The notes beneath the pieces are model-generated. The model was given only the letters and a program-made list of their open reading frames with translations, was not told the origin of the DNA and made no database searches. The translations under genes and the position numbers were made by a program. A stretch of DNA of 64,000 nt from Hyphomicrobiales bacterium (GTDB lineage: Bacteria; Pseudomonadota; Alphaproteobacteria; Parvibaculales; Parvibaculaceae), in the NCBI GenBank assembly GCA_016124805.1, contig WGND01000005.1:1-64000 (forward strand). Direction: 5' to 3'. The number at the start of each line of letters is the position of its first letter. The stretch's first letter is position 1. Below are positions 1-64,000 of the stretch, in pieces.

Positions 1-492
1 GCCTATGATGCCAATGGCAACATGCTGACGGGCAATGGCCGGACTGCGACCTGGACGAGCTTCAACAAGGTCGCCTCCATGACGCGGGGCACCAACACTG
101 TCAGCTTTGACTATGACAGCGAGCATGGCCGCATCCGTCAGGTGACGGGTAGCAACACGACGCTTTACATCAATGACCCGGCCTCCGGTCTCAGGGTCGA
201 GAAGGTCACCGGCGCAACGGGCTCGGTGCAGTGGAATGACTATCTCTTTGCCGGTGGCCGCATGGTCGCCCAGCACTACAATGTGACGACAGGCGGGGTG
301 ACGACCACTTCGACCAGCTACTTCACGCTGGATCATCTGGGTTCGATTGCGGTCATTGCCGATGGCAGTGGCGCTCAGCCCAGCATCAGTCCGTCCATGT
401 CTTTGAATTGTCGAGGCTATATCCAGCGCAGGGAGACCTGCTCAAATAGTGCGGACTGGATGGCTGGGGGACTAGGATTCGAACCTAGATAG
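1..492 (+). pseudogene. RHS/YD-repeat protein, 3' remnant
   Basis: The frame is open from the left edge, so the 5' part lies outside the window. Residues to about 115 look like RHS/YD-repeat protein: alternating Gly/Asn/Tyr-rich strands (YDANGNML, FDYDSEHGRIRQVTG, YINDPASGLRVEKV, NDYLFAGGRMVAQ) and the RHS core motif LDHLGSIAVIADGSG. The usual continuation after that motif (a Y-x-x-W/F-G-R type segment and core end) is missing. From about position 380 the reading no longer resembles the family, and its last residues (GGLGFEPR) are the antisense translation of the tRNA-Gln 3' end, a well-known artefact. RHS proteins are large surface or secreted beta-cage toxin carriers. I read this as a gene cut off beside the tRNA; a toxin-tip replacement is the alternative. 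Confidence 0.7.
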
Positions 493-534
493 GCAGAGTC
501 AGAGTCTGCAGTCCTACCATTAGACGATCCCCCA
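461..534 (-). tRNA. tRNA-Gln (anticodon CUG)
   Basis: Read on the minus strand, a full cloverleaf folds: acceptor TGGGGGA (528-534) pairs with TCCCCCA, followed by discriminator G and an encoded CCA (461-463). The D-arm carries TAATGGTAGGA, the T-arm carries GGTTCGAATCC, and the anticodon stem GCAGA/TCTGC encloses loop CTCTGAC with anticodon CTG at 500-502. The U1-A72 end pair is typical of tRNA-Gln. The 3' end points at the RHS remnant, the usual side for tRNA-targeted integration. Confidence 0.95.
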
Positions 535-577
535 ACAGGATCACAGGCACGCCTGAATCGGCGCGGGATGCGGGCGA

Positions 578-606
578 AACCTAGTCAGAATGCCCTGCCT
601 CGTCAA
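578..606 (-). promoter_or_regulatory. Sigma-70-type promoter for tRNA-Gln
   Basis: On the minus strand a -35 box TTGACG (601-606) and a -10 box TAGGTT (578-583) are separated by exactly 17 bases. Transcription would begin near 571, about 37 bases before the mature tRNA 5' end. It is the only good box pair in the gap between the tRNA and the ppx gene. Confidence 0.55.
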
Positions 607-892
607 CCACTTGGGCGGACCCCCGGGCGAAAATCAGTTGTCGGCACCGGCCCGGGGCATGGGCAGAGCATTGCTTGTCCTTGCCCCGCAACCTGTTAGA
701 CTTGTCCCAACTTTAAATAATGAGGGTTCCGGTTGATCGCGCTGGCCGTTTTTCGGTCTCTTGTGCCTTCCCGGTTCAATAAAAACGGTGCACCCGAACG
801 GTGACAGCGGCGCAGGCGGCCCGGATCAGGCCGCTGCGGATATCAGCCAGAGGGCAGACTCCGCCCGGCAAAGGCCCGATCAGGGCCAAAAC

Positions 893-2149
893 ATGCCGGA
901 CGAAACCCGGGCCGAGACTCCGCCGAAGGAGCCAACCCGCACAGGCGGGCGGGGCCGCAGAGGCGCACGTCGGCGCCAGCGCCGCAAGAGCGATCTTGCC
1001 CAGCCGGAAAGCCGGGCCGACAACAGCAAGAAGCAGAAGCCTGTCGCCCCGCAGACGGAGGCCACCACGCGTCCCGATGAGGACACGCTTTATGCTGCGC
1101 TCGATCTGGGCACCAATAATTGCCGCCTGCTGATTGCCCGCCGCAATGGCGACAGCTTTCGCGTTGTGGATGCCTATTCGCGCATTGTCCGCCTCGGCGA
1201 GGGGCTGGCGCTCACCGGTGAGCTCAGCCAGGCGGCCATGGATCGCGCCGTTGAGGCGCTTCTGATCTGCGCCACAAAGCTCGAACGGCGCGGTGCCACG
1301 CGGGTGCGCACCATTGCCACTGCCGCTTGCCGCACGGCCCGCAATGGCGCTCTTTTTATCGAGCGGGTCAAAAATGAAACCGGCCTTGAGCTCGAAATCG
1401 TGACAACGCAGGAAGAGGCGCGGCTCGCGCTCGCAGGCTGCGCTCCCTTGCTCGACCGCAGCTGTGCTTCGGCCCTTGTCTTCGATATTGGCGGCGGATC
1501 GACGGAGCTGATCTGGGTCGGCATGGGGCAGGGCGGCGGCCAGCGCCGCAAGCGCCCGCAGGTGCAGGACTGGATTTCTCTCCCCATGGGCGTGGTGACG
1601 CTGGCCGAGCGTCATGGCGGCCAGCATGTGCCGGGCGAGATATATGAGAATATGGTCGGCGAAGTGACAGAGGCACTTGCCCCCTTCATGCAGCGTCTCG
1701 TCGAGGCGGACCCGGATATGGCTTCTGGCTTTCATCTGCTAGGCACCTCGGGCACGGTCACCACCATTGCGGGCGTGCATCTGGGGCTTGCCCGATATGA
1801 CCGCACCCGCGTCGATGGGTTATGGATTTCGCCCGACGAAGTGCAGGAAGTGACACGCGGCCTGCTGGAGCTTGATTTTGCCGGCCGCGCTGCCCACCCT
1901 TGCGTGGGCGAGGAGCGCGCCGATCTCGTGCTGGCAGGCTGTGCGATCTTTGAAGCCATTGCGCGCGCCTGGCCCGCCGAGCGCCTGCGCGTGGCTGATC
2001 GTGGCCTGCGCGAGGGGATACTGCTATCCATGATGCAGGCCGATACATTGCGTGGTCGCCGCCGTCGCCGCCGTCGTCGTCGCAAGGCACGCGCACAGAC
2101 GGGCGCGAATGGCCCCGCATCGAATATGGCCCCAGAGGCAAAGGAATAA
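893..2149 (+). CDS. Ppx/GppA family exopolyphosphatase-type phosphatase
   Basis: The ASKHA-fold core belongs to the Ppx/GppA family, which hydrolyses terminal phosphates of polyphosphate or pppGpp. The first phosphate-binding loop reads AALDLGTNNCRLLIA and the second VFDIGGGSTELIW. The core is flanked by unusual tails: an N-terminal stretch rich in Pro, Arg and Lys and a C-terminal run of arginines (about residues 390-402). The start is uncertain. ATG 893 has a weak AGGG upstream (418 aa); GTG 788 and TTG 761 are in frame and would add 35 and 44 low-complexity residues. rlmE starts 6 bases after the stop, so the two are probably cotranscribed, a common alphaproteobacterial pair. Which substrate is used cannot be told from the sequence. 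Confidence 0.88.
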   Translation: MPDETRAETPPKEPTRTGGRGRRGARRRQRRKSDLAQPESRADNSKKQKPVAPQTEATTRPDEDTLYAALDLGTNNCRLLIARRNGDSFRVVDAYSRIVRLGEGLALTGELSQAAMDRAVEALLICATKLERRGATRVRTIATAACRTARNGALFIERVKNETGLELEIVTTQEEARLALAGCAPLLDRSCASALVFDIGGGSTELIWVGMGQGGGQRRKRPQVQDWISLPMGVVTLAERHGGQHVPGEIYENMVGEVTEALAPFMQRLVEADPDMASGFHLLGTSGTVTTIAGVHLGLARYDRTRVDGLWISPDEVQEVTRGLLELDFAGRAAHPCVGEERADLVLAGCAIFEAIARAWPAERLRVADRGLREGILLSMMQADTLRGRRRRRRRRRKARAQTGANGPASNMAPEAKE

Positions 2150-2155
2150 CGCGCG

Positions 2156-2917
2156 ATGTCAGGAAACAGGTCTAAAGGCGGACCCGGCGATCCCGTGGGC
2201 GGTGCCCGCCAGTTGAAGGTGCGTGTGAAGACGGCACGCAAGCGGACGCTGTCTTCCACGCGCTGGCTGCAGCGCCAGCTCAATGACCCCTATGTTCATG
2301 CCGCCAAGCGCGATGGCTATCGCTCCCGCGCGGCATACAAGCTGATGGAGATGGATGATAAATTCCGTTTCCTGAAGCCGGGTGGCCGCGTGGTCGATCT
2401 CGGCTGTGCACCCGGCGGCTGGCTCCAGATTGCCGCGACGCGGGTCAAGTCCATCGACGGCAAGGGCGACAATCGCGGTCGCGTTATCGGCCTCGACTAT
2501 CTGGAAATGGATTCAGTGCCGGGCACAACAATCCTTCAGCTGGATTTTCTCAGCGAAGGGGCCGACGCGCAGGTCAAGGCGCTGCTGGCGGGGGAGGCCG
2601 ATGTGGTGCTCTCCGACATGGCGGCCCCCACAACGGGCCATCGCCTCACCGACCACATGCGCATTATGGCGCTTTGCGACATTGCCGCCCTCTTTGCCAC
2701 CGAGGTGCTCTCACCCGGCGGCACCTTTATCGCCAAGGTGTTACGCGGCGGAACGGAGAATGAGCTTCTGACCAACCTCAAGAAACACTTTCAGACCGTC
2801 CGCCATATGAAGCCCAAGGCCAGCCGCGCTGACTCAGCTGAAATGTATGTGATTGCTCAAGGGTTTCGAGCGCTTTCCGAGGGAATCGGATCAGCTGCCG
2901 GGGATAGCGAAGATTGA
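2156..2917 (+). CDS. rlmE: 23S rRNA 2'-O-ribose U2552 methyltransferase RlmE
   Basis: RlmE (FtsJ/RrmJ) uses SAM to methylate the 2'-hydroxyl of U2552 in the 23S rRNA A loop late in 50S assembly. The 253-residue protein shows the family order: [14 protein letters not shown] with the first catalytic Lys, SAM motif [27 protein letters not shown] with the catalytic Asp, and [12 protein letters not shown] with the second Lys. The N-terminus is about 40 residues longer than in E. coli RlmE and basic ([17 protein letters not shown]), as often in alphaproteobacteria. It directly follows the Ppx/GppA gene. Confidence 0.95.
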
Positions 2918-3066
2918 CGGAAAACGGCTGATAAAGCTGCGTCTTTATGGCAGTGCAATAACGCCTTTGCATTCCTTGCCTTCGGTGTTAAAAGCCAGCG
3001 CCAACATATGAGCAGGCAAGTCCCGAGTCCCTTATTGCTTATGGGACGGGCATGGAGGTTGGCAAA

Positions 3067-4527
3067 ATGATCCGCGAAGCGTTGACGTTTGATGATGTGC
3101 TTTTGCTGCCGGCAGCCTCATCCATATTGCCAAGTCAGGCAGACACCCGCACACGTCTGACCCGCTCCATCACGCTGGGTATCCCCATTCTCTCGGCCGC
3201 CATGGACACGGTCACCGAAGCGCGGCTGGCCATTGCCATGGCGCAGGCTGGCGGCATCGGCGTTCTCCATCGCAACATGACGCCTGAGCAGCAGGCAGAG
3301 CAGGTCCGCCAGGTCAAAAAGTTTGAATCCGGCATGGTTGTCAATCCGGTCACGATCGGACCGGACGCCACCCTCTCCGAAGCGCTTGCGCTGATGCAGC
3401 GCCATGGCATCACGGGCTTCCCCGTGGTCGAGAATAGCGGCAAGCTTGTCGGCATCCTGACCAATCGCGACGTGCGCTTTGCCAGCAATCCCGCCGAGCC
3501 CGTGCGCAACCTCATGACCAAGGGCAATCTCGTCACCGTGACCGAGAATGTCAGCCAGTCCGAAGCCAAGCGCCTGCTACATTCGCACCGCATTGAAAAG
3601 CTGATCGTTGTCGACAATGACTATCATTGCGTCGGCCTCATCACCGTCAATGACATTGAGAAGGCCCAGCTTCATCCACATGCCGCCAAGGACGAGCAGG
3701 GCCGCCTGCGCGTGGCCGCCGCCACAACTGTCGGTGATGACGGCTTTGATCGCACCCAGGCGCTGATCGATGCCGGTGCCGATGTCATCATCGTGGACAC
3801 CGCACACGGCCATTCAAGCCGCGTGTCGGAAGCCGTCGAGCGCATCAAGAAGCTTTCCAACAATACGCAGGTGATTGCGGGCAATGTGGCAACGGCCAAT
3901 GGCGCCCAGTCGCTGATTGATGCCGGCGTGGACGCCATCAAGGTCGGCATCGGCCCCGGCTCCATCTGCACCACGCGCATCGTTGCCGGTGTTGGCGTGC
4001 CCCAGCTCACCGCCGTCATGGATACGGTCGAGCAGGCACGCAAGGCCGACATTCCGGTCATTTCCGATGGTGGCATCAAATATTCAGGCGACCTTGCCAA
4101 GGCAATTGCCGCAGGCGCGGAATGCGCCATGCTCGGGTCGCTCTTTGCCGGCACGGAAGAAAGCCCCGGCGAAGTCTTCCTGTTTCAGGGCCGCTCCTAC
4201 AAATCCTATCGCGGCATGGGCTCGGTCGGCGCCATGGCGATCGGCTCGGCAGACCGCTACTTCCAGCAGGATGTGAAGGACTCGCTCAAGCTCGTGCCCG
4301 AAGGCATTGAGGGGCAGGTGCCTTACAAGGGCCCCGTTGGCACCGTCATTCATCAGCTGGTCGGCGGCCTGCGAGCGGCCATGGGCTATACCGGTTGCGC
4401 GACCATCGCGGAACTGCAGGCCAAGGCCGAATTCGTTCGCATTTCGGGTGCATCGCTTCGCGAGAGCCACGTGCATGATGTCACCATCACACGTGAAGCA
4501 CCCAATTACCCCGGAAGCGGTGGCTGA
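3067..4527 (+). CDS. guaB: Inosine-5'-monophosphate dehydrogenase GuaB
   Basis: GuaB oxidises IMP to XMP with NAD+, the first committed step to GMP. The 486-residue protein has the usual length and order: TIM-barrel start [14 protein letters not shown], paired CBS domains at about residues 95-205 (e.g. [14 protein letters not shown] and [10 protein letters not shown]), and the catalytic loop [11 protein letters not shown] with the thioimidate Cys at residue 301. The mobile flap follows as [22 protein letters not shown] 3067 is preferred over ATG 3052 because GGAGG at about 3054-3058 sits well before it. An RNA methyltransferase and guaA follow, giving a GMP synthesis unit. Confidence 0.98.
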
Positions 4528-4533
4528 CATCAT

Positions 4534-5835
4534 ATGACGCCCGGAGCACGCCTGCAGGCGTCCATTGATATTCTCTCCGACATCGAGCGGACCCGACATC
4601 CAGCTGATCGGGTGTTTGACGGCTGGTCGCGTTCAAATCGCTATGCCGGGTCGAAGGACCGTGCGGCCATCAGCGAGATGGTCTATGGCGTGTTGCGCAA
4701 TCGCGCCGTGCTCAGCCATGCGATGAAGGGCGATACGCCCCGCCTGATGGTCTTCGGCGTTCTGAAGCTGCTGGATGAAAAACCGGTCAGCGAAATCGAT
4801 GATCTCTGCACAGGTGAAAATCACACGCCCGAGCATCTGAGCGACGAGGAAACCGACGCGCTCACAGCCGCCGCCTTGCCCGGCGCCGACGCGCCTGTCT
4901 GGATCCGCAACAATTATCCTGAATGGATGCATGACGAATTGCTTGCAGCCTTTGGCAGCGATCTGGAACGCGAAATGTGGGCCTTGCAGGGCCGTGCCCC
5001 GACCGATTTGCGCGTCAATGTGCTCAAGGCCATGCCGGATGAAACCATCGCGCTTCTCGCGGAGGAAGCGGTCGCTGTGGAGCCCGCGCCGCTTGCGCCA
5101 TTCGGGTTGCGCATGCTGGGCAAGGCCAATCTGCCCGCGCTTACCGCCTATCGTGACGGCCTGATCGAAATTCAGGATGAGGGCTCGCAGCTCGCCTGCC
5201 TTCTGGCGGCGGTTAAGCCCGGCGAGCAGGTGCTCGATCTCTGCGCCGGTGGCGGTGGTAAAACCCTCGCGCTGGCCGCTCAGATGGCTAACAAAGGCCA
5301 GATCTATGCCTGTGATCGCGATGGCCGTCGCTTGGACAAGCTCATGCCGCGTGCCCAGCGCGCCGGCGCCCGCAATGTGCAGACAATGACCCTCGCGCCC
5401 TGGCATGAGGGCGAGGAAGAGCCAACGCTTGCTGATCTCGCGGGCCGCATGGATTGCGTGCTTGTCGATGCACCTTGCAGCGGCACGGGGGCCTGGCGCC
5501 GCAGCCCGGATGCCCGCTGGCGCATCACGCCGGAAATGCTTGCAACCTATCATGCCGCGCAAACCGAAGTGCTGGCCCGCGCCGCGCCGCTGGTCAAGCC
5601 GGGTGGGCGTCTCGTCTACATCACCTGTTCGCTGCTCCCCTCGGAAAATGAGCAGCAGGTCAGTGCTTTTCTGGAGCGCCAGTCAGACTTCAGTCAGACA
5701 CATTGGCAGAACTTCTGGCCCGCGGGCCTCAGCCAGCCAAATGTGCCGCAGGGCCAGGCATTGCGGCTTACACCGGCGCGCACCGGCACGGATGGCTTTT
5801 ATATCGCGGTGCTGCAGCGGAATAACGGAAAATGA
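4534..5835 (+). CDS. RsmB/NOP family RNA m5C methyltransferase
   Basis: This 433-residue class I methyltransferase of the RsmB/NSUN type makes 5-methylcytosine in RNA. An N-terminal helical, NusB-like part (to about residue 100) precedes the SAM domain with DLCAGGGGKTLALA, then VDAPCSGTGAWRRSPDARWR (motif IV, helper Cys) and YITCSLLPSENEQQ (motif VI, nucleophilic Cys). It starts 6 bases after guaB and is followed by a secreted TPR protein and guaA; a methyltransferase between guaB and guaA is a recurring alphaproteobacterial arrangement. The target could be 16S rRNA C967 as for RsmB, but the RNA target cannot be inferred safely. Confidence 0.92.
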   Translation: MTPGARLQASIDILSDIERTRHPADRVFDGWSRSNRYAGSKDRAAISEMVYGVLRNRAVLSHAMKGDTPRLMVFGVLKLLDEKPVSEIDDLCTGENHTPEHLSDEETDALTAAALPGADAPVWIRNNYPEWMHDELLAAFGSDLEREMWALQGRAPTDLRVNVLKAMPDETIALLAEEAVAVEPAPLAPFGLRMLGKANLPALTAYRDGLIEIQDEGSQLACLLAAVKPGEQVLDLCAGGGGKTLALAAQMANKGQIYACDRDGRRLDKLMPRAQRAGARNVQTMTLAPWHEGEEEPTLADLAGRMDCVLVDAPCSGTGAWRRSPDARWRITPEMLATYHAAQTEVLARAAPLVKPGGRLVYITCSLLPSENEQQVSAFLERQSDFSQTHWQNFWPAGLSQPNVPQGQALRLTPARTGTDGFYIAVLQRNNGK

Positions 5836-5912
5836 TGAAAAAGCACAGCATTCTTGGCCGAAATGGGCAAGTATGGGAGGGTCTCTCTTTCCTTCCAGCT
5901 GGGCTGATCTCT

Positions 5913-6371
5913 ATGTCGAAAGCGGTTTCCCGCCTCTCCCTCATTGTGTTTCTCGCATTGCTTGTCGTGCCCGTTGGGGCCCACGCCGCCCCTGAACTGG
6001 CCAGGGCGGCGATACGCCTGGCGGACAAGGGCATCGCGGCAACGGCGACAGGTGATTATGCGCGTGCCCAGCGTCTTTTGGAGGAAGCGCTGGTCGCCGA
6101 TCCCTCCAATGCGCGCACCATTGCAAGCCTCGGCGTGCTGCATCAGAAGCGTGGCAATATGGGCATTGCGCGCAAATATTATATCTCCGCCCTCACCGTG
6201 GACCCGGCCAACATTGTCGCCCTCGGCCGCCTCGGCCAGATGGAAGCAGGCATGGGCAAAATGGACGACGCCAAAGACAAGCTGCGCCGCCTGCAGGCCA
6301 TCTGCCCGACATGCGCTGAAACCACGGCCCTGAAATCAAGCATTGACGCTCCAGCATCTAAAACTCCGTAG
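5913..6371 (+). CDS. Secreted TPR-repeat protein
   Basis: A small (152 aa) tetratricopeptide protein. With ATG 5913 it begins with a clear signal peptide, basic then hydrophobic and ending in VPVGAHAA, so the mature protein is likely periplasmic. Two to three TPR helix pairs follow ([20 protein letters not shown], then a second pair ending ALTVDPANI and a third near [18 protein letters not shown]), and a CPTC pair lies near the C-terminus. The in-frame ATG at 5832, overlapping the previous stop, would put 27 residues before the signal and is less likely. It sits between the methyltransferase and guaA with only 7 bases to guaA, suggesting cotranscription. Function is unknown. Confidence 0.75.
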
Positions 6372-6378
6372 GCTGATT

Positions 6379-7926
6379 ATGACAGATCGCGTTCTTATCA
6401 TCGACTTTGGCAGCCAGGTCACCCAGTTGATCGCGCGGCGCGTACGCGAAAGCGGTGTCTATTGCGAAATCGTGCCCTTCAACAAAGCCGATGATATTCA
6501 GGAAAGCTTCGATCCCAGAGCGATCATCCTTTCCGGCGGGCCTGCCAGCGTCACCGGCATCGGCACCCCGCGCGCCCCGGAATGGGTTTTCAAGGCGGGT
6601 CTGCCTGTGTTGGGCATCTGCTATGGCGAGCAGACCATGTGCGCCCAGCTCGGCGGCAGCGTGGAAGGCTCCGACGAACGTGAATTTGGCCGCGCCACAA
6701 TTGAAGTGGTCGAAGACACGCTGCTGTTTGACGGGCTCATCAACAAGGGCGAAAAAGAACCTGTCTGGATGAGCCATGGCGACCGCGTCAATGCGATCCC
6801 GCCGGGCTTCAAGGTGGTGGCCGTCAGCCGCAACGCGCCTTTTGCAGCCATTGCCGACGAGGCGCGTCATTTCTACGGCGTGCAGTTCCATCCGGAAGTT
6901 GCGCACACACCGCGCGGCGCGCAGCTTCTCTACAACTTCACGCACAAGATCGCAGGCTGCAAGGGTGACTGGACCATGGCCGCCTTCCGCGAAAATGAAA
7001 TCGCCCGCGTCCGCGAGCAGGTCGGCTCGGGCCGCGTCATCTGCGGCCTTTCGGGTGGTGTCGATTCATCCGTTGTCGCTGTGCTGCTGCATGAAGCCAT
7101 CGGCGACCAGCTGCAATGCGTCTTCGTCGATACCGGCATGATGCGGGCAGGGGAGTCCGAACAGGTCGTCGATCTCTTCCGTCATCATTACAACATTCCG
7201 CTTGTGCATCGCGATGCCCGCGATCTTTTTCTCGGCAAGCTTGAAGGTGTCAGCGACCCGGAGCGCAAGCGCAAGATTATCGGCTCAACTTTTATCGATG
7301 TGTTCGAGGAAGAAGCCCGCAATATTGGCGGCGCTGATTTTCTGGCACAGGGCACGCTCTATCCTGATGTCATTGAGAGCGTCTCCTTCATCGGTGGCCC
7401 AAGTGTCACCATCAAGAGCCATCACAATGTGGGCGGCCTGCCTGAGCGCATGAACATGAAGCTTGTGGAGCCGCTTCGCGAACTCTTCAAGGATGAAGTG
7501 CGTGCGCTGGGCCGCGAGCTTGGTCTGCCGGAAGCCTTTGTCGGCCGCCACCCCTTTCCGGGACCGGGCCTTGCTATCCGCCTGCCAGGCGAGATCACGG
7601 GCGAGAAGCTCGAAATCCTGCGCAAGGCCGACACGCTCTATCTCGAAGAAATCCGCAATGCCGGCCTTTATGATGATATCTGGCAGGCCTTTGCCGTGCT
7701 GCTGCCGGTGCGCACGGTCGGTGTCATGGGCGACGAGCGGACCTATGAATTTGTCTGCGCCCTGCGCGCCGTCACCTCAACCGATGGCATGACGGCGGAT
7801 TATTATCCCTTCTCGCATGAGTTTCTGGGGCATGTCTCCACGCGCATCATCAACGAAGTCCGCGGTATCAACCGCGTCGTCTATGACATCACCTCAAAGC
7901 CACCCGGCACTATCGAGTGGGAATAG
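6379..7926 (+). CDS. guaA: GMP synthase (glutamine-hydrolysing) GuaA
   Basis: GuaA converts XMP to GMP with ATP and glutamine. The 515-residue protein has an N-terminal class I glutamine amidotransferase domain with nucleophile Cys81 in LGICYGEQ and the His/Glu pair in GVQFHPEV. The ATP pyrophosphatase domain carries P-loop [12 protein letters not shown], and the C-terminal dimerisation domain ends [11 protein letters not shown], the family's typical terminus. ATG 6379 gives the conserved start [13 protein letters not shown]; the upstream in-frame start at 6343 lies inside the TPR gene. It completes the route from IMP begun by guaB. Confidence 0.98.
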
Positions 7927-7936
7927 GCTGAAAATT

Positions 7937-8542
7937 CTATTTAATTTTCATTTCATCCAGAACATGGCTGATCCAGTCACTCGTGACGGCTTTATCCATG
8001 GCGATGACGCGGAAATAAAGCGCGCCGGCGAGAGCGGCGAAACTAATCGTATCATCCCAGTCGGCTGGAATGTCGCCGCGTTGGCGGGCGCGCTCGAACA
8101 CAGGCGCAATATCCGCCTTGCGCCGCTCCCAGTAAGAGGGAGTCTCGCGCGCGTCATCATGACGATATGTCGATAATCCGGCTACAATGGCAGCCTTGCC
8201 GACATTGCTTGAAATGAATGCGCCAACTTGCTGAAGCAGGGATTGCAGGTCAGCGCGCAAGCTCCCCAGATCCTGAACACGAATTGCCCCTGATGCGCGT
8301 GCATAGACCGCGTCGTCAATCAGACGGGCGGGCGTTTCCCAACGGCGATAGATCGTCGCGCGGCCCACTTCTGCGCGCTTTGCCACCTCCTGAAATGTCA
8401 CCGCCTGGAATCCGCCTTCAAGGAGCAGGTCAATGGTTGCGTCATGTACGCGACGGGAGACTTCAGAGGTGCGCCCGCCCGGACGCTGGGCCGGGATATT
8501 TCCAGAATGTTGTTTCGACAAGGGCTTGACGTCCTTTTCCAT
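7937..8542 (-). CDS. TetR/AcrR family transcriptional regulator
   Basis: A 201-residue one-domain regulator of the TetR type. The N-terminal helix-turn-helix is clear at about residues 25-70 (ATIDLLLEGGFQAVTFQEVA then RAEVGRATIYRRWETPARLI), and the rest is a helical ligand-binding domain. ATG 8542 is chosen because it places the HTH at the usual distance; the 46 extra codons upstream run through the intergenic operator-like region and do not look coding. It is divergent from the FAD hydroxylase at 8623 with an 80-base gap holding an inverted repeat, so it probably represses that operon and itself. It converges on guaA with a 10-base gap. The ligand is unknown. Confidence 0.9.
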   Translation of the reverse strand: MEKDVKPLSKQHSGNIPAQRPGGRTSEVSRRVHDATIDLLLEGGFQAVTFQEVAKRAEVGRATIYRRWETPARLIDDAVYARASGAIRVQDLGSLRADLQSLLQQVGAFISSNVGKAAIVAGLSTYRHDDARETPSYWERRKADIAPVFERARQRGDIPADWDDTISFAALAGALYFRVIAMDKAVTSDWISHVLDEMKIK

Positions 8543-8599
8543 TAATGAGACATTTGTATCATTAAAGAGGCATTTGGGCAAGTTGAACTGGCCTATAGC
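8542..8599. promoter_or_regulatory. Candidate TetR operator and promoter of the hydroxylase operon
   Basis: The divergent gap contains a perfect 7-base inverted repeat, TTAATGA (8542-8548) and TCATTAA (8559-8565), a typical size for a TetR-type operator. A direct repeat, GAGACATTTG (8547-8556) and GAGGCATTTG (8567-8576), is spaced two helical turns apart. A -10-like TATAGC lies at 8594-8599, so the second direct repeat would cover the -35 position. Binding there would block the hydroxylase promoter, and the inverted repeat touches the regulator's own start codon. Confidence 0.45.
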
Positions 8600-8622
8600 C
8601 GATTCTGGGAGAGGATAAAAAT

Positions 8623-10290
8623 ATGAACAAGGCGCGTGTACTGATTGTTGGTGGCGGCCCGGTTGGTCTGGGCGCTGCACTTGAGTTGTCGCGATTCGGC
8701 GTTCCGAGCATCCTGGTTGAAATGCACGAAAGCACGTCCTGGCATCCCAAGACGCGAAACTTCAATACGCGCACCATGGAGGTTGCGCGCGGCTGGGGCA
8801 TGGGCACCTATCAAAGGCTGCGCAGTATCGACTGCCCGCCCGGCTGGAAGTCGCCGATCCGGTTTCTTGAGAATGCCTGTGGCGCAGAATACGGCCAGAT
8901 CGACTCTAAGGGATTTGCGGGGCCCGGTCCCGACATAAGCCCGGCTGAACCGACGATGACATCGCAGGACCAGATTGAGGAAATCATGGTTCAGGCGCTG
9001 CGGGCGAGTGGTCTGGTTGACTTGCGTTTCTCGACCGAGGCGGTGCGCTTGTTGAGAGGTGGCGCAGAAGGGGATGATGAGGTTCAGCTGGAAATCCGCA
9101 ACCGGGTGACCGGCAAAACCGAGATCATCACCGGATGTGCGCTGGTCGCTGCTGATGGCGCAGCCAGTTCGATGCGCGATGCGCTTGGCCTGGAACTGGT
9201 TGGCCAGCGGGCGGTCAAGCAGCTGGTGAATTGCTACTTCAGGGCTGACATCGAAAGTCATCTCAAGGATCGCACGGGCGTACTCTTCTTCGTGCACAAT
9301 GAGAAGGCGACAGGTGTCCTTCAGCCGCTGGACGCAAAGGGACGGTGGCTGTCACAGATCAATGTCACGCCTGAACAGTTTTCTCTCGAATACTTCACCA
9401 AGGAACGCGCCGCTGAATGGGTGCGCGCCGCTGCCGGCGTCCCGGATCTCGAGGTCGAGGTCTTGTCCCTGGGCCTATGGGCGTTGAACGCAACCTGCGT
9501 CGATCAGTTCACCAAAGGGCGGGTTATCGTATGCGGGGACGCAGCCCATCAGTTTCCGCCGACCGGCGGGCTCGGCGTGAATACGGGTCTTCAGGGCATG
9601 CATAACGCAATGTGGAAACTGGCGCTTTATGCACAGGACAAAGCCGGCTGGGGCCTCGTCAAAACCTATCATGACGAACGCCTGCCGGTGTCGCAGTCGA
9701 TCGTGATGCAGTCCTTCATCAATGCCTCAAACGTGCAGCGGATCAATCAAGCGGCCGCGACGGGCTCCGAGAGCGGTTTGACGGCAGAACAGATCGTTGC
9801 CGAGTCGCGCCGCTATGGAAATCATCTGGGCGCCGAGTTCGGCAGCTGGTACCAGTCAGAAGCGGTCATTCCCGATGGCACCGAGCCGGTGAAGGCGGAG
9901 GACGATTATTCCGACTACATCCCCTCTGCGACACCGGGATGCCGGGCCCCTCACATCTGGCTCGGCAAGCCGGAAGCGCGCCTCTCCCTCATTGATCTCT
10001 GCGGGCCGTCTTTCACCTTGCTGACCGGACCCGATGGCAAGGCCTGGGAAGCCGAGGTCGAAGCTGTCCGTTGCGCCTTCAACCTGCCCATCGCCTGCTA
10101 TCGCATTGGAAGCGCCGGGCTGCAGGATGACGGTTCGTTTGAGAAAGCCTTCGGGATTTCCTCAGGTGGCGCTGTCCTTGTTAGGCCGGATGCACACATC
10201 GCCTGGCGTGCTGCCTCGCATGCAGGTTCTGCCGCCGGGCTAGCTGGGGCTTTCCGGCAGATACTTCAGAAAGAGCCCCAAAATGTCTGA
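8623..10290 (+). CDS. FAD-dependent class A aromatic hydroxylase-type monooxygenase
   Basis: A 555-residue flavoprotein of the PheA/TfdB/MhpA-like group, which hydroxylates aromatic or polycyclic substrates with NAD(P)H and O2. It begins with the dinucleotide motif VLIVGGGPVGLGAALELS, has the DG motif LVAADGAASSMRDALG in the middle and the GD motif VIVCGDAAHQFPPTGGLGVN for the FAD ribityl. A thioredoxin-like C-terminal domain follows (about residues 440-550, RAPHIWLG onward), as in phenol hydroxylases. GGGAGAGGA lies just before ATG 8623. The stop overlaps the next gene by 8 bases, so the two are coupled. The substrate cannot be assigned; aromatic catabolism and tailoring of a polyketide-like compound are both possible. 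Confidence 0.88.
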   Translation: MNKARVLIVGGGPVGLGAALELSRFGVPSILVEMHESTSWHPKTRNFNTRTMEVARGWGMGTYQRLRSIDCPPGWKSPIRFLENACGAEYGQIDSKGFAGPGPDISPAEPTMTSQDQIEEIMVQALRASGLVDLRFSTEAVRLLRGGAEGDDEVQLEIRNRVTGKTEIITGCALVAADGAASSMRDALGLELVGQRAVKQLVNCYFRADIESHLKDRTGVLFFVHNEKATGVLQPLDAKGRWLSQINVTPEQFSLEYFTKERAAEWVRAAAGVPDLEVEVLSLGLWALNATCVDQFTKGRVIVCGDAAHQFPPTGGLGVNTGLQGMHNAMWKLALYAQDKAGWGLVKTYHDERLPVSQSIVMQSFINASNVQRINQAAATGSESGLTAEQIVAESRRYGNHLGAEFGSWYQSEAVIPDGTEPVKAEDDYSDYIPSATPGCRAPHIWLGKPEARLSLIDLCGPSFTLLTGPDGKAWEAEVEAVRCAFNLPIACYRIGSAGLQDDGSFEKAFGISSGGAVLVRPDAHIAWRAASHAGSAAGLAGAFRQILQKEPQNV

Positions 10291-11191
10291 GCGCAAGACA
10301 ATCGCCGCCATCGGCTGTTCGGGGCCGGTGGCGCATCACTTCGTTGAAGGCTTTCTGAATGAGGGGGCTTCCGTCCGCATCCTTGCGCGTTCGCCCGAGC
10401 ATGTGCAGACGATGTATCCGGACGCCAGCATCAGCCCCGGAAGCATGATGGCGCCGGATGACGTGGCGCGCGTTGTTGAGGGCGCAGACCTCATATTTCT
10501 TGTCACACCGATGGGGCTGAACAATGATCCATCGACTGAAATTGAGGCGGCAAAGCGCGTGCTTGAAGGCCTGAAGCGGGCGCACGCACCTCATCTCGCC
10601 TATACGTCCTGTCTCGGCGTCGACGGGAAATCCGGTGTCGGGATTCTTGATGCCAAATATGCGATTGAACGCATGATCGTGGAGAGCGGCTTGCCATATA
10701 CAATCCTGCGGTGTGGCACCTATATGGAAGACCTGTTTGACCTGCGCATCGATCTGCTTCGAAAGGGCAAGTTTCTTTTTCCACTCAACAGGAACAGGCG
10801 GTTCACATTTACAAGCCAGCGCGACGTGCCCCGCTTCATCATGTGTGAGGTTCTGTCAACCGATGCCTTCACGAACCGGACCCTTGATCTCGTTGCGCCG
10901 GGCACTTATTCCATTCCGGAACTGGAGTTGCGACTGAGCGATGCAGCAGGATTTTCCATCAAGGCGCCGCCTCGATTCCCGATCTTTCATATCTATCGGT
11001 CAATGTTGCCTGTGTTCAGGCTGCGGCGCGACCGGATGTCCTCGGTCATTCCACTCCTCGCCCATTTCGACCGCTATGGCTATCTTTCGACAGACGGGGT
11101 CAGCCCCGATCTCAATTTCAGAATGACACCTCTTGAAAAGCATCTGGGCGCATTGATGGCAAAGCAGTCCGGCAAAGACATTGGTCGGTGA
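10283..11191 (+). CDS. NmrA-like NAD(P)-binding protein (atypical SDR)
   Basis: A 302-residue Rossmann-fold protein of the NmrA/atypical-SDR kind. Supporting segments are the N-terminal strand-loop TIAAIGCSGPVAHHFVEGFL, RILARSPEHV after strand 2, DLIFLVTP, and YTILRCGTYMEDLF in the position where NmrA-like proteins choose substrates. The glycine-rich loop is GCSGPVAHH instead of the usual GATGxxG, so the last glycine is missing and cofactor binding may be altered. It overlaps the hydroxylase gene by 8 bases and is probably translated with it, acting on or sensing the hydroxylated product. A reductase role is inference; NmrA itself is a redox-sensing regulator. Confidence 0.75.
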   Translation: MSERKTIAAIGCSGPVAHHFVEGFLNEGASVRILARSPEHVQTMYPDASISPGSMMAPDDVARVVEGADLIFLVTPMGLNNDPSTEIEAAKRVLEGLKRAHAPHLAYTSCLGVDGKSGVGILDAKYAIERMIVESGLPYTILRCGTYMEDLFDLRIDLLRKGKFLFPLNRNRRFTFTSQRDVPRFIMCEVLSTDAFTNRTLDLVAPGTYSIPELELRLSDAAGFSIKAPPRFPIFHIYRSMLPVFRLRRDRMSSVIPLLAHFDRYGYLSTDGVSPDLNFRMTPLEKHLGALMAKQSGKDIGR

Positions 11192-11341
11192 ATATCGAGA
11201 CCTGTTGACTGTAGCGTCTTTTCGATAGTGAACTGACAGTCAGGCGCCTCGGATACGTATCAAGTTTCTTTGCGGGTCCGGCTTGCACTTTCGAAAACTC
11301 ACCGCCTCAGGACAGGCGAATATGGACAACATTGAGGGGCA

Positions 11342-11740
11342 ATGATGAAAGCCATTCACATCTTAAGCTTGGTCCCACTGTTTTTGTTTCCTGGCAGTCT
11401 GTATGCCGATGAGGCGCCCTCCGCCAATATCGGCCTGTCAGGCAAGCTGCTGACCGAGATGCCGCTCGGGCCTGAATTTGAGACGACAGGCAATCGCCAT
11501 CTCCGCATGCGCGTCCTCACGGTCGCGAAGGGGGGCGTGGTGGCGTTGCACAGCCATAAAGACCGTCCATCCGTTGAATATGTGATGAAGGGCAGCGCGA
11601 CCGAATTCAAGGATGGCGTGGAGAAGGTCTATCGCGAGGGCGATGTGGTGCGCGCCGACCACACGACATCCCATTGGTGGCGCAATGACACCGATGGCGA
11701 TCTTGTCATTCTGGCAGTTGATATCTACCAGCCTGAATAG
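11342..11740 (+). CDS. Secreted single-domain cupin
   Basis: A 132-residue protein with a signal peptide (MMKAIHILSLVPLFLFPGSLYA, cut before DEAPS) followed by one cupin barrel. Cupin motif 1 reads HSHKDRPSVEYVMKG with two His and a Glu as metal ligands; motif 2 contributes the His in ADHTTSHWWRN. Such small cupins bind a metal ion and act as dioxygenases, isomerases or binding proteins; nothing here decides which. The gap of 150 bases from the NmrA-like gene suggests its own promoter. It converges on the MarR gene with one base between the stops. Confidence 0.8.
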   Translation: MMKAIHILSLVPLFLFPGSLYADEAPSANIGLSGKLLTEMPLGPEFETTGNRHLRMRVLTVAKGGVVALHSHKDRPSVEYVMKGSATEFKDGVEKVYREGDVVRADHTTSHWWRNDTDGDLVILAVDIYQPE

Positions 11741-11741
11741 A

Positions 11742-12248
11742 CTATTTCATATCGTCGACGATGACGCTGATCCGCGCGAAGAAATGCAGACCGTTGAGGA
11801 TTTCCTCGTCGGTCATCGGGTCGATGATTTTCTGAACATAGGCCGTGCCCTGCGCAATCATCTTTCTGAGATGCGTTTCACCCTTCGGTGTCAGCGTGAC
11901 GATTTTTTCGCGACCGGAGGCAGGGTCTTCCACCATGGTCAGAAGATTGAGCGGTGGTTGCGCCATGCTGCGCAGCGCCTTGGTGATGGCGGCGCCTGAA
12001 ATTTCAAACCATGTCGAGAGTGATTTCTCGATGGCCTTGCGATTCATCTGACGGCCCTGATGGCCTTCTGAATGGATCAACCAGAGGATGGCCACCTGAT
12101 GACGGCCCAGTGAGCCGCCGCGCAAAGCGTCCTCAACGCCAATCCCAGCTTTGTAGTGTATGGGGTAGTAATGCTCCAGAAAGAGCCGCGCGGCATCCTG
12201 CGGCGCCTTGCCTTTTTTGGCGGATTTATCGGAATTTCCGGCTGCCAC
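11742..12248 (-). CDS. MarR-like winged-helix regulator
   Basis: A 168-residue protein with a central winged helix-turn-helix of the MarR type: GRHQVAILWLIHSEG, then RKAIEKSLSTWFEISGAAIT as the recognition region, and a wing at LTMVEDPASGREKIVTLTPKG. The N-terminus (NSDKSAKKGKAPQDAARLFL) is basic and longer than in most MarR proteins. It is divergent from the P450 operon with an AT-rich gap of 140 bases (12249-12388), the natural place for an operator; the gap contains ACAA and TTGT half-sites around 12332-12348 but no long palindrome I would trust. It likely controls the P450 operon. Effector unknown. Confidence 0.78.
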   Translation of the reverse strand: MAAGNSDKSAKKGKAPQDAARLFLEHYYPIHYKAGIGVEDALRGGSLGRHQVAILWLIHSEGHQGRQMNRKAIEKSLSTWFEISGAAITKALRSMAQPPLNLLTMVEDPASGREKIVTLTPKGETHLRKMIAQGTAYVQKIIDPMTDEEILNGLHFFARISVIVDDMK

Positions 12249-12388
12249 GATTACGCCTGTCCTTCAACGGTCACAAGAATCATTCACGCCAGCTTAGCCC
12301 AAATGAACCTCCCTTCGCGCAATCTAATTGTTTACAAAATAAATAGTTGTGTTGTGAATTGACGAAACAAAGAAACGGGGAGGTTGAA

Positions 12389-13648
12389 ATGTCCATCAGT
12401 CATGCCAAATCAGACACCAGCGTGTCGGCGCTCGTGGCGGCCTTGCCGCGCGGTGAGACCATCGCATCGCCCTATGCGCTTTATGATGCGCTGCGGCCTC
12501 ACGCGCCGGTCAGCGGCTATCGTGATTATCCCCCGGGCACCATTCCCGGGGCTGACGAAGCGGTCTCCGCCTGGGTGCTGCTTGATTATGAGCACGTCTC
12601 CATGGCGGCGCGCGATCACCGCCTCTATTCCTCGCGCGACCCGTTGCAGGAGCAGTCCTCCGCGCCCACGCTCATGCTCGTCAATCATGACAATCCCGAA
12701 CATGACCGGCTGCGCGGCATCGTCAATCTCGCCTTTTCGCGTCGCCGTGTGGAAGCGCTCGATCCTTGGGTGCGCGAAATGGTGGACGCGCTGGTCGCCT
12801 CTTTCGCCAATTCGGAGCTCGAAGTCACCCGTGATCTGGCCTCGGTCATCCCGGCCCGCGTGATCGCGGGCCTGCTAGGACTTGATGAAACCGTGCATGA
12901 CCGTTTTCGCGACTGGGGCACGGCCTTCATGCTCTCGGCTGACCTGACGCCGGAAGAACGCCAGAAGAGCAATATGGAACTGGTCGAATTCTTTGTCGCA
13001 ACCGCCTCGGCACTGCAGGCGAAAATCGAAAAGGGTGAAGCGGTGCCCGATGGCCTCATCGCGGCGCTGCTGCGCGCCGAGACCGATGAAGGCAAGCTGA
13101 CACTTGATGAAGTCATCCGCTTCTGCATCACGCTTGTGGTGGCCGGTGCGGAAACCACGACATTCCTGCTGGGCAATCTTGTCTACAATCTCGTCACCAT
13201 GCCGGAAGTCCGGCGCCAGCTGGCGGCAGACCGGTCTCTCGTTCCCGCCTTTATTGACGAGTCCCTCAGACATAGCGGCCCGCCGCAACGCCTCTTTCGC
13301 ATTGCCACAGCAGATATAGAGATCGGCGGACGCCAGATCAGGGAGGGCGACTGGGTTGCGCTCTTTTTTGCGGCGGCCAATCACGATCCGAAAGTCTTCC
13401 CGGAGCCTGAGCGCTTCGACATGACCCGCCCCAATCTCAACAAGCAGCTGACCTTCGGCGTTGGTATTCATCATTGTCTGGGATCAGCACTCGCCCGCAT
13501 GGAGGCGCGGTCACTCGTCAATGCCATCCTTGATCAGTGGGACGATCTTGCCTTGACCAGCGAGCCGGTTAAGCAGCGCGCGAGCCTGCTCAATCACGGC
13601 TTCGATCAAATCCATATCTCGGTCACATCAAAGGGGAGGGCGGCCTGA
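12389..13648 (+). CDS. Cytochrome P450 monooxygenase
   Basis: A 419-residue soluble bacterial P450. The I-helix oxygen-binding motif is [10 protein letters not shown], the K-helix ExxR is ESLRHSG, and the heme loop [12 protein letters not shown] places the thiolate ligand at Cys363. ATG 12389 follows GGGGAGG at 12377-12383; the ORF's earlier start codon at 12347 has none. It would need a ferredoxin and reductase, and neither is encoded nearby. The stop overlaps the next start by one base. The substrate is unknown; the related CYP group acts on terpenes, steroids and fatty acids. It is part of the accessory oxidation block at 7937-14591. Confidence 0.96.
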
Positions 13649-14049
13649 TGTCTGTCAGCAAGAATATTGAAGCGACACAGAAGCTGTTCGAGGCCTTTGG
13701 TGCCAAGGACATTCCCGCCATCATGACTTATCTCGACCCCGAAATCGTGATCGATTTTTACGGGCCGGATGTCATCCCCTATGCCAATCACTATGAAGGA
13801 ACGGAGGAAGCGCGCCGCTTCTTCGAAACGGTTCTTTCCTCTGTCGACATCAACCAGTTTGACGCCGAAGACATTTTTGGCGCTGGCGACAAGGTTGTCG
13901 TGACGGGTCATCTCAATCTGCGCGCCTTGTCCACGGGCCGCATCATCGATTCAGATTTCGTCCATGTCATTACATTGCGGGACGAGCGCTGGCTGCATTT
14001 CCGCGACTTCATGAACTCCGCTGTTGCCGCCGCCGCCTTCGCGCCATGA
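13648..14049 (+). CDS. SnoaL-like / NTF2-fold protein
   Basis: A 133-residue cone-shaped NTF2-like protein. The start helix and loop (NIEATQKLFEAFGAKDIPAI then YLDPEIVIDFYGP) and the C-terminal strand pattern (FVHVITLRDERWLHFRDF) are typical of the SnoaL/ketosteroid-isomerase superfamily. The start codon shares one base with the P450 stop (TGATG), so the two are translationally coupled. It may act on or carry the P450 product, as an isomerase, cyclase or hydratase; that is inference. A strong terminator follows at 14091-14125. Confidence 0.82.
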   Translation: MSVSKNIEATQKLFEAFGAKDIPAIMTYLDPEIVIDFYGPDVIPYANHYEGTEEARRFFETVLSSVDINQFDAEDIFGAGDKVVVTGHLNLRALSTGRIIDSDFVHVITLRDERWLHFRDFMNSAVAAAAFAP

Positions 14050-14090
14050 ACCACCCGTCAGCTCTGCATCCCTAAACAGCTGACAGCCTT

Positions 14091-14125
14091 GCGCCTCCCT
14101 CACTTTGTGAGGGGGGCGTCTTTTT
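14091..14125 (+). terminator. Rho-independent terminator of the P450 operon
   Basis: A 13-base-pair stem, 14091-14103 against 14107-14119, with two G.U pairs and a TTT loop, is followed by CTTTTT. It lies 41 bases after the SnoaL-like stop. The same bases encode the C-terminal residues and stop of the convergent membrane protein. Confidence 0.85.
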
Positions 14126-14591
14126 GCGCCGGACAAAGCGTGAGATAGAACAGGATGCCCGTCAGGATACCGCCATAGATATTGAGCGCGGCGCCTGGCG
14201 CAGTGCCGATGGTCTCCAGTGGATGAAGATGTCCTGAAAGATGGCGCAGGAAGGGCTCGGCAAAAAGTGTCGCCGTCGCCAGCGCCGTCAGCCCCCGATA
14301 TCGCAGCAGCAGCACCCAGAGCAGGCAGGCTAGCAGAAGCTGGATTGCGCCCCACTGGCCGAATATCGCCACGATATTGCTGCCGCCAGCGACCGAGATA
14401 TCGATGGTGGCAATGCTGTGCGCGCCGCCATCGGGCGCAAAAATATGCACGCAGCTACGGGCGGTGATCATCACGAGATAGAGCATCACCAGCCAGCGCG
14501 CGATCAGGGGTCCCTGATAGGTGAGAGTGTCAGTCGGGAGCAGGGCAGCCGGTTGGGCGAACCACCGGCGGGGCAAGAGACTGTTGCGCAT
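14100..14591 (-). CDS. Small integral membrane protein, unknown function
   Basis: A 163-residue protein with about four hydrophobic segments: ARWLVMLYLVMITARSCV, IQLLLACLLWVLLLRYRG, a weaker one around ALATATLFAEPFL, and GGILTGILFYLTLC near the C-terminus. ATG 14591 is chosen because GGGAGGA lies six bases before it; the earlier in-frame starts have no such site. I do not recognise a family. It is convergent with the P450 operon and its 3' end overlaps that operon's terminator. The His-rich segment RHLSGHLHPLE sits between predicted helices. Confidence 0.7.
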   Translation of the reverse strand: MRNSLLPRRWFAQPAALLPTDTLTYQGPLIARWLVMLYLVMITARSCVHIFAPDGGAHSIATIDISVAGGSNIVAIFGQWGAIQLLLACLLWVLLLRYRGLTALATATLFAEPFLRHLSGHLHPLETIGTAPGAALNIYGGILTGILFYLTLCPAQKDAPLTK

Positions 14592-14721
14592 GGATATCCT
14601 CCCTTTTGGCATGAAGGCTGCCACTAAATTGCAGGCTGGTAAAGCACCTGCAGCAGGCATGAAAACGCCTCCCTCACATAAAGCGGGGGAGGTGCAGTTC
14701 ATTTAGTCGCTTGACGGCCGC

Positions 14722-15735
14722 TCAGGCGAGCAGCAATTCGCCAATCTGCACGGCATTCAGCGCCGCACCCTTGAGCAGCTGGTCACCGGCCACGAACATC
14801 GAAATCGAGTGGCCCGTAGGATCGGAAATATCCTGACGGATGCGACCGACAAGAATATCGTCTTGGCCCGACGCATCCTTCGGCATCGGGAAATAGTTCC
14901 TGGCCACGTCGTCGACGATTTTCACGCCAGGCGCCGTTGAAAGGATGGTCCGCACGTCATCCGGCGTAATCGGATTTTCACATTCAAAATCCAGCGCCTC
15001 GGAATGGGCACGCAGCACCGGCACACGCACACAGGTGGCCGTGACGCGGATATTGGTATCGGCGAAAATCTTTGTCGTCTCCTTCACCATCTTCATCTCT
15101 TCTTCGTTGTAACCCGTCACAGGGTCCACGCGGGAATTGTGGCTAAAGACATTGAAGGGGTAGGGATGCGGAATGATCTTCTGCTCAAAGGCTTCGCCCG
15201 CCAGATGGGCGCGGGTTGCCTGTTCAAGTTCTTCCATCGCGGCGGCACCCGCACCGGAGGCCGCCTGATAGGTGGCCGCGATCAGGCGCTTCACGCGGTT
15301 CTTCTGGTGGATCGGCCAGAGCGGCGTGATGGCGATGATCGTCGAGCAGTTCGGATTGGCAATAATGCCCTTGTGGTCATGGGCGGCCTGCGGGTTCACC
15401 TCAGGAATGACCAGCGGCACATCGGGATCCATGCGGTAGGCGGATGAATTGTCGATCATCACGGCCCCGGCATCGACAACAGCCTTGGCAAACTTCTTCG
15501 AGATGCTGCCGCCTGCCGAAAAGAAAGCAATGTCCACGCCCTTGAAGCTGTCTTCCGTCAGTTCTTCAACGGTGATGTCCTGTCCGCGAAATGTCATGGT
15601 TTTGCCAGCCGAACGCGCCGAGGCCAGAAGCTTTAGCTTCGAGATCGGGAAATTTCGTTCTTCAAGACAACGCAGCATTTCGACGCCGACGGCGCCTGTG
15701 GCGCCAGCGATTGCGACGACAGGATTCGGATTCAT
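14722..15735 (-). CDS. asd: Aspartate-semialdehyde dehydrogenase
   Basis: Asd reduces aspartyl phosphate to aspartate semialdehyde with NADPH, feeding lysine/diaminopimelate, threonine and methionine synthesis. The 337-residue product begins VVAIAGATGAVGVEML (NADP loop), carries the catalytic Cys130 in IIANPNCSTI, and ends in a typical dimerisation domain with the HSISMFVAGDQLLKGAA segment. ATG 15735 and ATG 15738 are adjacent; the second has better spacing from GGAGA. The 75 codons upstream in the same frame are Cys/Pro-rich and not coding-like. It stands alone between the small membrane protein and the paralogous membrane pair. Confidence 0.97.
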   Translation of the reverse strand: MNPNPVVAIAGATGAVGVEMLRCLEERNFPISKLKLLASARSAGKTMTFRGQDITVEELTEDSFKGVDIAFFSAGGSISKKFAKAVVDAGAVMIDNSSAYRMDPDVPLVIPEVNPQAAHDHKGIIANPNCSTIIAITPLWPIHQKNRVKRLIAATYQAASGAGAAAMEELEQATRAHLAGEAFEQKIIPHPYPFNVFSHNSRVDPVTGYNEEEMKMVKETTKIFADTNIRVTATCVRVPVLRAHSEALDFECENPITPDDVRTILSTAPGVKIVDDVARNYFPMPKDASGQDDILVGRIRQDISDPTGHSISMFVAGDQLLKGAALNAVQIGELLLA

Positions 15736-15937
15736 CATTTTCTCCAGTTTGCAGCCTGATATTGGGGGGTGGCTGCCGTTGCACAAGGCGGTGGCTATAA
15801 CAGTGCGGGCAGGGTGAAAGCAAGGGCAGCGACCCTGCTGGCGGGTTTGCCCGCATGGCATTGCAGGATGAAAAAGGCTAGGGTGGTGCCCATCGCAACA
15901 GGCAAAAAAAGCCTGATAACTGCCGGGAAATGCAACC

Positions 15938-16720
15938 ATGCTGCCAAAGAAGCTCGCCATCATGCCAATCGTGAATGAAGCCTATAGCGGGGCATGGCGT
16001 CACACCGGCGAAATGATCCGCCTCATCTGGCTGCCCGGTCTTCTTTATATTCTCGTTTCCCTGTTTTCGACCTTCTATCAGACACGTGAGCAGATGTGGC
16101 TGGCGGTCCTGCTGAACCTTGCCGGGCTCTTTCTCTGGCCGATCATCGCGGTGGCCTGGCATCGCTTCATCCTGTTGGGCGACATGACCAGCAAAGCGGC
16201 CAGCTTTCACTTTGGCCGTCGCGAAGCCCGCTTCCTGATGGTGACGATCTTCCTGTTTCTCATGCTGGTACCGAGCCTCATGTTCATGACCATGGCCAAT
16301 CAGCTCATGGTCTCGTCACCCGAACAACAGGGCACGATTTCGGCCTTCGCCATCGCCGGGCTTGTCTTGCTTGGCCTGGCCCTTGCCTACCTGCCGCGTC
16401 TGGCGCTTCTGCTGCCTGCCATTGCCGTGGATGATGCGCCTGATCCACGCCAGCTGTTGGAGGCCACGCGCGGCAACTACTGGCGCCTCGTTGCCATTCT
16501 GGCGCTGACATCGTTGCCAGTTGCCATTGCCTATATGCTGTTGACCGAATTTGTGGCGGCCATTGGGCTGCCGCTTGTGCTGGCGTTGGCTTTCGCACCC
16601 GTCGTCACCATCTATCTGGCGGTTCTCAATGTCGCGGCGCTGTCCATCGCCTATCGCGACCTCATGGGCCCCGCCGGTACACGGCCCCCTCAGCAGCAGC
16701 CCGAAAATCCACTCGCCTGA
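15938..16720 (+). CDS. Polytopic membrane protein, unknown function (paralogue 1)
   Basis: A 260-residue protein with about six hydrophobic segments: LIWLPGLLYILVSLF, WLAVLLNLAGLFLWPIIAVA, FLMVTIFLFLMLVPSLMF, a segment near AIAGLVLLGLALAYLP, one near RLVAILALTSLPVAIAYML, and PLVLALAFAPVVTIYLAV. It shares WHRFILLG, a GNYWRLVAIL-like segment and a C-terminal LSIAYRDLMG with the next gene, so they are tandem paralogues. ATG 15938 is used; there is no strong ribosome site. I do not recognise a named family. The Pro/Gln-rich C-terminus would be cytoplasmic. Confidence 0.78.
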   Translation: MLPKKLAIMPIVNEAYSGAWRHTGEMIRLIWLPGLLYILVSLFSTFYQTREQMWLAVLLNLAGLFLWPIIAVAWHRFILLGDMTSKAASFHFGRREARFLMVTIFLFLMLVPSLMFMTMANQLMVSSPEQQGTISAFAIAGLVLLGLALAYLPRLALLLPAIAVDDAPDPRQLLEATRGNYWRLVAILALTSLPVAIAYMLLTEFVAAIGLPLVLALAFAPVVTIYLAVLNVAALSIAYRDLMGPAGTRPPQQQPENPLA

Positions 16721-16840
16721 GATCGCGCCTCCCTCGATCAAATAATTGGCCGGCATCGAATATTCATTTGATGCGGTGGACCCTGTCTGTGAAACTCAGG
16801 TTTCACCGGCGGGGGCTGGATCATTCGGGGGGAATGAATT

Positions 16841-17803
16841 TTGGAAAAGAAGCTGCCTGTTTTCAAAACGGCGCGTGAGGTCTTTGCAGGGATCACGACC
16901 CATTATTTTCAGCTCGCAAAAGCAGCATGGCCCGCCCTGATACTGCTCGCTATAGCGCTTGTCTGGTATGTAAAAATATTCATTAGCCTGGAAGTCATTC
17001 TGGAGTCCTTGAAGCAGGCCCAGCTGGCGGGAGATGATGAAGCCGTCAATGCCAACTTGGCTCTTATTTTTGCCGATGGTCGCGGCTTGCAGTTCGCCAT
17101 CATCCTTTTTTTGATGTTTGTTGCATCAGCCATCGCAGCGGTTCGCTGGCATCGTTTTGTTCTGCTTGGGGAAGGTGCAACTGATCAAGCAGCAGAACCC
17201 ACACCCATCCGTTCAGAGGATGGGGTTTATATTTGGACATTTATCAAGATTGTTCTTTGCGAGGTGCTCCTCATCTTGGTCGCGGTCCTATTTGCCGCGG
17301 CGGCGGGTTATTTGCTTGGCATTGTGGGTCTCGTTGCCGTGAATGGCGAAGGTGGCAACATAATTGGTGGGCTGCTGATCTTGGTGGGTGGTACTTTTCT
17401 CTACTTCCTCGTTCTCAGCTACATGTTGCGGCTCATGCTTGCGCTACCGGACGCAGCCATTGGGCAAGGGGGGCGGGTTTTCACAATCTTTCAAGCAACC
17501 AAGAGCAATGGCTGGCGTCTGCTGGGCGTCTATCTCGTTTTCCTGTTGGCTGCCATGCTCATCGGCCTCCTGATGGCCGCTATCTTGGGCGTGTTTGTCT
17601 TTGCTTTGGTCTTGGCTGGTGTTCCCGTCGCCAGTTTGGAAAAAAACATAGCCGTTCAAATCATCACAGGGATCGCCTATGCGGCCATCTATCTCTATTT
17701 CCTGATGGCCCAGATCACCATGCTCTCGGTTGCCTATCGCGAAATCATCGGTCTGCCCGGTGACGCGGCGCCGGACGCGCCCGAGGGCGTCGAAGCCATC
17801 TGA
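16841..17803 (+). CDS. Polytopic membrane protein, unknown function (paralogue 2)
   Basis: A 320-residue relative of the previous gene: RWHRFVLLGEG corresponds to AWHRFILLGDM, SNGWRLLGVYLVF to GNYWRLVAILALT, and MLSVAYREIIG to ALSIAYRDLMG. It has about six hydrophobic segments (e.g. WPALILLAIALVWYVKIFI, IVLCEVLLILVAVLFAAAAG, GLLILVGGTFLYFLVLSYML) and an Asp-rich C-terminus. Translation starts at TTG 16841, eight bases after a run of G residues ending GGGGGGA. The 120-base gap before it may hold a separate promoter. Function unknown; both proteins may form one complex. Confidence 0.76.
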   Translation: MEKKLPVFKTAREVFAGITTHYFQLAKAAWPALILLAIALVWYVKIFISLEVILESLKQAQLAGDDEAVNANLALIFADGRGLQFAIILFLMFVASAIAAVRWHRFVLLGEGATDQAAEPTPIRSEDGVYIWTFIKIVLCEVLLILVAVLFAAAAGYLLGIVGLVAVNGEGGNIIGGLLILVGGTFLYFLVLSYMLRLMLALPDAAIGQGGRVFTIFQATKSNGWRLLGVYLVFLLAAMLIGLLMAAILGVFVFALVLAGVPVASLEKNIAVQIITGIAYAAIYLYFLMAQITMLSVAYREIIGLPGDAAPDAPEGVEAI

Positions 17804-17870
17804 TTGCGCTTGAGGCCCTTTTTTTGTAGGGTCGCGTCAGAAGGATCAGCAGAGGCGCCGGGAGGCGTCT

Positions 17871-17895
17871 AAGGGCTTGTCGATAAAGCCCTTTT
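17871..17895 (+). terminator. Candidate terminator after the membrane protein pair
   Basis: AAGGGCTT (17871-17878) and AAGCCCTT (17886-17893) form a perfect 8-base-pair stem with a 7-base loop, followed by only two more T residues. It lies between the membrane protein pair and panB. The short T-run makes it a weak terminator. Confidence 0.45.
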
Positions 17896-17989
17896 CGCCG
17901 CGGCATCCGGCCGCTGTCGCCCCTTAGCATTGTCGCTTTCCATATGGACCCCATATGTCGCGCCCATGCCTTGCGTCAGGAATGATCCC

Positions 17990-18814
17990 ATGTCCGTTCA
18001 GCCAACGATCAAACGCGTCACCGTTCCCGAAATCCGCGCCCGCAAAGGCGGCGAGCCTATCGTCTCGCTGACCGCCTATCACGCGCATACCGCCCGCTAT
18101 ATCGACCCCTATGTGGATTTCCTGCTCGTGGGCGACAGCCTCGGCATGGTCATGTATGGCATGGAGTCCACGCTCGGCGTCACGCTCGACATGATGATTG
18201 CCCATGGTGCGGCCGTGATGCGCGGCACCGAACATGCGCTGGTCGTCGTGGATATGCCCTTTGGGTCTTATGAAGAAAGCCGCGAGATCGCTTTCCGTAA
18301 TGCCGTCCGCGTCATCAAGGAAACGGGCTGCACGGCCGTGAAGATCGAAGGCGGCGCGCGCATCGCTGACACCATTCATTATCTCAACGAGCGTGGCATC
18401 CCTGTGATGGCGCATATCGGTCTCACGCCGCAATCGGTGCAGGTCATGGGTGGCTTCAAGACGCAAGGCCGCGACATGGCGGAATGGGCCGCGATTGAGG
18501 CCGATGCCAAAGCCGTTGCCGAAGCAGGGGCCTTTGCCGTGGTGCTTGAAGGCATGGCCGAGCCACTGGCCGCCAAGATTACCCGCGAGATCGATATCCC
18601 GACGATTGGCATCGGTGCCTCGCCCATGTGCGATGGCCAGATTCTTGTGCTGGAGGACATGCTCGGCCTGTCGCCCAAGCCACCGAAATTCGTCAAGGAA
18701 TTCGGCTCGCTCGGGGCCCAGATCGCTGGCGCTGCCGAGGCCTATGCCCGCGAAGTCCGCTCGCGGGCCTTCCCGGCTGTCGAAAACACCTATTCGATGA
18801 AAAAAGCAAAATAA
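17990..18814 (+). CDS. panB: 3-methyl-2-oxobutanoate hydroxymethyltransferase PanB
   Basis: PanB transfers a hydroxymethyl group from methylene-THF to alpha-ketoisovalerate, giving ketopantoate for pantothenate and CoA synthesis. The 274-residue TIM-barrel protein shows [13 protein letters not shown] near the start, the Mg site [11 protein letters not shown] with its Asp, [15 protein letters not shown], and the [10 protein letters not shown] and [12 protein letters not shown] strands. ATG 17990 follows CAGGA at suitable distance; the upstream start at 17930 runs through non-conserved sequence. panC is not adjacent. It is followed by a YfgM-like gene in the same direction. Confidence 0.97.
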
Positions 18815-18998
18815 GACAAGGCGTTGCACCCTGGCAGGCCGTTAAGGGAGAAACCTTTTGCGGTTTGCCATTGGGGCACAGGCGGGCTATTTTACGGCGC
18901 CTGCGGGAGGCAGGTCTGAATGGCAGAAAACTGCCATCAATTCGTTTCATAATCGCCGTTGTCTCATCCCCCCCGGCCTTTTGCCTTGGAGTTTCCCA

Positions 18999-19778
18999 TT
19001 GACCGATCTCTTTCGCGAAGTCGAAGAAGACCTTCGCCGCGAACGCTTTAAGAAACTGTGGGACGACTACGGTCTTTACCTGGTTGGTGTTGCTGTTGGC
19101 GTTGTTCTCATCACAGCCGGTGTGATTGGCTGGCGGGCCTATGAGAAGTCACGCAACGAGGCGGCCTCGGCGGCCTTCACCGAAATGGTGAAGAGCACCA
19201 CAGGCTCGGAAATGTCCGATGCCGATATCGCCAAGACCTATGGCGATTTTGCGGCCAACACCTCGGGTGGCTATGCCGCACTGGCCCGTTTGCATGAGGC
19301 AGCCTCGCTGTTGGCCGCCAATGACAAGGAAGGCGCGGCGAAAGCCTATGATGCCCTCATCGCCGATAGCAGCGCGCCGGAAATGCTTGTCGGGCTTGCC
19401 CGCATCAAGGCTGCGCTGATCCGTCTCGATACGGCAAGCTATGATGATCTCAACGCCGCCCTTGCCGACATGACGGAGCCATCATCGCCCTGGCGGGCCA
19501 ATGCCCATGAAATTCTGGGGATTGCCGCTTACAAGGCCGGCAAGTTCAGCGACGCCAATACCCACGCCCAGGCCATCATTGATGATGCCCAGTCGTCGTC
19601 GGGCCTGCGTGACCGGGCGCATGTCCTTCAGGCTGTCGTGGCGCCAAACCTGCCGCCGGTGGAAGACACGGTGAAAATTATCCCGGCAGAGACACCTGCG
19701 GCATCAGCTGATACCGCTGCCGAGCCGACGCCTTCCGAGCCGACAAGTGACGCATCCAGTGACGCAAAAGCGGAGTAA
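18999..19778 (+). CDS. YfgM-like TPR protein, inner-membrane anchored
   Basis: A 259-residue protein of the YfgM/TPR_21 kind: a short cytoplasmic start (TDLFREVEEDLRRERFKKLW), one transmembrane helix at about residues 25-45 (LYLVGVAVGVVLITAGVIG), and a periplasmic helical-repeat domain. E. coli YfgM is an ancillary SecYEG partner working with periplasmic chaperones. The C-terminus is a low-complexity Ala/Ser/Thr/Pro/Glu tail of about 45 residues. TTG 18999 is used, with GGAG seven bases before it; the earlier in-frame ATG 18858 lies in non-conserved sequence. The order YfgM - bamB - der matches the enterobacterial cluster, supporting the call. Confidence 0.85.
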   Translation: MTDLFREVEEDLRRERFKKLWDDYGLYLVGVAVGVVLITAGVIGWRAYEKSRNEAASAAFTEMVKSTTGSEMSDADIAKTYGDFAANTSGGYAALARLHEAASLLAANDKEGAAKAYDALIADSSAPEMLVGLARIKAALIRLDTASYDDLNAALADMTEPSSPWRANAHEILGIAAYKAGKFSDANTHAQAIIDDAQSSSGLRDRAHVLQAVVAPNLPPVEDTVKIIPAETPAASADTAAEPTPSEPTSDASSDAKAE

Positions 19779-19784
19779 TCCAGT

Positions 19785-21140
19785 ATGACGGTGAATTCGA
19801 TGAAATCCGGTCCCCTGCGTCTTGTCGTGATGGCGTCCATGCTGGTTGCCCTGGCGGGCTGCGATACGGTCGGTGACATGTTCTCTTCCGGTGAGGATGT
19901 AACGCGCCTGCCGGGCAAGCGCCTTTCCGTCATGGAATTGGACAGCAAGCTCACGGTTGATCCCGCGATCAGCGATGTCGATGTGGTGCTGCCCCAGCCT
20001 TATGAAAATTCGGCTTGGCCCCAGCCCGGCGGCTCTGCAGACAATGCCAATTATCATCTCTCCGCGCCCGGCGAGCTGAAGAAGGTCTGGAGCGCCAGCG
20101 CCGGTTCGGGTTCCAGCGGTGCGGCCCAGCTCGTGGCAAGCCCCATCGTGGCAGAGGGCAAGGTTTTCGTTCTGGATTCAGAAGCGCAGGTCAGCGCCTA
20201 TGATGAGAAGACGGGCAAGCGCCTCTGGAAGCAGGATTTTGTGCCTGACAATGAAGATGCCGATGAAGGTCGCGGCGGCGGTGTCGCTTACGACAGCGGC
20301 AAGCTTTTTGTCGTCACAGGTTTTGGCACGGCTTTCGCGCTGGACCCCGCGTCAGGCAAAACCATCTGGACACAGACGATCCGCGAGCCGTTCCGCGCGG
20401 CGCCCACAGCCAATGGCGGTCGTGTTTTCGCCATCACTTCGGATAACCAGATGATCTGTCTGGCGCAGGAGAATGGCGAAATTCTCTGGCGCCATCGTGG
20501 CATCACTGAGAGCGCGGGTATTCTGTCCTCCACCAGCCCCGCTGTGGCGGGCTCGACGGTCATCGCGCCTTATTCATCCGGCGAGCTTTTCGCCATCCGC
20601 GTTGAAAACGGGACGGCGGTCTGGAGCGACTCGCTCACCCGGACAGGCAACCTGACGGCCCTCAGCGAACTCAATGATATTGCTGGTCGTCCGGTGATCG
20701 ACCGTGATCGCGTGATCGCCGTCAGCCATGCTGGGCGAATGGTTTCCATCGACTTGCGCACCGGCGAACGCGTCTGGACGCGCGATATTGCCGGTGTGCA
20801 GACACCCTGGGTCGCCGGTGACTTCATTTTCATGGTCACCTCGCAGCAGGAAGTGCTGGCCCTGTCGCGCCGCGACGGTCGTATCCGCTGGATCACGCAG
20901 CTGCCAGCTTATGAAGACATGGAGAACCGTGAGGACCCCATCGTCTGGAGTGGTCCGGTTCTTGTGAGTGATCGCCTGCTGCTGGTGTCGTCCAACGGGC
21001 AGGCCGTCTCCGTGTCGCCTTATACCGGCGCCATTAAGGGCCGTATTGATATTCCCGATGGCACCTTCATCGCCCCTGTTGTGGCCGATGACATGGTGTT
21101 CATCATCACGCAGGATGCAGAGCTGATCGCGCTTAAGTAA
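19785..21140 (+). CDS. bamB: Outer membrane assembly lipoprotein BamB
   Basis: BamB is the beta-propeller lipoprotein of the BAM complex that helps insert beta-barrel proteins. The N-terminus is a lipoprotein signal with lipobox LVALAGC and acylated Cys26. Repeated PQQ-like propeller blades follow, with Trp-rich outer strands such as GKTIWTQTI, ENGEILWRHRG, ENGTAVWSDSL and GRIRWITQL. It starts 6 bases after the YfgM-like gene and is followed by der with about 100 bases between. At 451 residues it is about 60 longer than E. coli BamB, mostly before the propeller. ATG 19800 is an alternative start. Confidence 0.93.
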   Translation: MTVNSMKSGPLRLVVMASMLVALAGCDTVGDMFSSGEDVTRLPGKRLSVMELDSKLTVDPAISDVDVVLPQPYENSAWPQPGGSADNANYHLSAPGELKKVWSASAGSGSSGAAQLVASPIVAEGKVFVLDSEAQVSAYDEKTGKRLWKQDFVPDNEDADEGRGGGVAYDSGKLFVVTGFGTAFALDPASGKTIWTQTIREPFRAAPTANGGRVFAITSDNQMICLAQENGEILWRHRGITESAGILSSTSPAVAGSTVIAPYSSGELFAIRVENGTAVWSDSLTRTGNLTALSELNDIAGRPVIDRDRVIAVSHAGRMVSIDLRTGERVWTRDIAGVQTPWVAGDFIFMVTSQQEVLALSRRDGRIRWITQLPAYEDMENREDPIVWSGPVLVSDRLLLVSSNGQAVSVSPYTGAIKGRIDIPDGTFIAPVVADDMVFIITQDAELIALK

Positions 21141-21243
21141 GCAGAGCAGGCGCTCCCCGTTCGAGCGCATCCATTGTATAGTCTGACAGGTATGCCCCGC
21201 GAGCCGTTAAGGCCGCGGGCACTTGTCATGAGAGGCAGCTGAA

Positions 21244-22662
21244 TTGACGTTCAAAGTCGCCATTGTGGGCAGACCAAATGTCGGAAAATCGACCCTGTTC
21301 AACAGGCTCGTCGGCAAACGGCTGGCCCTGGTCGATGACACGCCGGGTGTGACGCGCGACCGCCGCGAAGGGGATGCCCGTCTGGGTGATATCGAGTTCA
21401 CGGTCATTGATACCGCCGGCCTCGAGGAAGCCACGGATGACAGCCTTGAAGCGCGCATGCGTCGCCAGACAGACCGGGCCGTTGATGAGGCCGATGTCTG
21501 CCTGCTGCTGATTGATGCGCGCGCGGGCGCCACGCCGCTCGACAAGCGCTTTTCGCAGATCCTGCGCAAGTCACCCACACCGGTCATTCTTGTCGCCAAT
21601 AAATGCGAAGGCGGGGCAGGCGAGGCAGGCCGCATGGAAGCCCATGAGCTGGGGCTGGGCGAACCTTTGGCCCTGTCTGCCGAACATGGCGAAGGCCTTG
21701 CCGGTCTTTACAATGCCTTGCGGCCCTTTGCCGATAGCATCAGCGCCGCCGAAGCCGAGCAGGCGGTGGAAGATGCCCTTGCCAATGATCTGGAAGAGGG
21801 CTTTGACCCGGACACGCCTTATGAGCCTGATCTGGAAGCGCCGCTGCGCATCGCCGTGGTCGGTCGCCCCAATGTCGGCAAGTCGACGCTGATCAACCAG
21901 CTTCTCGGCGAAGACCGCATGCTGACAGGCCCGGAAGCCGGCATTACGCGCGACTCCATCGGCGTGGAATGGAACTGGCGCAGCCGCCGCATCAAGCTTT
22001 TTGATACTGCCGGCATGCGCCGCCGCGCTCGCGTTACGGCCAAGCTGGAGCGTCTCTCGGTTGCCGACACGCTGCGTGCCGTGCGTTTTGCGGAAGTTGT
22101 CGCCATCGTCCTTGATGCCACCATGCCCTTTGAACGTCAGGATCTGCACATCGCCGATCTTGTCGAGCAGGAAGGCCGTGGCCTCATGCTTGTTGTCAAC
22201 AAATGGGACCTTGTTGAGGACCCGCAGGAAAAGCTCCGTGAATTGCGCGAGGAACTGGAGCGGCTCTTGCCCCAGATCCGCGGCGTTCCCATTCTCACGC
22301 TTTCCGCGCTGACAGGCCGCAGTGTGGACAAGCTCATGCCCGAGATTGAAAAGGTGCATACGCGCTGGAATGCGCGTGTCTCCACCGCGCGCCTCAATCG
22401 CTGGCTGGAAGATACCACCTCCCGCCACATGCCGCCGGCGGCCAAGGGGCGCCCGATCAACCTGAAATATATTTCGCAGGTCAAATCGCGCCCGCCGACA
22501 TTTGCGGTCTTTTCCAGCCGCGCCGACGAGGTGCCCACCTCCTATAAGCGCTACATGGTCAACACGCTGCGCGAAGCCTTTGATCTGCCCGGCGTGCCGA
22601 TCCGCCTGCATATGCGCAAGGGCAAAAATCCCTACGCCCAGAAGAAGCGGCGCAATGACTGA
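21244..22662 (+). CDS. der: Ribosome-assembly GTPase Der (EngA)
   Basis: Der is a tandem-GTPase that binds the 50S subunit late in assembly. G domain 1: [27 protein letters not shown], and a G4 motif ANKCE in place of NKxD. G domain 2: [30 protein letters not shown] (canonical). The C-terminal KH-like domain ends [18 protein letters not shown]. Translation starts at TTG 21244 with GAGAGG about eight bases before it. The length (472 aa) is normal. The stop overlaps the VOC gene start by 8 bases. Confidence 0.97.
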
Positions 22663-23107
22663 GGATTACGGCACACCGCCCAAAAGCGGATGGGCCACTT
22701 TCATGCCGGAACTGCTGGTTCGTGACCTCTCACGTAGTCTCGCTTTCTGGCGCGACATTCTTGGCTTCGTGATCGCCTATCAGCGACCGGAAGAATTCTT
22801 TGTCTATCTCGAGCGCGCCGAAGGCAGCCAGATCATGCTCTGCCAGATGCAGGGACAGTGGGAAACAGCGCCGCTTGAGCCACCTTTTGGCCGCGGTGCC
22901 ATGTTTCAGCTCTATGTGCAGGATTTTGATGATCTGCTTGCCCGCGTCACATCATCAGGCTGGCCATTGCATCATGAACTGCGCGAGGTCTGGCGACGTC
23001 ACGGCGACAGGATGGGCGGCCAGAGAGAGTTTTTCGTTCAGGACCCGGATGGTTATCTGCTGATGATTGCCCAGAAGATTGGCGAACGTCCGCTTTCAGC
23101 CGAATAG
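22655..23107 (+). CDS. VOC-superfamily (glyoxalase/bleomycin-resistance-like) protein
   Basis: A 150-residue protein with the paired beta-alpha-beta-beta-beta modules of the vicinal oxygen chelate fold: [20 protein letters not shown] in the first half and [16 protein letters not shown] followed by [17 protein letters not shown] in the second. The DPDGYLL(M) strand is the common VOC signature. It is closest in look to BRP-like proteins, which bind rather than convert ligands; metal ligands are not all obvious. ATG 22655 overlaps der by 8 bases, indicating coupling. It converges on the SDR gene with one base between the stops. Confidence 0.85.
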
Positions 23108-23108
23108 A

Positions 23109-23828
23109 TCAGGCTGTTGCGCGCTCATATTTGACGGTCTCGCCATTCTTCTTGCAGTCCGCCATGGCAAGCTCGATGAAGAGCGGCACCAGATCAGCTG
23201 GTCGCGTCAGATGCGAGGGGTCCTCGCCCGGCATGGCTTTCTTGCGCATCGCCGTACGGGTCGGCCCCGGGCTGATCAGATTGACGCGAACATTCGTCTT
23301 CTCGCATTCCGCCGCCCAGGTGCGGGCCATCGCGTTCAGCCCGGCCTTGGTGATGGCATAGCCGCCCCAATAGGGCTTGGCCTTGTCGGCCGATCCCGAC
23401 GTCACGAAAATCGCACGGCCCGCATCCGAGCGCTTCAGCAGCGGCTCAAAGGAGCGGATCAGGCGCATATTGGCTGTCAGATTGGTCGCAATAGTCTTGT
23501 CCCAGTCTTTCGGATCCATATGCGAAAGCGGTGTCAGCGTGCCGAGCGAGCCGGCATTGGCCACCAGAATATCGAGCTTGCCCCAGCGCTCGTAAATCGT
23601 GCTGCCCAGGCGATCAATGGCCGCCAGGTCGGTCAGGTCGAAGGGTACAAGCGTCGCCTTGCCACCGATCTTGCGGATTTCGTCATCGACCTCTTCAAGG
23701 CCACCTACGGTGCGCGCCACCAATATGACATGCGCGCCTTCAGCCGCCATGCCCAGCGCCACGGCGCGACCAATGCCGCGCGATGCACCCGTGATGACCG
23801 CGAGGCGGTCCTGTAAACGTCCACTCAT
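23109..23828 (-). CDS. Short-chain dehydrogenase/reductase
   Basis: A 239-residue classical SDR. The cofactor motif is VITGASRGIGRAVALGMA, the NAG motif is VANAGSLG, and the catalytic Ser-Tyr-Lys set is in TSGSADKAKPYWGGYAITKAG. ARTVGGLEEV after strand 2 with an Arg suggests NADP(H). ATG 23828 gives the normal start GRLQDRLAVITGAS; the 33 codons before it would overlap the purF 3' end. It follows purF by 8 bases on the minus strand, an arrangement repeated in many alphaproteobacteria. The substrate is unknown. Confidence 0.92.
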   Translation of the reverse strand: MSGRLQDRLAVITGASRGIGRAVALGMAAEGAHVILVARTVGGLEEVDDEIRKIGGKATLVPFDLTDLAAIDRLGSTIYERWGKLDILVANAGSLGTLTPLSHMDPKDWDKTIATNLTANMRLIRSFEPLLKRSDAGRAIFVTSGSADKAKPYWGGYAITKAGLNAMARTWAAECEKTNVRVNLISPGPTRTAMRKKAMPGEDPSHLTRPADLVPLFIELAMADCKKNGETVKYERATA

Positions 23829-23836
23829 AATTCTAC

Positions 23837-25375
23837 TCAGGCTATTTCGGCGAGCATTGACAGCTGACGTGTGCGTTTTTCGCCGGAGCGATCCGTCAGC
23901 GGTGTGGGATAGTCGCCAGTGAAGCAATGATCCGTCAATTGCGGATGCTCATTGTTGCGATGGTCAAAGCCGAGGGCCCTGTAGAGACCATCAACAGAAA
24001 TAAAGGCCAGGCTGTCAACGCCGACATAGGCGCGCATGCCTTCCAGATCATAATTGGACGCCAGCAGCTGATCGCGCTCGGGCGTATCAATGCCGTAGAA
24101 ATCAGAATGCGTAATGGGCGGGCTTGCCACGCGCAGATGCACTTCGCGAGCACCGGCTTCATACATCATTTTGACGATCTTGATCGATGTCGTGCCGCGC
24201 ACCACGGAGTCATCCACCAGAATGATCCGCTTGCCTTCGACAATGGCACGATTGGCATTGTGTTTCAGCTTCACGCCGAGCTGGCGGATATGCTGTGTCG
24301 GCTCGATGAAGGTACGGCCCACATAGTGATTGCGGATAATGCCAAGTTCGAAGGGAATGCCCGACTGATTGGCATAGCCGATGGCTGCGGGAACGCCTGA
24401 GTCTGGCACCGGGATTACGACATCGGCGTCAACATGGCTTTCAAGCGCCAGTTCGCGGCCAAGATTTTTGCGCACATTGTAAACGCTGCGACCGCCGACA
24501 ACGCTGTCGGGACGCGCGAAATAAATATACTCAAAAACGCAGGGACGTTCTTTTTGCGGCGGGAAGGGATGGATCGATTGAATGCCTTCCTGCGTGCAGA
24601 CGACGACTTCGCCCGGTTCAATTTCGCGGACGAATTCAGCGCCGATAATGTCGAGCGCCACCGTTTCGGAGCAGAGAATCCAGCCATCACCAAGACGGCC
24701 CAGAATGAGCGGTCGGATGCCCAGCGGATCACGCGCGCCAATCAGCTTCTTGTTGGTGATGGCCACCAGCGCATAGGCGCCTTCAATCTGGCGCAGCGCA
24801 TCGACAAAGCGGTCCATCGTGCGCGCCTTCTGGCTGCGGGCAACAAGCTGCAGGATCGTCTCGGTATCTGAGGTCGACTGGAAGATGGCGCCAGCCCGCA
24901 CAAGCTCGCTGCGCAACGATATGGCGTTGGTCAAATTGCCATTATGGGCAATGCCGAAACCGCCGCCCCAGAGATCGGCAAAAAGCGGTTGCACATTTCG
25001 TAGAATGGTCTCGCCGGTCGTCGAATAGCGCACATGTCCGATGGCGGCTTCGCCGCGCAGCCTGTCGATAATCTTTTCGCTGGAGAAATGGTCACCCACC
25101 AGTCCCATGCGACGTTCTGAATGAAAATGTTCGCCGTCAAAGGCGACGATGCCGGCAGCTTCCTGTCCCCGATGCTGGAGCGCATGAAGGCCGAGCGCTG
25201 TCAGCGCGGCGGCGTCGGGATGGCCATAGACACCGAAGACCCCGCATTCATCGCGCGGCTTGTCTTCGCTCAACTCATCATCGCTGATGGACAGGCCCAA
25301 TGGTGCCTGAAGGGACGGGCGGATCGCCGAAGGGGGGGCCGCGTCATCGAAAGAGAAGCACATCTGCTCAGACAT
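23837..25375 (-). CDS. purF: Amidophosphoribosyltransferase PurF
   Basis: PurF makes 5-phosphoribosylamine from PRPP and glutamine, the first step of purine synthesis. The 512-residue precursor has a propeptide before the N-terminal nucleophile Cys44 (DE-CGVFGVYGH). The glutaminase domain shows LHALQHRGQEAAGI, RYSTTG and GIAHNGNLTN. The phosphoribosyltransferase domain carries the PRPP loop RIILVDDSVVRGTTS. ATG 25375 has GGAG about eight bases upstream; ATG 25363 is also possible. It lies 29 bases after cvpA, the classic cvpA-purF pair. Confidence 0.97.
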   Translation of the reverse strand: MSEQMCFSFDDAAPPSAIRPSLQAPLGLSISDDELSEDKPRDECGVFGVYGHPDAAALTALGLHALQHRGQEAAGIVAFDGEHFHSERRMGLVGDHFSSEKIIDRLRGEAAIGHVRYSTTGETILRNVQPLFADLWGGGFGIAHNGNLTNAISLRSELVRAGAIFQSTSDTETILQLVARSQKARTMDRFVDALRQIEGAYALVAITNKKLIGARDPLGIRPLILGRLGDGWILCSETVALDIIGAEFVREIEPGEVVVCTQEGIQSIHPFPPQKERPCVFEYIYFARPDSVVGGRSVYNVRKNLGRELALESHVDADVVIPVPDSGVPAAIGYANQSGIPFELGIIRNHYVGRTFIEPTQHIRQLGVKLKHNANRAIVEGKRIILVDDSVVRGTTSIKIVKMMYEAGAREVHLRVASPPITHSDFYGIDTPERDQLLASNYDLEGMRAYVGVDSLAFISVDGLYRALGFDHRNNEHPQLTDHCFTGDYPTPLTDRSGEKRTRQLSMLAEIA

Positions 25376-25404
25376 CGTCTGGACTCCTGCAAGGATCCTA
25401 TACG

Positions 25405-26082
25405 TCACTTGCCTGTTGTGTTCTCAAACAGGCGATCGAGTCCCCTCCGTTCGGAGGTGTTATAGCCTGCGTCCTTATCAATGTCAGCGTCCGATTTTTG
25501 CGAATTTGTGTCAGAAGCTGGCGGCGCGGCCTGTTGGCTGGTTTGAGGTGCGGTATTGGGTCGTGGAATGGGCGCAACGGCTGATTGACCATTGTTTTGG
25601 CTCGAGTCGGGGGCCAGCGAGAAGAGGAAACTCGCACAATCCTCAATCAGGGGGCGAAGACGCGCTTCCCTTATCCAGTCTGGCTGGTCATTCCGATTGG
25701 GCACCAGCCAAGCGAAAAATAGGTAGGCAATGGTCGCGATCAAGAGGCCACGTGCCAGACCGAAGACAAAACCGAGTGTCCGGTCCAGCATTTCGGCCCT
25801 GTCATGCAGGTCCATCAGCGCGCCGGACCAGCGCAGTGTCAAAGCGGCACAGATCACATAACCAATGACAAAGATGCCGAGCGCGGCAACAACCGAGGCA
25901 ATCCAGGGTGTCGTGATGAACTCCTGCACCAGGGGTGTGGCATAGGGAAACAGCCACAAGGCGAGCAACGCGCCCACAACCCAGGCGAAAATCGACAACA
26001 GCTCGTTGGTCAGGCCACGCAGCAGTGCCAAAACACTCGAAACGAGCACAACCCCGATCACGATGCCGTCGAAAAGTGTCAC
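25405..26082 (-). CDS. cvpA: CvpA family membrane protein
   Basis: CvpA-family proteins are inner-membrane proteins linked to colicin V export and envelope stress in enterobacteria; their direct activity is unknown. This 225-residue protein has four hydrophobic segments (FDGIVIGVVLVSSVLALLRG; SIFAWVVGALLALWLFPYA; VVAALGIFVIGYVICAALTL; ARGLLIATIAYLFFAWLV) and the family GLxRGL-like turn. The C-terminal 60 residues are Gln/Ser/Asp-rich and not conserved. It precedes purF by 29 bases, as in many proteobacteria. Confidence 0.9.
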   Translation of the reverse strand: MTLFDGIVIGVVLVSSVLALLRGLTNELLSIFAWVVGALLALWLFPYATPLVQEFITTPWIASVVAALGIFVIGYVICAALTLRWSGALMDLHDRAEMLDRTLGFVFGLARGLLIATIAYLFFAWLVPNRNDQPDWIREARLRPLIEDCASFLFSLAPDSSQNNGQSAVAPIPRPNTAPQTSQQAAPPASDTNSQKSDADIDKDAGYNTSERRGLDRLFENTTGK

Positions 26083-26121
26083 GCCCGTCCTCCGAAGCCC
26101 TTTAATGTACTATACCTCAAC

Positions 26122-27528
26122 TCAGCGCTTCCCGCCGCCTGCCTTGGATGGCTCCGCGGCGAGTTTGGCAATCAGCCCGCCCAGATCTTCAATCTCCGTC
26201 AGCTTCAACCCGGTCGACGGGCGCTGGCGGGCGGTTGAGGCAGGCAGAATAGCGCGTTTGAAACCGAGTTTTTCTGCTTCTTTCAATCGCGCCTCCATCT
26301 GGCTCACCGGACGGACACTGCCTGAAAGCGCGATTTCGCCGAAAATCACGCAATCAGACGGCAGGGCATTGCCGGTGATCGAGGAGACAAGGGCCCCGGC
26401 CACGGCAAGGTCGGCGGCCGGCTCATTGATTCGCAGCCCACCGGCGACATTCAGATAGACATCCTGCCCGCCAAGGCTCAGCCCGCAGCGGGCATCAAGC
26501 ACCGCCAGCACCATGGAGAGGCGACCTGAGTCCCAGCCGACGACGGCGCGGCGTGGCGTGCCGAGAGAGCTCTGGGCGACCAGCGCCTGAATTTCCACCA
26601 GCACGGGCCGCGTGCCTTCAATGCCGGCGAAGACGGCGCTGCCACTCGATTCACCATCGCGCTCGCCGATAAACAGAGCCGACGGATTGGGTACTTCGGA
26701 GAGGCCCAGCTCACCCATCTCGAAGACGCCGATTTCATTGCCCGGGCCGAAACGGTTTTTCACCGCGCGCAGAATGCGGAACTGATGGCCGCGTTCCCCT
26801 TCAAAATAGACAACCGTATCGACCATATGTTCGACAACACGGGGACCGGCGATCTGGCCATCCTTGGTCACATGGCCGACCAGAATGATCGCCGTGCCAT
26901 GACGCTTGGCAAAGCGCACCAGCTCCTGTGAACAGGCGCGCACCTGCCCGACGGTGCCGGGGGCGGATTCAAGCGTGTCGGTCCACATTGTCTGAATGGA
27001 GTCGATGACCACGGCAGCGGGCGGTTTACCCTCGCTGAGGGTGGCCAGAATATCCTTGAGATTGGTCTCGGCGCCGAGGGCGACGGGCGCATCGGCAAGA
27101 CCCAGACGGCGCGCGCGCATGCGCACCTGCGCAATAGCTTCTTCACCGGAGATGTAAACGACCTCGGCTTTGCTTTTGCCGAAAGCGGCCATGGCCTGCA
27201 GCAGCAAGGTCGATTTGCCAATCCCCGGATCGCCGCCAATCAGAATGGCGGAACCGGCCACAAGCCCGCCGCCCAGCACGCGGTCAAACTCGTCAATGCC
27301 GGATTTCAGGCGTGGCGGCTCGGCGGATTCACCTGCCATTGACACAAGCTCAATCTTGCGACCCTTGGCGCCACCCGAGCCTTTTTGCGGCCCGCCGCCG
27401 ACACCGGCCGTGTCCGGCTGTTCCTCGGTAATCGTATTCCATTCGCCACAGGAGTCGCAGCGCCCCGCCCAACGCGGCGCCACCGCACCACAGGACTGGC
27501 AGACATAGATACGTTGTGGTCGAGCCAT
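26122..27528 (-). CDS. radA: DNA repair protein RadA
   Basis: RadA (Sms) is a hexameric RecA-like helicase that drives branch migration in recombination. The 468-residue protein begins with the zinc finger CQSCGAVAPRWAGRCDSCGEW, then the RecA-like core with Walker A GGDPGIGKSTLLLQ and Walker B VVIDSIQTMW, and the RadA-specific KNRFGPGNEIGVFEM motif. The C-terminal third is the Lon-protease-like domain (LSGSVRPVSQMEARLKEAEK), which lacks protease activity in RadA. It sits between mlaF and cvpA on the minus strand. Confidence 0.97.
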   Translation of the reverse strand: MARPQRIYVCQSCGAVAPRWAGRCDSCGEWNTITEEQPDTAGVGGGPQKGSGGAKGRKIELVSMAGESAEPPRLKSGIDEFDRVLGGGLVAGSAILIGGDPGIGKSTLLLQAMAAFGKSKAEVVYISGEEAIAQVRMRARRLGLADAPVALGAETNLKDILATLSEGKPPAAVVIDSIQTMWTDTLESAPGTVGQVRACSQELVRFAKRHGTAIILVGHVTKDGQIAGPRVVEHMVDTVVYFEGERGHQFRILRAVKNRFGPGNEIGVFEMGELGLSEVPNPSALFIGERDGESSGSAVFAGIEGTRPVLVEIQALVAQSSLGTPRRAVVGWDSGRLSMVLAVLDARCGLSLGGQDVYLNVAGGLRINEPAADLAVAGALVSSITGNALPSDCVIFGEIALSGSVRPVSQMEARLKEAEKLGFKRAILPASTARQRPSTGLKLTEIEDLGGLIAKLAAEPSKAGGGKR

Positions 27529-27570
27529 TGAGCTTCCGATATTTCGAACGGCATTTAGCCGCCCAGATCA

Positions 27571-28344
27571 TTAGGGCTTGAGGAGTTCCATCTGGATCGG
27601 GCCTTCGGCGCGTCCATGGATGAACTGGTCCACATAATCATTGCCGCTGGCATCCACTTCCGCGCGGGTGCCCGACCAGATGATCTTGCCCTTGTAGATC
27701 ATGGCAATCTTGTCGGCAATCTTGCGCGCGCTTGCCATGTCATGCGTGATGGAAAGCGTTGTCGCGCCGAGTTCCTTCACGCTGTCCACGATCAGCTCAT
27801 TGATGACATCCGACATGATCGGATCAAGACCTGTTGTGGGTTCGTCGAAGAAAATGATTTCAGGATCAGCGGCAATGGCGCGGGCCAGACCCACGCGCTT
27901 CTGCATGCCGCCGGAAAGTTCAGCCGGATAAAGCGGGCCGACTTCAGCGCCCAGACCCACCTTGGCAAGCTTGTCATAGGCAATGTCGCGCGCCTTGGCG
28001 CGTTTCATCTTGCGGCCCTGAATAAGACCGAAGGCAACATTTTCCCAGACGGGAAGACTGTCAAAGAGGGCAGCCCCCTGAAACAGCATGCCGAATTTGC
28101 GCAGCACTTCCTCGCGCGCACCGCTATCCATCTTCAGCACATTCTCACCGTCGACGAGAATTTCGCCGCTATCGGGGCGAATGATGCCGAGCACACATTT
28201 GATCATTACCGATTTGCCCGTGCCCGACCCGCCAATGACAACCAGCGAAGAGCCCTTGTCCACGGTCAGGTTGATGCCATCCAGCACCACCTTGGAGCCG
28301 AAGCGCTTATGGACATTTCTGAGTTCGATTTTGACGTCGCTCAT
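27571..28344 (-). CDS. mlaF: MlaF-type ABC transporter ATPase
   Basis: The ATP-binding subunit of a phospholipid (Mla-type) transporter that maintains outer-membrane lipid asymmetry. The 257-residue protein has Walker A VIGGSGTGKSVMIKCVL, Q-loop at KFGMLFQGAALFDSLPVWEN, signature LSGGMQKRVGLARAI and Walker B EIIFFDEPTTGLDPI. The FQGAALFDS(L) segment and AELSGGMQKR signature are typical of MlaF. It lies 7 bases after mlaE. ATG 28344 is used; TTG 28362 inside mlaE is the alternative. Confidence 0.94.
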   Translation of the reverse strand: MSDVKIELRNVHKRFGSKVVLDGINLTVDKGSSLVVIGGSGTGKSVMIKCVLGIIRPDSGEILVDGENVLKMDSGAREEVLRKFGMLFQGAALFDSLPVWENVAFGLIQGRKMKRAKARDIAYDKLAKVGLGAEVGPLYPAELSGGMQKRVGLARAIAADPEIIFFDEPTTGLDPIMSDVINELIVDSVKELGATTLSITHDMASARKIADKIAMIYKGKIIWSGTRAEVDASGNDYVDQFIHGRAEGPIQMELLKP

Positions 28345-28351
28345 ACCGGTC

Positions 28352-29125
28352 TCACTTCGCAAAGAGCAGGGAGGTCATGACGTAGTTCGTCGCCAGGATC
28401 AGGATGGAGGCGGTCACCACAGCATTGGTTGTTGCGCGGCCCACGCCCTGAGCGCCACCCTTGCTGTTGAAGCCGTGATAGCAGCCCATAATCGCGATGA
28501 CGAAGCCGAACACAGCCGCCTTGATGAGGCCCGAGGTCACGTCATCAGCTTTGAGGAAATCATAGGTGTTCTTGATATAGACGCCGGCATTGAATTCCAG
28601 CGACTGCGTGCTGACGATGAAGCCGCCCATGACGCCCAGAATATCGGCGATGAACACCAGCAGCGGCAGCGTGATGACAGCAGCAAGCACGCGCGGCACC
28701 ACCAGATATTTATACGGATTGGTGGAGAGCGTGGTCAGCGCATCAATCTGTTCGGTCACCCGCATGGTGCCAAGCTCGGCGGCAATCGCGGCACTTACGC
28801 GTCCCGCCACCATCAGGCCCGCCATCACGGGGCCAAGCTCGCGCGTGATGCCAAGCGCCACAATGCTTGCGACAATGAGTTCGGAGTTGAACTGGCTGCC
28901 GCCATAATAGATCTGCAGGGCAAGAGCGCCGCCGGTAAAGAAAGCCGTCAGCGCCACCACCGGCAGCGAGAAATAGCCGATGCGCATCATCTGCTGCAGC
29001 AGCAGCCGGCCGAAATAGGGTGGGCGCAAGATATGGGTCAGCGTTGTCCAGGTGAAGACGGACAGTTTGCCGATTTCGCCCAGGGTCTCCAGAACCACAC
29101 GGCCAATGATCGCCAGAAAATTCAT
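28352..29125 (-). CDS. mlaE: MlaE-type ABC transporter permease
   Basis: The membrane permease partner of MlaF, 257 residues with five to six hydrophobic segments. Family features include FFTGGALALQIYYGG, the coupling segment ALGITRELGPVMAGLMVAGR, and AAELGTMRVTEQIDAL. No MlaD-type MCE substrate-binding gene follows; the unit here is just mlaE-mlaF, so the MCE subunit must be elsewhere. The start codon overlaps the alr stop by 4 bases (ATGA), indicating coupled translation. Confidence 0.94.
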   Translation of the reverse strand: MNFLAIIGRVVLETLGEIGKLSVFTWTTLTHILRPPYFGRLLLQQMMRIGYFSLPVVALTAFFTGGALALQIYYGGSQFNSELIVASIVALGITRELGPVMAGLMVAGRVSAAIAAELGTMRVTEQIDALTTLSTNPYKYLVVPRVLAAVITLPLLVFIADILGVMGGFIVSTQSLEFNAGVYIKNTYDFLKADDVTSGLIKAAVFGFVIAIMGCYHGFNSKGGAQGVGRATTNAVVTASILILATNYVMTSLLFAK

Positions 29126-30333
29126 GCTCGCTCCCCATCCGTGATGGTGCCGTTGGCCTGATAGAGACGCATATATCGCTTTCCCAGACTGGTGAGTATT
29201 TCATAGCCGATGGTGCCAGCTCGCGCGCCCACATCGTCAAGATCGATATGGGGCCCGATCAGCTCGGCCAGATCGCCCCGCTTTATAGTATCTTTAGGGA
29301 TATGGGTCACGTCTATGGTGAGCATATCCATGGAAACACGACCGACCACCGGCGCGATCATGCCCGCGACGTAAACAGAGCCGCCCCGCATGTGATCGCG
29401 GTCCCGATTGCTCAGAACGCGGAAATAGCCATCCGCATAGCCGATAGAGAGTACCGCAAGGCGCTGATGGCCCTTGATGCGATAATCAGCACCATAGCCG
29501 ACGCCTGTGCCCTCATCGGCCTCACGCAACTGCAGAATGCGCGCCTGCGCCGTCACAACCGGGCGGAAGGGGTTTGCTTTGTTGATGAACGGATTGCCGC
29601 CATAGAGCCCGATTCCGGGTCGCAGCAGGTCATATTGATAGGTGTTGCCGAGAAAGGTGCCTGCCGTGTTGGCAAGGCTGGCTGGCGCCTTGTCCAGCCC
29701 GAAGGGCAGGCGGGCCCGCAAGGCGTCAAAGCGCAATCGCTGTGCCTCATTCTGCGGATTGGCGGCATCATCGCCACAGGCGAGATGGCTCATGACAAGG
29801 GTAATCGCCATGGCATCCAGCCGCTGAGGCTGCCCGATCAGCATTTCGGCTTCGCCGGCCGTCAGGCCGAGGCGTGTGAGCCCCGTATCAAAATGCAGGC
29901 AGGCCTCAAGGCGCTTGCCGACGCGATGGCATTCCCGCGCCCACTCGGCCACCTCGTCGAGCGTGCTGAGGCAGGGCTGAAGGCGATATTCACTGAAGAG
30001 AGGGGCCGCATCGGGGAAGAGCCCGTCGAGCACATAAATGGTCGCGTCCGGCAGCAGAGCCCGCAGGACGCGTCCTTCGGAGGCTTCGGCCACAAAGAAT
30101 TGGCGGCAGCCCTCCGCCCAGAGGCGGCGGGAGACAGGGGCCACGCCCAGCCCATAAGCATCCGCCTTCACCACCGCCGCCGCTTTGGCGCATGGCGCGG
30201 CCTTGCAGATCAGGCCGTAATTATGGGCAAGGGCGTCCAGATCAACATGCAGCACGCCGCTGGCAGCCGCGATGTCAGCCTCATAAGGGGATGCGGCCTT
30301 GGCCGACACGTCGGACAGGGTCAAAACCGGCAT
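29122..30333 (-). CDS. alr: Alanine racemase
   Basis: A PLP-dependent racemase that supplies D-alanine for peptidoglycan. The 403-residue protein has the barrel start SGVLHVDLDALAHNYGL and the PLP Lys56 in VVKADAYGLG. The second-domain catalytic Tyr lies in GTGVGYGADYRIKG, and GYADGYFR with VGRVSMDMLTID form the dimer-contributed site. The N-terminus carries about 25 extra residues before the usual start. It overlaps mlaE by 4 bases. The 153-base gap to dnaB (30334-30486) shows no clear terminator. Confidence 0.96.
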   Translation of the reverse strand: MPVLTLSDVSAKAASPYEADIAAASGVLHVDLDALAHNYGLICKAAPCAKAAAVVKADAYGLGVAPVSRRLWAEGCRQFFVAEASEGRVLRALLPDATIYVLDGLFPDAAPLFSEYRLQPCLSTLDEVAEWARECHRVGKRLEACLHFDTGLTRLGLTAGEAEMLIGQPQRLDAMAITLVMSHLACGDDAANPQNEAQRLRFDALRARLPFGLDKAPASLANTAGTFLGNTYQYDLLRPGIGLYGGNPFINKANPFRPVVTAQARILQLREADEGTGVGYGADYRIKGHQRLAVLSIGYADGYFRVLSNRDRDHMRGGSVYVAGMIAPVVGRVSMDMLTIDVTHIPKDTIKRGDLAELIGPHIDLDDVGARAGTIGYEILTSLGKRYMRLYQANGTITDGERA

Positions 30334-30486
30334 TCCATGGCAAATGAGGCGGGCATCAAGGCAGGCATTTCCTGTGGCAGTGAAGGGGCCAAAATCCAGC
30401 TTGCGCCTGATTTCAGCACAGACTCATAACGCATTGCTTAAGCTACAAGCCTAGCACGTGCCCGGCGCATATTCGAAGCGGTGATC

Positions 30487-31980
30487 TTACTCGAACGGGT
30501 CCTGCATATGGGCCTGATCGAGATTGGAAAAGCGTGTGACGTCGGCCTGGAACTGCATCTTGACCGTCCCTGTAGGGCCGTGACGCTGCTTGCCGATGAT
30601 CACTTCGGCCAGACCATGGACATGGCCCATTTCATCCTGCCAGGCCAGATGTTCCGGCGTGCCCTCACGAGGCTCCTTGCGCGAGACGTAATATTCTTCC
30701 CGGAAGACGAACATCACCACGTCGGCGTCCTGCTCAATCGAACCGGATTCACGCAAGTCGGAAAGCTGGGGCCGCTTGTCTTCGCGCGCTTCCACCTGAC
30801 GCGAAAGCTGCGACAGCGCCAGAATTGGCACATTCAGTTCCTTGGCCAGTGCTTTCAGCCCGGTCGTGATCTGGGTTACTTCCTGCACGCGATTGTCGCC
30901 ATATTTGCCGCCGCCGGAAAGAAGCTGCAGATAGTCGATCACCAACAGGCCAAGCCCGCGCTGCCGCTTCAGGCGCCGGGCACGCGCCGCCAGTGTCGCG
31001 ATGGTCAGGCCGCCTGTGTCGTCGATATAGAGCGGCACGCTCTGCAGCTCGCGCGAGGCATCGACCAGCTGATGAAATTCATTCTCGTCAATCTTGCCGC
31101 GGCGGATGCGTTCCGATGGCACGCCGGACTGCTCTGCCAGCAGACGTGTGGCGAGCTGTTCAGCCGACATTTCAAGCGAGAAGAAACCGACGATCGCGCC
31201 GTCCAGAACCTTGACGCTGCCATCGGTCTGATGCTCGGCCTTGTAGGCCTTGGCGGCATTGAAGGCGATATTGGTGGCAAGCGCTGTCTTGCCCATTGAG
31301 GGGCGTCCGGCAAGGATCAGCAGATCGGAAGGCTGCAAGCCGCCAAGCCGTGAGTCGAGATCGCGCAGGCCCGTGGAAATGCCCGACAGACCGCCGTCAC
31401 GCTCATAGGCCGCCGCCGCCATATCAATGGCGACCTTCAGCGCCTCGTGGAAATTCTGGAAGCCGCCTTCATATTTGCCACTCTCGGCGAGCTGATAAAG
31501 CGCCTGTTCGGCATCGAGAATTTGCTGTGCCGGCGTGTCATCAATCGGCGCCTCATAAGCGCGATTATGAATATCCGTACCCACCGTAATCAGGTCGCGC
31601 CGTACCGCCAGATCATAGATCATGCGGGCATATTCATCGACATTGATGATGGTCGTGGCCGCGCCTGCCAGTCGCGCGAGATATTGCGGGCCGCCGATTT
31701 CAGCCAGTGCTTCATCACGCTCGAAATAGTTTTTCAACGTCACAGGCGAAGCGAGGTGACCGGCGGTGATGAGCTTGGCCGCCGCCTCGTAAATGCGCCC
31801 ATGCAACGGGTCGAAGAAGTGACGCGGCTCCAGAAAACTGGCGATACGGTCATAGGCTTCGTTATTGATCAGCATGACGCCGATCAAGGCCTGTTCGGCT
31901 TCAATATTATGCGGGCTTACACGATAGGACGGATCATCCTCGTGTTCAGCGGCCTGATAGGCAGATGACGTATTTTCCAT
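30487..31980 (-). CDS. dnaB: Replicative DNA helicase DnaB
   Basis: DnaB is the hexameric 5'-3' helicase at the replication fork. The 497-residue protein has the N-terminal helical domain (SPHNIEAEQALIGVMLINNE), the linker, and the RecA-like C-terminal domain with Walker A LILAGRPSMGKTALATN, Walker B LLVIDYLQLL, and the SQLSRQVEAREDKRPQLSDL arginine-finger region. Length and motifs are normal, with no intein. Three DnaA-box-like sites lie 60-95 bases upstream of its start. alr follows in the same direction. Confidence 0.98.
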   Translation of the reverse strand: MENTSSAYQAAEHEDDPSYRVSPHNIEAEQALIGVMLINNEAYDRIASFLEPRHFFDPLHGRIYEAAAKLITAGHLASPVTLKNYFERDEALAEIGGPQYLARLAGAATTIINVDEYARMIYDLAVRRDLITVGTDIHNRAYEAPIDDTPAQQILDAEQALYQLAESGKYEGGFQNFHEALKVAIDMAAAAYERDGGLSGISTGLRDLDSRLGGLQPSDLLILAGRPSMGKTALATNIAFNAAKAYKAEHQTDGSVKVLDGAIVGFFSLEMSAEQLATRLLAEQSGVPSERIRRGKIDENEFHQLVDASRELQSVPLYIDDTGGLTIATLAARARRLKRQRGLGLLVIDYLQLLSGGGKYGDNRVQEVTQITTGLKALAKELNVPILALSQLSRQVEAREDKRPQLSDLRESGSIEQDADVVMFVFREEYYVSRKEPREGTPEHLAWQDEMGHVHGLAEVIIGKQRHGPTGTVKMQFQADVTRFSNLDQAHMQDPFE

Positions 31981-32038
31981 GATCCTGTTCTACGACACCT
32001 CTGCAGCAGAATGTCCCTCTAATTGGCAGCGCTGGAAT

Positions 32039-32073
32039 TTACCCACAGGGAAGTTCTCCACAGTTGTGAATAA
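32039..32073. promoter_or_regulatory. Cluster of three DnaA-box-like sites upstream of dnaB
   Basis: In the 294-base gap between dnaB and doxX, 32065-32073 read on the minus strand is TTATTCACA, a perfect match to TTATNCACA. Two plus-strand sites, TTACCCACA (32039-32047) and TTCTCCACA (32054-32062), differ by one base each. All three fall within 35 bases, upstream of the dnaB start at 31980. They could make dnaB expression respond to DnaA. The rest of the gap shows no AT-rich unwinding element or array of boxes, so an origin is not supported. Confidence 0.45.
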
Positions 32074-32274
32074 CGGGGATGAATTTCCGACCGTGCAACG
32101 AGAGCGATTCTGCGCTGAGTCGCCTCGATCCAGAAGCCGGACGGTGTGGATTGTCTCGCAGACGCAACAATGTGATGCGGAAAATGACGATAGTCACCGT
32201 AATCAAAGCAGGCCTAATCTCCCATCCCGGACCGGCCCGCTGGGAGGCTGGTCGAAAAGAGGCGGAGACAAAGA

Positions 32275-32661
32275 ATGCCAACCACAAATTATGCGACCTT
32301 GGCCGCGCGACTTCTGATCAGTGTGCTTTTCATCATGGCGGGAGCCAACAAGGCATTCCACGCGGATGGGACAATTGCCTATATCGCGTCTTCGGGTCTT
32401 CCCTTTCCGCCCCTTTCCTATGCCGGTGCTGTGGCCGTCGAATTGGGCGGTGGCCTGCTCCTGCTTCTTGGCTATCAGACCAAATGGGCGGCTCTGGCCC
32501 TTGCCATCTTCACGCTGGTGACGGCTGCCGTCTTCCACAATAATTTTGCCGATCAGACGCAGATGATCATGTTCATGAAGAACCTCGCCATTGCAGGCGG
32601 CCTCTTCCAGATCTTCGCCTATGGCGGCGGTGGCTGGAGCATCGACGCCCGCCGCGCCTGA
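32275..32661 (+). CDS. DoxX family membrane protein
   Basis: A 128-residue four-helix membrane protein of the DoxX family. Supporting segments are the start AARLLISVLFIMAGANKAFH with its conserved FxxAGxxK pattern, VAVELGGGLLLLLGYQTKWA, ALAIFTLVTAAVFHNNF, and MKNLAIAGGLFQIFAYG. Members are linked to thiosulfate oxidation or redox stress, but most are uncharacterised. GGAG is seven bases before ATG 32275. It converges on the CFA synthase gene with one base between the stops. Confidence 0.9.
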   Translation: MPTTNYATLAARLLISVLFIMAGANKAFHADGTIAYIASSGLPFPPLSYAGAVAVELGGGLLLLLGYQTKWAALALAIFTLVTAAVFHNNFADQTQMIMFMKNLAIAGGLFQIFAYGGGGWSIDARRA

Positions 32662-32662
32662 G

Positions 32663-33907
32663 TTAATCGCTGGCCATCTGTCTCTTGCTGGCAGGCATGG
32701 CATTGAGATGGCGCTCACCCTCGAACATGTAATCGCGGGTGAGCGGCAGGGCCTCAATGGATTTGGTGAGCTGGAGCTGGAAGACGACGAAACCTTCATT
32801 GCGGAATGAGGTCTCCGAGCCACTGAGATAAAACTCCCACATCCGGGCGAAGCGTTCATCCAGAAGATCGACGGCTTCGGCGCGCCGGGACATGAACCGG
32901 CGACGCCATTCACGAAGCGTCTCGGCATAATGCAGGCGAAGTATTTCCAGGTCGGTCATGAAAAGCCCGGTGCGTTCCACCACCTGCGCCATTTCGCTGA
33001 AGGCCGGAATATAGCCGCCTGGGAAGATATATTTCGCAATCCAGGGATTTGTGGCGCCGGGGCCGTCAAGGCGTCCGATGGTATGGATGAGTGCGATCCC
33101 GTCAGGCTTCAGCAGCCGCTTCACGCCGTTGAAATATTCTTTGTAATGACCAACGCCGACATGTTCGAACATGCCCACCGAAACGATCCGGTCAAAGCTG
33201 TCATTGAGCAGACGATAATCCTTGAGATGGAACTGTACGCGATCCGACAGGCCGCGATCCTTGGCGCGCTGTGTCGCGATCCGGTGCTGGGCCTCGCTCA
33301 GCGTCACACCAACCACTTCGGCGCCGGTTTCCTCCGCCAGTGTCAGCGCCATGCCGCCCCAGCCGCAACCGATATCGAGCACCTTCATGCCCGCCTTAAT
33401 GTCCAGCTTGGCCGCGATATGGCGTTTTTTGGCGAGCTGGGCCTCTTCCAGCGTCATGTCGGGGCGTCCGAAATAGGCGCAGCTATATTGCTTGTCCTCA
33501 TCCAGAAAGAGGTCGTAGATCGCGCCTTCAATGTCGTAGTGATGGGCGACATTTTTCTGGGCTTTGCCGACCGGATTATGCTGGTCGATGCGCCGTTTGA
33601 AACGCCGCAAGGCGCCATAGGCCTCAAAGATGGGCGTTGCATAGGCCTGGCCCGTATTGCGGGTGATCAGGTCCAGCAGGTCATAGATGGTGGCGGGCGG
33701 ATCCACACTGATACGGCCATCCATATAGGCTTCGCCGAGCTTCAGATAGGGATTGAGGGCGAGTTCGCGGCTGACCTTGGCATCCAGCATGCGCACGGTG
33801 ACGGCAAGACCGGTGCCATCGCCAAATGAATGCTGCCGGCCGTCATGGGCGATGATGGTCAGGCTGCCGGAATCGATGATTTGCCGCATCAGGAAACGGA
33901 AAAGCAT
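32663..33907 (-). CDS. Cyclopropane-fatty-acyl-phospholipid synthase
   Basis: A SAM-dependent enzyme that adds a methylene bridge to unsaturated acyl chains of membrane phospholipids. The 414-residue protein has the N-terminal lipid-binding domain, then HHYDIEGAIYDLFLDEDKQY and SCAYF, the SAM loop VLDIGCGWGGMALTLAE, and SVGMFEHVGVGHYKEYF with the active-site Glu/His region, plus FPGGYIPAFSEM near the C-terminal part. ATG 33907 follows GGAG; GTG 33916 is possible. It is of the alphaproteobacterial CFA type rather than shorter mycolic enzymes. The neighbouring DUF389 gene is in the same direction after 97 bases with no visible terminator. Confidence 0.94.
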   Translation of the reverse strand: MLFRFLMRQIIDSGSLTIIAHDGRQHSFGDGTGLAVTVRMLDAKVSRELALNPYLKLGEAYMDGRISVDPPATIYDLLDLITRNTGQAYATPIFEAYGALRRFKRRIDQHNPVGKAQKNVAHHYDIEGAIYDLFLDEDKQYSCAYFGRPDMTLEEAQLAKKRHIAAKLDIKAGMKVLDIGCGWGGMALTLAEETGAEVVGVTLSEAQHRIATQRAKDRGLSDRVQFHLKDYRLLNDSFDRIVSVGMFEHVGVGHYKEYFNGVKRLLKPDGIALIHTIGRLDGPGATNPWIAKYIFPGGYIPAFSEMAQVVERTGLFMTDLEILRLHYAETLREWRRRFMSRRAEAVDLLDERFARMWEFYLSGSETSFRNEGFVVFQLQLTKSIEALPLTRDYMFEGERHLNAMPASKRQMASD

Positions 33908-34004
33908 GAGGGGCACTCCGTCTAATTTCTGGCGATATATTTCGGGTCTTTTGAACCTGCCTACTATTCAAGAGGCTATTGAGGGGGCAATGCAAGGGGC
34001 AATA

Positions 34005-35000
34005 TCAGGTGTTTTTCCGGATGAAATAGATGGCGACGGTGAGACCCACCAGCAGAAGCGACCAGATCCCGATGCTGATAAGGCTTGATTGCTTGGCCTC
34101 GTCGCGCTCATACCAGGTGCGTGGCCGTATGCCCTTGATGAAGAAGACGAGCTGCGCCGTCAGGTTGATGCAGGCAATGTTGATGGCAAGCAGGGTGCCG
34201 GCGGCAAGGGCCAGTGCCGGCCTGTCGATCCCGAACATATAGCCGAACGTGACGGCGGGCGGCAGCAGCGCGACGGCTACCATCACGCCGACCACTGCGC
34301 TTGAGACATTTGATGTCAGCGAAAGGGCACCTGCCGCTCCGGCTGCCAGCGCGAGCAAGATACTGTCATAGCCAAGCTCGGTACGGGTCATGAACTCCGG
34401 GCCCGTATAGTCTCCGCCCATGAAATAGCCGATCAGCCCGGAACCGACAATGGAGAGGGTGAGGCCCATCAGATTGGCAAGAGCGGCTCTCAGGATCAGT
34501 TCGCGGTCGCCGAGCGCGGTGCCGAAGGCCAGCGCCAGATTGGGGCCCAGAAGGGGTGCAATCACCATGGCCGCAATGATCACGGCCACATTATTGTTCA
34601 TGAGGCCGATAGCCGCCACGACCGTCGACAGCAGAACAAGCCAGACAAAATTCGGGTCAATCTGGGCGCCGCGCGAAATTTCCACAAAGAGCTGTTCGCG
34701 CAGGGTGGAAGGCGACGCCTTCTTTTTCTTCTCTTTTTCGTCTTTCTCGCCGGGGTCGGGAATGATCGCTTCAACCGGCAAGATCAGAATGCGCCAGTCA
34801 TCGCTGCTGCCCAGCGTCGTCTGCAGGCGATCAAGCAGGTCCTGCTGGTCGTCGGGATGGGCAAGGATGCGGACCGATTGTTTGCCATCCTCATCAGGCG
34901 CCGTGATGCGGACATCCAGCGCGTCAAATTTCTCGGCAATTGCCTCCAGCGTATCGGCATGGCCGGTCTTGGCGACAACTTCAATCAGGCGGATGGGCAT
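34005..35000 (-). CDS. DUF389/TIGR00341 family membrane protein
   Basis: A 331-residue protein with a soluble N-terminal domain of about 100 residues (IRLIEVVAKTGHADTLEAIA and later VRILAHPDDQQDLLDRLQ), a charged linker (EKDEKEKKKKASPSTLREQL), and about six transmembrane segments. The family core IGLMNNNVAVIIAAMVIAPL, LGPNLALAFGTALGD and SSAVVGVMVAVALLPP identifies DUF389. Its biochemical role is unknown; the core has repeated hydrophobic inverted-like halves suggestive of a transporter. ATG 35000 follows AGGAAG at about seven bases. It is separated from rplI by a strong terminator. Confidence 0.9.
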   Translation of the reverse strand: MPIRLIEVVAKTGHADTLEAIAEKFDALDVRITAPDEDGKQSVRILAHPDDQQDLLDRLQTTLGSSDDWRILILPVEAIIPDPGEKDEKEKKKKASPSTLREQLFVEISRGAQIDPNFVWLVLLSTVVAAIGLMNNNVAVIIAAMVIAPLLGPNLALAFGTALGDRELILRAALANLMGLTLSIVGSGLIGYFMGGDYTGPEFMTRTELGYDSILLALAAGAAGALSLTSNVSSAVVGVMVAVALLPPAVTFGYMFGIDRPALALAAGTLLAINIACINLTAQLVFFIKGIRPRTWYERDEAKQSSLISIGIWSLLLVGLTVAIYFIRKNT

Positions 35001-35079
35001 GATGACTTCCTGCGAAACTTTCACCCAGTCTCGGACGGGACGAAGGAAGATGCAAATGCTGTTCAGGAATGATGCGGCG

Positions 35080-35111
35080 CAAATAAAAACGCCGCCCCGA
35101 AGGGCGGCGTT
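35080..35111 (-). terminator. Rho-independent terminator of the rpsF-rpsR-rplI operon
   Basis: On the minus strand AACGCCGCCC (35111 down to 35102) pairs perfectly with GGGCGGCGTT (35097 down to 35088) around a TTCG tetraloop, followed by TTTATTT. It lies 24 bases after the rplI stop. The ten-pair stem with an extra-stable loop makes it a strong terminator. Confidence 0.92.
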
Positions 35112-35134
35112 CTAATTCGCTATGGCAAAGCCCA

Positions 35135-35737
35135 TCAGACGGTCGGGTCTTCCTCCGAAGCGTCGGCAGCTTCTTCCGAGGCGACCTCTTCTTCTTCAGC
35201 GATTTCGCCTTCGATCACATCTTCTTCGACCAGATCATCCTCATCCTGACGCTGGGTGAGGTCTTCACCGGCAGCCTGACGCTCGGCTTCCGACTCGGAA
35301 CGGGCGACATTGATCTGGATGGTGGCGCTGACTTCGGGGTGCAGAACGATGCGCACCGAGTGCAGGCCGATTGACTTGATCGGGCGGTCAAGGATCGCCT
35401 GATTGCGGTTGATGCTGAAGCCGCCGGCTGTGGCAGCTTCGGCAACGTCACGTGTGGCGACCGAACCGTAAAGGATGCCGGTTTCGCCGGCCTGACGCAG
35501 CACCACGAAAACCTGGCCATTGAGACGGGCATGGACCTGCTCGGCTTCAGCCTTCAGTTCGAGGTTGCGAGCTTCAAGCTGCGCGCGCTGCGCTTCAAAG
35601 CGAGCGATATTTTCTTTGTTGGCGCGAAGGGCCTTCTTGCGGGGCAGCAGGAAGTTGCGTGCAAAGCCGTCTTTGACTTTGACCACATCGCCCATTTGGC
35701 CGAGCTTTTCGACCCGCTCCAGAAGTACGACTTGCAT
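35135..35737 (-). CDS. rplI: 50S ribosomal protein L9 with acidic C-terminal tail
   Basis: L9 binds 23S rRNA helix 76 at the base of the L1 stalk. The N-domain is intact ([21 protein letters not shown], then [18 protein letters not shown]), followed by the long central helix and the C-domain ([20 protein letters not shown]). The protein has 200 residues, about 50 more than E. coli L9. The extra C-terminal part is nearly all Glu, Asp and Ala ([18 protein letters not shown]). Such tails recur in alphaproteobacterial L9. It is the last gene of the operon and ends at a strong terminator. Confidence 0.97.
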
Positions 35738-35760
35738 GAGTCTCTCCTTATCCGGATCAG

Positions 35761-36009
35761 TTAACTAATGACATAGGGGAGAAGAGCGAGGAAACGGGCG
35801 CGCTTGATGGCACGCGCGAGTTCGCGCTGCTTCTTGGCCGACACGGCCGTGATGCGGCTCGGCACAATCTTGCCGCGCTCGGAGATGTAACGCTGAAGCA
35901 GCTTCACATCCTTATAGTCGATCTTCGGAGCGTTGGCGCCGGAGAACGGGCAAGTCTTGCGACGGCGGAAAAACGGACGACGTGCGCCACCCTGTGATGA
36001 CATGCTCAT
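35761..36009 (-). CDS. rpsR: 30S ribosomal protein S18
   Basis: S18 pairs with S6 on the 16S rRNA platform. The 82-residue protein has the conserved core [20 protein letters not shown], then [20 protein letters not shown] and [20 protein letters not shown]. The start ATGA overlaps the rpsF stop by 4 bases, so S6 and S18 are translated in coupled fashion, fitting their 1:1 complex. The ATG two codons later (36003) is an alternative start. It lies 23 bases before rplI. Confidence 0.98.
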
Positions 36010-36482
36010 TCTGCATTATCTCCATCATTGCTTTCGCGGCGCGGGCCACGTTCACGATCGCCACCGAAGCGGCTGCCACGATCGCCACCGCGATCACGGT
36101 CGCCACCGCGATCACCACCGAAGCGGCTGCCACGATCACCGCGATCACCACGGTCGCCGCCACGATTGGCAAGCACGGCCGAGGGCTCGGTTTCATGTTC
36201 GTCGACGCGGATCGTCATGAAGCGGATCACGTCGTCGGACAGACCCATCTGGCGTTCCATTTCGGCAACGGCCTGATGCGGTGCGTCGATATTGACGAGT
36301 GTGTAATGGCCTTTGCGGTTCTTCTTCACCTTGAATGTCAGGTTACGAAGACCCCAATATTCGGTCTTGCCGATCTGGCCGCCATTTTCTTTGATAATTG
36401 TCGAAAACTGCTCGAGCAGTGCCTCGACCTGCTGCTGCGTGACGTCCTGCCGCGCAATAAATACGTGCTCATAGAGAGCCAT
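36006..36482 (-). CDS. rpsF: 30S ribosomal protein S6 with Gly-Arg-Asp repeat tail
   Basis: S6 binds S18 and the 16S rRNA central domain. The core (residues 1 to about 98) is normal: [20 protein letters not shown], the [19 protein letters not shown] strand-turn, then [20 protein letters not shown]. After it comes a tail of about 60 residues built from [20 protein letters not shown]-type repeats, encoded by near-identical DNA repeats. E. coli S6 has an acidic glutamyl tail instead. The leader upstream (to a promoter at 36654-36681) can fold into several hairpins. A minus-strand purine-rich site AGGATGAGG precedes ATG 36482. Confidence 0.97.
36037..36165. repeat. Short degenerate repeats encoding the S6 tail
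   Basis: A 23-base unit starting CCACCGAAGCGGCTGCCACG occurs at 36061-36083 and again, identical, at 36115-36137, exactly 54 bases apart. Around them are shorter copies of CGATCACC and GGTCGCCAC. All lie inside rpsF and stay in frame, coding DRGSRFGG and GGDRG units. The arrangement looks prone to length change by slippage. Confidence 0.85.
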
Positions 36483-36505
36483 GGAGCCTCATCCTTATTT
36501 AATCC

Positions 36506-36541
36506 AGCCTCGGCGCAAAGCCCCCTTTGAGCCCTGAGGCT
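36506..36541 (-). promoter_or_regulatory. Candidate S6:S18-binding leader structure of the rpsF operon
   Basis: On the minus strand AGCCTC (36541-36536) pairs with GAGGCT (36511-36506), enclosing an asymmetric internal loop and an inner CAAAG/CTTTG helix with a G-rich loop. The 3' side of the internal loop reads GCGCC directly before the G that closes the outer stem, giving a CCG triplet. Published work describes an S6:S18-binding rpsF leader motif in many bacteria with a conserved CCG in such a loop. Two further perfect hairpins lie upstream in the leader, 36579-36594 and 36597-36611. The match is by eye only. Confidence 0.4.
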
Positions 36542-36653
36542 CGAAAGGACCACCAAAGAAGCGGAGACACCGGACCGCGAAACCCATTGGTTTCTGCCAT
36601 GCAAAGCATGGTGATCCGTTCAGCCTCCAACCAAGGCCTTCCAGAAGCCGCGC

Positions 36654-36681
36654 ACTATAGGCAAAACGTGCTCGAACGCAA
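36654..36681 (-). promoter_or_regulatory. Promoter of the rpsF-rpsR-rplI operon
   Basis: On the minus strand -35 TTGCGT (36681-36676) and -10 TATAGT (36659-36654) are separated by 16 bases. The start would be near 36647, leaving a leader of about 165 bases before rpsF, long enough to hold the hairpins described for the leader structure. Confidence 0.6.
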
Positions 36682-36763
36682 GGGGAGAGAGGGAGCAGGG
36701 AAGGGACGGCACAAATCCCGGTCCGGCGGTTTATGTGACGCCTGAAATTTGCTAAAAAGACTT

Positions 36764-37105
36764 ATGAATAACAAGGACTTGCATCTTGAATTGCGGGCCA
36801 CGCTTGAGGCCGAGCTTGCCGACATCCTGTCGCTGAGCGCTACAACGGGTGAGTCGCGGGCCCCGGTGTCCCTGGATCAGCAGAGCGTCGGTCGTCTCTC
36901 GCGGATGGACGCCATGCAGGGCCAGGCCATGGCGCAGGCTGCCGAAAGCCGCCGAAAACAGCGTGTCGGTCTCATCCAGGCGGCCCTCCAGCGCATGGAT
37001 GAAGGCGAATATGGCTTTTGTCTGGAATGCGGTGATGAGATTTCTGACGGTCGCCTGAATGCCGAACCGACCTCCACCCGATGCGTTGCATGCGCTGCAT
37101 CTTGA
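36764..37105 (+). CDS. TraR/DksA-type zinc-finger protein
   Basis: A 113-residue protein of the DksA/TraR family, which binds the secondary channel of RNA polymerase and alters initiation, often with ppGpp. A helical N-terminal part (LELRATLEAELADILSLS and RRKQRVGLIQAALQRMDEGE) leads to the C4 zinc finger YGFCLECGDEISDGRLNAEP with CVAC completing the site. It is shorter than E. coli DksA (151 aa) and lacks the long coiled-coil tip, so it is nearer to short DksA-like proteins. ATG 36764 lacks a strong ribosome site. It is upstream of fabD in the same direction. Confidence 0.88.
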   Translation: MNNKDLHLELRATLEAELADILSLSATTGESRAPVSLDQQSVGRLSRMDAMQGQAMAQAAESRRKQRVGLIQAALQRMDEGEYGFCLECGDEISDGRLNAEPTSTRCVACAAS

Positions 37106-37187
37106 CTCGTTGCGCCCGCGCTGTATCCCTTTCGGCTGGATCAAGACCTTAAAAGCCAGAAAACTGGCATTACATCGGGGAGATGCA

Positions 37188-38126
37188 ATGAGCACGGCTT
37201 TCACTTTTCCGGGACAGGGATCGCAGGCAGTTGGCATGGGCCGCGACCTGGCCGAGAATTTTCCTGCCGCGCGCGCCGTCTTTCAGGAGATTGATGACGC
37301 ACTGGGTCAAAAGCTCTCCGCCCTGATCTGGGACGGCCCCAAGGAAGACCTCACGCTCACCGAAAATGCCCAGCCGGCCATCATGGCCATGAGCCTCGCC
37401 GTCATGCGTACGCTGGAAAGCGAAGGCGGGTTCTGGCTCGCCGACAAGGTTTCTTTCGTGGCCGGTCATTCGCTGGGTGAATATTCGGCTCTCGCGGCGG
37501 CAGGGACCTTCTCGCTTGCCGACACTGCCCGCCTTCTCAAGCTGCGTGGCCAGGCCATGCAGCGCGCCGTACCTGTGGGCGTCGGTGCCATGGCAGCCCT
37601 TCTTGGCGTTGAGTTTGAAGAAGCCGAAGCCATTGCCGCTGAAGCCGCGCAAGGCGAGGTCTGTACGGCTGCCAATGACAATGGCGGCGGTCAGGTCGTG
37701 ATTTCAGGAGCCAAGGGGGCTGTGGAGCGCGCCGCCGAAATTGCCAAGGCCAAAGGCAAGAAAGCGATGCTGCTACCCGTCAGTGCGCCGTTCCATTGTG
37801 CGCTGATGCAACCTGCGGCTGATGAAATGGCAGTGGCTCTCGGCGAGGTTGAAATGAAATCGCCTGCCGTGCCGCTGGTCGCCAATGTGACCGCTTCGCG
37901 CGTCACGGATCCGGCCACCATTCGCGATCTCCTTGTCGAGCAGGTGACTGGCATGGTGCGCTGGCGCGAATGCGTTCTTTATATGCAGCAGCAGGGTGTC
38001 GCTCGCTTCGTCGAGATTGGCGCGGGCAAGGCGCTGAGCGGCATGGCGAAACGTATTGTGAAAGATGTCGAGCTTGTGTCGGTTGGCACGCCCGCCGATG
38101 TTGAAGCCCTTCTCAAGATTCTCTGA
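37188..38126 (+). CDS. fabD: Malonyl-CoA:ACP transacylase FabD
   Basis: FabD moves malonyl from CoA to ACP, starting fatty-acid elongation. The 312-residue protein begins TAFTFPGQGSQAVGMGRDL, has the nucleophile Ser95 in VAGHSLGEYSALAAAG, and the catalytic His in PVSAPFHCALMQPAA. GGGGAG precedes ATG 37188. It is followed by fabG after 19 bases; acpP and fabF follow, the usual fab cluster without fabH or plsX at this site. Confidence 0.97.
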   Translation: MSTAFTFPGQGSQAVGMGRDLAENFPAARAVFQEIDDALGQKLSALIWDGPKEDLTLTENAQPAIMAMSLAVMRTLESEGGFWLADKVSFVAGHSLGEYSALAAAGTFSLADTARLLKLRGQAMQRAVPVGVGAMAALLGVEFEEAEAIAAEAAQGEVCTAANDNGGGQVVISGAKGAVERAAEIAKAKGKKAMLLPVSAPFHCALMQPAADEMAVALGEVEMKSPAVPLVANVTASRVTDPATIRDLLVEQVTGMVRWRECVLYMQQQGVARFVEIGAGKALSGMAKRIVKDVELVSVGTPADVEALLKIL

Positions 38127-38145
38127 TTCGAAAGGACAGCCCTTC

Positions 38146-38883
38146 ATGTTCGACCTCACAGGCAAATGCGCGCTGGTCACCGGCGCGTCAGGCGGTATCG
38201 GGTCCGATATTGCGCGCGCGCTTCATGGACAGGGCGCGACCATTGCGCTTTCAGGTACGCGCCGCGAAGCGCTGGATGCGTTGGCCGCCGAGCTTGGCGA
38301 GCGCACCCATGTGTTGCCCTGCAATCTCTCCGATGGCGAAGCGGTGGACGCGCTGCCCAAGCAGGCCGAAGAGGCGATGGGCAGTCTGGATGTACTGGTC
38401 AATAATGCCGGCCTCACCCGCGACAATCTTTTCATGCGGATGAAGGATGATGAATGGGACGAGGTCCTGCGCGTCAACCTGACGGCCGCCTTCCGCCTCT
38501 CACGCGCCAGCCTGCGCGGCATGATGAAGCGCCGCTATGGCCGCATCATCGGCATCACATCCGTGGTGGGGGTGATGGGCAATCCGGGGCAGGGCAACTA
38601 CGCCGCCTCCAAGGCCGGCATGATCGGCATGATGAAATCGCTCGCCCAGGAAGTGGCCAGCCGCAACATCACGGCCAATTGCATCGCCCCCGGCTTCATC
38701 CGGAGCGCCATGACCGACGCCCTGAATGACGAGCAGAAGGGGCGCATCATGTCCACAATTCCGGCGGGACGGCTGGGGGAAGCCTCTGAAATTGCCGCCG
38801 CAACGGTCTTTTTGGCCAGCGCCGAAGCCGCCTATGTCACGGGTCAGACATTGCATGTGAATGGCGGCATGGTCATGATCTAG
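38146..38883 (+). CDS. fabG: 3-oxoacyl-ACP reductase FabG
   Basis: FabG reduces 3-ketoacyl-ACP with NADPH in each elongation cycle. The 245-residue SDR has ALVTGASGGIGSDIARAL, NNAGLTRDNLFMRMKDDEWD (a FabG-type segment), ITSVVGVMGNPGQGNYAASK with catalytic Ser, Tyr and Lys, and the C-terminal YVTGQTLHVNGGMVMI. AAGGA precedes ATG 38146. The 268 bases after its stop (38884-39151) contain no gene; they must hold the acpP promoter, but I see no convincing box pair. Confidence 0.97.
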   Translation: MFDLTGKCALVTGASGGIGSDIARALHGQGATIALSGTRREALDALAAELGERTHVLPCNLSDGEAVDALPKQAEEAMGSLDVLVNNAGLTRDNLFMRMKDDEWDEVLRVNLTAAFRLSRASLRGMMKRRYGRIIGITSVVGVMGNPGQGNYAASKAGMIGMMKSLAQEVASRNITANCIAPGFIRSAMTDALNDEQKGRIMSTIPAGRLGEASEIAAATVFLASAEAAYVTGQTLHVNGGMVMI

Positions 38884-39151
38884 CCTCCTTTAGAGGTTAG
38901 ACGCCTTGTTTTGTTAAGAAAATCCTTTGAATACAGAGGATTGCAGGGAGAATAAAAGGCTATGCGCCCTATCTGGCACCCTCTAAAAAAGTGTGTTACC
39001 TAGGCCTTCGATTTGGCTTGCGGTCTTCCCGTGAAATAGGCCAGAAGAGTGCCAGTCTTTCCGACTAACGGATCGTGAGAATTTCTTCTACGTCAAAGGC
39101 GCTGAACGCCAGACGAGAGGCCGATCAAAACCAAAGATCTGAGGACTTAAA

Positions 39152-39391
39152 ATGAGTGATATCGCGGAACGCTTGAAGAAGATCGTGGTCGAGCACCTGG
39201 GCGTTGATGCCGACAAGGTCAGTGAAAATGCCAGCTTTATTGACGATCTCGGCGCGGACAGCCTCGACAACGTCGAGCTCGTGATGGCGTTTGAAGAAGA
39301 ATTCGGTGTGGAAATCCCTGATGACGCTGCCGAAAAGATTCTGACGGTCAAAGATGCCATCGATTTCGTGAAAGCGAACGCGAAGGCCTGA
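39152..39391 (+). CDS. acpP: Acyl carrier protein
   Basis: AcpP carries acyl chains on a phosphopantetheine arm. The 79-residue acidic protein has the attachment Ser37 in [20 protein letters not shown] and otherwise the conserved four-helix sequence ([20 protein letters not shown] at the start). The size is normal. It is set apart from fabG by 268 bases and followed by a strong terminator, so it is probably transcribed separately and strongly. Confidence 0.98.
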
Positions 39392-39406
39392 CCTTCAATG
39401 GATAAC

Positions 39407-39437
39407 AGGCCGGTACCCTTGGGTGCCGGCCTTTATT
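39407..39437 (+). terminator. Rho-independent terminator after acpP
   Basis: AGGCCGGTACCC (39407-39418) pairs with GGGTGCCGGCCT (39421-39432), with one G.T pair and a tiny loop, followed by TTATT. It lies 15 bases after acpP and before fabF, so fabF may need read-through or its own promoter. Confidence 0.82.
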
Positions 39438-39509
39438 CTGAAGCCTTGGCGGCTTCTCTAAAATAGGTCTGCGCCTTGATGCGGGCCGCTGTTCAGGGAG
39501 ATGGTTTTG

Positions 39510-40766
39510 ATGAGACGTGTCGTTGTCACAGGACTGGGCATGGTCTCGCCGCTTGGTTGCGGCGTGGATGTGACCTGGAAACGCATCCTCAATGGTGATT
39601 CTGGCGCTGCGCGCATCACCAAATTCGAAACCGATGATCTGCCCACAAAAATTGCCTGCGAAGTCCCGCGTGAGGGTGAGGGTGCGTTCAACCAGGATGA
39701 CTGGATGGACCCCAAGGAATCAAAGCGCGTTGATGACTTCATCGTTTTCGCCATGTCGGCTGCCACACAGGCGCTGAAAGACTCTGGCTGGGAACCCAAG
39801 ACATTCGAAGAGCAGTGCCGCACCGGCACCATGATCGGCTCGGGCATCGGCGGCCTTGAAGGCATCGCGGAAACGGCCTTGACCCTGCATGAAAAAGGCC
39901 CGCGCCGCGTCAGCCCCTTCTTCATCACAGGTCGCCTGATCAATCTGGCATCGGGCTATGTCTCGATTGCCCACGGCCTTAAAGGTCCCAATCATTCCGT
40001 CGTCACGGCCTGTTCCACAGGCGCCCATGCCATCGGCGATGCCGCTCGCCTCATTGCGCTCGACGATGCCGACGTGATGGTTGCCGGTGGCGCTGAATCA
40101 TCGGTCTGCCGTATCGGCATTGCCGGTTTCAACGCCTGCCGCGCGCTCTCAACCGCCTATAATGATGACCCGACGCGCGCCTCGCGCCCCTATGACAAGG
40201 ATCGCGATGGTTTCGTGATGGGCGAAGGCGCCGGCGTGGTCGTGCTCGAGGAATATGAGCATGCCAAGGCCCGTGGCGCGAAGATCTATGCCGAAATCGT
40301 CGGCTATGGTCTCTCGGGCGATGCCTATCACATCACCGCGCCCGCCGAAGATGGCGATGGCGGCTTCCGGTCCATGCAGGCCGCACTGAAGCGCGCCGGC
40401 ATTCAGGCCGCCGACCTTGATTACGTAAATGCGCATGGCACATCCACCATGGCCGATACGATTGAGCTGGGCGCTGTGACCCGCATGCTGGGCAATTCGG
40501 TGAGCACGGTCTCCATGTCCTCAACCAAATCGTCGATTGGCCATCTGCTTGGTGCTGCGGGCGCAGTGGAAGCGATCTTCTGCATTCTCGCCATGCGTGA
40601 CAGCATGCTGCCGCCGACACTCAATCTCGACAATCCTTCGGTCGAGTCCGAGATTGATCTTGTGCCCAACAAGGCGCGTGCCAAGGAAGTGAATTACGCG
40701 CTTAGCAATTCCTTCGGCTTTGGCGGCACCAATGCGTCGCTGGTGATGAAAAAGATCGCTGGTTGA
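39510..40766 (+). CDS. fabF: 3-oxoacyl-ACP synthase II FabF
   Basis: FabF condenses malonyl-ACP with acyl-ACP. The 418-residue thiolase-fold protein has the nucleophile Cys168 in VVTACSTGAHAIGDA, the two catalytic His in NAHGTSTMADTIE and SSIGHLLGAAGAVEAIF, and the C-terminal NSFGFGGTNASLV. ATG 39510 is preferred over ATG 39501, which would touch the GGGAG ribosome site. mltG follows after 14 bases. Confidence 0.98.
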   Translation: MRRVVVTGLGMVSPLGCGVDVTWKRILNGDSGAARITKFETDDLPTKIACEVPREGEGAFNQDDWMDPKESKRVDDFIVFAMSAATQALKDSGWEPKTFEEQCRTGTMIGSGIGGLEGIAETALTLHEKGPRRVSPFFITGRLINLASGYVSIAHGLKGPNHSVVTACSTGAHAIGDAARLIALDDADVMVAGGAESSVCRIGIAGFNACRALSTAYNDDPTRASRPYDKDRDGFVMGEGAGVVVLEEYEHAKARGAKIYAEIVGYGLSGDAYHITAPAEDGDGGFRSMQAALKRAGIQAADLDYVNAHGTSTMADTIELGAVTRMLGNSVSTVSMSSTKSSIGHLLGAAGAVEAIFCILAMRDSMLPPTLNLDNPSVESEIDLVPNKARAKEVNYALSNSFGFGGTNASLVMKKIAG

Positions 40767-40780
40767 ACAAGGAGCCCGAC

Positions 40781-41842
40781 ATGGCTGAAGACGGAGAGCT
40801 GGCGCCCGAGGGCACAGAGCCTCCCAAGCGGCCATCCCTGGCAAGGCGCTTTCTCACGGCATTCTTCGCAATGCTTCTTTTGGCGCTTGTCGGCAGCGGC
40901 GCTGCGATCTGGGGCGCCAATCAACTTTACGTCCAGAGCGGACCTGCCGAGACCGACACGGTTGTCTGGCTGCCCAAGGGCGTCGGCGTGACGAGCATTG
41001 CCAAACGTCTCTCCGAAGCCGGTGTCATTGCCCATCCATTGCTCTTCCGCGTGGCGGTGCGCCTGCATGGAGCGGAAGCGACACTCAAGGCCGGCGAATA
41101 TGAAATTCCCGCCCATTCCAGCATGGCCGAGATCGTCAGCCTGCTGAGGACGGGCAAATCGCTGATGCACAAGCTGACCGCGCCCGAAGGCCTTACAAGC
41201 GAGCAGATCGTTGCCATCATCGCCGCCGACCCCGTGCTGGAAGGGCCGACGCCTGATGTGCCGCCTGAAGGCTCATTGCTGCCCGAGACCTATAATTTCA
41301 CGCGCGGCACCACGCGCGCCGAATTGCTCGACCGGATGGCGCAGGCGCAGAAGAAGCTGATTGCGGCGCATTGGTCCAAGCGCCAGGAAGGTCTGCCGAT
41401 CAAGACGCCGCAAGAGGCGATCATTCTTGCCTCGATTGTCGAGAAGGAAACAGGCATCGCCAGCGAGCGCCCGCGTGTGGCCGCTGTTTTCATCAATCGC
41501 TTGCGCAAACCCATGCGACTGCAATCCGACCCGACAATCATCTATGGCCTTGTGGGCGGCAAGGGCGCGCTGGGCCGCCCGATACGTCGCAGCGAGCTCG
41601 ACCGCCAGACGCCTTATAATACCTATCAGATTGACGGGCTGCCCCCGACACCCATCTGCAATCCGGGGGCGGCTGCCATTCTGGCTGTGCTCGACCCGCC
41701 AGACAGCAAGGAACTCTATTTTGTGGCGGATGGCAGCGGCGGGCATGCCTTTTCCGAGACGCTGGCGGGCCATGAGCGCAATGTGAAAAACTGGCGCCAG
41801 ATCGAGCGGGACGCTGCCGCCGCCAAGCCGACGGCAAAATAG
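40781..41842 (+). CDS. mltG: Endolytic murein transglycosylase MltG
   Basis: MltG cleaves nascent glycan strands and is thought to end peptidoglycan polymerisation. The 353-residue protein has a short cytoplasmic N-terminus rich in Glu/Pro, one transmembrane helix at about residues 28-50 (FFAMLLLALVGSGAAIWGA), a LysM-like part, and the YceG domain with catalytic Glu in LASIVEKETGIASERPRVAA and the LQSDPTIIYGL segment. AAGGAG lies before ATG 40781. The fabF-mltG adjacency is common in proteobacteria. Confidence 0.95.
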   Translation: MAEDGELAPEGTEPPKRPSLARRFLTAFFAMLLLALVGSGAAIWGANQLYVQSGPAETDTVVWLPKGVGVTSIAKRLSEAGVIAHPLLFRVAVRLHGAEATLKAGEYEIPAHSSMAEIVSLLRTGKSLMHKLTAPEGLTSEQIVAIIAADPVLEGPTPDVPPEGSLLPETYNFTRGTTRAELLDRMAQAQKKLIAAHWSKRQEGLPIKTPQEAIILASIVEKETGIASERPRVAAVFINRLRKPMRLQSDPTIIYGLVGGKGALGRPIRRSELDRQTPYNTYQIDGLPPTPICNPGAAAILAVLDPPDSKELYFVADGSGGHAFSETLAGHERNVKNWRQIERDAAAAKPTAK

Positions 41843-41895
41843 CGCCGCGCGCCTGCTATAGTTTTCAAATGACGCTGATTCTTGAAGGATAGCCT

Positions 41896-42786
41896 ATGTC
41901 GCTCATCAGCATGACAGGATTTGCCCGCGCCGATGGGACCCTCGGCGATGCACGCTGGCATTGGGAACTGCGCAGCGTCAATGGCAAGGGCTTTGATGTC
42001 CGCTTCCGCCTGCCTCAGGGTTTTGAAGCACTTGAGGCACGGCTGCGCGAAGAACTCGGCAAATATGTCAAACGCGGCAATTGTCAGGCCTCTCTGACAA
42101 TCGACAAGACCGCGTCGGCGAGCGCCGTCCGCGTCAATGAAGAGGCGTTGCGCGCGGTGCTCGAAGCGGTGACGCGGCTTCAGCGTGACATTGAACTCAT
42201 GCCACCCCGGCCCGAGGGCATTCTGGCATTGAAGGGTGTGCTCGAAACCGGTGAGGCCGAGGTCGAGGATGACGACGCGCGGGCCGCGATGCAGACGGCT
42301 GTCTTCAAGACATTTTCGGAAGCAGCAGCGGGTCTGGCAGCCGCGCGCGCCGAAGAGGGACAAAAGCTTGCAGATATTCTGACCGAGCAGCTTGCCCGCA
42401 TCGAGGCGCTGACGGCTGAGGCAAAGGCGTCACCAGCTGCCAGCCTTGAGGCCATGCGGACCCGGCTGAAAACACAGGTCAGCGAATTGCTGGGCGCATC
42501 GCCCACCTTGTCCGAAGAGCGTCTGGCGCAGGAGGCAGCGCTGCTCGCCACCAAGGCCGATGTGCGCGAGGAGATTGACCGCCTTGGCGCGCATATCTCA
42601 CAGGCGCGCGAACTTCTCCGAAGCGGTGAGCCGGCTGGCCGCCGTCTCGATTTCCTGACGCAGGAATTCAATCGCGAGTCGAACACGCTATGCTCCAAGG
42701 CGGCAGACGTGGCACTGACGCGCATCGGGTTGGACCTCAAGGCGGTCGTCGATCAGCTACGCGAACAGGTGCAGAATGTCGAATGA
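41896..42786 (+). CDS. yicC: YicC family endoribonuclease
   Basis: YicC-type proteins are RNases that help degrade small RNAs such as RyhB in E. coli. The 296-residue protein shows the family ends: N-terminal ISMTGFARADG and ELRSVNGKGFDVRFRLPQGF, and C-terminal GRRLDFLTQEFNRESNTLCS, with helical middle. The length is typical. It overlaps gmk by 11 bases, a frequent yicC-gmk arrangement. Confidence 0.95.
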   Translation: MSLISMTGFARADGTLGDARWHWELRSVNGKGFDVRFRLPQGFEALEARLREELGKYVKRGNCQASLTIDKTASASAVRVNEEALRAVLEAVTRLQRDIELMPPRPEGILALKGVLETGEAEVEDDDARAAMQTAVFKTFSEAAAGLAAARAEEGQKLADILTEQLARIEALTAEAKASPAASLEAMRTRLKTQVSELLGASPTLSEERLAQEAALLATKADVREEIDRLGAHISQARELLRSGEPAGRRLDFLTQEFNRESNTLCSKAADVALTRIGLDLKAVVDQLREQVQNVE

Positions 42787-43420
42787 AACACTGCAGGTCG
42801 GTCGTCGCGGCCTGATGCTGGTTCTTTCGTCACCTTCAGGTGCGGGCAAGACCACACTGTCACGCCGCCTGCTGGAAGGCGACAACATGATCACCATGTC
42901 CGTCTCGGCCACCACGCGGCCGCCGCGTCCGGGGGAAGAACACGGGCGGGATTATTATTTTCTGAGTACGGAAGATTTCGGCATCATGCGCAATCAGGAT
43001 GCCTTTCTGGAACATGCCAAGGTCTTCAATAATTATTACGGGACACCCGCCAAGCCTGTGCTTGAAGCACTTGAAGCGGGTCGCGACGTCCTTTTTGATA
43101 TCGACTGGCAGGGCACCCAGCAGCTGGAAGAACATGCCAAGGAAGATCTCGTCAAAGTTTTCATCCTGCCACCTTCCGCGCAGGATCTGGAGCGGCGTTT
43201 GACGACGCGCGCGCAGGACAGCGCCGCCGTGGTGGCTGACCGCATGGCAAAGGCTGCCATCGAAATAAGCCATTACACTGAATATGACTATGTGCTCATC
43301 AATCAGGATGTCGAGCGCTGCCTTGGTGAGCTGCGCGCCATCCTTGTCGCAGAGCGGCTGAAACGGAAGCGGCTGACGGGCCTTTCCGATTTTGCCAAAC
43401 GCCTGATCGACGCGCTCTAG
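42776..43420 (+). CDS. gmk: Guanylate kinase
   Basis: Gmk phosphorylates GMP to GDP with ATP. The 214-residue protein has the P-loop LSSPSGAGKTTLSRRLLE, the GMP-binding SVSATTRPPRPGEEHGRDYY, VLFDIDWQGTQQLEE, and the lid region RAQDSAAVVADRMAKA. It begins 11 bases inside yicC, so translation is coupled. A bidirectional terminator follows directly. Together with guaA and guaB in this window it completes IMP to GDP. Confidence 0.97.
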   Translation: MSNETLQVGRRGLMLVLSSPSGAGKTTLSRRLLEGDNMITMSVSATTRPPRPGEEHGRDYYFLSTEDFGIMRNQDAFLEHAKVFNNYYGTPAKPVLEALEAGRDVLFDIDWQGTQQLEEHAKEDLVKVFILPPSAQDLERRLTTRAQDSAAVVADRMAKAAIEISHYTEYDYVLINQDVERCLGELRAILVAERLKRKRLTGLSDFAKRLIDAL

Positions 43421-43421
43421 C

Positions 43422-43455
43422 AAAAAAGCCCTCTCAAATATGAGAGGGCTTTTTC
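43422..43455. terminator. Bidirectional terminator between gmk and the alcohol dehydrogenase
   Basis: AAAGCCCTCTCA (43425-43436) pairs perfectly with TGAGAGGGCTTT (43441-43452) around AATA, with T-runs on the plus side and A-runs (43422-43427) that become T-runs on the minus strand. It serves gmk rightward and the dehydrogenase gene leftward. Confidence 0.93.
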
Positions 43456-43475
43456 GTCTCAGTTGGTTATATGCC

Positions 43476-44525
43476 TCAGGGCTTGAGAACCACGCGGCCC
43501 ATAATGGTGCCTTCGCGCAGATCGGTCAGCGACTGCGAGGCCGCGCTCAGCGGTCGCTCCGTGACAGGGATCGGGTCGATCTTGCCGGCGCGCACCAGTT
43601 CCATCATCTCTTCGGTTTCCGAAAGCGAGCCCACATAGCTACCACCAATCGAGATGGCGCGCATCGGGAACATCGGGATCGGCATGTTGAGCGCGCCGCC
43701 AAAGAGGCCGACGACGATGACCTTGCCACCCTTGCGCACGGCACTGGAGGCAAATTTCAGTGAGGCTTCCGAGCCCACGAAATCAACCGCAGCAGGTACA
43801 CCGCCATTGGTGTCGGCGAGGAGCTGCTTGATCGCGCCGGCATCTTTCGGATTATAGACTTCATGGGCGCCCGCACCCTTGGCCGCCTGCAGCTTGCCTT
43901 CATCCACATCGGCACCGATCGGCGCATTGTCGAACATGGCGCGCGCAAATTGCAGCCCCATCATGCCAACGCCACCAAGACCGACGACGAGCACACGCTC
44001 TTCCAGGCTGATATCGCCAAGCTTCTTCATGGCGGAGAAAGCGGTGAGGCCCGAGCACATATAGGTCGCGGCGAGACCAGCCGGCACGCCGGTATAGTCG
44101 AGCAGATAGCGCGGATGGGGCACGATCACATGGGTGGCATAGCCACCCGCAAGCTGGATGCCCAACTGGCGGGGCTTGTTGCAAAGCTGCTCTTCACCAC
44201 GCTTGCAGGTCGGGCATTCGCCGCAGCCGATCCAGGGATAAACAACACGCTTGGAACCGATCTCGGCGCCTTCCGCATCGGGACCGGCGGCAATGACTTC
44301 GCCTTCGATCTCGTGGCCGAGCGTGAAGGGCAGTTTGCGTCCGCCGCGGACGTCAAGCTGGTTGCCGCCACCCATGTCGAAGTGGCCGTCATGCAGATGC
44401 ACATCCGAATGGCAAACGCCGCAATGGGCAATCTTGACGAGAACCTCTGTGCCGACCGGCACGGGTGTTTCGCTATCAACCTCCTGAAGAGGCTGGCCAT
44501 ATTCAACGATTGCTTGAGACTTCAT
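43476..44525 (-). CDS. Zinc-dependent alcohol dehydrogenase (MDR family)
   Basis: A 349-residue medium-chain dehydrogenase. Catalytic zinc ligands are in HCGVCHSDVH and LGHEIEGEV, the structural zinc site is CGECPTCKRGEEQLC, and the NAD loop is VLVVGLGGVGMMGLQFA. The N-terminal part carries a Gly-rich insert (HFDMGGGNQLDVRGGRKLPF). It is close in type to bacterial alcohol/aldehyde dehydrogenases of broad range; the substrate cannot be set. ATG 44525 is used; the 41 codons before it do not look conserved. It is monocistronic, ending at the shared terminator. Confidence 0.92.
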   Translation of the reverse strand: MKSQAIVEYGQPLQEVDSETPVPVGTEVLVKIAHCGVCHSDVHLHDGHFDMGGGNQLDVRGGRKLPFTLGHEIEGEVIAAGPDAEGAEIGSKRVVYPWIGCGECPTCKRGEEQLCNKPRQLGIQLAGGYATHVIVPHPRYLLDYTGVPAGLAATYMCSGLTAFSAMKKLGDISLEERVLVVGLGGVGMMGLQFARAMFDNAPIGADVDEGKLQAAKGAGAHEVYNPKDAGAIKQLLADTNGGVPAAVDFVGSEASLKFASSAVRKGGKVIVVGLFGGALNMPIPMFPMRAISIGGSYVGSLSETEEMMELVRAGKIDPIPVTERPLSAASQSLTDLREGTIMGRVVLKP

Positions 44526-44640
44526 TTGCCGCACGTGCTCCCTGATACATTCGGACGGCAAGGCCGTCCTTGAAATTATTCTGTCTTTCGAGTTTCGCAT
44601 GCCAGACCGGATGCGACAACCTTGCCTGTCCGCTAGCGCC

Positions 44641-45498
44641 TCAGTCACGCGGTCGCATGCGATAAGCCTCCGCCAGAAGGCAGAACTGCGCCACGCTCAG
44701 CTGCTCGGCCCGTGTTGTCGGGTCGATCCCCGCCGACTGCAGCAGCGGCAGCGGATCAGGCACCAATGTTTTGAGGGCCGCGCGCAGCATCTTGCGGCGC
44801 TGACCGAAGGCGGAGGCGACCACAAGTTCCAGACAGCGCGGGTCTGCCGGTGCGGCCGGTTTGGGCAGCGGCACAAGTTCTACCACAGTCGAGGTGATGG
44901 CGGGCGGCGGTGTGAAAGCGCGCCGGTCAATATCAAAGAGCATGCGCGGACGTGTGCGCCATTGCGCCAGGACACCCAGCCGTCCATAGGACTTGCCGCC
45001 GGGGGGCGCCACGATGCGCTCGGCCACTTCCTTCTGGAACATCAGCGTCAGGCTTTCATACCAGGGCGGCCAGGGCTCGGTCTGCAGCCAGCCAATCAGA
45101 AGGGGCGTGGCGATATTGTAGGGCAGGTTTGCGACGATCTTGGCACGGCCCGCCACAAGAGAGCGCATATCTGTTTCCAGCGCGTCCCCCTCAATGATGG
45201 TGAGGCGACCGGGATAGGCAGCGCTGATGTCTTCAAGAGCCGGAAGACAGCGCTTGTCGCGCTCAACGGCAACGACATGCTCGGCCCCTTCGGCAAGCAG
45301 CGCGCGCGTGAGGCCGCCTGGACCGGGCCCCACCTCCACAACGGTAATGCCCTTCAAGGGGCCGGCGGCGCGCGCAATGCGACCCGTCAGATTAAGATCG
45401 AGCAGGAAGTTCTGGCCAAGCGACTTCTTGGCATCAAGACCATGCTGCGCAATAACCTCGCGCAGCGACGGCAGGCCGGTATCACGATCATCGGTCAT
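44641..45498 (-). CDS. rsmA: 16S rRNA dimethyladenosine transferase RsmA (KsgA)
   Basis: RsmA dimethylates A1518 and A1519 in 16S rRNA as a late check of 30S assembly. The 285-residue protein has [16 protein letters not shown] at the start, SAM loop [16 protein letters not shown], acidic [14 protein letters not shown], and the catalytic [11 protein letters not shown]. The C-terminal helical domain is present ([13 protein letters not shown]). It overlaps pdxA by 4 bases (ATGA), the conserved surA-pdxA-rsmA order. Confidence 0.97.
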
Positions 45499-46508
45499 AG
45501 GGCTGCCCTGTTGGCCGCCATCACATGGGCCAGCTGTAAGGCGGCGATGAGGCTGCCCGGATGCGCCTTGCCTTGTCCGGCAATATCGAGCGCCGTGCCA
45601 TGATCGGGCGAGGTTCGTATGATGGAGAGGCCCAGCGTTGTGTTGACACCACGCTCGAAATCCAGCGTCTTGATCGGGATCAGGGCCTGATCATGATACA
45701 TGCAGAGCGCCGCGTCATAGCCTGCGCGGGCGGCAGCATGGAACATGGTATCGGCAGAGTGTGGCCCGGTGACCCTCACGCCCTGTGACCGCAGTGTCTC
45801 GATGGCCGGGGTGATGATCTCGATTTCCTCGCGTCCCAGATGGCCTTCCTCGCCGGCATGCGGGTTGAGCCCGGCAATGGCGATGCGTGGCTCGTCGATC
45901 CCCATGTCACGACGCAGGGCGGCATCCAGAATGGTTGCCTGCGCCACGATGAGATCACTGGTGATGAGGCCGGGGACTTTTGCCAGCGGCGTATGAATGG
46001 TGAGCGGCACCACGCGCAAATCCGCGCAGGACAGCATCATGACGGGCAGGGGGCTGCCTGTGCGCGCGGCCAGATATTCGGTATGGCCGGGAACCGTGAG
46101 GCCGGCCTCGTAAAGCGCGCGCTTGTGAATGGGATTGGTCACGAGCCCGCTTGCCTGACCCGATTGCACAAGGTCGCAGGCCTGATCAATGGACGCCATC
46201 ACAGCCGCGGCATTCATCGGGTTCAACTGACCGGCGGTGACGGGCGCGGCCAGATGGAGCGGCAGCACGGGCAATGTGACGGCAAAACTCTCTGCGGCCT
46301 CTGACGGCTCGCTGATGAGCGAGACCGGCACTTTGAGGCCAAGCCGCTCAGCCAGACCTGAATAGAGCGAGGGGTCCCCGATCACAAAGAAGGGTGGCAG
46401 GGAGGCGGACTCGCGCGCCAGCCACGCCATGAGAGTGATCTCAGGCCCAATCCCGGCGGGCTCACCCATGCTGAGGGCAAGTGGTGGAATATTTCCTTTA
46501 GCGGACAA
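45495..46508 (-). CDS. pdxA: 4-hydroxythreonine-4-phosphate dehydrogenase PdxA
   Basis: PdxA oxidises 4-hydroxythreonine phosphate in vitamin B6 synthesis by the DXP-dependent route. The 337-residue protein has [15 protein letters not shown] at the start, [20 protein letters not shown] with substrate contacts, [19 protein letters not shown] with a metal His, and [20 protein letters not shown] then [14 protein letters not shown]. It overlaps both neighbours, surA by 11 bases and rsmA by 4. Confidence 0.97.
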
Positions 46509-47814
46509 CGATAACCGCGTCGCGCCGCAGATCGCGGAGATGGCGGCGTGACATCATCGAAATCTGCTGGGAATAGAGATTGTTATCGATGGCATCGCGT
46601 GACGGCAAGCCGCCTTCATCAGCGATATGGCCGCAGAGCATGACCATTTCGATACCGCGTTCACTGCGCAGCGGCTCGGTAATGTCGCCGACTTTCATCG
46701 GGCTGAGCGCCTGACGAAGTTTGGGGTCAAGCTGGCTGGCGATGACGGATTTGGGGGGCGTTGCGACGGCGCCCACATATTTGCCCGCCGCCTCACTCAC
46801 ATTTTCGCAGGTGGCACCGGCAGCCATGAATTCCTTGGTCTGCTTGATGCGCAGCTCAACAGCGCTCAGGGGAGCATCTGGTGAAAGCGGGAAAACGATC
46901 TGCACCAGCTGATACTGGTCGTTCATCGCATCAGCGCCTGTGCCGCTCTGTTTGCCGCCGAGCGAAATGATATAGAGGCCATTGCGTGTCTTGATCGGAT
47001 CCGAGATCGTGCCGGGATACATGTTCTTCACAACATCAGCGACGGCATCGGGTAGCTCGCTGGCGTGAACCCAGCCGATGTCACCGCCATTGGCAGCAGA
47101 GGCCGACTGGCTGAACTGACGGGCAACAGCTTCAAAGGGCGCGCCTTGACGCATCTGTTCGACCAGTCGCGTGGCGCCAGCCATGATTTCATTTTCCTGC
47201 CCCAGATCATAGGTCAGCAGAATTTCGGAAACCTTGTAGCGGGGCTGATTGGATTCCTCCTGCATGCGGCGCAGAACTTCATCAATGTCGCTGTCGCCGA
47301 CACTGACAAGCCCGCCAAACTGCTGCTGGACAAGTTTGTTCCAGGCAAGGTCGGCTCTGATCTGGTTGACCAGGGCGGATTTTTCCACGCCGCCCTTGTT
47401 GAGAAATTCGATCACTTCCGGTTCGGTCATGTTGGAGCGGCTGGCGATCTGCGCGATGGCCTTGTCGATCTCATCATCACTGACAGTGATATTTGTGCGC
47501 TTGGCCTCCTGCATTTTCAGGCGCTCGTCAATGAGACTGCGCAGAATCTGCGGTTGAACACGGGCAATATTCTCGGGCGTGTTGGGAATGCCGGAACTGA
47601 CCATTACCAGCTTCACGCGCTGCAGAAGGTCATAGGTCGAAATGATCTCGTCATTGACAATGGCGGCAATGCCCTGCTGCTCGTCATTCAGTTCGGCGTG
47701 AAGCTGTGTGCTGCCCGCAACGACCAGAACGCCAAGGAACAAAAGGCTCGCCAGATGGCGGGAGAAGCGACGGGCAAAACCGGTCTTCGCACTCGCAAAC
47801 AAATTTGGAATCAT
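46498..47814 (-). CDS. surA: Periplasmic chaperone SurA-like peptidylprolyl isomerase
   Basis: SurA escorts outer-membrane proteins across the periplasm. The 438-residue protein has a signal peptide (LASLLFLGVLVVAGSTQLHA), the N-terminal chaperone domain GIAAIVNDEIISTYDLLQRV, and a first parvulin domain (YKVSEILLTYDLGQ to GDIGWVHASELPDAVADVV, GLYIISLGG). The second parvulin-like part (about residues 290-400) is divergent. It lies between lptD and pdxA; a 145-base gap separates it from lptD. SurA needs the BAM machinery represented by bamB elsewhere in the window. Confidence 0.93.
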   Translation of the reverse strand: MIPNLFASAKTGFARRFSRHLASLLFLGVLVVAGSTQLHAELNDEQQGIAAIVNDEIISTYDLLQRVKLVMVSSGIPNTPENIARVQPQILRSLIDERLKMQEAKRTNITVSDDEIDKAIAQIASRSNMTEPEVIEFLNKGGVEKSALVNQIRADLAWNKLVQQQFGGLVSVGDSDIDEVLRRMQEESNQPRYKVSEILLTYDLGQENEIMAGATRLVEQMRQGAPFEAVARQFSQSASAANGGDIGWVHASELPDAVADVVKNMYPGTISDPIKTRNGLYIISLGGKQSGTGADAMNDQYQLVQIVFPLSPDAPLSAVELRIKQTKEFMAAGATCENVSEAAGKYVGAVATPPKSVIASQLDPKLRQALSPMKVGDITEPLRSERGIEMVMLCGHIADEGGLPSRDAIDNNLYSQQISMMSRRHLRDLRRDAVIVVR

Positions 47815-47959
47815 GACTTCTTTCGTGGGGTTGAAAACCCCTCCCGTTTGGTCGTGGTGCCCCGCTCGGCAGGGGCACAGAATACTTGAAACGAGCCTCT
47901 AATCAACCAAGCTCCGGTCGAATAAAGCACTGAAAAAGAGGTAAAATAAGGCGGAAGCC

Positions 47960-50167
47960 TCAGTTCGACGTGCCCAGCGAGGCTGTCCCGAGCGTCTTGA
48001 AAGTGACTTGCAGGAGAACGCTGTTTTCAGGCTCGATATCACGGTCACGCACGAATGTCTGATAAAACCCGAGGGAGATGTCAAAACATTCATCTTCATA
48101 GCCGAACCCGACCTGGTTGGAGACCGGCTTATGGGCCGCCATATCGCGTCGCGCCCGGCCAAACAGACGCCAATATTCGTCAAGCTTGATGATGGTTCCC
48201 AGAACAATTTCCTCACGCGTTTTGGTCGTCGTCGACTGGTCAGCCGAGAAATAGGCATAGCCGACTTCACCGGTCACAGGCCCTGCCTTGCCCAGTAGGT
48301 TCACTTCGTTCCGCTGAATGCCAAAATCATTATTGTCGATACGGAAACGGTGCACCGCCAGCAGATTGGGCGTGGGCGCGAGCATGATGCGACCGACATA
48401 ATCCGAGCTCTGTTCGCGAAGGCCGCTGGCCGAACTGAAGCTGTTATTGTCGCGCAGGCGGAAAGACTGGCCGAGCAGGGCCGTGGCCTGGCCACCGCCA
48501 TCACCATAAATGGCGTAGCGGAAACCGACATTGGCGCGCGCGCCTGTTTCCCAGCGGTCATAGCCCGGATAGCGATTGTCGGAAAAGAGATTGGTGTCGT
48601 CAAATTCGAAGCTCAGCGAGTCTTCGTTGGGTATCTCGATGGTATTGCCGACATTGGGCGAATAGATGAGCTGCATGATGGGCTCAATCACCTGACGATA
48701 ACCCTCATCGCTGCGCACCAGCGGATAGCTTGCCTCAGCACCAATGGTGGGCAATGCGCGGGCAATGGTCTTGTTGCCGAGATTGCTGCCGGGCACGGCC
48801 GGGTCCGTCACATTGTTGACGGCATAGAGATCGCCACGCAGGCTGCTGAACGCCCGATAGACAAGACCAAGGCGGCTGGTCAGGCGACGTTCCCAGTCAA
48901 CCGATGCCGAAACACGCTTTGAATCGGGGCCCTGTTCCCGGCTCAGCACCATGGCATTGCCGGTGAAACTGAGCTGTCCGCCAAGAACGGCTTCCGGCAA
49001 ATAATAGGTCCCATCCAGAAGCGGGGCGACCCAGGGGGTTGTCGAGGCATCATCCGTTGCGAGGAGGCCACGGAAATAATACGCATTCGCTGTGAAGCTG
49101 TTCCGCCCTTCATAGCGGTTCAGATAGACATTCGAGATCAGATCGGTCGTGTCTGAAAAATTATATTTGCGCAGATAGGTCGCATCGGAAACGAGCTGCA
49201 GGTCATAGCCCCAGCTCCATTCCGGGGTGATGGCAAAGGCCCCCTTGCTGAAGAGATGGCCGCGGAAATCTGAGTCAGCAGGTGTATTGGCGGTCTTGGT
49301 GGACGGCCAGGTGCCAGATGCGTTGACTTCAAAGGAACCATTGCCAAAGCGCTGACGATATTGTCCCTGATAGACCATGCCTTCGCGCGTGGTGTAGCGC
49401 GGCGCAATGGTTGCGTCCTTGTCCGGACTGATGGCCCAGTAATAGGGCACGCTGAACTGCATGCCGAGTTCGGATGAATTGCCAATGGAAGGGATCAGGA
49501 AACCGGACTGGCGCTTCACGCTCGGATCGGGTTGCGAGAAATAGGGCACGTAGAAAACCGGCACCCCGTAAATTTCCATATAGGCATCCTGATAGGAGAT
49601 GCGCTTGTTGACCTTGTCATGAATGACGCGGAACGCCTTGATCTGCCAGAGTGGATTTTTCTGGCCCTTCTCCTTGCAGATTTCGCAAGGGCTGTAGACG
49701 GCGCGCTTTAGCGTGGTGATGTTGCCGTTTTTGCGCGTCGCTTCCGTGCCAGCCAGACGTGACTTGTCGGTCAGCAGAACCGAGAGCGTTTCCACCACGC
49801 CATCTTTCAGATCGTTGCGCAGGACAACATGATCGGCAAAGGCCACATCGCCTGTGGTGTCGAGAAGCGAGACATTGCCGTCGGCTGTCACGACGCCGCT
49901 ATTGCTGTCATAGGTGACTTTGTCGGCCATCAGCACGCGACCGCCATTGGCGACCTCGACATGGCCGGTGGCGGTGACCACTTTCGTCTCGCGATTATAG
50001 ACAAGCTCGTCAGCCTGCATCAGGACTTCGCCCGATTCAGGAAAGGACTTGGCAGAGGGGGCAGGTTCGGCGGCGCGTGCCCCATCCGTGAGGGCAAAGA
50101 GGCCATTTGTCATGATCAGTGCGGTAACCACCCTGATTGCGGTTGACCGCCAGCTGCATGACCTCAT
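47960..50167 (-). CDS. lptD: LPS-assembly outer membrane protein LptD
   Basis: LptD is the beta-barrel that places LPS in the outer leaflet. The 735-residue protein has a signal peptide (start RSCSWRSTAIRVV, ending GARAA), an OstA-like beta-jellyroll (LVYNRETKVVTATGHVEVAN and VTYDSNSGVVTADGNVSLLD), then the barrel domain with aromatic strand ends (VPVFYVPYFSQPDPS). The motif YSPCEICKEKG after the jellyroll is typical of alphaproteobacterial LptD; a further Cys sits near the C-terminus (DECFDISLGFYQTF). ATG 50167 follows GGGGG. It sits after lptG with a 61-base gap. Confidence 0.96.
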   Translation of the reverse strand: MRSCSWRSTAIRVVTALIMTNGLFALTDGARAAEPAPSAKSFPESGEVLMQADELVYNRETKVVTATGHVEVANGGRVLMADKVTYDSNSGVVTADGNVSLLDTTGDVAFADHVVLRNDLKDGVVETLSVLLTDKSRLAGTEATRKNGNITTLKRAVYSPCEICKEKGQKNPLWQIKAFRVIHDKVNKRISYQDAYMEIYGVPVFYVPYFSQPDPSVKRQSGFLIPSIGNSSELGMQFSVPYYWAISPDKDATIAPRYTTREGMVYQGQYRQRFGNGSFEVNASGTWPSTKTANTPADSDFRGHLFSKGAFAITPEWSWGYDLQLVSDATYLRKYNFSDTTDLISNVYLNRYEGRNSFTANAYYFRGLLATDDASTTPWVAPLLDGTYYLPEAVLGGQLSFTGNAMVLSREQGPDSKRVSASVDWERRLTSRLGLVYRAFSSLRGDLYAVNNVTDPAVPGSNLGNKTIARALPTIGAEASYPLVRSDEGYRQVIEPIMQLIYSPNVGNTIEIPNEDSLSFEFDDTNLFSDNRYPGYDRWETGARANVGFRYAIYGDGGGQATALLGQSFRLRDNNSFSSASGLREQSSDYVGRIMLAPTPNLLAVHRFRIDNNDFGIQRNEVNLLGKAGPVTGEVGYAYFSADQSTTTKTREEIVLGTIIKLDEYWRLFGRARRDMAAHKPVSNQVGFGYEDECFDISLGFYQTFVRDRDIEPENSVLLQVTFKTLGTASLGTSN

Positions 50168-50228
50168 TATTCGCCCCCGCTTGAACTCGACCGGGCCCCA
50201 AAGCCCAGAATCCCTAACCTGATGATGT

Positions 50229-51323
50229 TTAACCGTCTTCGAGATGAAAGAGAACAGCCAGCCCCAAAAACATGACCGCGACGGAAGGGGCCCAGGCGGC
50301 CAGAAACGGGGGCAAAAACCCCGATATGCCGAGCGCCAGAGAGAGATCGCCCAGAAAAAATACCAGAAACCCTGAAAAGATGCCGCCCACAATCAGCTGG
50401 ATGAGGCCGCCCAGACGGGAGACGCGCAGGGAGAAGACCGCCGCGATCAGCACCATGGTGCAGAGCAGGAGGGGGGTGGCAAGGATCTCGTAGAAATGGA
50501 TCTGGTATCGCCGGGCCGAAAAGCCTGCCGCCTCAGCCGTCTGGATGAAATGGGGGAGTTCCCAGAAGGAAATCGTGTTCGGATTGGCAAAGCTCTCCTC
50601 CACCTGGCTTTTGGTCAGCGAGGTGGGCTGCTCATAACTGGCGTGGAAAACGGGCTGGCCTTCGGTCGGCGTAATCCAGGCGTCCTTGAGCGACCAGTAG
50701 CCGTCGCGCAGCAGGGCGGAGGCGGCATCGATACGGCCCTGATATTCATTGTCGCGGCGATAGAGAAAAATCGTGACTTCATTGAGCCGGATCATCTGCT
50801 CGTCAACACGCAGCGCATGAATGACCGATTGTCCCTTGGGATCGGCTTGACGCAGCCACAGCCCGTTCTTGGAAACAGCCAGAAGGCTGGAGCGGCCCTT
50901 GAGGTATTTTGAGTCGAGCTGCTCATAGCGTGCGGCCATGGTCGCCGAGACCGGGTTGTAGATCGTGACGACAAAGACGCCCATGAGGAAAGCAACAATG
51001 AGCGCCGGCGCCAGAAACTGCCAGACCGACACGCCCGAGGCGCGCACCACGACCATTTCCTGATTACGGGTGAGGCGCAGAAACGCCGCCATGCCGCCAA
51101 AGAGGACCGCGAAGGGAAGGGTAGTACCTGCCACGCGCGGCAGGTCAAGTATGGCCATGCCGACGAGCAGGCCGAAGGTCACCGTTTCGCGTTCGGATCC
51201 CCGCCGCATCAGCTCGACCAGATCAATCATGAAAATGAGTGAAAGGAAGAGCAGGAATGTCAGCGCCACAACCACAAAGAAGCTGCGCGAGAGATAGGTA
51301 GAGAGCGTCCAGGAAAGATTCAC
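50229..51323 (-). CDS. lptG: LPS export ABC transporter permease LptG
   Basis: LptG with LptF forms the inner-membrane permease of the Lpt bridge. The 364-residue protein has the YjgP/YjgQ layout: transmembrane helices at the start (TYLSRSFFVVVALTFLLFLS), the conserved GTTLPFAVLFGGMAAFLRLT and EMVVVRASGVSVWQFLAPAL, a periplasmic jellyroll, and three C-terminal helices. It overlaps lptF by 4 bases. Confidence 0.95.
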   Translation of the reverse strand: MNLSWTLSTYLSRSFFVVVALTFLLFLSLIFMIDLVELMRRGSERETVTFGLLVGMAILDLPRVAGTTLPFAVLFGGMAAFLRLTRNQEMVVVRASGVSVWQFLAPALIVAFLMGVFVVTIYNPVSATMAARYEQLDSKYLKGRSSLLAVSKNGLWLRQADPKGQSVIHALRVDEQMIRLNEVTIFLYRRDNEYQGRIDAASALLRDGYWSLKDAWITPTEGQPVFHASYEQPTSLTKSQVEESFANPNTISFWELPHFIQTAEAAGFSARRYQIHFYEILATPLLLCTMVLIAAVFSLRVSRLGGLIQLIVGGIFSGFLVFFLGDLSLALGISGFLPPFLAAWAPSVAVMFLGLAVLFHLEDG

Positions 51324-52483
51324 GAGCCCGCCCCCTCAACATGGCCGGGCCGTTCCAGACCGAGCAGTCGGTGGAGCAGTGGTTGAAAACGAACCCCCTG
51401 AATGATGGCGATACAGATGGCACCGACAATCAGCGGCACGGCATACATCAACACGATGAAGGCATTGTTGGAGGCGGCAAGGCTCGCCGTACCAAAGCCG
51501 ATCACACGGGCGGCCAGCGCCAGCGCTCCGGCAAGGGCCAGCCGCCGTGCGTAACCCCGCCGACTGAAAGGTGCGGGCAGCAAGGCGGCGAGCGCCACAA
51601 GGGCAAAGGCCAGAGAGAAAAGTGCGTTCGCAATGCGGTCATTGGCATCGGCCAGCAGCGCCTTGCGATTGCGCTGGGCCCAGGCGTCATCGGCCGCGGG
51701 CGACACCAGCTCGGAGAAATAGCGTTCGCGTGCTTCATTCACATAATTCGGACCCGAGCTCATATATTGGCTGAGGTCATATGAATATTTGTCGAAATAG
51801 AGCAGCGTGACCGCGCCAGCGGCATCATTTTTCTTGCGCGACATGCGCTGGATATTGCCGTTGAACATCACCAGACGCGGCCCGCTATCCGTGTCCACGA
51901 GGGAGCCCGTCTCGGCCATATAGGTGATTGGCTCATCCTTGTTGCGGGAATCCTGAACGAGAATGCCGTGCACGCTGCCATCCGAAGAGCGCTCGCGCAC
52001 ATAGACCGTCAGCCCGTCCACCGGATTGGTGAAAGCCCCTTCCTTCAGCATGGAGGAGGCGATGTCGCCGCGAATGGCATAGAGGCGGGACTTCAATTCG
52101 CGCAGGCCGGCAGGTGCAAGATAGAGATTGAGGATCAGCACCAGAATCGAGACCATGGATGCCAGCAGAAGGATCGGATAGGCCGTGCGCCAGAGACTGA
52201 TGCCTGCCGCATAGATCACAACGACTTCGCTGTCGCTGATGAGCTTGTTGAGCGCATAGAGAACGGCGATGAAAAGCCCGATGGGCAGGATGATGGCCAG
52301 CGTGCTCGGTAGCGCCAGCATGGTCAGCTCGAAATAGGTGCCGACCGACTGTCCCTGCGAAATCAGCAGGTCGAGCAGCTTCAGCGCCTGGGTGAGCCAG
52401 ATGATCCCCGTCAGCACGAAAGAGGCAACGCCAAAGGCGCCTGCCGTCTGCCAGAATATGTATCGGGTCAGGCCATTGAACAT
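51320..52483 (-). CDS. lptF: LPS export ABC transporter permease LptF
   Basis: The 387-residue partner permease. Helix 1 is WQTAGAFGVASFVLTGIIWL; the family core reads STLAIILPIGLFIAVLYALN and SDSEVVVIYAAGISLWRTAY; the periplasmic domain (about residues 125-260) and C-terminal helices follow. It is the first gene of the lptF-lptG-lptD-surA-pdxA-rsmA run and is divergent from pepA across 237 bases (52484-52720), which hold both promoters although I see no clear boxes. Confidence 0.95.
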   Translation of the reverse strand: MFNGLTRYIFWQTAGAFGVASFVLTGIIWLTQALKLLDLLISQGQSVGTYFELTMLALPSTLAIILPIGLFIAVLYALNKLISDSEVVVIYAAGISLWRTAYPILLLASMVSILVLILNLYLAPAGLRELKSRLYAIRGDIASSMLKEGAFTNPVDGLTVYVRERSSDGSVHGILVQDSRNKDEPITYMAETGSLVDTDSGPRLVMFNGNIQRMSRKKNDAAGAVTLLYFDKYSYDLSQYMSSGPNYVNEARERYFSELVSPAADDAWAQRNRKALLADANDRIANALFSLAFALVALAALLPAPFSRRGYARRLALAGALALAARVIGFGTASLAASNNAFIVLMYAVPLIVGAICIAIIQGVRFQPLLHRLLGLERPGHVEGAGS

Positions 52484-52720
52484 GGACCCCGGCTCCTGAT
52501 TGGCTGACGTTGGTGGGAAATCACGAACGAAACTGGTGAAGACGGCTTTCCCTTGTCTCTGATTTCGTTAGGATAACGCGCCTGACCAAAAGAAATGGTT
52601 ACCCCATTTTGTCCTGCGGGAAAAGCGACATGGTGTTGACCGCGCCCGATCCACGCGGCTTAGGCCCGCTCGCCCGCCAAGATGCCCAAAGACGCATGAT
52701 GCGCAAGAAAGGCCGAATTG

Positions 52721-54214
52721 ATGAATATCTCGTTTTCCGACATTTCCATTGCCAAAACAGGTGCTCTCGCCGTTCTGGTGGGTGAAACAGCCTCCCCACG
52801 CGGTATTGCCGCCGATTTGGACAAAGCCACCAAAGGCGCCCTGAAGCGCGCCATGAAGGCGGCCGACTTCACCGGCAAACCGGGCACTTCGCTGGAAATC
52901 ATGGGCTCGCAGGGCATTGCCGCCAGCCGGGTGATTCTCGTCGGCATGGGCAAAACGGGTGATCTTTCCCTCTCCGCGCTCGAAAATGCGGGTGGCACGC
53001 TGGTCGGTCGTCTGGAAAAGGCGAAGGAAAGCACGGTCGCCATCATCGTCGACAATGTCTCTTCGGCCAAGATTGATGCCGCCGAAGCTGCCGCCCGCGT
53101 CGCCTTCGGCGCGCGCCTGCGCAGCTACCGTTTCGAGAAATACAAGACGGTCAAGAAGACGGACAAGACAACGCCGCCGATCAAGAGCCTGACGATCATG
53201 ACGGCGGTCGCACCTGCCGCGCGCAAGACATGGGCAACACTCAGCAAGGTTGCCGACGGCATGTTCCTCGCCCGTGACCTTGTGAATGAGCCGGCAAATA
53301 TTCTGTTCCCGGCGGAGTTCGCCCGCCGCGCCAAAACGCTGAGCAAGTTGGGCGTGAAGGTGGAAGTGCTCAATGAAGCCGCCATGACAAAGCTCGGCAT
53401 GGGGTCGCTGCTGGGCGTGGGGCAGGGCAGTGAACGCGACAGCCAGCTGGTTGTCATGCGCTGGATGGGCGGCAAGGCCAATGAAAAGCCGGTCGCCTTT
53501 GTCGGCAAGGGTGTCTGCTTTGACACGGGCGGCATCTCGCTGAAGCCACCGGCCGGCATGGAAGACATGAAGGGCGACATGGGTGGTGCGGCTTGCGTGA
53601 CCGGCCTCATGCATACGCTTGCTGCCCGCAAGGCGAAGGTGAATGCCATTGGCGTCATCGGTCTTGTGGAAAACATGCCCGATGGCAAAGCCATCCGGCC
53701 CGGTGACATTCTGACCTCCATGTCGGGTCAGACGATCGAAGTCATTAATACCGATGCGGAAGGCCGCCTCGTGCTCGCCGATGCGCTCTGGTACACGCAG
53801 GATCGCTTCAAGCCGCAATTCATGATCGATCTTGCCACGCTGACCGGCGCGATCATGGTGGCGCTGGGCCGCGAATATGCGGGCCTCTTCTCCAATGACG
53901 ACAAGCTTTCCAAAATGCTCAGCGACTGCGGCGAGGCCGAAGGCGAAAAAGTCTGGCGTCTGCCCATGGGGCCTGCCTATGACAAGCAGATCAACTCGCG
54001 CTTTGCCGATATGAAAAATACCGGCGGTCGCGATGGCGGCTCAATCACGGCGGCGCAGTTCCTCGAACGCTTCGTCAACAAGACGACATGGGCCCATCTT
54101 GATGTGGCCGGTACGGCGATGAATTCGCCTGCCAGCGCCATCAACCAGAGCTGGGGATCGGGCTGGGGCGTGCGCCTGCTCAACCGTCTGGTGGCAGATC
54201 ACTACGAAGGCTGA
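52721..54214 (+). CDS. pepA: Leucyl aminopeptidase PepA
   Basis: A M17 metallo-aminopeptidase that removes N-terminal residues from peptides; in E. coli it also binds DNA. The 497-residue protein has the metal and substrate motifs [31 protein letters not shown], and the signature [17 protein letters not shown] 52721 follows AAAGG; TTG 52718 is next to it. The N-terminal domain is variable as usual. holC follows after 14 bases, a frequent pair. Confidence 0.96.
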
Positions 54215-54228
54215 TGCATAACTGACGC

Positions 54229-54678
54229 ATGACGGAAGTCCTTTTCTACCATTTGCAGTCAAAGCCGCTCGAGCAGGTCTTGCCAGGCCTTCTCGAGCGT
54301 TCGCTGCAGCGCGACTGGCGCGTGGTGGTGAAGGCGGGCAATGAAGAAAAGCTCGGCGCCCTCAACAGCTGGCTTTGGACCTATCGCGAGGACAGCTTTC
54401 TGCCCCATGGCACCAGGGCCGATGGACCGCCGGAGAACGTGCCCGTCTATCTGACAACGGAAGACGAGAATACGAATGGCGGCCATGTTCTTTTTCTGGT
54501 GGAGGGTGCCGCACCCCCCGATATCTCGGGCTATATCCGTTGCGTGTTGATGTTTGACGGCAATGATGAGGCCGCTGTCGCCGAGGCCCGTGGTCACTGG
54601 ACCGCACTCAAGGCCAAGGGCTATGAGGCCTCTTACTGGCAGCAGAACGAAACCGGGGCCTGGGTCAACAAGGCCTGA
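54229..54678 (+). CDS. holC: DNA polymerase III chi subunit HolC
   Basis: Chi links the clamp loader to single-strand-binding protein. The 149-residue protein has the family start EVLFYHLQSKPLEQVLPGLL, the RDWRVVVKAGNEEKLGALN strand-helix, LWTYREDSFLPHGTR, and VLMFDGNDEAAVAEARGHWT. Length and pepA adjacency both fit. It is followed by a 119-base gap before the next gene. Confidence 0.95.
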   Translation: MTEVLFYHLQSKPLEQVLPGLLERSLQRDWRVVVKAGNEEKLGALNSWLWTYREDSFLPHGTRADGPPENVPVYLTTEDENTNGGHVLFLVEGAAPPDISGYIRCVLMFDGNDEAAVAEARGHWTALKAKGYEASYWQQNETGAWVNKA

Positions 54679-54797
54679 GGCGGCAGATTGCCTTGTCATA
54701 CAAATTTGCATGGTAATTAAAAGATATCCCCAATTGTTAAACTGCTCCTCCTACCCCATATTCATTTCTGGATTTGGGAGCTCTGGGGAGAGACAAG

Positions 54798-55721
54798 ATG
54801 TCGAAATGGACACGCCGCGCGCTGATTGCGCTGGCATTTCTGGTGGTCGTTGGCGGAGGCGCCTATTACTGGCTGATCGTCGAAAGCCACATGCCCGCCG
54901 ATGCCGAATTCAGCCTCGATATGAACGCTGTGCGCGAGCTGGCTGATGCCATGCCCGGTGACAAGCCGGAGAACATTCAGGTTGAGCAAGTAGCCGGTTT
55001 TGCCTTTCCGGCCACCGCAATTGTGGCAGGCGATGGTTGGGCGCAGAAAGCCATGCCGGTTTTCTCCTACCGTGTCGTCTATCCTGATGGCACCTCCGGC
55101 ATCATTGACACAGCCATGGACCAGAAAACCGCCGAAGCGGCTGGTGCGCCGGAATTTGATCAGGACGCCTATGACCGCATGAGCGCGGCGATGCACAAGG
55201 CGAGCTTCATTCTGATTACCCATGAACATATGGACCATATTGGCGGCCTGGCCGCGCAACCTGATGTGGCGGCGCTGACGCCTGTGGTTAAAATTACCAA
55301 GGAACAGCAGGACCATCCCGAGCGCAGTGCGCCGGTGACCTTCCCCGAAGGTGTGCGGGAAGGCTTCACGCCGGTCGTCTATGACCGCTTGACGGCGATT
55401 GCCCCCGGTATCGTGCTGATCAAGGCGCCCGGCCATTCACCGGGTAGCCAGATGATCTATGTCCGCAAGGCGGATGGCACGGAAATCCTGTTTCTGGGGG
55501 ATGCCGTCTGGCAATTCCGCAATATCGAGGTCATGCGGGAACGGGCGCGGCTGGTGACCCAATTCATGCTTAAAGAAGACAGAATGGCGGTCTTCGGACA
55601 GATTAAGGCGCTTGCCGCGCTGCATGAAGCCGAGCCTGGCCTCAAAATGATGCCGGGCCACGACGGCGGTATGATGGCGAGCCTGCTGGAGGAAGGGGTG
55701 CTGAGCAAGGGCTTTGAATAG
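54798..55721 (+). CDS. Membrane-anchored metallo-beta-lactamase-fold hydrolase
   Basis: A 307-residue protein with an N-terminal membrane anchor (RALIALAFLVVVGGGAYYWL) and an MBL-fold domain. The zinc motif is LITHEHMDHIGG; further ligands are the His of KAPGHSPGSQ, the Asp of LFLGDAVW and the His of MMPGHDGG. The anchor with no cleavage site suggests a periplasmic-facing enzyme. It is not close to known class B lactamases; hydrolysis of a lactone, phosphodiester or other ester is equally possible. GGGGAG precedes ATG 54798. Confidence 0.88.
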   Translation: MSKWTRRALIALAFLVVVGGGAYYWLIVESHMPADAEFSLDMNAVRELADAMPGDKPENIQVEQVAGFAFPATAIVAGDGWAQKAMPVFSYRVVYPDGTSGIIDTAMDQKTAEAAGAPEFDQDAYDRMSAAMHKASFILITHEHMDHIGGLAAQPDVAALTPVVKITKEQQDHPERSAPVTFPEGVREGFTPVVYDRLTAIAPGIVLIKAPGHSPGSQMIYVRKADGTEILFLGDAVWQFRNIEVMRERARLVTQFMLKEDRMAVFGQIKALAALHEAEPGLKMMPGHDGGMMASLLEEGVLSKGFE

Positions 55722-55819
55722 CGCCTGCCGGGCACCGGCCCCGAGCCGCCGAACAAGCAAAAATCTTAACTATTCTAGGGCATAAAGACCTTTGATCTCT
55801 AATTGGAGAAGCTGGGTCA

Positions 55820-58333
55820 ATGTCCCTCGTGGATACGTCAACGAAGATGAATGATCGCAAGCCGGTTGCCCTTTGGCAGCTGGTAATGCTTCCGCTCATC
55901 TCGCTGGCCGCGACGCTTTTGGCCTTTACGGCAGCCGAAAAGACGGTGCATCAGGCCGCCGAACAGCATTTTGAATATCGCCAGTCACAGATCGTCGACG
56001 CCATCAGTCGCCGCATGCGGACTTATGAGTCGGTGCTGCGCGGAACGCTGTCCTTCTTCAAGGTGGATGGTCAGGTGAGCCGGGATGAATGGAACACCTA
56101 TGTTACCAGTCTCCAGATCGTCGACTCCTTTCCCGGCATTCAGGCGCTGGGTTATGCGCAGGTTGTGCCGCCATCCAAGAAAGATGCCTTTGAGCGGGCC
56201 GTGCGTCAGGAGGGTTTCAGGGACTTCCATATCAAACCGCAAACGCCACGCGATTTTTATACCGCCATCAAATTCATCTCGCCGATGGATGAACGAAACT
56301 TGCGTGCCTTTGGCTATGACATGTGGTCTGAAAAGACCCGTCGGGACGCCATGAGCCGCGCGACGGATACCGGCAAGACGATGCTGAGCGGGCGCGTGAT
56401 GCTGGTGCAGGAAAATGGCGAGGATGTGCAGCACGGCATTCTGATGTATCTGCCTTTTTATGGTGCCGGCCTGAAGACGCCGACCACCATCGAAGCGCGC
56501 CGCGCAAAACTGCAGGGCTTCGTCTATAGCGCTTTCCGCATGAAGGATCTGATGCGTGGCATTCTGGAAAGCGACCTGAATGACATGCATGTGCGGATTT
56601 CAGCCATTGATCAGGACGGCAAAGCCAATCTTCTCTTTGAAACCGACAATGAACCCAAGACCCGACATTTTCTGGCGCATGCGCCGCTGACCAATTCCCA
56701 GCAGATCAATATGTATGGCCAGACCTGGAGTCTGAACTTCGAAGGTTTCTCTGGCTTCTATCCTGATCTGCCGCGACACAATCCCAGCGTCGTCGTGCTT
56801 TTCTGCGGCTTGATCATTACCGCGCTGCTGGCGCTTCTGAGCCATGCCACGCAGACAACGGATCGTCGCGCGTCGAAACTCGCCGACAAAATGACGCGTG
56901 ATCTCGATGCCCGCGCCAATGAGCTTGCAAATGTTGTGAGCGAATTGAATCTCGAAATCGAACGCCGCGAGGCTGTTGAGGCATCACAGAAACAGCTTGA
57001 AGAACGCCTGCGCAAACAGGCAACGACAGATTATCTGACCGGGCTTTCAAATCGTGCCGTCTTTAATGATGCCTTGAAGGTGCAGGAAAAATTGAGCGCC
57101 ACGCAGGATATTTCCTGTGGCGTGTTGCTGCTCGACCTCGACCGCTTCAAACACGTCAATGACACGATGGGTCATTTCACCGGCGACCGCGTGCTCTGTG
57201 TGGTGGCCGAACGCCTGCGTGCCATTATTCACCCGCCGCATATTCTCGTGCGTCAGGGCGGTGACGAATTTGCCATCCTGTTGCGTGGTGCCGTCACACC
57301 GGCTGCGGCCATGCGCATCAGCGAAAGCTGTATCTCCGCGCTGCTTGAGCCGATTGATATTGATGGCAAGACGGTCAAATGCCAGACCAGCATTGGTGTC
57401 GCGCTGCATCGAGATGGTGTCTGCGACACATCCAAGCTTCTCTCGCGGGCCGACATGGCGCTCTATCAGTCCAAGGCGGCAGGCCGCGGCTGCTACAAGA
57501 TTTTTGACAACGAGCTTGAGGAAAGCTTGAACGAGCGCAATCAGCTCGAGGCGGCCCTTCAGGGCGCCGTGCTGCGCAACGAGCTTGAGCTTTATTATCA
57601 GCCCAAAATCAAAAGCCATACCGGCGAGATCGCGGGTTATGAAGCCTTGCTGCGCTGGAAACATCCGACACTGGGCATGGTGCCGCCCGACCGCTTCATT
57701 CCGCTGGCCGAGGAAACCACACTCATCAATGAAATTGGCGATCTGGTGATCGACAGGGCTTGTGCACAGATTGCGAAATGGAAGCAGCAGGGGCAGGCCA
57801 AACCTGTGGCCGTCAACCTGTCGCCAAGCCAGTTCAGCCAGCGCGATCTTGTCAAGCGCATCAAGGTTGCCATGACCCGCCACAAGGTCGAAGCGAGCCT
57901 GCTTGAAATCGAGATCACGGAAAATGTTCTGATCACGGATTTTGAGGAAGCCGTGGAGCAGCTGCGCAAGCTGCACATGCTGGGTCTGCGCATTTCCATT
58001 GACGATTTCGGCACGGGCTTCTCATCGCTTGCCTATCTGCACAGGCTGGATGTGGATGTGCTGAAGATCGACCGCTCTTTCGTGAGCAGTCTTGATACGA
58101 GCCAGTCGCGGTCGATTGTTGAATCGATCCTCGGCCTTGCCCGCAACCTGCGCCTTGAAGTGGTGGCGGAAGGCGTGGAAACGGTCGAGCAGGCCCGCTT
58201 CCTGCGTGCCCATGGTTGCGAATTGATGCAGGGCTATCTGTTCAGCCCGGCGCTGCCGATCCATGATCTTGAGGAATGGATCATCGAGCATGAAAAGCAG
58301 CCGCCTGGTTTTGCCGAACTCAAAGGCATATAA
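55820..58333 (+). CDS. CHASE-GGDEF-EAL cyclic-di-GMP signalling protein
   Basis: An 837-residue membrane sensor that may make and break cyclic di-GMP. A first helix (about residues 18-40) precedes a periplasmic CHASE domain (FPGIQALGYAQVVPP; RNLRAFGYDMWSEKTRRDAM), a second helix near 330-350, and a coiled coil. The GGDEF domain has the intact motif RQGGDEFAILL at residues 480-484; the place of the RxxD inhibitory site holds HPPH. The EAL domain keeps YEALLRWKHP (608-610), NLSPSQF, EIEITENVLI, IDDFGTGFSSL, and VAEGVETVEQ. Both active sites look intact. It ends 6 bases before the convergent ABC-F stop. Confidence 0.95.
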   Translation: MSLVDTSTKMNDRKPVALWQLVMLPLISLAATLLAFTAAEKTVHQAAEQHFEYRQSQIVDAISRRMRTYESVLRGTLSFFKVDGQVSRDEWNTYVTSLQIVDSFPGIQALGYAQVVPPSKKDAFERAVRQEGFRDFHIKPQTPRDFYTAIKFISPMDERNLRAFGYDMWSEKTRRDAMSRATDTGKTMLSGRVMLVQENGEDVQHGILMYLPFYGAGLKTPTTIEARRAKLQGFVYSAFRMKDLMRGILESDLNDMHVRISAIDQDGKANLLFETDNEPKTRHFLAHAPLTNSQQINMYGQTWSLNFEGFSGFYPDLPRHNPSVVVLFCGLIITALLALLSHATQTTDRRASKLADKMTRDLDARANELANVVSELNLEIERREAVEASQKQLEERLRKQATTDYLTGLSNRAVFNDALKVQEKLSATQDISCGVLLLDLDRFKHVNDTMGHFTGDRVLCVVAERLRAIIHPPHILVRQGGDEFAILLRGAVTPAAAMRISESCISALLEPIDIDGKTVKCQTSIGVALHRDGVCDTSKLLSRADMALYQSKAAGRGCYKIFDNELEESLNERNQLEAALQGAVLRNELELYYQPKIKSHTGEIAGYEALLRWKHPTLGMVPPDRFIPLAEETTLINEIGDLVIDRACAQIAKWKQQGQAKPVAVNLSPSQFSQRDLVKRIKVAMTRHKVEASLLEIEITENVLITDFEEAVEQLRKLHMLGLRISIDDFGTGFSSLAYLHRLDVDVLKIDRSFVSSLDTSQSRSIVESILGLARNLRLEVVAEGVETVEQARFLRAHGCELMQGYLFSPALPIHDLEEWIIEHEKQPPGFAELKGI

Positions 58334-58339
58334 AGCGCC

Positions 58340-60256
58340 TCAGGCTTCAACACCCATCGCTTCTTCATAAGCCGCAATGGCGCCGAGCCAGGTTTCTTCC
58401 GCCTTGGCCAGCTGCCTCAAGATGTCGGCGCGCGATTTGGCCAGTCGAGTGGCTTCATCCGGCTTGCCTTCGAGAGCGGCTGCGTCACCCAGTGTCTTGT
58501 CGACACGGGCAAGCTCGGCCTGCAGCTTCTCGACTTCCTTTTCGGCGGCCTGCGCCTTCTTCTTCAGCGGCGCATTCTGCTCGCGCTTCTGGGCAGCGAT
58601 GCGGCGGGCCTCTTTCTTGTCGTGATTGGGGCGCGGTGCCGGCGCGGGCGCGTCCTCATCAATTTCTTCAGAGATGGGTTTGATCTTGCGGGCAGGATCC
58701 AGAAGCCACTTCTTGTAGTCATCCAGATCGCCGTCATAGGAACGGACGGAGCCATCGGCCACAAGCCAGAGACGGTCGGCGCAGGTTTCGACCAGATGCC
58801 TGTCATGGCTGATCAGGATGAAGGCCCCCTCATAGTCATTGATCGCCATGACCAGCGCCTCGCGGCTGTCGACATCCAGATGGTTGGTCGGCTCGTCAAG
58901 GATGATGAGATGGGGCCGGTGATAGGTCTGCACGGCAAACAGCAGGCGGGCCTTCTCGCCACCCGAGAGCTTTTCGACATTGGTGTCCGCTTTGTCGACG
59001 CCGAAGCCATAGGAGCCGGCAATGGCGCGCACCTGCGCCTGCGTGGCATTGGGCACAAGCTCGCGGAAATGATCGTAAGGCGTTTCGCCCATGTTCAATT
59101 CGTCGAGCTGGTGCTGGGCGAAATAGGCGATGCGCAGCTTCTTGGAATCATATTTGTGCCCGGCTGTGACCTGCAGGCGGTCGCAAAGCAGCTTGGCGAA
59201 GGTCGATTTGCCGTTGCCATTGGCACCGAGCAGCGCGATGCGGTCATCATGATCGATGCGCAGATCAAGGCCGGTGAGAACCGGCTTGTCGGGCTCATAG
59301 CCGACGCTGGCATGTTCCAGACGGATGATGGGCGAGGCGAGCGGCTTTTCCGGCGCGGGAAAGCGGAAGGGCATGACGCGCTCGTTCAGGATGTCGGCAA
59401 TCGGCTCCATCTTGGCAAGCGCTTTCATGCGGCTCTGGGCCTGACGGGCCTTGGAGGCCTTGGCCTTGAAACGCTCGACAAAGCTTTCCATGTGGCGGCG
59501 GGCGTCTTCCTGTTTCTTTTTCATCGACATCTGCAGCAGCAGCTTTTCGCGGCGCGTGCGGTCGAAGCGGTCGTAATTGCCTGAATAGAAGGTGAGCTTC
59601 TTGTGCTCCAGATGCAGGATGTTCTGCGCCACATTGTTCAGCAGGTCGCGGTCATGGCTGACAATGAAGACCGTAAAGGGATAGGCGCGCAGATATTCCT
59701 CAAGCCAGATCGTGCCTTCAAGATCGAGATAGTTGGTCGGTTCGTCGAGCAGCAGCAGGTCGGGCTCGGAGAAGAGCACGGCGGCCAGCGCCACGCGCAT
59801 GCGCCAGCCACCGGAAAAATCGGCGCAAGGGCGCGCCTGAGCGGCTTCATCAAAGCCGAGACCGGCCAGAATGGAGGCCGCGCGGGCAGGGGCGGCATGG
59901 GCGCCCATATCGGCCAGACGGGTGTGTATCTCGGCAATGCGATGGGCATCTGTGGCCGTTTCGGCCTCGGCGAGCAGCGAAGCGCGCTCCTTGTCGGCGG
60001 CCAGAACGGTGTCGAGAAGGGTGATGGGCCCTGAGGGGGCCTCCTGGGTCACCATGCCCACACGCCAGTTCTTGGGATAGCTGATCGAGCCTGTTTCCGG
60101 GCCGTAAACGCCTGTGATCAGCTTGAGAAGCGTGGATTTGCCCGTGCCGTTGCGGCCGACAAAGCCCGTGCGCTGCCCGGGGGGAAGGGCGGCGGTCACG
60201 TGATCAAGGAGGAGGCGCCCCTCCATGCGGAAAGTCAGGTCATTTATATGAAGCAT
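58340..60256 (-). CDS. ABC-F family ATPase
   Basis: A 638-residue soluble protein with two ABC domains and no membrane part; ABC-F proteins bind the ribosomal E site or act on translation. Domain 1: GRNGTGKSTLLKLITG and DFSGGWRMRVALAAVLF with LLLLDEPTNYLDLEGTIWLE. The linker (RFKAKASKARQAQSRMKALA) is charged. Domain 2: GANGNGKSTFAKLL and KLSGGEKARLLFAVQTY with LIILDEPTNHLDVDSREAL. The C-terminus is a coiled coil (LKKKAQAAEKEVEKLQAELA). It resembles YheS/Uup; which of these cannot be settled. It is divergent from ndk. Confidence 0.93.
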   Translation of the reverse strand: MLHINDLTFRMEGRLLLDHVTAALPPGQRTGFVGRNGTGKSTLLKLITGVYGPETGSISYPKNWRVGMVTQEAPSGPITLLDTVLAADKERASLLAEAETATDAHRIAEIHTRLADMGAHAAPARAASILAGLGFDEAAQARPCADFSGGWRMRVALAAVLFSEPDLLLLDEPTNYLDLEGTIWLEEYLRAYPFTVFIVSHDRDLLNNVAQNILHLEHKKLTFYSGNYDRFDRTRREKLLLQMSMKKKQEDARRHMESFVERFKAKASKARQAQSRMKALAKMEPIADILNERVMPFRFPAPEKPLASPIIRLEHASVGYEPDKPVLTGLDLRIDHDDRIALLGANGNGKSTFAKLLCDRLQVTAGHKYDSKKLRIAYFAQHQLDELNMGETPYDHFRELVPNATQAQVRAIAGSYGFGVDKADTNVEKLSGGEKARLLFAVQTYHRPHLIILDEPTNHLDVDSREALVMAINDYEGAFILISHDRHLVETCADRLWLVADGSVRSYDGDLDDYKKWLLDPARKIKPISEEIDEDAPAPAPRPNHDKKEARRIAAQKREQNAPLKKKAQAAEKEVEKLQAELARVDKTLGDAAALEGKPDEATRLAKSRADILRQLAKAEETWLGAIAAYEEAMGVEA

Positions 60257-60349
60257 GGCGGTTCCTTAGCACGCCTTGTTGCCGCCGTCATCAAGGGCGG
60301 CTATAACGCCGCTGAATTACCCCGAACCTAAATTCAAGGAAGCGACCGC

Positions 60350-60772
60350 ATGGCTCTCGAGCGCACTTTTTCGATCATCAAACCGGACGCAACGCGCCGG
60401 AATCTCACCGGCAAGATCATCGACCGCTTTGAAAGCAATGGTCTGCGGATCGTTGCCTCCAAGCGTATCCACATGTCGAAGGCACAGGCTGAAGGCTTCT
60501 ATGCCGTTCACAAGGAACGTCCCTTCTTCAATGATCTGGTCTCCTTCATGATTTCCGGCCCCGTCGTGGTGCAGGTTCTCGAAGGCGAAAATGCTGTTCT
60601 GAAGAACCGCGAAATCATGGGCGCGACCAATCCGGAAAATGCCGAAGCCGGCACGATCCGCAAGGATTTTGCCGAGTCGATCGAGGCCAATTCGGTCCAT
60701 GGCTCGGATGCGCCCGAGACGGCTGCTGAAGAAATCAAATATTTCTTCAAGGACGAAGAGATCGTCGGCTGA
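60350..60772 (+). CDS. ndk: Nucleoside-diphosphate kinase
   Basis: Ndk transfers the gamma phosphate between nucleoside triphosphates and diphosphates through a phosphohistidine. The 140-residue protein has [20 protein letters not shown] at the start, [20 protein letters not shown], and the active-site His117 in [18 protein letters not shown]. The size is normal. It ends at a strong terminator and is monocistronic. Confidence 0.98.
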
Positions 60773-60795
60773 AGCATTCAGCCCGACTTTTGCGG

Positions 60796-60823
60796 AAGCC
60801 CTGCCGGATTGGCAGGGCTTTTT
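60796..60823 (+). terminator. Rho-independent terminator after ndk
   Basis: AAGCCCTGCC (60796-60805) pairs perfectly with GGCAGGGCTT (60811-60820) around GGATT, followed by TTT. It lies 24 bases after the ndk stop. Confidence 0.92.
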
Positions 60824-60872
60824 GCATTTGGGGCGGGCCGTGTAGACTGAGGGTGAAGATTCTGGAGATAAA

Positions 60873-61649
60873 ATGACCCTTGCCCGCCTGCCCAAACTCA
60901 TCCGCTGGTATTATGAAGGCATGTCGGTCTCCGCGCAGCGCTTCCGCTATGGGCTGCTGATCTTCGACATCACGACCATTCTTTTCATTGTCGCCTCGTC
61001 ATTCATGCCGCGCACGCCACTCATCGAATGGGTCGATGCGGTAATCGGCGTGCTGATCCTGATTGATTTTGTCGCCCGTTTCATCATCGCGCGCCATCGC
61101 TGGATGGGGCTCCTGCATCCCACAAGCATCGCCGACATCATTGTGATCGGCTCCTTCCTCGCGCCGGTTGTGGGCGAGGGGCTGGGCTTCCTGCGGGTGC
61201 TGCGCACGCTGCGGCTGCTGCGCACCTATCGCACGCTGTCACGCCTGAGGCAGGATTTCCGCTTCTTCCGCCAGAATGAAGATGTGATCGTGGCGGGCAT
61301 CAATCTGGGTGTCTTCATTTTCATCATGACCGGGCTCGTCTATGAGACCCAGCACCGGATCAATGACAGCATCGGCAATTATGCCGACGCCCTCTATTTC
61401 ACGGTGACGACGCTGACGACAACCGGCTTTGGCGACATCACCCTGCCGGGCACGGCGGGGCGGCTGCTGTCGGTGGGCATCATGATTTTCGGCGTGACAC
61501 TGTTTCTGCGGCTGGCGCAGGTTCTCTTCCGCCCGCCCAAGATCGCCTATGAATGTCTCGAATGCGGGCTCAACCGCCATGACCCCGACGCCGTCCATTG
61601 CAAGCATTGCGGGGCGCTGGTTCATATCACGACCGAAGGCTGGAGCTAG
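60873..61649 (+). CDS. Voltage-gated-type potassium channel with C-terminal zinc ribbon
   Basis: A 258-residue six-helix cation channel. S1-S3 are hydrophobic (LLIFDITTILFIVASSFM; VIGVLILIDFVARFIIA; ADIIVIGSFLAP). S4 carries regularly spaced arginines, RVLRTLRLLRTYRTLSRLR. The pore has selectivity filter TLTTTGFGDI with GFG at residues 185-187, a potassium-type filter. After S6 comes a short C4 zinc ribbon with Cys228, Cys231, Cys243 and Cys246 (ECLECGLNRHDPDAVHCKHC). No RCK or cyclic-nucleotide domain is present. A cytoplasmic metal-sensing or assembly role for the ribbon is inference. Confidence 0.9.
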   Translation: MTLARLPKLIRWYYEGMSVSAQRFRYGLLIFDITTILFIVASSFMPRTPLIEWVDAVIGVLILIDFVARFIIARHRWMGLLHPTSIADIIVIGSFLAPVVGEGLGFLRVLRTLRLLRTYRTLSRLRQDFRFFRQNEDVIVAGINLGVFIFIMTGLVYETQHRINDSIGNYADALYFTVTTLTTTGFGDITLPGTAGRLLSVGIMIFGVTLFLRLAQVLFRPPKIAYECLECGLNRHDPDAVHCKHCGALVHITTEGWS

Positions 61650-61650
61650 A

Positions 61651-62178
61651 TCAGCTGAGGATCGCCTTGCGCAGGCTTGTGATCCCGGCCTGCAGCATGT
61701 CGGCGAGTTCGGCGTCTGCCGCAATGCCGCCTTCGGGAAGGGTGCGACCAGGCAAGGGCAATGTGACGCTTGCCTCATCAACAACATGAGCCGACATGAC
61801 GGTCAAAATCTCGGTCAGCGAGGCAATGGCATGGGTGCCGCGCGGCGAAGCATTGAACAGGGCGACCGGCTTGTCCACCAGCTCGCCGCTGCCGACCAGC
61901 CAGTCCAGCGCATTCTTCAACACGCCCGGCACGCCATGGGCATATTCGGGCGTGGAGAAAATGACGCCATCGGCCTCATTCATCTGCGCACGAAATTCTT
62001 GAACAGCAGCAGGGGTTTGCCCTGAGTCGTCGATGTCGGGATTGAAGTGCGGCAACTGCCCGATGAGATCCGAGATGAGGATGACCGTGCCCTGCGGCGC
62101 GACCTCATGTAACGCATGAAGCAGCGCATTGTTGGATGAGGCCATCCGCAAGCTACCTGATAGGGCCAGAATATTCAT
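61651..62178 (-). CDS. NADPH-dependent FMN reductase
   Basis: A 175-residue flavodoxin-like reductase of the FMN_red family (as chromate or quinone reductases and SsuE). The FMN phosphate loop is LALSGSLRMASSNNALLHAL, the isoalloxazine region FSTPEYAHGVPGVLKNALDW, and NASPRGTHAIASL follows. The natural acceptor cannot be told. It converges on the channel gene with one base between the stops and is divergent from the ICMT-like gene. Confidence 0.92.
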   Translation of the reverse strand: MNILALSGSLRMASSNNALLHALHEVAPQGTVILISDLIGQLPHFNPDIDDSGQTPAAVQEFRAQMNEADGVIFSTPEYAHGVPGVLKNALDWLVGSGELVDKPVALFNASPRGTHAIASLTEILTVMSAHVVDEASVTLPLPGRTLPEGGIAADAELADMLQAGITSLRKAILS

Positions 62179-62326
62179 CGCTTCGCTTCCTCGTGAACGC
62201 TCTATATGAGGCGCGTCCGGCCGCTTGTGAAGCCCTTAACATCTTCTCAATCAGACAGGCATAATCTGAGGCGGCGCTGGCAACGGCTGGTGCTGACTCT
62301 TCGGCCCGTGTGGCAGGAGCCCTATC

Positions 62327-62965
62327 TTGGAAAAGCTGTTGTCGGCACGTCGTGTCGTTGCAACGCACAGCGTCGAAATTTTCGAGCGGCTGAGCGTCCT
62401 CATTCTTTTTGGCTGGCTCTGTCAGCGGATCATCTATTCGCTTGAAACCTCCGATACCTGGTATCCGCTGCTGCTTCTGGCCTCGGAAGCGCTGGTGGTG
62501 GTGTTCATGCTCATCCGCCGGAGCACGCAGAACATATCCCACCATCCATGGGACTGGTCGCTTGCCTTTGGCGCCATGTTGCTGCCAATGCTGGTCATGC
62601 CGTTTGAGGCAACACCCCTGATGACGCCGGGCTTCTGTGCCTGGTTGCTGTTCATTGGCTTTCTGCTGCAGCTTTACGCCAAATTGTCTTTGAACCGGAG
62701 CTTCGGTGTTGTGGCCGCCAATCGCGGCGTCGTGGCGGCAGGGCCCTATCGCTGGGTCCGTCATCCGATGTATGCGGCCTATTTCATCTCGCATATCGGC
62801 TTTCTGCTGCTCTATCCCTCATTCTGGAATCTGGCCGTCTATCTGACATCAGCAGGCATACAGATCATGCGTCTGCTGGCAGAGGAACGGCTTCTCTCCG
62901 AGAGTGCGGAATATCGGGACCTGATGCAGCGCGTGCCTTACCGGCTTGTTCCCGGCATTTTCTAG
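62327..62965 (+). CDS. Isoprenylcysteine carboxyl methyltransferase-like membrane protein
   Basis: A 212-residue protein with about five hydrophobic segments and a conserved C-terminal methyltransferase core, GPYRWVRHPMYAAYFISHIG then LLAEERLLSESAEYRDLMQR. This RHPMY and EE pattern is shared by ICMT and phospholipid methyltransferases of the same superfamily. The substrate in bacteria is usually unknown. TTG 62327 is used with AGGAG about eight bases before it. Its stop shares the palindrome CTAG with the stop of purN on the other strand. Confidence 0.85.
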   Translation: MEKLLSARRVVATHSVEIFERLSVLILFGWLCQRIIYSLETSDTWYPLLLLASEALVVVFMLIRRSTQNISHHPWDWSLAFGAMLLPMLVMPFEATPLMTPGFCAWLLFIGFLLQLYAKLSLNRSFGVVAANRGVVAAGPYRWVRHPMYAAYFISHIGFLLLYPSFWNLAVYLTSAGIQIMRLLAEERLLSESAEYRDLMQRVPYRLVPGIF

Positions 62966-63609
62966 AGGGGCAGCGGCACGAAGAGCGGGCCATCGGTCGC
63001 GGCGACTTCACCCTGAATGATGACCTTCTCGCCCGAGACACGCGCCGCGCCCGATGCCACAAGCCGGAGGGCGAGCGGATAGAGCACATGTTCGGCGGCC
63101 AGAACGCGGTCGGCGAGTGCCTCGACAGTATCGCCCGGCAGGACCGGCACAGCGGCCTGCGCCACGATTGGTCCCTCATCCATTTCAGCACGCACGAAAT
63201 GCACCGTCGCGCCCGTAATGCGGACACCTGCATCAATGGTGCGCTGATGGACATGCAGGCCCTTGAAGGCGGGCAGCAAGGAGGGGTGAATGTTCAGCTG
63301 GCGGTCGCGCCATTTGGCGACAAAGCCATCAGACAGGATGCGCATGAAGCCGGCATTGCAGATAAGTTCCGCCCCCGCGGCAACGAGCTTTTCATCCATC
63401 GCCGCATCAAAAGCCTCACGTGTCTCATAATCCTTGTGGCTGATGACATGGGTCTCAATGCCTGCCGCCTTGGCAATCGCCAGACCGGCGGCATCGGCCT
63501 TGTTGGAAATGACGACGACGATCTCCGCCGGGTAGCCGGGCTCGCGCGTTGCGGTCAGCAGGGCTTCAAAATTGGACCCGCGTCCGGAAATCAGGATGCC
63601 GACCTTCAA
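62962..63609 (-). CDS. purN: Phosphoribosylglycinamide formyltransferase PurN
   Basis: PurN transfers formyl from 10-formyl-THF to GAR in purine synthesis. The 215-residue protein has VGILISGRGSNFEALL at the start, NAGFMRIL, the catalytic segment LNIHPSLLPAFKGLHVHQ with Asn and His, and HFVRAEMDEGPIVAQAAV with the Asp. Translation starts at TTG 63609, sharing TTGA with the purM stop, so purM and purN are coupled. The far upstream start in frame runs through purM and is not used. Confidence 0.96.
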   Translation of the reverse strand: MKVGILISGRGSNFEALLTATREPGYPAEIVVVISNKADAAGLAIAKAAGIETHVISHKDYETREAFDAAMDEKLVAAGAELICNAGFMRILSDGFVAKWRDRQLNIHPSLLPAFKGLHVHQRTIDAGVRITGATVHFVRAEMDEGPIVAQAAVPVLPGDTVEALADRVLAAEHVLYPLALRLVASGAARVSGEKVIIQGEVAATDGPLFVPLPL

Positions 63610-64000
63610 GCTTTTGATCCGATTGAACCATTGATGATGACGCGTTCGGCATCTGGCGCAGCGTCGATCAGGCGTCCGATCACGGAGACATCCTCGCCCG
63701 CATCGCGCAGGACGGCAGAAACGGCATCCACCTGATCGGCGGCGACAACGACGACCATGCCGATACCACAATTGAAAGTGCGGCCCATTTCGAATTCATC
63801 GAGCCCGCCCTTGGCCATCAGCCATGAAAAGACATCGGGCATGCGCCATGAGGCGCCGTCGATTTCAGCGGCGATACCCTCGGGCAGGACGCGGGGAATA
63901 TTCTCGATGAAGCCGCCACCCGTAATATGGGCCATGGCTTTGACAGCGCCCGTTTCCCGGATGGCGCGCAGCATGGCGCGGACATAGATGCGTGTGGGTG
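63606..64000 (-). CDS. purM: Phosphoribosylformylglycinamidine cyclo-ligase PurM (3' part)
   Basis: PurM closes FGAM to AIR with ATP. Only the C-terminal 130 or so codons are in the window; the frame stays open at the right edge (reading PTRIYVRAML). Visible family segments are KAMAHITGGGFIENIPRVLP, then MGRTFNCGIGMVVVVAADQV. It lies upstream of purN with a 4-base overlap, the usual purM-purN order. Confidence 0.95.
   Translation of the reverse strand, partial: PTRIYVRAMLRAIRETGAVKAMAHITGGGFIENIPRVLPEGIAAEIDGASWRMPDVFSWLMAKGGLDEFEMGRTFNCGIGMVVVVAADQVDAVSAVLRDAGEDVSVIGRLIDAAPDAERVIINGSIGSKA

Follow-up and report, generated by a model that had tools for sequence, protein, structure and literature searches.

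The window analysed here, a 64,000-nucleotide stretch of contig WGND01000005.1, contains a gene that raises a simple question: is a potassium channel of the voltage-gated (Kv) type joined to a C-terminal zinc ribbon, and what would so small a tail do for the channel? Accounts of K+ channels in prokaryotes mostly concern channels with RCK (PMC3510474) or cNMP-binding domains, or channels that have no regulatory domain. The features of the locus are as follows.

60350..60772, + strand: upstream neighbour ORF, presumably nucleoside diphosphate kinase-like (NDK-like) by its sequence
60798-60823: hairpin of 21 nt plus T5 between the NDK-like ORF and the channel, seen by eye and absent from the pattern-scan list
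60873..61649, + strand: channel gene, an intact ORF of 258 aa plus stop, with six transmembrane helices and a C-terminal C4 ribbon
60927..61169, + strand: voltage-sensor helices S1-S3 (residues 19-42, 49-72 and 83-99 of the AlphaFold2 model)
61194..61232, + strand: S4 arginine ladder R108, R111, R114, R117, R120 (from the sequence)
61416..61436, + strand: K+ selectivity filter TTTGFGD, T182-D188 (from the sequence)
61449..61529, + strand: S6 helix, residues 193-219 (AlphaFold2 model)
61554..61613, + strand: C4 ribbon C228-G247, C-x2-C-x11-C-x2-C (motif, conservation and model)
61651..62178, - strand: downstream convergent ORF, presumably NADPH-dependent FMN reductase-like

The channel part

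The channel ATG is preceded by GGAG five bases 5′ (by eye). The protein matched Pfam Ion_trans with 57 bits (cut-off 25) and Ion_trans_2 with 49.2 bits (cut-off 22.5), and no RCK/TrkA_N or cNMP-binding family was found among the eight Pfam families listed at E up to 1. By this domain criterion it is not an RCK- or cNMP-regulated channel, and only 39 residues follow S6 in the AlphaFold2 model. NCBIfam NF040645, which describes a hyperpolarization-activated K channel, scored 62.8 bits, below the required 300. The claim of the earlier note that a C4 ribbon stands where RCK or cNMP domains usually sit was thus borne out.

The S4 segment reads FLRVLRTLRLLRTYRTLSRLR, with an arginine at every third residue, and S2 and S3 supply acidic partners, which together make up the sequence pattern of a Kv channel. 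The filter contains the K+ channel signature T-x-G-[YF]-G. Charges of this kind in S4, S2 and S3 predict a voltage sensor and a TTTGFGD-type filter predicts K+ selectivity, and on the strength of its filter the window protein is probably K+-selective. The Pfam matches, R108-R120 and TTTGFGD collectively confirm what had been read from the arginine ladder and filter, namely a Kv-type channel.

The AlphaFold2 monomer, built from an alignment of 46 sequences, has a mean pLDDT of 89.5 and a pTM of 0.79, and its three S1-S3 helices are followed by helices at residues 105-128, 136-160, 170-181 and 193-219. The sequence matches of the protein were to KCNQ, KvAP and BK, and the fold matches shown for the model were to Kv, KCNQ, Slo and plant K+ channels, with a VIA match to Slo2.2 at Z 16.4 (rmsd 6.5 Å, 239 residues). 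KvAP and bacterial Kv channels share with the window protein the S1-S6 layout, the S4 arginines and a GFG/GYG filter. The sequence matches to this group (1orq, 6uwm; Lmo2059/KvLm pore 4h33) reached E 2.3e-7 for 1orq and 7.1e-8 for Lmo2059, but these two end at window residues 213 and 211, short of the ribbon. Furthermore, no solved structure covering the window ribbon was found among the best 60 of 265 matches, all of which stop by S6.

The same genome carries two more K+-channel-like genes (G000:C14 209459-209821 and G000:C16 94478-94705), one of which (L002) is without a Pfam domain besides the channel, while the tail of the other (L003) is longer and, by eye, resembles a cNMP-binding domain. 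Elsewhere in the window, positions 55820-58333 (+) encode a protein of 837 aa, probably a cyclic-di-GMP enzyme, in which motifs resembling GGDEF and EAL and a sensor-like N-terminus can be made out by eye. A phage origin of the channel gene was considered and rejected, since none of 50,697 phage records matched at E 1e-5.

Conservation of the ribbon and decay of the S4 ladder

The window ribbon reads C228-L-E-C-GLNRHDPDAVH-C-K-H-C246-G and begins eight residues after the end of the S6 helix (219), with C228 as its first cysteine. We call it a zinc ribbon on the grounds of its motif, its conservation and the model; the C4 motif suggests that zinc is bound, and the six helices would place the ribbon on the cytoplasmic side. 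The Pfam ribbon families scored below their curated cut-offs on the window protein (Zn_ribbon_3, 15.9 against 27 bits), as did Zn_ribbon_3 on the window tail alone (18.3 bits, cut-off 27). In a scan of 28 tails with E up to 0.1, Zn_ribbon_3 matched all 28, at best with 1.5e-6. Residues 221-250 of the AlphaFold2 model form short strands, with pLDDT block means of 87, 89 and 92. A model of the tail on its own is weaker (pLDDT 78.7, pTM 0.50), and its fold matches are weak, with Foldseek E values of 0.8 or worse and a best VIA match at Z 3.0 (rmsd 6.5 Å, 38 residues).

Conservation was counted over 134 distinct proteins of the alphaproteobacterial family, after nine genes fetched twice had been merged. 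We found C228, C231, C243 and C246, together with L233, H236, D239, H242 and K244, to be invariant in 134/134, and A240 to be present in 133/134. For the ORFs of L139-L167 and L208, a C4 motif within the last 80 residues had been required for entry into this enlarged set; without that rule the C4 motif is present in 29/29 of L139-L167 and was also seen in L208, and the four cysteines occur in 113/113 distinct full-length relatives chosen without any cysteine rule. A pattern search recovered the ribbon in 119/120 relatives, the sole miss (L057) being a 152-aa fragment that had been cut too far in, where the ribbon is present, and which was excluded from the counts. Absence of the ribbon from orthologues had been named beforehand as the refuting point, and the orthologues keep all four cysteines throughout. 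A chance ORF or chance cysteines are ruled out by the same 134/134 conservation, and the invariance of the non-cysteine residues suggests that the surface of the ribbon matters beyond the holding of a metal.

In the 113 relatives, each at least 230 aa long, no other segment is as well conserved as the ribbon, where the commonest residue has a mean share of 0.82, compared with 0.785 for the pore, 0.781 for S6, 0.734 for S4 and 0.557 for S2. In four pairs of genes, synonymous change exceeded amino-acid change in all four regions tested, and residues 220-250 gave pN 0.18-0.20 against pS 0.67-0.90, consistent with purifying selection. Among near relatives, residues 220-250, hinge included, vary more than pore plus S6 (pN 0.18-0.20 vs 0.10-0.11).

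The filter reads TTTGFGD in 128 and TTTGYGD in 6 of the 134 relatives, and column counts for the S1-S3 charges gave D65 as D/E in 134/134, R69 in 134/134 and D88 in 133/134. The S4 ladder is looser. An arginine is found at positions 108, 111, 114, 117 and 120 in 134, 133, 120, 69 and 23 of the 134, respectively, R or K occurs at 108, 111 and 114 together in 119/134 and at two of these three in 15/134, and all five charges are retained by only 14/134. The complete ladder of the window protein is thus atypical of the family. The 15 relatives short of one of the first three charges have an unchanged ribbon and filter. One of these 15, the pSymB protein of S. meliloti 1021 (L208 2812-3609), has a decayed ladder, its S4 reading NFAFLRVMRIWAIGKSPLLL, and retains TTTGFGD and CPQCGLQRHDTDAVHCKACG. 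Loci L161-L167 likewise show a decayed S4 ladder with filter and ribbon intact. On the M. extorquens AM1 megaplasmid (L209 3007-3784) the channel gene is split over two frames, which reflects either a frameshifted copy or a sequencing error.

The partly decayed S4 of some relatives and the AM1 copy in two frames could speak for an ORF that arose by chance, or for a channel that is decayed or lacks selectivity, in place of a working voltage-gated K+ channel. We give this reading almost no credence, given that the window ORF is intact, that T-T-T-G-[FY]-G-D is found in 134/134 and that the gene is under purifying selection.

Distribution of ribbon-tailed channels

The nearest named relatives of the window protein are from Parvibaculum MAGs. 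Across 41 genomes (its own and 40 relatives), 13 matches, own included, were found at E ≤5.6e-51, the next match standing at 2.7e-11, a gap that sets the full-length relatives apart from all other matches. Within the genus the channel is patchy, present in 10/25 genomes, own included, some of the 25 being incomplete. Within the class, 35/385 genomes match at 1e-20, and 34/38 match rows start at or before residue 13 and end at or after residue 248, the other four being pieces in two genomes. A sample of 398 genomes of the phylum gave 42 matches in 41 genomes at ≥278 bits and one fragment at 211 bits, the remaining listed matches being at ≤122 bits. One of the 41 matching genomes (G720) lies outside the class; its copy (G720:C11 330265-331020, L149) is a full family member at 375 bits from another class of the same phylum and may be a lateral transfer. 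Where present, annotations of the family are 'potassium channel family protein', 'ion transporter' or 'ion channel'. Members of the window's own family, with match rows reaching residues 255-258, occur in Rhodobacter sp. CZR27, Methylobacterium, Sulfitobacter, Bosea and S. meliloti; Rhodobacter sp. CZR27, Sulfitobacter and Bosea are assigned by their match rows, and filter and ribbon were seen in the sequences of S. meliloti, with its decayed S4, and of M. extorquens AM1, with its frameshifted copy.

Next to this family stands a second tier of matches in the phylum sample (73-122 bits), and a C4 ribbon ends all of the 20 loci that we chose by hand from a longer list. For the third tier, 20 loci were hand-chosen from a longer list because their matches stopped before the ribbon; there we found a C4 ribbon in 2, a single CxxC end knuckle in 6 and neither in 12. 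The ribbons fall into two types. Fifteen second-tier loci and L189 from the third tier are of what we term the gamma type, where the spacing is x11 and the H236 position is a histidine in 16/16. The other five second-tier loci and L204 have x10 spacing and no histidine at that place. These six (L179-L181, L183, L184, L204) form one lineage outside the class, in which YCPxCG is preceded by EF or something like it. L191, a gamma-type channel, has lost its ribbon.

A ribbon with the same spacing was also present in 6/6 homologues from named organisms, namely P. aeruginosa, K. pneumoniae, Deinococcus, Bacteroides, Persicobacter and Acetoanaerobium, and the H236-place histidine is kept in all six, which span four phyla. 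These loci (H41, H43, H44, H46, H49 and H51) were chosen from 25 records, 12 of them listed, and phyla other than Pseudomonadota were sampled from plasmid records only. Five of the six are annotated, in every case as 'ion transporter'. The proteins of P. aeruginosa (WP_003083179.1), K. pneumoniae (WP_002910080.1) and Bacteroides (WP_055279155.1) resemble the window protein in combining a 6TM-type channel with C-x2-C-x11-C-x2-C and a histidine in the same place, but they differ in their filter (TVGYG or TVGFG) and in the residues at the H242 and K244 positions, which vary. A ribbon special to its own genome was therefore rejected, the tail being found in class relatives, second-tier loci and named homologues, and the layout is not the exception for which the earlier note took it.

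Next we consider whether these tails share one origin. The gamma-type protein L168 aligns over its full length, ribbon included, with the profile of the window family (probability 99.7, E 1.1e-26). For L168, too, none of the best 60 of 248 solved matches covers the ribbon, although two end at residue 258, two residues into it. A quick tree built on the membrane part alone showed two separate clades, one with the 25 rows of the alpha family and one with the 23 rows of the remaining ribbon channels, a ribbonless row among them, and the membrane-part trees require 3 ribbon changes; a single joint ribbon clade was not rejected by the AU test (p 0.261). L195, L002 and L003 had been dropped before the AU-test tree and L196, with no ORF by the script rule, from the quick tree, while the three named proteins with accessions stand outside the tree, their type being represented by L168-L187. 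Because spacing and histidine are identical, common descent of the tail is likely.

The Kv-type channels L188, L194, L197, L205, L206 and L207 have a longer, helical-looking tail with a single CxxC(G/H) knuckle at its end, and form one clade (95/92). With half a ribbon per subunit, a metal site could lie between subunits.

Possible roles of the ribbon

We propose, with a probability of about one half, that the window gene encodes a homotetrameric, K+-selective channel of the Kv/KvAP type with a ribbon cap stapled by structural zinc, which would act in cis on assembly and on S6 coupling. Each ribbon would permanently hold one structural Zn2+ eight residues below S6, and since only these residues separate the end of S6 from the first cysteine, the ribbons should sit under the gate. 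The four ribbons would pack on one another, on the S4-S5 linkers, or on both, as a very small cytoplasmic cap that fixes the tetramer and couples the movement of S6 to the other parts of the channel. The AlphaFold2 model is monomeric, and the ribbon-ribbon and ribbon-linker contacts are predictions, as are the tetramer and the function of the cap. Because S4 decays while the ribbon stays, the role of the ribbon probably lies with the pore or the tetramer and not with the sensing of voltage itself. Counting against a cap are the weak lone-tail model and fold matches, the patchy presence of the channel, the survival of L191 after the loss of its ribbon, and the greater variation of residues 220-250 than of pore and S6 among near relatives.

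Alternatively, the ribbon might aid folding or stability only and take no part in gating or assembly. Since L191 lost its ribbon, a tail-less channel can persist, in keeping with such a passive role; we nevertheless consider the idea quite improbable, with the ribbon the most conserved segment over 113 relatives and its non-cysteine residues invariant.

The ribbon might instead dock in trans, localising or regulating the channel by attaching to another protein, to a nucleic acid or to the membrane. Its invariant surface residues would suit this, and so would the likenesses of the tail, whose lone model weakly resembles the protein-binding RanBP2/NZF fingers, and whose nearest solved-sequence profile match is the RPB12/RPABC4 ribbon (E 3.7e-4, 23 bits), with a second knuckle DAVxCKxCG in common. 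However, any small C4 knuckle may match binding fingers, and RPB12 is an RNA polymerase subunit with two residues more between its knuckles in the alignment. A partner would also have to be as widespread as the ribbon, which recurs in other phyla. No conserved neighbour gene or operon partner was found by crude ORF-and-BLAST clustering of 80 neighbourhood loci, the best 80 of at least 555 and so weighted towards close relatives; the neighbour family seen most often, presumably ABC-F-like, occurs in 8/80. Because no neighbour family exceeds 8/80 loci, the ribbon probably acts within the channel, and docking appears a poor prospect.

A further reading, close to the zinc or redox gating first suggested for the window protein, makes the ribbon a sensor, in which zinc loss, cysteine oxidation or histidine protonation alters the cap and opens or shuts the pore. 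In 93/134 relatives there is no cysteine outside the ribbon, which is then the only possible thiol switch; H236 and H242 are invariant, the H236 position is a histidine in 16/16 gamma-type and 6/6 named ribbons, and the ribbon outlasts the S4 charges. Against it, C4 ribbons generally bind zinc tightly enough for it to be structural, the H236-place histidine is missing from the six ribbons of another lineage, the 80 loci share no neighbour gene widely, and Kv3.1 structures with and without zinc are reported to be nearly alike overall, with only minor differences (PMC9287412). Sensing is conceivable, if doubtful. We favour a structural cap because ribbons of this kind as a rule keep their zinc permanently, and zinc bound tightly for structure is by default more likely than zinc or redox gating. 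The bolder extension, a widespread prokaryotic Kv-type class gated by its C-terminal ribbon through zinc loss, thiol oxidation or protonation, which would replace voltage where S4 has decayed, strikes us as unlikely.

Zinc sites in the cytoplasmic domains of K+ channels are known and offer precedents. According to the same Kv3.1 study, the T1 domain holds zinc on cytoplasmic Cys/His residues beneath the S4-S5/S6 gate, and this interfacial zinc is involved in, and not required for, Zn-mediated tetramerisation (PMC9287412). That domain is N-terminal with its site between subunits (C104/C105/H77), whereas the window ribbon is C-terminal and lies within one chain. The bacterial K+ channel GsuK has a zinc-finger-like site in its cytoplasmic domain (RCK2) whose function is said to be unclear (PMC3510474), but GsuK is a 2TM channel with two RCK domains and a His2Cys2 site. 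Among the open-licence papers listed, no title or opening of an abstract describes a ribbon-tailed K+ channel, and a description may exist in the subscription literature; the nearest paper, on the SHOCT domain, refers to ion channels at one point and to zinc ribbons at another (PMC3581485). The statement that no characterised bacterial channel has this layout thus agrees with the solved matches and open-licence papers listed, and has to be tempered by the zinc sites of Kv3.1 and GsuK.

Taken together, the window gene is an ordinary member of a widespread and apparently undescribed channel architecture, in which the ribbon sits on proteins annotated merely as 'ion transporter' or 'potassium channel family protein'. 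With about 20 residues, nine of them invariant in 134/134, and similar tails in four phyla, the ribbon cap would rank as a very small channel module on the cytoplasmic side. Should the cap control gating, these channels would offer a minimal system for the coupling of a metal site to S6, and the natural variants with decayed S4 would separate control by voltage from control by the ribbon. Should the ribbon have no more than a structural role, the family would remain a compact and seemingly undescribed type of Kv channel.
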